From: a virus
Virus record (IMG/VR): IMGVR_UViG_3300017697_000134
Span: 1-20,199 of that record
Reading direction: 5' to 3' (one strand)
Length of the DNA stretch: 20,199 nucleotides
This document shows positions 1 through 20,199 of this stretch, piece after piece; within the stretch, counting starts at the first letter, position 1, and each line of letters starts with the position of its first letter. A model generated the notes under the pieces. That model was not told the origin of the DNA. It saw nothing but the letters and a program-made list of their open reading frames with translations, and ran no database searches. The translations under genes were made by a program, and so were the position numbers.

Positions 1-14
1 AAATTATTAGCCAT
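1..14 (-). CDS. Start of a further gene, truncated by the window edge
   Basis: An ATG sits at 14-12 on the minus strand, followed by codons for Ala-Asn-Asn before the window ends. A strong ribosome binding site (GGAG, seven bases before the ATG) lies just downstream of the tail-fibre stop, which makes this a real start. Its position directly after the fibre gene suggests another fibre, fibre-assembly or lysis gene, but four codons cannot show which. Confidence 0.6.
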
Positions 15-25
15 GTATTTTCTCC

Positions 26-2059
26 TTAACTACCTAATGCAACTGCAAAACTAATAGCATCGCCCAATGATGCTGAATTGTCTAGTTGCGTTTGTATATT
101 TGAGGTCACTCCATTTAAGTAACCATATTCGGTATCACTAATGTTAGTGTTTGCTCCAATCTTAGTTGCCGAAATTCTATTTACATCAAGTGTTATATTT
201 CCTGCTGATGTGACAGGTGTATTAGCAATAGTAAACTCTGATCCAGATTGTGTAAGCCCAATGCTTGTGACTGTGCCACTATTATTTGGTTGAACTTTTT
301 GAAAGTTTACTGCAACTGATCCTAAAGTACCTGTGTTATCAGAAGTACATAAATATATAAAATCAGCCTGTGTATTTCCAGACTGTATTGTAAAAATTCC
401 TCCTGCCAACTCACTTATATTATCGTAGTCTGGATCTCTGGAAGCTGTGCCAGAAGCAACAACTTTATAAACTCCATTTTGTGTAGCATCTGATTGTGAC
501 TTAACTAAAACTTTTTGACCTGTGCTAATTGACACCCCATCAATAGTGTCTCCATTTTGAAGATCTGATGCTAAATTAACATTTCCTGTTGTAGCAACTT
601 TCATTACATGGCGAACTGTTAAAGCAGTTGCGATTGAGTCCACATAATTTTTTGTAGCGACTTCATTCCCAGAGCTAGGATCTGACATACCAGAAATTGC
701 ACCTCCAGTTATAGAAACATTGTTAGAGGCTTGTGTTGAAATTGTGCCAAGTCCTAAATTAGTTCTTGAAGTAGAAGCTGATGCAACATCAGATAAGTTT
801 GAAGCCTTTACTAATTTTGCAGTTAATTGATCTTGTGCATTTGATGATAATGAATTTATGTATTGAAATTCTGTGTTAGAAACTGATCCATCAGCAAGTT
901 TTGTTACTGCAATATTTGATCCTAATTGTGAGTCAGTTACATTGCCAGATAAATTTGAACTTAAATAACCTGTTGCATCTGCTAAATTAAAAGCAGGAGT
1001 AGTATCTGATCCTCCAAGAGAAACTGACACACCACCAAAATTTACTGAACTATTAGATAAAGAACTATTACCAATATTACTAAGGGTGTTATTTGAGGCA
1101 TTGATTGTTTTGTTTGTTAAAGTATCAGTAGAACTTTCTGTAACAACTGTGCCATCAATAGCTAAAGTAACAGTTGATCCTGTCGCTGAAGTATTAATAC
1201 CTGTGCCACCAGTTAAAGTTAAACTTTCACTATCAAGATCAATGTCAATACTGCCAGAGTCAGTTGTTATATCTAAATCTTGTGCTGTGACTTGACTATC
1301 TACATATGCTTTTATACTTTGTTGAGAAGCAACAGCAGTAGCACTATCACTAGACATATTATCTTCATCTTTAAAAGCTGTACCACTTATTCCTGTGTTT
1401 AAAATAGGAGAGGTTAATGTTTTATTTGTTAAAGTTTCTGATCCTGCAAGAGTAGTAAAATCATTATCACTTAATGCTGTGTTAAATTGTGCTGTAGTAC
1501 CTGTGAGAGTATTGTTGGCTAGGTTAATTGTTTTTCCAGTTATAGTTGCTGTTCCACCATCTACATAAGCCTTAACCGATTGCTGAGATGGTGGCAAAAC
1601 TGATGAGTTACTTGCCATGTTATCTTCATCAACAACTGACACACTTGGATTAACATAAGGCGATCCAAGATATAAAGATATAGTTGAGTCAGATGCAGAT
1701 ATAGTTCCACTTGCAAAAGTTAAAGTAGTGTTAGGCGAAGAATAAGCACTAATAGAAATATGTGTAAATATTGTGCCAGTATTTGCTCCAACTATTTTTA
1801 CTCTTCTTCCTACATGATGCGTTGAAGTTACATCGGCAGCAATCGTAACAGTTGTGTTTCCAGTTCTTGTTACTGTTGTTGTTCCAGAGCCAGTTCCAAC
1901 TTCAAACCACTCTTTGTCATTCCAAACAACTCTTGATTGAGCCATCCCTTCTCTAGCTGTGTTATTAACACCACTAGGCAACATTGATTCAGCCCACCCA
2001 TTAGGTACTGCTGCATTGTTATCATCTGCTGTTGTACTCCAAGTTGAAATTTTGCTCAT
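26..2059 (-). CDS. Tail fibre protein, modular and repetitive
   Basis: A 677-aa protein very rich in Ser, Thr, Asn and Gly, with no Cys-rich or enzymatic motif visible. It is probably the receptor-contacting tail fibre. Two copies of a unit reading DEDNM-x-S-(about 8)-QQS-x-KAYVD lie near residues 140-167 and 227-254, and a related ATKNYVDS occurs near residue 465. LTNKT motifs occur near 207 and 311. Such 'DEDNM...QQSxKAYVD' and 'LTNKT' units are typical of fibres of marine tailed phages and suggest a trimeric beta-rich shaft. The N-terminus (MSKISTWSTTADDN...) resembles a virion-attachment segment. The ATG overlaps the stop of the upstream ejection-protein gene by 4 bp (ATGA), indicating translational coupling. 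No chaperone or depolymerase domain is recognised. The role is confident; the receptor is unknown. Confidence 0.85.
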   Translation of the reverse strand: MSKISTWSTTADDNNAAVPNGWAESMLPSGVNNTAREGMAQSRVVWNDKEWFEVGTGSGTTTVTRTGNTTVTIAADVTSTHHVGRRVKIVGANTGTIFTHISISAYSSPNTTLTFASGTISASDSTISLYLGSPYVNPSVSVVDEDNMASNSSVLPPSQQSVKAYVDGGTATITGKTINLANNTLTGTTAQFNTALSDNDFTTLAGSETLTNKTLTSPILNTGISGTAFKDEDNMSSDSATAVASQQSIKAYVDSQVTAQDLDITTDSGSIDIDLDSESLTLTGGTGINTSATGSTVTLAIDGTVVTESSTDTLTNKTINASNNTLSNIGNSSLSNSSVNFGGVSVSLGGSDTTPAFNLADATGYLSSNLSGNVTDSQLGSNIAVTKLADGSVSNTEFQYINSLSSNAQDQLTAKLVKASNLSDVASASTSRTNLGLGTISTQASNNVSITGGAISGMSDPSSGNEVATKNYVDSIATALTVRHVMKVATTGNVNLASDLQNGDTIDGVSISTGQKVLVKSQSDATQNGVYKVVASGTASRDPDYDNISELAGGIFTIQSGNTQADFIYLCTSDNTGTLGSVAVNFQKVQPNNSGTVTSIGLTQSGSEFTIANTPVTSAGNITLDVNRISATKIGANTNISDTEYGYLNGVTSNIQTQLDNSASLGDAISFAVALGS
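1299..1380 (-). repeat. Fibre repeat unit copy 2 (DEDNM...KAYVD)
   Basis: Codes for residues about 227-254 of the tail fibre. It matches the copy at 1559-1640 in the DEDNM start, the SQQS core and the KAYVD end, while the middle residues differ. The copies are offset by about 260 bp. This is a protein-level repeat within one gene, not a mobile element. Confidence 0.75.
1559..1640 (-). repeat. Fibre repeat unit copy 1 (DEDNM...KAYVD)
   Basis: Codes for residues about 140-167 of the tail fibre and pairs with the copy at 1299-1380. Shared residues are DEDNM, S, QQS and KAYVD. The DNA has diverged clearly at synonymous positions, so the duplication is old or the second copy came by recombination from another fibre. 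Confidence 0.75.
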
Positions 2060-4164
2060 TGTGTTATTCCTTTAAATTCATTTTCATATTTTTTTTGTAT
2101 TGCTTCTTTATCTTCCATTTTATTTCCACCGACAAACATTGGTGCTACTAATAGTTTCCAATTTCGTAAAGCAGCAGGACTGTTGGCTAATTGCACCATT
2201 AATTCAATAGAGTTAGGAGCAGTTAATATTTTTCCTAATTGATCCCAATTACTATTAGCGACAATATTATCAAAAATTTGTAAAGGAGCAGTTACATTAA
2301 TTTTTGCAAGTTTTGATCCCATTCCTTCTTGCATTTGTGTAGCTTTTGAAGTTATAGATTCTCCACCAGAATATTTAGAAGTAGCATTCATAGTTTGTAA
2401 AAATCTTTCAAATCCTTTTATAACTTTAGCAGGATCTTTACCTTGTGCATTAGCAACACCTGTTAATACTGCTTTTACTTGTTTCTGCTTGTTAGATGTT
2501 CCATAAAATTTTTGAAATATGTTGCCACCCATATTTTCAGCAATTTTAATATTGCCTAACATATCACTAAATAAAGCCTGTGCTAATTCTGGAAACAATT
2601 TGTTATCTATTTTATTTAATTCTTTTGATAATCTACTAATGCTAACATGATCTTGTTTGCCTAATAAAACTTTTTCAAGCAATCCCATTGTTGCATCTTT
2701 ATTAAAAGCAGATGTTGCATCATCTAAAGGAGCAATAATTTTAGCTCTTAAACTTTCATAAACTGCATTACCAGTTGTATAACCATCAAGATTTTTAAGA
2801 CCTACATCAACATAACCTTTAATCTCATAAAGATAACCAACCATTTTATCGTTACCTTCTCTTTTATATTTTTTAATATCTTTAAATAAACTTTGAGAAA
2901 GATCTTGTAATGCCATTTGATCTTTACCTTTAATCTGATCTGCCATATCAGATAATGCTTTAGATTTATCTTTTGTTATACTTTTACTTTTTGATAAATT
3001 AAATAAAGTATCATAAACTGCATTTGTAGCTTCTGTTCCAACAAGAGAAGCATCAAATTCTTTAAAGCCTTTTTTTCTAGCAATCTTATTAATTCTAGTT
3101 AATAACTTAGATCTTGCTTTTTCTATATTTTGAATTGTATTATTCGTAACATCAAGATAACGAAGATTACCTGCACCAAAAAAGTCTTTAACAAATTTTT
3201 CAGATTTTTCTGATAATACTAATTGTCTATTATTTAATCCTAAAAAATATTTTTTACCACTATCTGATTGTGCTACTAATTTTGCTAATTTAATTAATGA
3301 GCCATCTCCTGTTGCTTGTGCAAGAGCTTCAACACCTATTAGTGGAATGTTATTATTTTTTGCAAATTCCATTAATTCTTTTGCGTCTTTAATTTTACCT
3401 TTTTGAATAGCAGTTTTAACACTTGTATTAAATTGATTAATAATGCTTGGATTTCTTACTCCTGCTAAAACAGTTAAACCAACATCTAAACCTAATGATG
3501 TAATTAACGCATGGCTTTCATCCATTCCAAATCTATTAAGAGCTTCATTAACACCACCTGCAAAACCACTTATTCTTGATGCAGTTTTACCAAAAGGTGC
3601 TGCCATACCAAACCATTCAGCAGGTGTTTTTAAAAATTCTCCAACTCCTGTTTCATATTCATTTGTTGCCATACCAAGAGCATCATACACAGCATTATAA
3701 TATTTATCTTTCCACTCTGGACTATTAGGATAAATACCTTGTTCTAATAATCCCATTTTTATTTCATTTTGTTTACCTTGCGATAACATATTTTCTGCAC
3801 CAGAAAATGCTGCTCCTTGCGTTGGACTTTTTATTGCTGCTTTTGCTTCTGAAAAACTTGGTAAAAAAGGAATGTCAATATTTTGTGTTTGTTGATCTGG
3901 ATGATAAAATCCTAATTTTTTACCTGCATAATTTTGTCCCATGTTTAAAAGATTTAGCAAACTTTCTGGCAAAGAAGGAATAGTTGCTATTGCAGATGAT
4001 CCTGCTTCTTTTACTAATCTTCCTGCATCTTGAACATAGTTTCCTGCTGTTTCAATATTTTTACTTACTTTACTTTTTGTTGGTTGATCTGTAAATTTAA
4101 TGTCATCATTAATAACTTCTTCTTTTAATGTTTTTGGTTGATCGCTAAAAACTATTTCGCCCAT
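2056..4164 (-). CDS. Large internal virion / DNA-ejection protein (putative)
   Basis: A 702-aa, mostly helical, Lys- and Ala-rich protein placed just before the tail fibre, where podoviruses keep their largest ejection protein. The first 30 residues hold a tandem pair of short motifs (FSDQPKTLK at about 6-14 and FTDQPTKSK at about 24-32). A segment around residues 180-215 is Gly/Ala/Phe-rich (AEWFGMAAPFGKTASRISGF) and may associate with membranes. The tail end (about 640-690) is again helical and hydrophobic. I see no lysozyme, transglycosylase or protease signature. The ATG directly abuts the preceding stop, with a good ribosome binding site (GGGAG, five bases away). The assignment as an ejected internal protein is inferred from size, composition and position; a tail-tip structural protein is the alternative. 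Confidence 0.6.
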   Translation of the reverse strand: MGEIVFSDQPKTLKEEVINDDIKFTDQPTKSKVSKNIETAGNYVQDAGRLVKEAGSSAIATIPSLPESLLNLLNMGQNYAGKKLGFYHPDQQTQNIDIPFLPSFSEAKAAIKSPTQGAAFSGAENMLSQGKQNEIKMGLLEQGIYPNSPEWKDKYYNAVYDALGMATNEYETGVGEFLKTPAEWFGMAAPFGKTASRISGFAGGVNEALNRFGMDESHALITSLGLDVGLTVLAGVRNPSIINQFNTSVKTAIQKGKIKDAKELMEFAKNNNIPLIGVEALAQATGDGSLIKLAKLVAQSDSGKKYFLGLNNRQLVLSEKSEKFVKDFFGAGNLRYLDVTNNTIQNIEKARSKLLTRINKIARKKGFKEFDASLVGTEATNAVYDTLFNLSKSKSITKDKSKALSDMADQIKGKDQMALQDLSQSLFKDIKKYKREGNDKMVGYLYEIKGYVDVGLKNLDGYTTGNAVYESLRAKIIAPLDDATSAFNKDATMGLLEKVLLGKQDHVSISRLSKELNKIDNKLFPELAQALFSDMLGNIKIAENMGGNIFQKFYGTSNKQKQVKAVLTGVANAQGKDPAKVIKGFERFLQTMNATSKYSGGESITSKATQMQEGMGSKLAKINVTAPLQIFDNIVANSNWDQLGKILTAPNSIELMVQLANSPAALRNWKLLVAPMFVGGNKMEDKEAIQKKYENEFKGITQ

Positions 4165-5727
4165 TTATGCTCCCACCGAAAAATATTGGTATTTACCATC
4201 TTTATAAATTTTAAATTGTAATTTATCATCTTCATCAACACCCATGTATTCAGCATTAGGATAATCCTTTAAAGTATCTTCAATAACTTTTGTGCTATCT
4301 GTGTATTTTATATCATTATCATCGTAGTATGCTTTAATTTCATCTTTAATATCGCCTTGAAATAATTGATTTTCGTCTCTAAATTTTTGTTGTATTTTTT
4401 TCCATCCTCTTTCAAGTGCATAAGCAGACATATTAGGATCTTTTTCATACATCTCATCTAAATAATTATTTAAAAGATTGTTTTCTTCAATAACTCTACC
4501 ATTCATACTTTGTGCCATATTAACAATTAATTGATTACCAAGAGGACTATTGCCAATGTTAGCAGATATTTTCATAAAGTATGCCATCTCTCTATCTGAA
4601 ACTGCACCTTTAGTTTTTTGAACTTGTTGCATAACAAATCGACCTGCAACAGAATTTAATGCTTGAGTAGCACCCATATTTGCTAAATCTAAACCAGATA
4701 AATCAACTCCTAAACTATCTGCCCATCCTTGCATATCAGCTAACAGTTCTGCTGTTTTTCCTGTTTTTGCTAATTCAGATAATTGCACAAATCTTGCTAA
4801 TGACTGATTATCTATATCAGCAGCATCAGCACCAGAAGAAAGTGTATCAACTGTTTTACTAAAAGCATCTCCTCTTGACTTAAACCAAGATTCAGTTCCT
4901 TTATCTGTTGATTGATCTATATTAACATCAAGTTTTGTACCACCACCTGTACTCATTATTTCTGGTTTATTTAAAGTTTCATTAAATCTTGCAGGAACAT
5001 CCTCTGGAATACCATAAGCCTTTTTTTCTTCTGCTGTCATAGGTCTAAAACTATGTTGTGGATTTCCAGAAGGTTGATAATTTTTATAAATTTGACTTTG
5101 GACTAATAAGTTATCCATGTAGGCTTTTTGCTGTGCTGCAACTGACGCATCGGCTGCTGCTTGAGATTCATTACTTCTTTTTAAACCCATAGCAAGTGCT
5201 TGACCTGCTGTAATAGGAACATCAGAATAACCACTAGCTTCTAATAACCCTTGTGCCATTCCTCTACCTTTAGGAGAAACAAGATAATTTAATAAATTAT
5301 TTTTTTGATTTGGTGGTGTGTTACCTGTACCTGTACCTGTTTGTTTAACACCATCATTAGCAATACCTATTGGTTTTTGTCTATTTGATGGTTGATTTAA
5401 TAATGATGGTAAATTTCTTTTTTTTGGATCGCTACTATGACCATAAATAGCACTATAAGATTTATCATCTATAGGAGCATAATTTAATGCACTATAATTT
5501 CTGTTTTTAAAAAATTTTGGATTATAACCACCTCTCATATAATCAAAATTACTAGCAATACGATTTCTTTCAAATTCATCTGAAAGTTCTGGGCGATAAA
5601 AATATTCATCTCTGCCAGATCGACCATAATAACCTTTTGGCACATTTTCAAAAGGTGAGCCTTTTTTCTTTTCCCTATTATAACCACCACCTTTTTCAAA
5701 TTGAGAATATTTAAAAGTATTAGCCAT
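4165..5727 (-). CDS. Internal virion protein (putative), conserved SDxE...GN module
   Basis: A 520-aa protein. The first 110 residues are Tyr/Arg/Lys/Gly-rich and look disordered. The middle is Ala/Gln-rich and helical. Residues about 374-411 (GAVSDREMAYF... then SPLGNQLI... ending in Arg) match a conserved segment I recall from many phage and prophage internal or tail proteins, of the form G-x-[IVM]-S-D-x-E-x-x-F...(S/T)P-x-GN. That family is structural and has no known enzyme activity. A short beta-rich C-terminal tail (about 485-520) follows. The stop directly abuts the ATG of the 702-aa gene, and its own start overlaps the upstream stop (TAATG) behind a GGAGGA ribosome binding site. Probably ejected together with its two neighbours; function otherwise unknown. 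Confidence 0.6.
   Translation of the reverse strand: MANTFKYSQFEKGGGYNREKKKGSPFENVPKGYYGRSGRDEYFYRPELSDEFERNRIASNFDYMRGGYNPKFFKNRNYSALNYAPIDDKSYSAIYGHSSDPKKRNLPSLLNQPSNRQKPIGIANDGVKQTGTGTGNTPPNQKNNLLNYLVSPKGRGMAQGLLEASGYSDVPITAGQALAMGLKRSNESQAAADASVAAQQKAYMDNLLVQSQIYKNYQPSGNPQHSFRPMTAEEKKAYGIPEDVPARFNETLNKPEIMSTGGGTKLDVNIDQSTDKGTESWFKSRGDAFSKTVDTLSSGADAADIDNQSLARFVQLSELAKTGKTAELLADMQGWADSLGVDLSGLDLANMGATQALNSVAGRFVMQQVQKTKGAVSDREMAYFMKISANIGNSPLGNQLIVNMAQSMNGRVIEENNLLNNYLDEMYEKDPNMSAYALERGWKKIQQKFRDENQLFQGDIKDEIKAYYDDNDIKYTDSTKVIEDTLKDYPNAEYMGVDEDDKLQFKIYKDGKYQYFSVGA
5323..5340 (-). repeat. Three tandem ACCTGT hexamers inside a coding region
   Basis: The plus strand reads ACCTGT three times in a row. 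On the coding strand this gives the dipeptide Thr-Gly three times in the 520-aa internal protein, within a low-complexity linker. The unit is a multiple of three, so copy-number changes would keep the frame. Confidence 0.8.
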
Positions 5728-6536
5728 TAAAAGAATCCTCCAAGTATGCCACCTGCTGCTGCACCTAGACCACCCATGCCAAAGTTTTTAGCAAGATCAT
5801 AACCTTGCATTGCACCACCAAGTAATCCTGCACCAGTATTTCTAAATTGTGGTTTTGTTACTGATGTTGTTTGTGGAACTGATGCTCCAATAGAGCCTAA
5901 GTATTCTCGTAATTTGTAATATGGTTTTTGTTGTTCAAAATCAAAACGAGCCATAGCATCTTGTATTTGAGCCATTTCCATTGCTTCTTTTTGCTGACCA
6001 ATACCACCTAATGCTTGAATGTCTTGATAATCTGCTGCTGCAAGTTGAGGAGCAATTGTTGTTGCATTAACCATGTTTTCTCTTTCACGATTATATTGAT
6101 CGCCAAATACTTGCGTTCCTAATTTACCAAGTTCACTAGCCAACACTTCTTGGTTAGCTCCACTTCCTAATCTTCCTGCTTTGGAGAATTGTGATTGAAC
6201 ACCACTTGTTACATCTCCTGCTATTTGATCGTAAAGTTGTTGAGAATATTTATTAGTGCTAGGATCTAAATAATTACCTTGTAAAATATTATTTATTTCG
6301 CTTTGAGAACTTGCCAGTAAAGGATTATTCATTGCCCTGTTTGTAGCTAATTGCATTGCTGCATTACTCTCTGGTGCAAAATCTGTATATGTTTGATTAG
6401 GATAAAAGTTAGGAGAAGTTGATTGAAACAAATTTTGTGCTTGATCGAATGCTTCTGTTACATAAGGTTTAACAAACTCCGATGGCTCTGATGCAGTCGT
6501 AGTTGTTATGTTTTGTGGATTACTTCCCTTTGACAT
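5727..6536 (-). CDS. Internal/ejection protein with glycine-rich C-terminus (putative)
   Basis: A 269-aa protein. Residues 15-75 are polar (SEPSEFVKPYVTEAFDQAQN, then an Asn/Pro-rich stretch). A Gln/Ala-rich helical middle includes AGRLGSGANQEVLASELGKL and an NRERENM segment. The last 35 residues form a glycine-zipper-like hydrophobic tail (GAGLLGGAMQGYDLAKN, then GMGGLGAAAGGILGGFF). The Gly-zipper tail suggests membrane insertion, as proposed for small podovirus ejection proteins. I recall the same architecture from phage proteins encoded just before large internal virion proteins. The start is firm: AAGGAG lies close upstream, and the ATG overlaps the preceding stop as TAATG. The membrane role is inference. 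Confidence 0.6.
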   Translation of the reverse strand: MSKGSNPQNITTTTASEPSEFVKPYVTEAFDQAQNLFQSTSPNFYPNQTYTDFAPESNAAMQLATNRAMNNPLLASSQSEINNILQGNYLDPSTNKYSQQLYDQIAGDVTSGVQSQFSKAGRLGSGANQEVLASELGKLGTQVFGDQYNRERENMVNATTIAPQLAAADYQDIQALGGIGQQKEAMEMAQIQDAMARFDFEQQKPYYKLREYLGSIGASVPQTTSVTKPQFRNTGAGLLGGAMQGYDLAKNFGMGGLGAAAGGILGGFF

Positions 6537-6925
6537 TATATCTCCTTATTAAATAAATAAATTTTTTGTTCATATCCTTTTAATTTCCTTGCCCACCCTT
6601 TTCGCCCTGCAACTTCTATTGCTTGACACTTATTAAGTTTGGCAAACTTTTCTATTTCTGTTTGAATTGGCTCTAACCAATTATTTAAGTTGCTACCTCC
6701 TGCTAGGAAATAACGACAAATCTTTTTTTGTGGATACTGTGCAACTTCTGTTACAACTGCACATTCCACTTTTTTATTCCAACTAATAAAGAGTTGGAAG
6801 CTGTTATTAATTAATCCTTTTAAGATGTCATCTGCTGTGTAACAGTCATCTAAAGCCTTTTTTAGTAAAGGCTCAACTTCATTCCATATTATATGTAAAT
6901 CTTTTTCTGGTACTTTTAATATCAT
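6536..6925 (-). CDS. GNAT-fold protein resembling phage T7 gp13
   Basis: A 129-aa protein. It opens with a helical segment (W14, then a D-D-I-L-x-G-L segment at 32-38), followed by strands carrying AVVTEV at 56-61 and CRYFLAGG at 70-77. A helix then leads to a GRKGWARKLKGY segment at 107-118. This layout and the closing G-R-x-G-W-x-R-x-L-x-G-Y signature match the small acyltransferase-fold family that includes T7 gene 13 product and many podovirus homologues placed beside tail and internal proteins. In T7, gp13 is needed for virion morphogenesis; whether any member acetylates a substrate is unclear. The canonical acetyl-CoA loop (Q/R-x-x-G-x-G/A) is not evident here, so a structural or assembly role is at least as likely. 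Its ATG overlaps the upstream stop by 4 bp. Confidence 0.7.
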   Translation of the reverse strand: MILKVPEKDLHIIWNEVEPLLKKALDDCYTADDILKGLINNSFQLFISWNKKVECAVVTEVAQYPQKKICRYFLAGGSNLNNWLEPIQTEIEKFAKLNKCQAIEVAGRKGWARKLKGYEQKIYLFNKEI

Positions 6926-7251
6926 CCAATAACTACATAACCAAACTTCTGATCGGTATTTGAAGAACTGGCATGAGTTAGTGTTGCTGATCCATTTATT
7001 TTAGCTGAGACAAATAAATTTGTTTTAGCTGCATTTGAATTAGCATTTGTTGGCTCAAGAATAATAACAGAATTAACTGATATTCTTTCATCAACTAAAG
7101 TTGTTGTTGTTTGACTTGCTCGTAAAGTTACATTTCCTGTTGAGTTTAACTTTCCATCAAGTGTGTTGTTTACAGTATTAGAAATTAATCGTAAATGCTG
7201 TGCTTGGTTAGGCATTGACACAGGAACATTAAGAAATTGGTTTGTTGCCAT
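6922..7251 (-). CDS. Small beta-rich virion protein (putative)
   Basis: A 109-aa protein with no Cys and many Ser/Thr/Asn. An N-terminal FLNVPVSMPNQAQHLRLIS segment is followed by alternating hydrophobic and polar strands (NVTLRASQTTTTLVDERIS, SVIILEPT, NLFVSAKINGSATLTHASS). The pattern L-N-V-P-V-S-x-P...H-x-x-x-I-x-x-x-x-N...V-T-L...T-T-T...D-x-R matches a small family I recall from many phage tail regions, without known function. It sits between the tail nozzle and the gp13-like gene, so a tail-tip or fibre-attachment component is plausible. The stop overlaps the next ATG (ATGA), and its start overlaps the nozzle stop (TAATG). Confidence 0.55.
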   Translation of the reverse strand: MATNQFLNVPVSMPNQAQHLRLISNTVNNTLDGKLNSTGNVTLRASQTTTTLVDERISVNSVIILEPTNANSNAAKTNLFVSAKINGSATLTHASSSNTDQKFGYVVIG

Positions 7252-9008
7252 TATCGTTTACCTGTTGGTCTAGCTGTTACATCAACACCAGACATTGTTA
7301 AAAAATTTCCAGTCGTTTTTACTCGTAGTCTATGATACCTACTTGATGATCGCATAGGACAATCGCCATTACTCTGAATAGAAACAGGACTACCTACTGT
7401 AATTGTCTCTGTTTGTGAGCTTCTTGTTATAGGAGTAACTGTAACTGTTACTGCTGATGAAGTTTTTGCATCTACTATTGGTCGAACATTAGTAATTGCA
7501 CTCCTAGAATCTTTTGCTCCTTGAAACTCTGTTGTATCTATTGTTGCTGATAAACTTCCACCTAAAAATTTACCAAATTTTTTTTCTGAATTAAATCCTG
7601 CTAAACCATAAACACCAGAACTATAATAATAACTATCTAAAGTTTTAGGCAAAGCATCTAAATCGCCAAGTACATCTAATTTTTCTAATGTATCAAATGC
7701 TTCCTGTGATCCACTAGAAACAAATTGCAAGTCTAAGCCAGAGCCAGTTGCCCATTTATCTACTGAATAATTATAAATAAGTAATTTATTATTTATATCA
7801 CTTGTGCCTTCTGCACCTGCTCCTCTATAAGACCAAACTGCAATACTATTGTTTGGATCAATAGCACTAGACACTCCATCCAAATCACTAGATAAATCAT
7901 TAAAAAAATAATTGTCCACTTTACCATTACCAATAGGTGTTAAAGTATCTCCACCAGATAGTTTATAAAAACCATCTTGAGCTAAGAAAAATATTTCTGA
8001 GCCAAAAGAGACAACACTCTTAGGAATAAAAGCACCAATATTATCTGCTACTTTTGAAAACTGAAATATTAATGGAGTTCCGACATAATCCATTCGATAG
8101 ATTGCTCGTTCCATAAATATAACAGCATAACTCTCTCCAGAAACAATTCCCATTACTGAGCCATGTGATCCCACAATATCTTGATACCCAGATTGTGTGT
8201 CTCCACTTGGAGTCCAATCTGAACTATCATTTATTGCTGACCATTTAACTCGTTGGTTATAAATTATTGTTTTTTCTAATTTATGAGTTTGTGATCCACC
8301 TGTTGCTGATAAAGTAATAACTGTTGCTGCTACTGCATTTAAATTTGTTGTTGCTAATTTAATGGTGTTAGCATCTATCTTAACAACATAATAAGTAGCT
8401 TTATCAACTAAGTTTGTTAAAGCAGTATTACCATTTCTATCATAAACAACTGTATCGCCAGTTAAATATCCATGACTACTAATTGTTATAGCATTGCTAG
8501 AAATAGTATTTGAATCAAAACTTTTCTTCGCTTCATACTCAGACACATAACCACTAAATACAAAGTCTCTAACAACACCTAAATATTTAACAGTAAAAGT
8601 AACTAGATCAGAAAAAAGAGAATCAGTTTTTTCGTTAAGTTTCTGTATTGGATCAGTACCATTTGAACAAATTATATTATCGCCAAATTGTGTAAAGCTC
8701 CAAAAATCTCTTGAGCCTTCTGTTGTCTTAGAGTTATAACCACCAGACTTTGATATGTCAGAAAAAGCCAAACCAGACATTCTATATAGTTTGCTTTGAT
8801 CTCCTGCATAGTTTGTTGTTCCATCATCGCCAATACTAGAAAATAATCCAGTTGCATTATTTGTTAATGCGTTAGAACTTAAAGCTGTAAAACTAGGAAA
8901 TGATTTATAACCAACTGCTAGAGGTATAACATTATCAACTTGTATTGATCCTGTATTCTCATAAGTTGGCAAATCTGCTTGTAGTTGTCCGAATTGTATA
9001 TCTGGCAT
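7251..9008 (-). CDS. Tail hub/nozzle protein, P22 gp10-like, with inserted domain
   Basis: A 585-aa protein. The start (PDIQFGQLQADLPTYENTG, then VDNVIPLAVGYKSFPSF) and later pieces (LGVVRDFVFSGY at 143-154, NQRVKWSAINDSSDWTP at 251-267, GAFIPKSVVSFGSEIFFLAQDG at about 325-346) are those of tail hub or DNA-stabilisation proteins related to P22 gp10 and podovirus nozzles. This beta-propeller-like protein hangs under the adaptor and seals the packaged DNA. P22 gp10 has 472 residues; part of the excess here is a block at about 155-248 that interrupts the expected run from 'DFVFSGY' to 'RVKWS'. The gene follows the adaptor directly (TAATG overlap), as in other phages of this architecture. Nozzle identity is confident at the family level; the exact subtype is inferred. 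Confidence 0.75.
   Translation of the reverse strand: MPDIQFGQLQADLPTYENTGSIQVDNVIPLAVGYKSFPSFTALSSNALTNNATGLFSSIGDDGTTNYAGDQSKLYRMSGLAFSDISKSGGYNSKTTEGSRDFWSFTQFGDNIICSNGTDPIQKLNEKTDSLFSDLVTFTVKYLGVVRDFVFSGYVSEYEAKKSFDSNTISSNAITISSHGYLTGDTVVYDRNGNTALTNLVDKATYYVVKIDANTIKLATTNLNAVAATVITLSATGGSQTHKLEKTIIYNQRVKWSAINDSSDWTPSGDTQSGYQDIVGSHGSVMGIVSGESYAVIFMERAIYRMDYVGTPLIFQFSKVADNIGAFIPKSVVSFGSEIFFLAQDGFYKLSGGDTLTPIGNGKVDNYFFNDLSSDLDGVSSAIDPNNSIAVWSYRGAGAEGTSDINNKLLIYNYSVDKWATGSGLDLQFVSSGSQEAFDTLEKLDVLGDLDALPKTLDSYYYSSGVYGLAGFNSEKKFGKFLGGSLSATIDTTEFQGAKDSRSAITNVRPIVDAKTSSAVTVTVTPITRSSQTETITVGSPVSIQSNGDCPMRSSSRYHRLRVKTTGNFLTMSGVDVTARPTGKR
8265..8546 (-). other. Inserted beta domain within the nozzle gene
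   Basis: Codes for residues about 155-248 of the nozzle protein. It carries ITISSHGYLTGDTVVYDRNG at 174-193, then YYVVKIDANTIKLA at 206-219 and a closing GGSQTHKLEK. This H-G-[FY]-x-T-G-D-x-V-x-Y ... YYV-x-x-[IV]-D-x-N-x-I-K-L-A pattern is a recurring small beta domain that I recall from phage structural proteins and bacterial surface proteins. The flanks, DFVFSGY before and NQRVKWS after, would join smoothly if it were removed. Confidence 0.65.
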
Positions 9009-9637
9009 TACACCACCATTTTAGCTGACATCATTAAAGGAGCAGAAGATGTTCTACCTCTTTGTGCTGACTCATTGGCTGTCTTAACTCCTTCTTTATA
9101 TAAAGCTGCCCAAACTTGTAATCGTTCATCATTCATAATAAATGGCTCACTCTCTGCCAGACAAGCATATAAATATAAGTCTGGAAAATTTGTTAAAACA
9201 AGATTGTCTGCATTACTTGATGACAAACCTGTTGGTCTTTTAAAAAATCCTAATTCTAAAACTTTTGCTGCATCTGGTTGCATACCTAAATATATCTTAC
9301 TTCCAACAATCGTATATTTACTTGGTGTACCAGAGCCTTCTCCTGCATTATACAATCGCATAAAATCTGGAGGAGTCATATAAGTTAAAAATGTATAAGG
9401 GCTTGTTTGTAAAGCAACATATCTCATCTCAAGATAACCTGTTGGCAGATCATACGACTGAGTTCCAGAAACAGTTGTGATTGATGTATCAGTTGTTTCC
9501 ATTTCTCTAATTCTAAGATCTCTTGCCATACGAGATTCTGCTAAATCAATAAAAGTATCTAAGTTAGCAGTTAAATCTGTTCTGTTTAGATAAGATTCTA
9601 TCTCGTTCTTGAGAGTAGTATATGAAGTTAAAGCCAT
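9008..9637 (-). CDS. Head-tail adaptor protein, SU10 type
   Basis: A 209-aa protein. It begins with helices (YTTLKNEIESYLNRTDLTAN, then LDTFIDLAESRMARDLRIRE at 25-44), followed by a beta segment (SGTQSYDLPTGYLEMRYVAL at 57-76) and YTIVGSKIYLGMQPD at about 107-121. It ends with a helix bundle rich in Ala/Glu. The pattern of a 'F-I-x-L-A-E-x-R-x-x-R-D-L-R' helix and a 'Y-x-L-P-x-x-Y-L-E-M-R' strand is that of phage adaptors of the SU10/P22 gp4-like class, which sit as a ring under the portal and receive the nozzle. Gene order (capsid, small proteins, adaptor, nozzle) agrees. Start and stop both overlap neighbours as TAATG. Confidence 0.75.
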   Translation of the reverse strand: MALTSYTTLKNEIESYLNRTDLTANLDTFIDLAESRMARDLRIREMETTDTSITTVSGTQSYDLPTGYLEMRYVALQTSPYTFLTYMTPPDFMRLYNAGEGSGTPSKYTIVGSKIYLGMQPDAAKVLELGFFKRPTGLSSSNADNLVLTNFPDLYLYACLAESEPFIMNDERLQVWAALYKEGVKTANESAQRGRTSSAPLMMSAKMVV

Positions 9638-9993
9638 TATATATTTCCATTATAAGTTTTAAAAAATCTGTTGTCTGGATCATTAAGCCATTTTTTAAAT
9701 GCTTCTTTATCCTTAATGCCACCTGCTCTATTCATAATTCCTTTTTGTGCTAATTGTTGCACAACAACTAAAGGAATAGAAGCAACCTTTGTCATTCCTG
9801 CGTGTTTACCTAACTCGCCTTGAAACTTTAGTGCATCATTACCTAAATTAGACTCTTTTTTATTCATGTCTATTAGAGGCTCAACATCCTGCACATCTTC
9901 AAAGTGATATTTATTCTCGCCTTCGTCAATGTGCATTCTTGTTTTTAAAGTTGATGCACTATTATTTTCGTCTATCCAAAGTTTTTTTGTCAT
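9637..9993 (-). CDS. Small conserved phage protein, unknown function
   Basis: A 118-aa hydrophilic protein. The first half is acidic (HFEDVQDVEPLIDMNKKES), the middle contains a helix (SIPLVVVQQLAQKGIM at 73-88), and the end reads KKWLNDPDNRFFKTYNGNI. The W-L-N-D-P-x-N-R-x-F-[KR]-T ending matches a family of small proteins that I recall between capsid and adaptor genes of podoviruses. No activity is known. Tight coupling on both sides (ATGA with the upstream gene, TAATG with the adaptor) supports a virion or assembly role. Confidence 0.55.
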   Translation of the reverse strand: MTKKLWIDENNSASTLKTRMHIDEGENKYHFEDVQDVEPLIDMNKKESNLGNDALKFQGELGKHAGMTKVASIPLVVVQQLAQKGIMNRAGGIKDKEAFKKWLNDPDNRFFKTYNGNI

Positions 9994-10286
9994 ACCATCT
10001 CGGTTGCGTATAAACTGCCACTTGTAGATGCTTCTCTGATAGCTCCAATTTTATCGCCACCACTTACTTTGATAAAAATAACTTCATCTTTTGGTAAATA
10101 AGATCCTCCATTAACAGTTGCAGTTGGAGATGATGCAACAACAAAATGACATCCTGCTGTTTTTGCACATAACATTACATAACTCGTATCTGCACTAAAA
10201 GCAGTTGAATTTGCTACTGATGAATCAGTAAAATCAATTTTATGTATTGTTTTTGGTCTGCCATAATATATTCCTGCATTAGCCAT
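9990..10286 (-). CDS. Small beta-rich virion protein (putative decoration-type)
   Basis: A 98-aa protein with many Ser/Thr/Ala and alternating strands: SYVMLCAKTAGCHFVVASSP at 35-54, then YLPKDEVIFIKVSGGDKIGA at 63-82. Composition and size resemble small capsid decoration or head-completion proteins, and it lies in the block between capsid and adaptor. I do not recognise a named family; the decoration role is inferred from position. A 2-bp gap separates it from the preceding gene, and its stop overlaps the next ATG by 4 bp. The upstream GGGG before the ATG is a weak ribosome binding site. Confidence 0.5.
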   Translation of the reverse strand: MANAGIYYGRPKTIHKIDFTDSSVANSTAFSADTSYVMLCAKTAGCHFVVASSPTATVNGGSYLPKDEVIFIKVSGGDKIGAIREASTSGSLYATEMV

Positions 10287-10288
10287 AA

Positions 10289-10642
10289 TTACCCCATTCT
10301 TCTGATTACGAAAGTTACTTCACACTCACAAGCAGTTGAAGATGCTCCATCAGTAATCATTTCTATTGCTTGACCTTCTGCTACATAATTTGCACTTGAA
10401 GGAGTTGCAGAATCAACATCTCCTGCTGCTGATCCAGATTGTGTTACTGTAATTCCACCACCACCAACAGCTACTCCACCTATTTCAAAAGATAGACCTG
10501 CATCAGCAGAAGAAATTGCATTTTTAATTGTAGTATAAATTTTAATAATTTTTCCACTATCTGGAGCAGTTACAAAACTACTACCTGCTGTTGAAATAGT
10601 TGTAATTTTTCCTGTTAAAAAATAATCGTTTAATGTTCTCAT
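10289..10642 (-). CDS. Small beta-rich virion protein just after the capsid terminator
   Basis: A 117-aa protein rich in Ser, Ala, Gly, Thr and Ile, with strand-like runs: GKITTISTAGSSFVTAPDSG at 11-30, then KIIKIYTTIKNAI, GLSFEIGGVAVGGGGITVTQ and CECEVTFVIRRMG at the end. It is the first gene below the terminator that follows the capsid gene and has a good ribosome binding site (AGGA, seven bases before ATG). A capsid decoration or cement protein is a reasonable guess, because such genes usually flank the capsid gene and look like this, but no specific family is recognised. Confidence 0.5.
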   Translation of the reverse strand: MRTLNDYFLTGKITTISTAGSSFVTAPDSGKIIKIYTTIKNAISSADAGLSFEIGGVAVGGGGITVTQSGSAAGDVDSATPSSANYVAEGQAIEMITDGASSTACECEVTFVIRRMG

Positions 10643-10661
10643 GTGTTTTTCCTATTGTTCC

Positions 10662-10674
10662 GAGCATTATGCTC
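10662..10674. repeat. Short inverted repeat GAGCAT-T-ATGCTC
   Basis: A perfect 6-bp inverted repeat around one base, lying between the terminator and the ribosome binding site of the 117-aa gene. In RNA it could form a small hairpin (realistically five pairs and a three-base loop). It may protect the 5' end of the downstream message or bind a regulator; nothing in the sequence decides this. Confidence 0.5.
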
Positions 10675-10680
10675 TTCAAT

Positions 10681-10714
10681 AAAAAAAGGGAGGACTGACT
10701 CCTCCCCTTTTAAT
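10681..10714 (-). terminator. Intrinsic terminator after the major capsid gene
   Basis: On the minus strand the RNA reads A-rich, then GGGAGGA, loop GTCAG, TCCTCCC, then seven U. This is a perfect 7-bp GC-rich stem with a U-tract, placed about a dozen bases after the capsid stop (10727). The flanking A and U runs could extend the stem. A shorter T-run on the other side means weak bidirectional action is possible, but no plus-strand gene needs it. Confidence 0.9.
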
Positions 10715-10726
10715 AAAAATATAAAT

Positions 10727-11731
10727 TTATGCAGTTAATGCAAAAATACCAAAGTTGGCATTTGGAGATCTTGCTGTTAAAGTGTACTCAGTCAAAATCA
10801 TTCTTTTTTCTGAGTCTCCTGTTTTAGCAAGTTCTTTAGTTTGGAATGGTCTTAAATAAGATAATTCCCATTTATCCATTTCCAAAATATCAACTCTGTT
10901 TTCTTGTTGGTGTCTGTTTGGTACGAAAGTTACTTCGCCAAAGTCTGATACATACACATCCACAGCACCGATAACTCTTTTATCAGCAATGTTGTTTGTG
11001 TTTGTAGCGATACCATTGAAACCAGAAGCAGTTTGCTTATGAGAAGCACTCATCATTACACAGTCTGGACTTCCACCAAGTTCAAAAGTTTTTTTCAAAC
11101 CTGCTTTTAGTAAATCTTCTGTGAAAGCTCTTAAAGTTCCATTAGCATTTTTTTTAACAAGACCATCGCCATTCAAACCTGCACCAACTGCACCTGCTGC
11201 ATTAGCATATGTAGTGTTGGCTGCTGCTGAATAGTTATCTGCTGCTGTTGCAGTTCCTGCAATATTGCCACCATACCAAGTTGATAAAGTTCCAAGCTCT
11301 CTTGCTGTTCCTGCAGCACCTGCTGTTTTAAAGGAATCTTGTCCCACGAGTGTAAACTCCATGTCCCTCTTCAGCTCTTTACCTGCTTTAGCCATTTGGT
11401 AAGCAAGTTCATCGCCACGACCTGCATTAGTAACTGCTTGGTCTGTGCCAGATACACCAATAACTTTGGTGCTTATTTGCTCGAAATTTCCGAGTCTTGT
11501 TGTTGCGACAGTAGCTAAGTTAGCTGCATCATCGCCTTCGATTTGTTTGTTCGCTGCTGCACTTGCTAATCCATCAGTTTGCCACTCATGGTTAGTTTGT
11601 GATGCAGATCCTGTGCCTGCGTTAGACATAAAAGGTGTTTCAGTAGGTGCTATGTTGTAAATAACATCTGCTAAATCTTCTTTTATACCAACACGAGTAT
11701 AGGTTTGTACTGTATTATTAGGTACAGCCAT
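10727..11731 (-). CDS. Major capsid protein, SU10 / DUF5309 type (HK97 fold)
   Basis: A 334-aa protein opening with AVPNNTVQTYTRVGIKEDLADVIYNIAPTETPFMSNAG (residues 2-39, quoted in part: the key pieces are YTRVGIKEDLADVIYNI and PTETPFMS). It continues with NHEWQTDGL near 47-55 and TDQAVTNAGRGDELAYQMAK near 111-130, and ends VTFVPNRHQQ...LSYLRPFQTKELAKTGDSEKR. The 'P-x-E-T-P-F', 'H-E-W-x-x-D' and 'R-x-D-E-L-A-Y-Q' elements are the hallmarks of the SU10-type major capsid family (DUF5309), an HK97-fold shell protein. Position after the scaffold, a strong ribosome binding site (AGGAG, six bases away) and a terminator directly behind it all fit the most highly expressed virion gene. No separate N-terminal delta domain is obvious; the scaffold is supplied by the neighbouring gene. 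Confidence 0.9.
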   Translation of the reverse strand: MAVPNNTVQTYTRVGIKEDLADVIYNIAPTETPFMSNAGTGSASQTNHEWQTDGLASAAANKQIEGDDAANLATVATTRLGNFEQISTKVIGVSGTDQAVTNAGRGDELAYQMAKAGKELKRDMEFTLVGQDSFKTAGAAGTARELGTLSTWYGGNIAGTATAADNYSAAANTTYANAAGAVGAGLNGDGLVKKNANGTLRAFTEDLLKAGLKKTFELGGSPDCVMMSASHKQTASGFNGIATNTNNIADKRVIGAVDVYVSDFGEVTFVPNRHQQENRVDILEMDKWELSYLRPFQTKELAKTGDSEKRMILTEYTLTARSPNANFGIFALTA

Positions 11732-11740
11732 AGTAATCTC

Positions 11741-12760
11741 CTATTCGTTAAAGTACATCTCCTTCAGCACACTTTGTGCGTCTTTGATATGTCCAGATTT
11801 TTTTAAGCGTGTCATTCTCTTGTCAACATTCTGTTTTTTATCAGAATCTTCTCTAATATTTGACGCATTAGATGAGACAACTCTAGGAGCTTTATTTACT
11901 TTATTGCCAGACAGTTTTGTTTTTTTCAGTTGGTTATATCTGTAAGCATCAGCTAACAATAAAACTGCTCGATGATCTACCATCATTGCAATTTCTTGAT
12001 CGGTGTAACCACTTTCTTTTGCAAAACTAGAAAGTCTTTTAGTAAATTCTGCACTCTTATCTTTGTCTGCATAGACAGGAAGTTTTTCAGCTAAGATTTT
12101 TCGTTCTTTTGCAATGTAATCGTTATACACTTTCTCTTGCTCAGATCGTTGCTCTTGTTGAATACGCATTTGTTCTTGCTGTGCAAGATTCAATGTTTCT
12201 TTTTTTCTATCTGACTCTGCTTTTAATTTTACATATTCAGCAGGATCAGTTTGATAAAGATTATCCCAGTCAATGTTTTGTTCTTGTTGCTGCAAATTTT
12301 GAGTTAAAACTTGTAATTGTTCAGCATATTGATTGCGAGAACTTTTGACTGCTTCAAACTCTTTCTTTAAGCTATCCTGTAAGGACTCAACTTCTTTTCG
12401 TTGATTACTTAAATCCATTGTTTTTTTGGTATAGTCGGATTCCCTAGAGTAACCTTTCATCAGCTCATTGAGATTAACTTTTTGATTATTACCATTTACA
12501 GTAACATCATATAGTGTCTCTTCGCTTTCAGTAGAGGCTTCATTGTTATCTACTATTTCATCTACATCTAAATTTTCTAATAAGGGATCATCGTTGTCTT
12601 GTTTAAGATCGACTTCTCCTTCTTCTGATTTAGCTGTTTCAAGCTCTTCGTTCCTTGCAGTCTCTTCGTTTTGTAATAGGGTAGCGAATGCTTGTGTTGT
12701 TTCTTCAGTTTTATAAGTTGGTTGCGAAACAACAGACTCCTCTTGAGGTGTATCTGCCAT
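11741..12760 (-). CDS. Capsid scaffolding protein
   Basis: A 339-aa, strongly acidic and Gln-rich protein directly upstream of the capsid gene. Residues 1-80 are Glu/Asp-rich and disordered. A short beta segment (LYDVTVNGNNQKVNLNELMK, about 83-102) leads into GYSRESDYTKKT (about 103-114), a signature I recall from phage scaffolds linked to this capsid type. A long coiled coil follows (about 115-210, with heptad-like Leu/Gln/Lys pattern). The C-terminus is basic (Lys/Arg-rich, about 280-335), as expected for scaffold contact with the capsid shell. Ribosome binding site AAGGAG lies five bases before the ATG. Its stop lies 9 bp before the capsid start, so the capsid ribosome site sits in this gap and tail. 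Confidence 0.85.
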   Translation of the reverse strand: MADTPQEESVVSQPTYKTEETTQAFATLLQNEETARNEELETAKSEEGEVDLKQDNDDPLLENLDVDEIVDNNEASTESEETLYDVTVNGNNQKVNLNELMKGYSRESDYTKKTMDLSNQRKEVESLQDSLKKEFEAVKSSRNQYAEQLQVLTQNLQQQEQNIDWDNLYQTDPAEYVKLKAESDRKKETLNLAQQEQMRIQQEQRSEQEKVYNDYIAKERKILAEKLPVYADKDKSAEFTKRLSSFAKESGYTDQEIAMMVDHRAVLLLADAYRYNQLKKTKLSGNKVNKAPRVVSSNASNIREDSDKKQNVDKRMTRLKKSGHIKDAQSVLKEMYFNE

Positions 12761-12771
12761 TGTAACTCCTT

Positions 12772-13017
12772 TTATTGATTAATCTGTTTGGTGGCTAATT
12801 TGCCAGTCTCCATTACAGATTGCAGTTGCACATGAAGGACACCTAACATTTTTCTCATCATGTAGATTTTTTCTCTTCCTTCTGTGTCTCTTATCGGAGA
12901 GTTAATCCATTCTTGGTCTAACTCTTGCGAAACTTTTTGTAAGGCTTCAATATATATTGGATCTTCCAATATGCGTTTTGCCTGTTGTCCTCTTTGTATT
13001 TCTTTTTCTTTATCCAT
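12772..13017 (-). CDS. Small conserved helical phage protein
   Basis: An 81-aa, all-helical, charged protein (EKEIQRGQQAKRILEDPIYI at about 4-23, TEGREKIYMMRKMLGVLHVQ near 45-64, GKLATKQI at the end). The pattern 'R-G-x-x-A-x-x-I-L-x-x-P' with a later 'R-E-x-x-x' and a final 'G-K-x-A' matches a small family that I recall between portal and scaffold genes of many podoviruses, of unknown function. Its start overlaps the preceding stop (TAATG) and no ribosome binding site is visible, so translation is probably coupled. Confidence 0.6.
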   Translation of the reverse strand: MDKEKEIQRGQQAKRILEDPIYIEALQKVSQELDQEWINSPIRDTEGREKIYMMRKMLGVLHVQLQSVMETGKLATKQINQ

Positions 13018-13937
13018 TATCTGTTATATAAATTTGGATTGCCAAAATTAAAACTGCCTGTACCTGCTTTTTTTTCTTCTTTAGTATAATTTGCAGGTGT
13101 CGATTGATTTAGACCAAATCTTTCAAATGGATTAACACTTGTTGCTCCAGAAGCTACTGCATCATCAATAACTTGTTGCTCTGTCATTGCTCTTGCGTAG
13201 TTTTGTTGATCGTTAGTTCTATCTCTTTCATTCTTAGCATCAATTTGATAATTAATTTCACTTGCATCAAATTGTTGATTGCCTGTCATTAATTGATTAG
13301 CTGCTTGTGCATTATCAATTATTTGCATAGGATTTTGTAAATTATAAACTGGCTCTCCTTGTTTATTATTCGTAAAATTGTAGCCAAGTTCATTTAATCT
13401 TTCTTTCATAAATTTATTTCTTATGTCAGAACTATCTAAGCCTAAAAATTTTAATCCAGAGCCAAACATTCCAAAATTCATAGGATTATTTAAAGTATAT
13501 TGACCATCTTTGCCTGTCATGTAAGCACCTGCACCAGTAAGATAATTTAAAAATTCATAATCATCCATTTTTTTCATATCATCAATAGAGTAATATTCTC
13601 TAGGAGGAGCATCTGGATCATCATCTCGTTGTTCATCATAAACTGATTGACCAAATTGTTCTACTGGCTGACATATACCATCAACTAACATAAAACCTTC
13701 TGGACAAGGATCAACAGGTGTGTCTGGTACAGAAAAATCTAATTGTGGATTTGGAAAATCTGCACTAGGATCTAATTCGCCTAAACCTTCTTGTACTGTT
13801 CGTAAATCATATAAAGGATTACGAAATTTACCTGCACTATTAACATTAGGTGTAGAGTTAAGTTTACCACCAAGATAATCACTTATTACTGATTGTGCTT
13901 CTGAGCCTTGCATAAAAGGTGTAAATTTTGTTGCCAT
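13017..13937 (-). CDS. Hypothetical protein between portal and scaffold, with Cys motif
   Basis: A 306-aa protein, rich in Asn, Asp, Gln and Pro. Residues about 70-100 are Pro/Asp-rich and include CPEGFMLVDGICQP, two Cys spaced by a Gly-rich turn, a motif resembling the 'CPxGxxxxxGxC' pieces of small disulphide or metal folds. A second part (NPMNFGMFGSGLKFLGLDSS, near 150-172) is hydrophobic and Gly-rich, and the C-terminal third is Asn/Gln-rich and probably disordered. I recognise no family with a known role. It is coupled by TAATG overlaps to both neighbours and so is likely co-produced with portal and scaffold. A head-internal or head-assembly function is a guess from position. Confidence 0.5.
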   Translation of the reverse strand: MATKFTPFMQGSEAQSVISDYLGGKLNSTPNVNSAGKFRNPLYDLRTVQEGLGELDPSADFPNPQLDFSVPDTPVDPCPEGFMLVDGICQPVEQFGQSVYDEQRDDDPDAPPREYYSIDDMKKMDDYEFLNYLTGAGAYMTGKDGQYTLNNPMNFGMFGSGLKFLGLDSSDIRNKFMKERLNELGYNFTNNKQGEPVYNLQNPMQIIDNAQAANQLMTGNQQFDASEINYQIDAKNERDRTNDQQNYARAMTEQQVIDDAVASGATSVNPFERFGLNQSTPANYTKEEKKAGTGSFNFGNPNLYNR

Positions 13938-15937
13938 TAATTCATTCCTTGTTGTAGAATTTTAGAAGCTAATTTTTCTTTTTCTAATTGTGATACATTT
14001 TGCTCTTTCACAACTTGCGTGGCAAGTTTCTGTTCATCGAGATTCATTTTTTGCATCTTAAATTCATTATCAGCTTCTAATTTTCTATTTTTAAAATCTG
14101 CATCTGCCATAGCCTTCTGTTTACTAATTTCTATTTGTTGTGCTGCTAACTGCAATGCAGGATCTTGTTTTTCTTCTTTAGGTGGTTGAGGTGGTTGCTG
14201 TGAAGGATTGTTAAAGAATTGCGTTGCATCTTTATAACCACTATTTTGCAAGTAAGCCTCAATTGTATTGTAAATTGTTTGTGGAGTTACCATGCCCATT
14301 CCACCTTGTTGCTGTATCATTTTTTCTTGCACATTTAATACTTGTTGTAATACTTCTAATCGTTGATCTTGGTTTCCTGTACCGAGTCCAACTTGTGTAA
14401 TACAGTCATAATGTGAAGTCCATTGACGAGGATTCATGGGAATAAACTCGCCTCGTAATTTAACTATTCTTTCTTGATCTTGATACTCACATATTACTGC
14501 TAATATGTTTTCAAAAATATCTTTTACTCCATCAGCGAATGATCTTGCAATTAATTCTATTCTTTGTGTAGAACTATTCATCATTTGATTAACTGATTGT
14601 GCAGTTGTATGTGATTTGTTAATTGTATCTGGATTTAAACCCATTAATTGATTGGGTACTCCAGATCTTTTTTCTTTTAACTGGTCAATCTTTTGTAGCA
14701 TCGCCAAACCATCATTTAAAAAGTTTGGAGTCTGTAAAGGTGTAACAGCATTAGGCGATTTTACTCGTACAATGCCACCTGCTCTTGAAGTAAGTAAATC
14801 ATCTAGGTTTGCTTGACCATCAACAACAATTGTTCTTGCGTTATTTTGAAAATACATATTATCAAGGGTGTTACGCATGATTGTTGTACTCATCATTTGC
14901 ACATCAGCTAATAAATCGTACATGGATAGACCAAAAAACCTAAAAGGCATTGGTATTGCTACACACATAGCAAAAGGCATTTTGTTAATGACTTCATTTT
15001 CTAAAATAATGTAATTATTATAGCCACTACCACCAACAATAATCTTTCTTAGCTCTCCAATGCCATCGCCATCCATATCAACCTTCATGTAGCACTCAGT
15101 TATTTGTACTACTCTCTGGGAGGGATCAATATTAGAGATTTCAATGTCCATTGATGGATCATCATAGCTTCTTCTTACCATTGCTTCAGTATTAAAGACA
15201 TCTTGCTCACTACTAGGCAAACTTTCAACATCTTTTTTGTTAAAACCCATGTCTATTAGCTCAGAAACAGTTTTTGTTACTCTGTGAGCTATAAAATTAC
15301 AGTCTTTTAAGTTTTTTGCTCTTGGAGACACCAATATTTCTTCTGGTGGTACAGGATCTATCTGGCATCTGCCATATTCCTTAACTCTTTTAACTTCACA
15401 ATTGTAAAAAAGACCTTCATCTTCTTCTATTTCTTCTACTTCAACAATTTCAACCTCTTCATCAATAAGTAATGCTTGATATTGTGTCTCGTCTAAGTGT
15501 TCATAATGTTCTTTTTTCTGCTCTTTGGATGTTTTCCAATAAATTTTACAAAAACCATTCTTCTGAAGTAGTGCAGTCTTAAACATAGAGTGCAAAATCT
15601 CAAAACCATTGTTATCACGATTAAATATAAAATTGCAATAGTCAGTAATTTGGTCAGCATATGGTACATCTTCAGCTTGTTGTGGCTCAAAATTAACCAT
15701 TTTGTCAGATTGCGTAAACATACGCATTAAACTTGGCAATATTGACTCTACAACCTCTAATATATCTTGTGATACAACTGAGCTTCTGCCTTCTGTCTCG
15801 TTACCTAAAGGCTCTCCTAAATAATATTTAAGTGCTTCTTTGCGTTGCGTTGATAAATCACTATCATAAAATCCAAGAGAGCTTGAGATCTCTTGTGAGA
15901 TTAATGCGAGTAATTTTGATTTTGATAATTTTGCCAT
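13937..15937 (-). CDS. Portal protein (P22-like class)
   Basis: A 666-aa protein, a size typical of large podovirus portals (P22 gp1 has 725). The N-terminal part (SSLGFYDSDLSTQRKEALKYYLGEPLGNETEGRSSVVS, residues about 18-55, key elements R..AL.YYLG and GRS.VVS..I) and the following DILEVVESILPSLMRMF are the portal signature of this class. The core (residues 280-480) contains PFAMCVAIPMPFRFFGLSMY and the NPDTINKSHTTAQSVN region, matching the crown/stem region of these portals. The last 90 residues form a Gln/Lys-rich coiled coil, like the barrel helix that projects into the head. The ring is the DNA channel and the terminase dock, and genes for TerL and adaptor flank it accordingly. ATG with AGGA eleven bases upstream; 3 bp from the TerL stop. 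Confidence 0.9.
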   Translation of the reverse strand: MAKLSKSKLLALISQEISSSLGFYDSDLSTQRKEALKYYLGEPLGNETEGRSSVVSQDILEVVESILPSLMRMFTQSDKMVNFEPQQAEDVPYADQITDYCNFIFNRDNNGFEILHSMFKTALLQKNGFCKIYWKTSKEQKKEHYEHLDETQYQALLIDEEVEIVEVEEIEEDEGLFYNCEVKRVKEYGRCQIDPVPPEEILVSPRAKNLKDCNFIAHRVTKTVSELIDMGFNKKDVESLPSSEQDVFNTEAMVRRSYDDPSMDIEISNIDPSQRVVQITECYMKVDMDGDGIGELRKIIVGGSGYNNYIILENEVINKMPFAMCVAIPMPFRFFGLSMYDLLADVQMMSTTIMRNTLDNMYFQNNARTIVVDGQANLDDLLTSRAGGIVRVKSPNAVTPLQTPNFLNDGLAMLQKIDQLKEKRSGVPNQLMGLNPDTINKSHTTAQSVNQMMNSSTQRIELIARSFADGVKDIFENILAVICEYQDQERIVKLRGEFIPMNPRQWTSHYDCITQVGLGTGNQDQRLEVLQQVLNVQEKMIQQQGGMGMVTPQTIYNTIEAYLQNSGYKDATQFFNNPSQQPPQPPKEEKQDPALQLAAQQIEISKQKAMADADFKNRKLEADNEFKMQKMNLDEQKLATQVVKEQNVSQLEKEKLASKILQQGMN

Positions 15938-15940
15938 TCG

Positions 15941-17191
15941 TTAAATAATTCCTGCGTTGTTATATTGTAATTTTGTTGTCCATTCGCTTGACTGATTGTT
16001 TCCTACTGCAAAGTACCGAAAAGCATCAGAAGCATGAGAAGTCCAATCGTGAACTGTTTTATTTTTTAATTCGCCTCGTTCATTACTTGCCCATCTGTAT
16101 TGACGAAGAGCATCGAGTCCATGTTTTGTTTTTTCATGGTCAAACCAACACCTTGATAAAACCATTCTCACAGCATTAATACCATCTTCGACAGAGAGCT
16201 TTGGAACAATAGATGTTCTCATCCCTAAAGACTGTGCAGTCTCTACTCGTGATACACCAGTTCCAAGTTCTCTGACATTTGCATCATGTGGGAGGTAATG
16301 CGTATCGTAAATATATTTTTTTTCATCAAGAACAGTTGTGTAGTATTCTAAACTTTCTCCACTATCTTCATAGTAATCTATAATATGGAATGCACTTCCT
16401 TTTTGTTGCACAAACCAAATAGCAGTTTTATCTGCCATCCCAAGATCCCAGTAAGTATTAACTTTAATACCAGTCTCATAAGGAACTTTTGTAATTCTTT
16501 TTTCTTCTTCTGCTTTATTTAATCCTTTTGCATAGATTGAGCCTATGGCTGCACTATCAAAAGAGCATTCAAATTCTGCTTCATATACTTCTTCTGGCAT
16601 TAAGGCTTTTGCTTCATTAAGTTCTAGCTCAGAGATAATGTTTGTATTACTTGCTTTAAATATTTCTGCATACCAATCTTCTTGGTGTAGAGCATGGTCA
16701 TATAACTGGTGAAAGCTGTTGTGACCTTGAGGAGTACCAATCGCTATCATAAAACCTTCTCTATCAGATAAAGCAGGTCTAATTACTTCAGTCCATAGTC
16801 TAGGAGGCATTTGAGCCACTTCGTCTAGGACTACACCATCAATATATAAACCTCTTAAACTGTCTGGTCTTTCACATCCTAGTAATTGTATTCTTGCACC
16901 ATTAGGTAAATCTGCTCTAAGCTCAGTTTCGTGGTAAGTAACATCTGGTAAGACACCAGTATATTCTTTCACATAATCCCAAGCAGTTCTTTTTGCCATT
17001 GAGTATGTAGGAGCTAGATAATAATATCTAGGTCTTGGCAATGTATTCTGCATTGCTTTTTTCAGCAGTTCATTAATACAGAGAACAGTCTTGCCAAATC
17101 GTCTATGACAGACAAGGACATTAAATCTTTTTAAATTCTTATGGACAGCCTTTTGATGTTCTCTTGGCTTATAAGGTATGACAATTTTCAA
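15941..17191 (-). CDS. terL: Terminase large subunit (TerL), TTG start
   Basis: A 416-aa packaging motor with both active domains. ATPase: Walker A CHRRFGKT at 28-35, Walker B DGVVLDE at 118-124 with D123 and the catalytic E124, and coupling motif IGTPQG at 151-156. RNase H-like nuclease: acidic residues consistent with D249 (YWDLGMADKTAIW), D303 (LPHDAN) and D389 (TSHASDAFRYF). It cuts concatemers and drives DNA through the portal using ATP. The start is TTG at 17191 (overlapping the upstream stop, TTGA). No ATG occurs before Met47, which would remove Walker A, and an AGGA/AAGGA region lies just upstream, so TTG is required. The N-terminal YKPREHQ element is intact, supporting this start. 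Confidence 0.95.
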   Translation of the reverse strand: MKIVIPYKPREHQKAVHKNLKRFNVLVCHRRFGKTVLCINELLKKAMQNTLPRPRYYYLAPTYSMAKRTAWDYVKEYTGVLPDVTYHETELRADLPNGARIQLLGCERPDSLRGLYIDGVVLDEVAQMPPRLWTEVIRPALSDREGFMIAIGTPQGHNSFHQLYDHALHQEDWYAEIFKASNTNIISELELNEAKALMPEEVYEAEFECSFDSAAIGSIYAKGLNKAEEEKRITKVPYETGIKVNTYWDLGMADKTAIWFVQQKGSAFHIIDYYEDSGESLEYYTTVLDEKKYIYDTHYLPHDANVRELGTGVSRVETAQSLGMRTSIVPKLSVEDGINAVRMVLSRCWFDHEKTKHGLDALRQYRWASNERGELKNKTVHDWTSHASDAFRYFAVGNNQSSEWTTKLQYNNAGII

Positions 17192-17361
17192 ACATCCTTA
17201 CTTTCCTGCTCTAAATAATCTTTCATACTGGCAACATCACTTCCTTTAACTTGACCTCTACCACTAGACTCTGGAAGCTGAGTTTTTTCATTCATCGCTT
17301 TTACTAATTCTGCGAATGGATCGTTTTCTTTTTTCTTTTTAGTTTTCTTTTTTTTAAGCAT
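17188..17361 (-). CDS. Small lysine-rich protein, unknown
   Basis: A 57-aa protein from the ATG at 17361. The N-terminus is almost pure Lys (LKKKKTKKKKEN), followed by an acidic/polar part (DPFAELVKAMNEKTQ, then SDVASMKDYLEQESKDV). The start overlaps the end of the 592-aa gene by 8 bp, and the stop overlaps the TerL TTG. An upstream TTG in the same frame (17406) would add 15 residues, but it has no better ribosome binding site and lies entirely within the other gene. The basic head could bind nucleic acid and might assist packaging; this is speculation. The reading frame has no known family that I can name. Confidence 0.55.
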   Translation of the reverse strand: MLKKKKTKKKKENDPFAELVKAMNEKTQLPESSGRGQVKGSDVASMKDYLEQESKDV

Positions 17362-19132
17362 AATTAAATAATGGATTAACTGGCATTGAAGCAAATAGTT
17401 CTTCAAACTCTTTTAATAAATCTAATCTTTCTTTTTCAGTATTATATTTTTTAATTTCAATTCCATTGTCTTTTAATATTTGCAAAGTTTTTTCATCGGT
17501 GTTGTTTGGCACAATAGCACCTTTAAACTCATTCATTTGCAATGCTCTATTTGGTTTTATTTCAAAATATTCAGAAGGTGTATTTGCAAGTTTTTCTAAA
17601 AACTTTATAACTTCTTGTTTTGTTGCTTCTGAAGTATCTGGATAAAATTCTTTAAAGTTTTGTTCAATAGAATATTTTTTATCGCTAAATATACTATTAA
17701 AATTATCTCCTAGTTCATAACTTTTAGGATCTAAATGTTTATTTTCTTTGGCAAGTAAATCTGTAATTCTACTTAGTTCTGTATAAAGATCTGATTTAAT
17801 ATCAGACATTTCTTCGCTAGTAACAAAAGTATCTCTTGCTTCAGACAATTCTTTTTTATTTTTAAACTTACCTCGCATTGTAGCAGCTAGGTTGCCTATA
17901 TTACCACTACCACCAAATCCTTCTTCTTTACCTGCATTTGTTTTCATGTGTGCTAACACATTTTCTAAAGTATGGTCTTTGTATTTAAGTTTGCCCATAG
18001 GAGTACGACCTGCAACAATTTTTTCTTTGCCTTGAACACCTATTCTTTCAGCTAAACTTTTATTCCATTCTTTGTATTCTGCGTTTAATTCTGGTGTCCA
18101 CACCTCATCTAATAATCTTTTATAAGCATATTTATCTTCAGCTAAATTAAAATCTGGTAGCAATCCTTTTTCTTTTAAGAATGCCATATCCAACATATCT
18201 GTTGGCAAGTTATTAATGCCTTTTTCAATTATTTGATTATATAAATCTCCTGCATAAAACACAGCTTGGTTTGATCCATCATCGAATTTAAAATCTGATA
18301 TTTTTCTATAATCATAACGAATATCATCAACTTCAAATATGTCTGAGAAATAATCTATGATCTGATCCATTTCATTATCAGCATATATTGTTCTAACAAG
18401 AGGGTATCTCTGCGTGTAAGCATCTCCCTTGTAAACAGGATTATTCTTAGAAGGTATCATTAGCTCTGGATCGCCAACTAAAGTTATTTCGCCAAACTTC
18501 ATTTCTTCTATATTTTCTGGAACAACTGCTAAACTTGGTTTTGGCATACCACCAATATTGTCGTAGTTTTGTATAGCATCTGCACCTGTGTTATGAATAA
18601 CAGCCATGCCTTTGCCTTCTTCATATGTGCCTAATATGCCTTCTTTTATATTAGACTCTTCTTCTAAATCTTTATTGTATAATATTTGTGGTTTCTCAAT
18701 AGGTATTGATGGAAAGCCAGTATTTGTTGGTATTTCAATTTCTGGTATAGGAGTTACATTATCAGTATTTTCTATTTCTGGTAGTTCTCCTCCAGTCGAG
18801 TAATCGTCTATGTTAGGCTCGTAGATAGGAGTTGATAAAATGTTTCTTTTTTTCCATTCTTCTAAATCTATTTCCTCTGGTGCATCTGGTCTGCTATCCA
18901 TTCCATCTGGTGTCCATGTAACTGCTTTGTTAATATGGTTGTCAATAATTTCTTGTGCAGAGTCTTTTGCTAATAAACTGTTACTGTTATCAATGATGTT
19001 TGGTGTTTGTGTTAATAATCCTGCTGTACCAATTCCTACTAAGGCTTGAGCATTATTTAATTCGTTCCAATAAGGTGCAGGGGATGGTTTAAATCCACTT
19101 GGTCTTATGGGGAAGTATGCTGCTCTTGTCAT
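17354..19132 (-). CDS. Polyvalent-protein-like protein of unknown function between TerS and TerL
   Basis: A 592-aa protein. The first 170 residues are Pro/Asn/Glu-rich and probably unstructured. From about 178 to 545 it carries a set of elements that I recall from domains attached to 'large polyvalent proteins' of phages and conjugative elements: HN(T)...GGMPKPSLAVV at 180-204, FGEITLVG at 213-220, DAYTQRYP at 237-244, a KYKDHTLENVLAHM segment at 383-396, FGGSGNIGNL at 406-415, KFKNKKELSEARD at 422-434 and EYFEIKPNRALQM..FKGAIVP at 521-542. In those proteins this region accompanies enzyme domains; here it stands alone, with no methylase, helicase, protease or ADP-ribosyltransferase motif seen. 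Polyvalent proteins are thought to enter the host with the DNA and act against host functions. Whether this one does is inference. ATG at 19132 has only a weak upstream ribosome site. Confidence 0.6.
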   Translation of the reverse strand: MTRAAYFPIRPSGFKPSPAPYWNELNNAQALVGIGTAGLLTQTPNIIDNSNSLLAKDSAQEIIDNHINKAVTWTPDGMDSRPDAPEEIDLEEWKKRNILSTPIYEPNIDDYSTGGELPEIENTDNVTPIPEIEIPTNTGFPSIPIEKPQILYNKDLEEESNIKEGILGTYEEGKGMAVIHNTGADAIQNYDNIGGMPKPSLAVVPENIEEMKFGEITLVGDPELMIPSKNNPVYKGDAYTQRYPLVRTIYADNEMDQIIDYFSDIFEVDDIRYDYRKISDFKFDDGSNQAVFYAGDLYNQIIEKGINNLPTDMLDMAFLKEKGLLPDFNLAEDKYAYKRLLDEVWTPELNAEYKEWNKSLAERIGVQGKEKIVAGRTPMGKLKYKDHTLENVLAHMKTNAGKEEGFGGSGNIGNLAATMRGKFKNKKELSEARDTFVTSEEMSDIKSDLYTELSRITDLLAKENKHLDPKSYELGDNFNSIFSDKKYSIEQNFKEFYPDTSEATKQEVIKFLEKLANTPSEYFEIKPNRALQMNEFKGAIVPNNTDEKTLQILKDNGIEIKKYNTEKERLDLLKEFEELFASMPVNPLFNYA

Positions 19133-19170
19133 TGTAAAATCTCGTTAGGGGTTTGTTTTGTGTTGAAATA

Positions 19171-19210
19171 GCTCCCCTGCAATTTGCAGCCGAGCCGATG
19201 GGGTGCAGCC
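19171..19210. promoter_or_regulatory. GC-rich structured element upstream of the 592-aa gene
   Basis: 27 of 40 bases are G or C, in a genome that is about one third GC. It contains the palindrome CTGCAA-T-TTGCAG (19177-19189), which can be extended by GCTC/GAGC (19171-19174 with 19192-19195) across a 2x2 internal loop. Alternatively, CCCC (19174-19177) could pair with GGGG (19200-19203). TGCAGCC occurs twice (19185-19191 and 19204-19210). It lies about 40 bases before the ATG at 19132. Candidates are an RNA leader structure, a protein-binding operator or a terminase recognition site. Confidence 0.5.
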
Positions 19211-19258
19211 AAAAATAATTTATCAAATCAAACTAGGAAAAAATAAAATATCTGGAAG

Positions 19259-19276
19259 CTGACCAATATCTGACCA
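19259..19276. repeat. Direct repeat CTGACCA, period 11 bp
   Basis: CTGACCA occurs at 19259-19265 and 19270-19276, separated by ATAT. A spacing of 11 bp places the two copies on the same face of the helix, as for a dimeric or cooperatively binding protein. It lies in the non-coding gap beside terS. Two copies of seven bases could arise by chance, so this is suggestive only. Confidence 0.4.
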
Positions 19277-19510
19277 GTTACTTAAAAAGCTAGGGAATTC
19301 CTTACTTAATATACTAGGTAATATAATAAATTATTTATTTCTGTAATTTTTTTTAATTTTTTAAATAAAAAAATATATTTTTCACACGAGAGTACAGGAA
19401 AAGAAATAGTGTATTTCGTAAGCATTTGTTTTAATCCCTACCTTTTCTATCTATCCCTATCCATACCAAACCTTAACTAACCTCTAGTTTCATCCTATAT
19501 TCGTCTATAT

Positions 19511-19930
19511 CTAATCACTAGCCCAACTTATCTCTATCTTCTTATCGTCTGCATCAGTAATACTTAATGTTTGTTTCTCAGTACCATATTGCTTCGGAGC
19601 TAACTTACCTGCCTGCCATTGAATGTTCTTAGAGTATATCTCTAACAGTTTAACTTCAGCCATTGGTATATTCTTTTTATCCAGAGCATTCTCTATCTTC
19701 TCATCTACTTTACTAATCAGCATCTCTATCCCTGCCTCTTTAGCTTTGTAGTAAGCATCTCGCAGCTTATCATCTTTATCCATCCATGCTCTCCAACTAG
19801 GATAAGTAATACCAGATTGCATTGTTGCGTGTTTAATGCCAATGCCTTGAGATAAGAGTGTCAGTACATCTTTAACTATTGTTTTAGAATACTTGGAAGG
19901 TCTGCCCTTCTTTACTGTTACTTCATTCAT
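19511..19930 (-). CDS. terS: Terminase small subunit (putative)
   Basis: A 139-aa protein. Residues about 7-53 form a helix-turn-helix-like region: GRPSKYSKTIVKDVLTLLSQ, then GIGIKHATMQSGITYPSWRAWM. The following segment DKDDKLRDAYYKAKEAGIEM and a long helix (58-105) fit the oligomerisation core. The ending (KLAPKQYGTEKQTLSITD... IEISWASD) closely resembles small terminase C-termini of the form 'P-K-x-Y-G...T-x-x-W-x-x-D'. It recognises the packaging site and presents DNA to TerL. Start ATG at 19930 overlaps the upstream stop (TAATG) and has no visible ribosome binding site. Two genes and a gap separate it from TerL, which is unusual but known. Its sequence seems slightly richer in GC and CTG/CTC codons than the virion genes. 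Confidence 0.75.
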   Translation of the reverse strand: MNEVTVKKGRPSKYSKTIVKDVLTLLSQGIGIKHATMQSGITYPSWRAWMDKDDKLRDAYYKAKEAGIEMLISKVDEKIENALDKKNIPMAEVKLLEIYSKNIQWQAGKLAPKQYGTEKQTLSITDADDKKIEISWASD

Positions 19931-20127
19931 TAGTGTAATGTAACTGTTGTATCATCTGTTAATTCAAATGGATCTACCTCGTTACCCTTCTTAAATGCTT
20001 CAGCAAAGTCTATAGCTTCTTGCTCGGTTTCAAAGTTGTTAAAGCGAATAATGATCTCTGGCTTCTTTGTCTCTGGATTTTTGACCATAAACATTGAGCA
20101 GTTAAGATCGTCTAATAATTTGTTCAT
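19930..20127 (-). CDS. Small acidic protein upstream of terS, unknown
   Basis: A 65-aa acidic protein with a beta-like NPETKKPEIIIRFNNFETEQ, an amphipathic helix EAIDFAEAFKKG and an acidic end (NEVDPFELTDDTTVTLH). This is the layout of many very small phage proteins with a two-layer beta/alpha fold, and no specific function can be read from it. ATG at 20127; no ribosome site is evident and it may overlap the end of a preceding gene. Its stop is coupled to the start of terS. Confidence 0.6.
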   Translation of the reverse strand: MNKLLDDLNCSMFMVKNPETKKPEIIIRFNNFETEQEAIDFAEAFKKGNEVDPFELTDDTTVTLH

Positions 20128-20199
20128 ATAATAAATATCGTATGTCTGTTGCTGTTAAGTAATGCGTGTGTTGTTTTATATCTTTAAATATCTTGATGA
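20102..20199 (-). CDS. Possible 3' end of an upstream gene, cut by the window edge
   Basis: In the frame ending with TAA at 20104-20102, the minus strand stays open for 31 codons to the window edge and reads like a protein end (KQHTHYLTATDIRYLLYEQI, then IRRS). It overlaps the first 26 bp of the 65-aa gene, a larger overlap than usual in this genome (mostly 1-9 bp). In such AT-rich DNA, an open stretch of this length occurs by chance at roughly the ten-percent level, so this is weak evidence. Confidence 0.25.
   Translation of the reverse strand, partial: IKIFKDIKQHTHYLTATDIRYLLYEQIIRRS

What the first reader, a model, noticed from the sequence alone, without database searches (positions are those of the whole stretch)
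17354..19132. Stand-alone polyvalent-protein-like gene lodged between the two terminase genes
Seen: a 592-aa protein with HN...GGMPKPSLAVV (180-204), FGEITLVG (213-220), DAYTQRYP (237-244), HTLENVLAHM (387-396), FGGSG (406-410) and EYFEIKPNRA...GAIVP (521-542). Known: these elements resemble a region that accompanies enzyme domains in large polyvalent proteins of phages and conjugative elements, which are thought to be delivered with the DNA and to counter host functions. Inference: this phage keeps that module as a separate gene in the packaging operon, without an obvious enzyme, so it could be a minimal co-packaged counter-defence or host-takeover factor, or a virion protein whose role was never assigned.
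Basis: partly seen in the sequence, partly recalled or inferred. Interest (0 to 1): 0.72.

Follow-up and report, generated by a model that had tools for sequence, protein, structure and literature searches.

The report
Swappable phage effector beside terminase genes
This bacterial virus carries, between its two DNA-packaging genes, a "warhead" protein: a changeable enzyme part that looks like an ADP-ribosyltransferase, joined to a constant disordered leader; closely related viruses have exchanged the enzyme part for others or lack the gene, which suggests a cargo used against the host and not a piece of the virus shell.

Summary
Residues 170-267 match Pfam PBECR5 (PF18814, E=3.2e-14), a domain described from polyvalent proteins and labelled a BECR-fold nuclease. 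Two AlphaFold models, of the window protein and of a ~25%-identical gut relative, do not look like BECR. In the relative all top eight structural matches are ADP-ribosyltransferase-superfamily entries (DarT, Tpt1, a Salmonella ART effector; best Z 8.9, next unrelated row 5.0), with H180 in the first strand and E524 in the fifth. This fold assignment is model-based. Residues 1-160 are a disordered leader. Related contigs show a polymorphic effector slot: phages with 93%-identical terminase keep flanks and leader but replace the enzyme by ART-PolyVal, or lack the gene exactly from start to stop. A second, distant lineage shows the same exchange between phages 96-97% identical beside it. The gene is therefore an accessory, modular effector, most likely packaged and delivered with DNA (delivery inferred, not shown). 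Closest kin: polyvalent proteins and MuF polymorphic toxins; differences: no MuF domain, no immunity gene, different slot. New variant of a known kind.

The parts
17354..19132 (-). Effector gene, 592 aa: disordered leader plus ART-fold domain (Pfam PBECR5, PF18814)
18656..19132 (-). Residues 1-159: disordered, Pro/Ile/Glu/Asn-rich leader, shared with proteins that carry other C-terminal enzymes
   Evidence: pLDDT mostly under 50; leader shared with L011/L012 (ART-PolyVal) and L013/L014 (other domain)
17387..18655 (-). Residues 160-582: ART-fold domain with a large, mostly helical insertion (about residues 250-515)
   Evidence: pLDDT about 95 over most of it; structural matches DarT/Tpt1
18590..18595 (-). 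H180-N181, end of first core strand; invariant in 69 of 69; predicted NAD+-binding His
18533..18538 (-). P199-S200, start of second core strand; invariant
17555..17569 (-). Y522-F523-E524-I-K526; E524 is the predicted catalytic glutamate on the fifth core strand
   Evidence: also kept in members found without this motif as search pattern
17188..17361 (-). 57-aa basic small ORF, start overlaps the effector stop, stop overlaps the TerL start; conserved whether or not an effector is present
15941..17191 (-). Terminase large subunit (TTG start)
19511..19930 (-). Terminase small subunit, Sf6-like
19133..19510 (.). Non-coding region upstream of the effector, conserved also in relatives that lack the effector
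   Evidence: no Rfam match

Best explanation
The gene encodes a phage effector of the polymorphic kind. A constant disordered leader (residues 1-160) probably serves to place the protein in the virion during late assembly. The C-terminal domain (160-582) is an enzyme with the fold of the ADP-ribosyltransferase superfamily, nearest in shape to the nucleic-acid-acting members DarT and Tpt1, using H180 and E524 to bind NAD+ and transfer ADP-ribose (or cleave NAD+). It would be made late in the packaging operon, ejected with the DNA, and modify a host nucleic acid or protein early in the next infection, for takeover or counter-defence. Shown by computation: family, fold similarity, invariant residues, exchangeability, dispensability. 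Inferred: NAD+ chemistry, packaging, delivery, target.
For: Family: PF18814 E=3.2e-14; 69 of 69 family members hit it. Fold: window model, ranks 1, 2, 3 and 5 are DarT 7omy Z 7.3, Tpt1 7yw4 6.9, DarT1 8baq 6.7, DarT 7omu 6.2, spanning 161-574; model of a ~25%-identical relative (pTM 0.85): all top eight rows ART superfamily, Z 8.9 to 6.5, next row 5.0. End-point ranges place DarT H13 near, and E160 at, the invariant His and Glu; roles of those residues in PMC9967889 and PMC11543638. Invariant H180, N181, S200, D237, E524. Effector slot: L011/L012 keep TerS, leader and TerL (84-90% nt) but carry ART-PolyVal PF18760; L135/L137 show a precise empty site; 14 of 17 distinct relatives lack the effector. 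Second leader: PBECR5 (L020) versus ART-PolyVal (L208/L209). Third leader: L237 PBECR5 versus other cassettes in L240, L241, L247, L248 with 96-97% identical downstream DNA; the gene is usually 280-1800 bp upstream of TerL. Iyer et al. 2022 (PMC9503650) infer that ARTs encoded near terminase and portal genes are head-packaged.
Against: Foldseek gives no PDB match under E=0.001 for either model and the Z values (6-9) are in a range where unrelated folds also occur. Profile comparison with DarT found no sequence relation, though with only two DarT sequences. Pfam and Iyer et al. 2017 call the domain a BECR RNase. DarT's R51 has no evident invariant counterpart. No experiment shows packaging, ejection, NAD+ use or a target.
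Confidence: 0.6

Rival explanations
1. The domain is what Pfam calls it: a metal-independent endoRNase of the barnase/EndoU/colicin/RelE (BECR) fold that cuts host or phage RNA after delivery.
For: PF18814 name and the published assignment of PBECR domains, with a conserved His and Ser/Thr (PMC5512222); the window protein matches the profile and has an invariant His and Ser.
Against: The published BECR signature puts the His in the N-terminal helix; both models put it in a strand before the helix. The core is completed by strands about 300 residues further on that carry the invariant Glu, and the structural neighbours are ARTs.
Confidence: 0.15
2. Same enzyme and slot, but not packaged: it is made late in the infected cell and acts there (host shut-off, exclusion of competing phages, protection of phage DNA).
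For: Neighbouring variable genes in relatives are DNA methyltransferases, which act inside the producing cell. No packaging signal is known for the leader.
Against: Relatives of the domain are embedded in giant proteins placed among internal virion genes (Ab9, Carin1); a constant leader shared by different enzymes suggests a common route.
Confidence: 0.25
3. It is an ordinary structural or assembly protein of the head without enzymatic role.
For: It lies in the packaging and head operon.
Against: Closely related phages lack it cleanly or replace its C-terminal part; no structural match to a head or tail component; invariant polar residues of an active-site type.
Confidence: 0.04

Closest known systems
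PBECR5 / PF18814 domain of polyvalent proteins (Iyer et al. 2017, PMC5512222)
   Same: Sequence family membership is clear; solo versions of PBECR domains in phages were already mentioned there.
   Different: Two predicted structures indicate an ART-type core, not BECR; here it is a single enzyme on a swappable leader between the terminase genes.
DarT (DNA ADP-ribosyltransferase) and Tpt1/KptA
   Same: Best structural neighbours; equivalent positions for the strand-1 His and the strand-5 Glu (DarT).
   Different: No detectable sequence similarity; about 270 extra residues, mostly helical; no antitoxin partner identified in the slot; DarT's catalytic Arg not evident.
MuF polymorphic toxins of temperate phages (Jamet et al. 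2017, PMC5576092)
   Same: Constant N-terminal part with interchangeable C-terminal toxin domains, encoded in the DNA-packaging module.
   Different: No MuF domain, not downstream of the portal gene, no dedicated immunity ORF; whether the window phage is temperate is unknown.
ART-PolyVal (PF18760) effectors
   Same: Occupies the same slot on the same leader in near relatives (L011/L012) and on leader B (L208/L209).
   Different: Different sequence family; replaces the window's domain.
Phage T4 Alt
   Same: Injected ADP-ribosyltransferase as a functional analogue (PMC5512222, PMC9503650).
   Different: R-S-E type ART with different context; no relation shown.

Membership tests
PF18814 (PBECR5) sequence family | Profile score over the curated cut-off | tested here: met
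   53.8 bits vs cut-off 25; 69 of 69 family members match
[quoted passage not shown]
   Both models place the invariant His in a strand (176-182 in the window protein) before the helix; model-based, no solved structure
BECR-fold RNase | Structural similarity to barnase/RelE/EndoU/colicin | tested here: inconclusive
   None among listed matches, but the second-look list cannot exclude it
ADP-ribosyltransferase superfamily | ART split beta-sheet core | tested here: met
   Second model: top 8 rows all ART superfamily, Z 8.9-6.5, next 5.0; window model ranks 1, 2, 3, 5. Predicted models only
ADP-ribosyltransferase superfamily | His (or Arg) on strand 1 and Glu on strand 5 | tested here: met
   H180 in strand 176-182; E524 in strand 523-525; both invariant. 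Part of the Glu motif was a search pattern; confirmed in members found otherwise
ADP-ribosyltransferase superfamily | NAD+ binding and transfer | not testable with these tools
   needs biochemistry
DarT | Catalytic Arg (R51) in the NAD+-binding loop | tested here: inconclusive
   No residue-level structural alignment available; the only nearby Arg considered, R242, is kept in 70%
DarT | Profile-detectable sequence homology | tested here: inconclusive
   hhalign found none, with only two DarT sequences in the profile
Polymorphic toxins | Constant N-terminal part with interchangeable C-terminal effector domains | tested here: met
   Three leader families, each with two or more cassettes
MuF polymorphic toxins | N-terminal MuF domain, gene downstream of portal | tested here: not met
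   No MuF hit in Pfam; gene upstream of TerL
MuF polymorphic toxins | Dedicated immunity ORF downstream | tested here: not met
   The downstream 57-aa ORF is present also where no effector exists
Polyvalent proteins (sensu Iyer 2017) | Two to fifteen functional domains in one protein | tested here: not met
   One recognised domain plus a disordered leader; relatives elsewhere are true polyvalent proteins
Polyvalent proteins (sensu Iyer 2017) | Delivery with the DNA | not testable with these tools
   needs virion proteomics

The most novel reading that the evidence does not exclude
PF18814, labelled a nuclease in databases, is an unrecognised family of DarT/Tpt1-like ADP-ribosyltransferases; and environmental phages with SU10-type portals hold a fast-exchanging effector locus just upstream of the large terminase gene, where a constant leader packages one of many enzymes into the virion for use against the next host.
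Probability: 0.5. Interest if true: 0.85.

Novelty: new variant of a known kind. Interest (0 to 1): 0.72.

Why it matters
It would correct the enzyme class of a widespread domain now annotated as nuclease, and it points to a place in phage genomes (between the terminase genes) where host-directed enzymes are swapped between almost identical phages. That makes a natural experiment: near-isogenic phages that differ in one probably delivered enzyme, with matching empty sites, from which the role of such effectors in host range and counter-defence can be tested directly. The leader, if it is a packaging signal, would be a handle to predict further virion-delivered enzymes.

Tried and rejected
The + strand reading was wrong. 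NCBIfam gave nothing; PDB sequence search gave only chance matches. Foldseek on PDB gave no significant hit with either model. Serine-racemase-like rows match about 45 residues only and were rejected. Barnase/RelE-type folds did not appear in either structural list, which does not exclude them. HHalign of domain halves with DarT failed for want of DarT sequences. The 57-aa ORF was considered as an immunity protein and rejected because it is present without effector. The leader has no match among the window's other proteins; leaders A and B may be distantly related (hhalign probability 37%), C shows no relation. Rfam found nothing in the upstream non-coding region. Weak Pfam rows (DUF5621, ApoL) were treated as chance.

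Full report
What is there. It lies in a head and packaging operon read on the minus strand: TerS (19511-19930), the gene, a 57-aa ORF (17188-17361), TerL (15941-17191), SU10-type portal (13937-15937), scaffold, major capsid protein and tail genes. The window is the whole of a 20,199-base virus record, so host and lifestyle are unknown.

Domain identity. Pfam finds PF18814 (PBECR5, "phage-Barnase-EndoU-ColicinE5/D-RelE like nuclease5") at residues 170-267, E=3.2e-14, over twice the curated cut-off. The profile aligns only with the first hundred residues, but tblastn matches in annotated phages cover residues 159-580, and all 69 aligned members of the wider family hit PF18814. The domain occurs as a solo protein of about 500-630 aa in viral contigs and within giant proteins: Acinetobacter phage Ab9 (about 2840 aa), Cobetia phage Carin1 gp32 (about 2850 aa), Bacteroides phage BF1-TP2, and many ORFs of gut bacteria.

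Invariant residues. Over 69 sequences H180, N181, P199, S200, G214, D237, Y522, F523, E524, K526 and P542 never vary. The scan that gathered most of them used the pattern YFE[AIT]K, so the C-terminal motif is partly built in; it also holds in members found without it (Ab9, Carin1, CRP-901, BF1-TP2, MT836973, and L230, L233-L235 found by the N-terminal Pfam profile). In one such locus, L232, the motif was not found because the frame breaks before it.

Fold. The AlphaFold2 model has pLDDT near 95 over most of residues 160-580 and under 50 over most of the first 160. H180 lies in a strand (176-182) that precedes the first core helix; E524 lies in a strand about 340 residues on, after a mostly helical insertion. 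Foldseek finds nothing significant in PDB. VIA-align ranks DarT, Tpt1 and DarT1 first (Z 7.3, 6.9, 6.7) and another DarT fifth, over the whole domain; the remaining better rows are helical matches confined to the insertion. Because such Z values can be accidental, a relative from a Veillonellaceae genome (L094, about 25% identical) was modelled (pTM 0.85). Its eight best rows are all ART-superfamily entries (DarT from several species, DarT1, Tpt1 and the NAD-bound Salmonella effector 7dn9), Z 8.9 to 6.5, then a drop to 5.0 and helical noise. Both models come from overlapping alignments, so they are not fully independent. Counting from the ends of the aligned ranges, DarT H13 falls next to, and E160 on, the invariant His and Glu; in DarT these contact NAD+ and catalyse transfer (PMC9967889, PMC11543638). 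The BECR signature in the paper that named the family has the His inside the N-terminal helix (PMC5512222), which the models do not show. I conclude that the domain is most likely an ART, and that the database label "nuclease" is probably wrong. This remains a model-based conclusion.

The slot. Nucleotide alignment of the TerS-TerL interval with relatives is the strongest evidence on role. L011 follows the window at 85% from TerS through the leader to about residue 143, breaks, and resumes at 90% at the effector's stop codon; its C-terminus is ART-PolyVal (PF18760, E=3.2e-7) followed by a second domain. L012, 97% identical to L011 over 1.3 kb, shows that TerL (about 93%) and portal (88%) follow. 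In L135 and L137 the sequence just before the effector's start joins the small ORF directly: a clean empty site. Of 17 distinct relatives with both terminase genes on one contig and TerS at least 65% identical, three carry PBECR5 and 14 have no effector; several relatives hold methyltransferase genes there. L013/L014 put a third, unidentified C-terminal domain behind a similar leader, away from the terminase genes; a fragment of that domain precedes TerL in L153.

The same design elsewhere. A second leader carries PBECR5 in L020 and ART-PolyVal in L208/L209, the leaders being 77% identical; L280 has a further C-terminus. A third, unrelated leader carries PBECR5 in L237 and different cassettes in L240 (weak GNAT hit), L241, L247 (ART-PolyVal, below cut-off) and L248, while the DNA downstream is 96-97% and upstream 91-96% identical. 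Where both could be seen, this gene lies about 280-1800 bp upstream of TerL in all but one case. So exchange of the C-terminal enzyme behind a constant leader is frequent and recent.

Mechanism. Shown here by computation: family, fold similarity, invariance, purifying selection on the domain, exchangeability and dispensability. Inferred: NAD+ chemistry; late synthesis with the packaging genes; packaging through the leader; ejection with DNA; action on a host nucleic acid or protein. Delivery is supported by published reasoning that phage ARTs near terminase and portal genes are head-packaged (PMC9503650) and by relatives embedded next to internal virion genes. A cell-internal late effector is not excluded.

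Comparison and novelty. The nearest concepts are polyvalent proteins (PMC5512222) and MuF polymorphic toxins (PMC5576092). It works like the latter but lacks the MuF domain, the position after portal and an immunity gene. No paper in the held library mentions PF18814, and PBECR is named in only two. I rate it a new variant of a known kind.

Noticed in passing
window 17188-17361 (-): Conserved basic 57-aa ORF (60-83 aa in relatives) directly before TerL, overlapping both neighbours, with a conserved tail ...VKGSDVASMKDYLEQESKDV; no PHROG match; probably an unannotated packaging-related protein.
   Followed up: partly
window 19133-19510: About 380 bases of non-coding DNA between TerS and the effector, conserved even where the effector is absent, with the phrase AACTGGTCAGATATTGGTCAG and a GC-rich stretch; could hold a promoter or packaging site.
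   Followed up: partly
L012:1397-1822, L132:1089-1514, L135:1370-1735, L155:166-930: Relatives carry DNA methyltransferase genes (MT-A70-like or N6_N4_Mtase) upstream of TerL: a second variable position beside the effector slot.
   Followed up: partly
L013:870-2972, L014:5860-7983, L153:2-796: Leader-bearing proteins with an ELQSDW...RYDLS C-terminal domain that has no Pfam match; a recurrent unidentified effector domain (L153 holds only a fragment).
   Followed up: no
L017:7818-9377 (Roseobacter phage CRP-901 gp66): Annotated 'nuclease'; it is a stand-alone member of this family among structural genes of a cultured phage, hence the best experimental entry point.
   Followed up: partly
L251:4553-5908, L245:4998-5741, L280:3661-4458: Further cassettes on leaders C and B: one with an HELQH (zincin-like) motif, two with GNHRYAA / DGHHRAK motifs reminiscent of ParB-like domains; unconfirmed by Pfam.
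   Followed up: no
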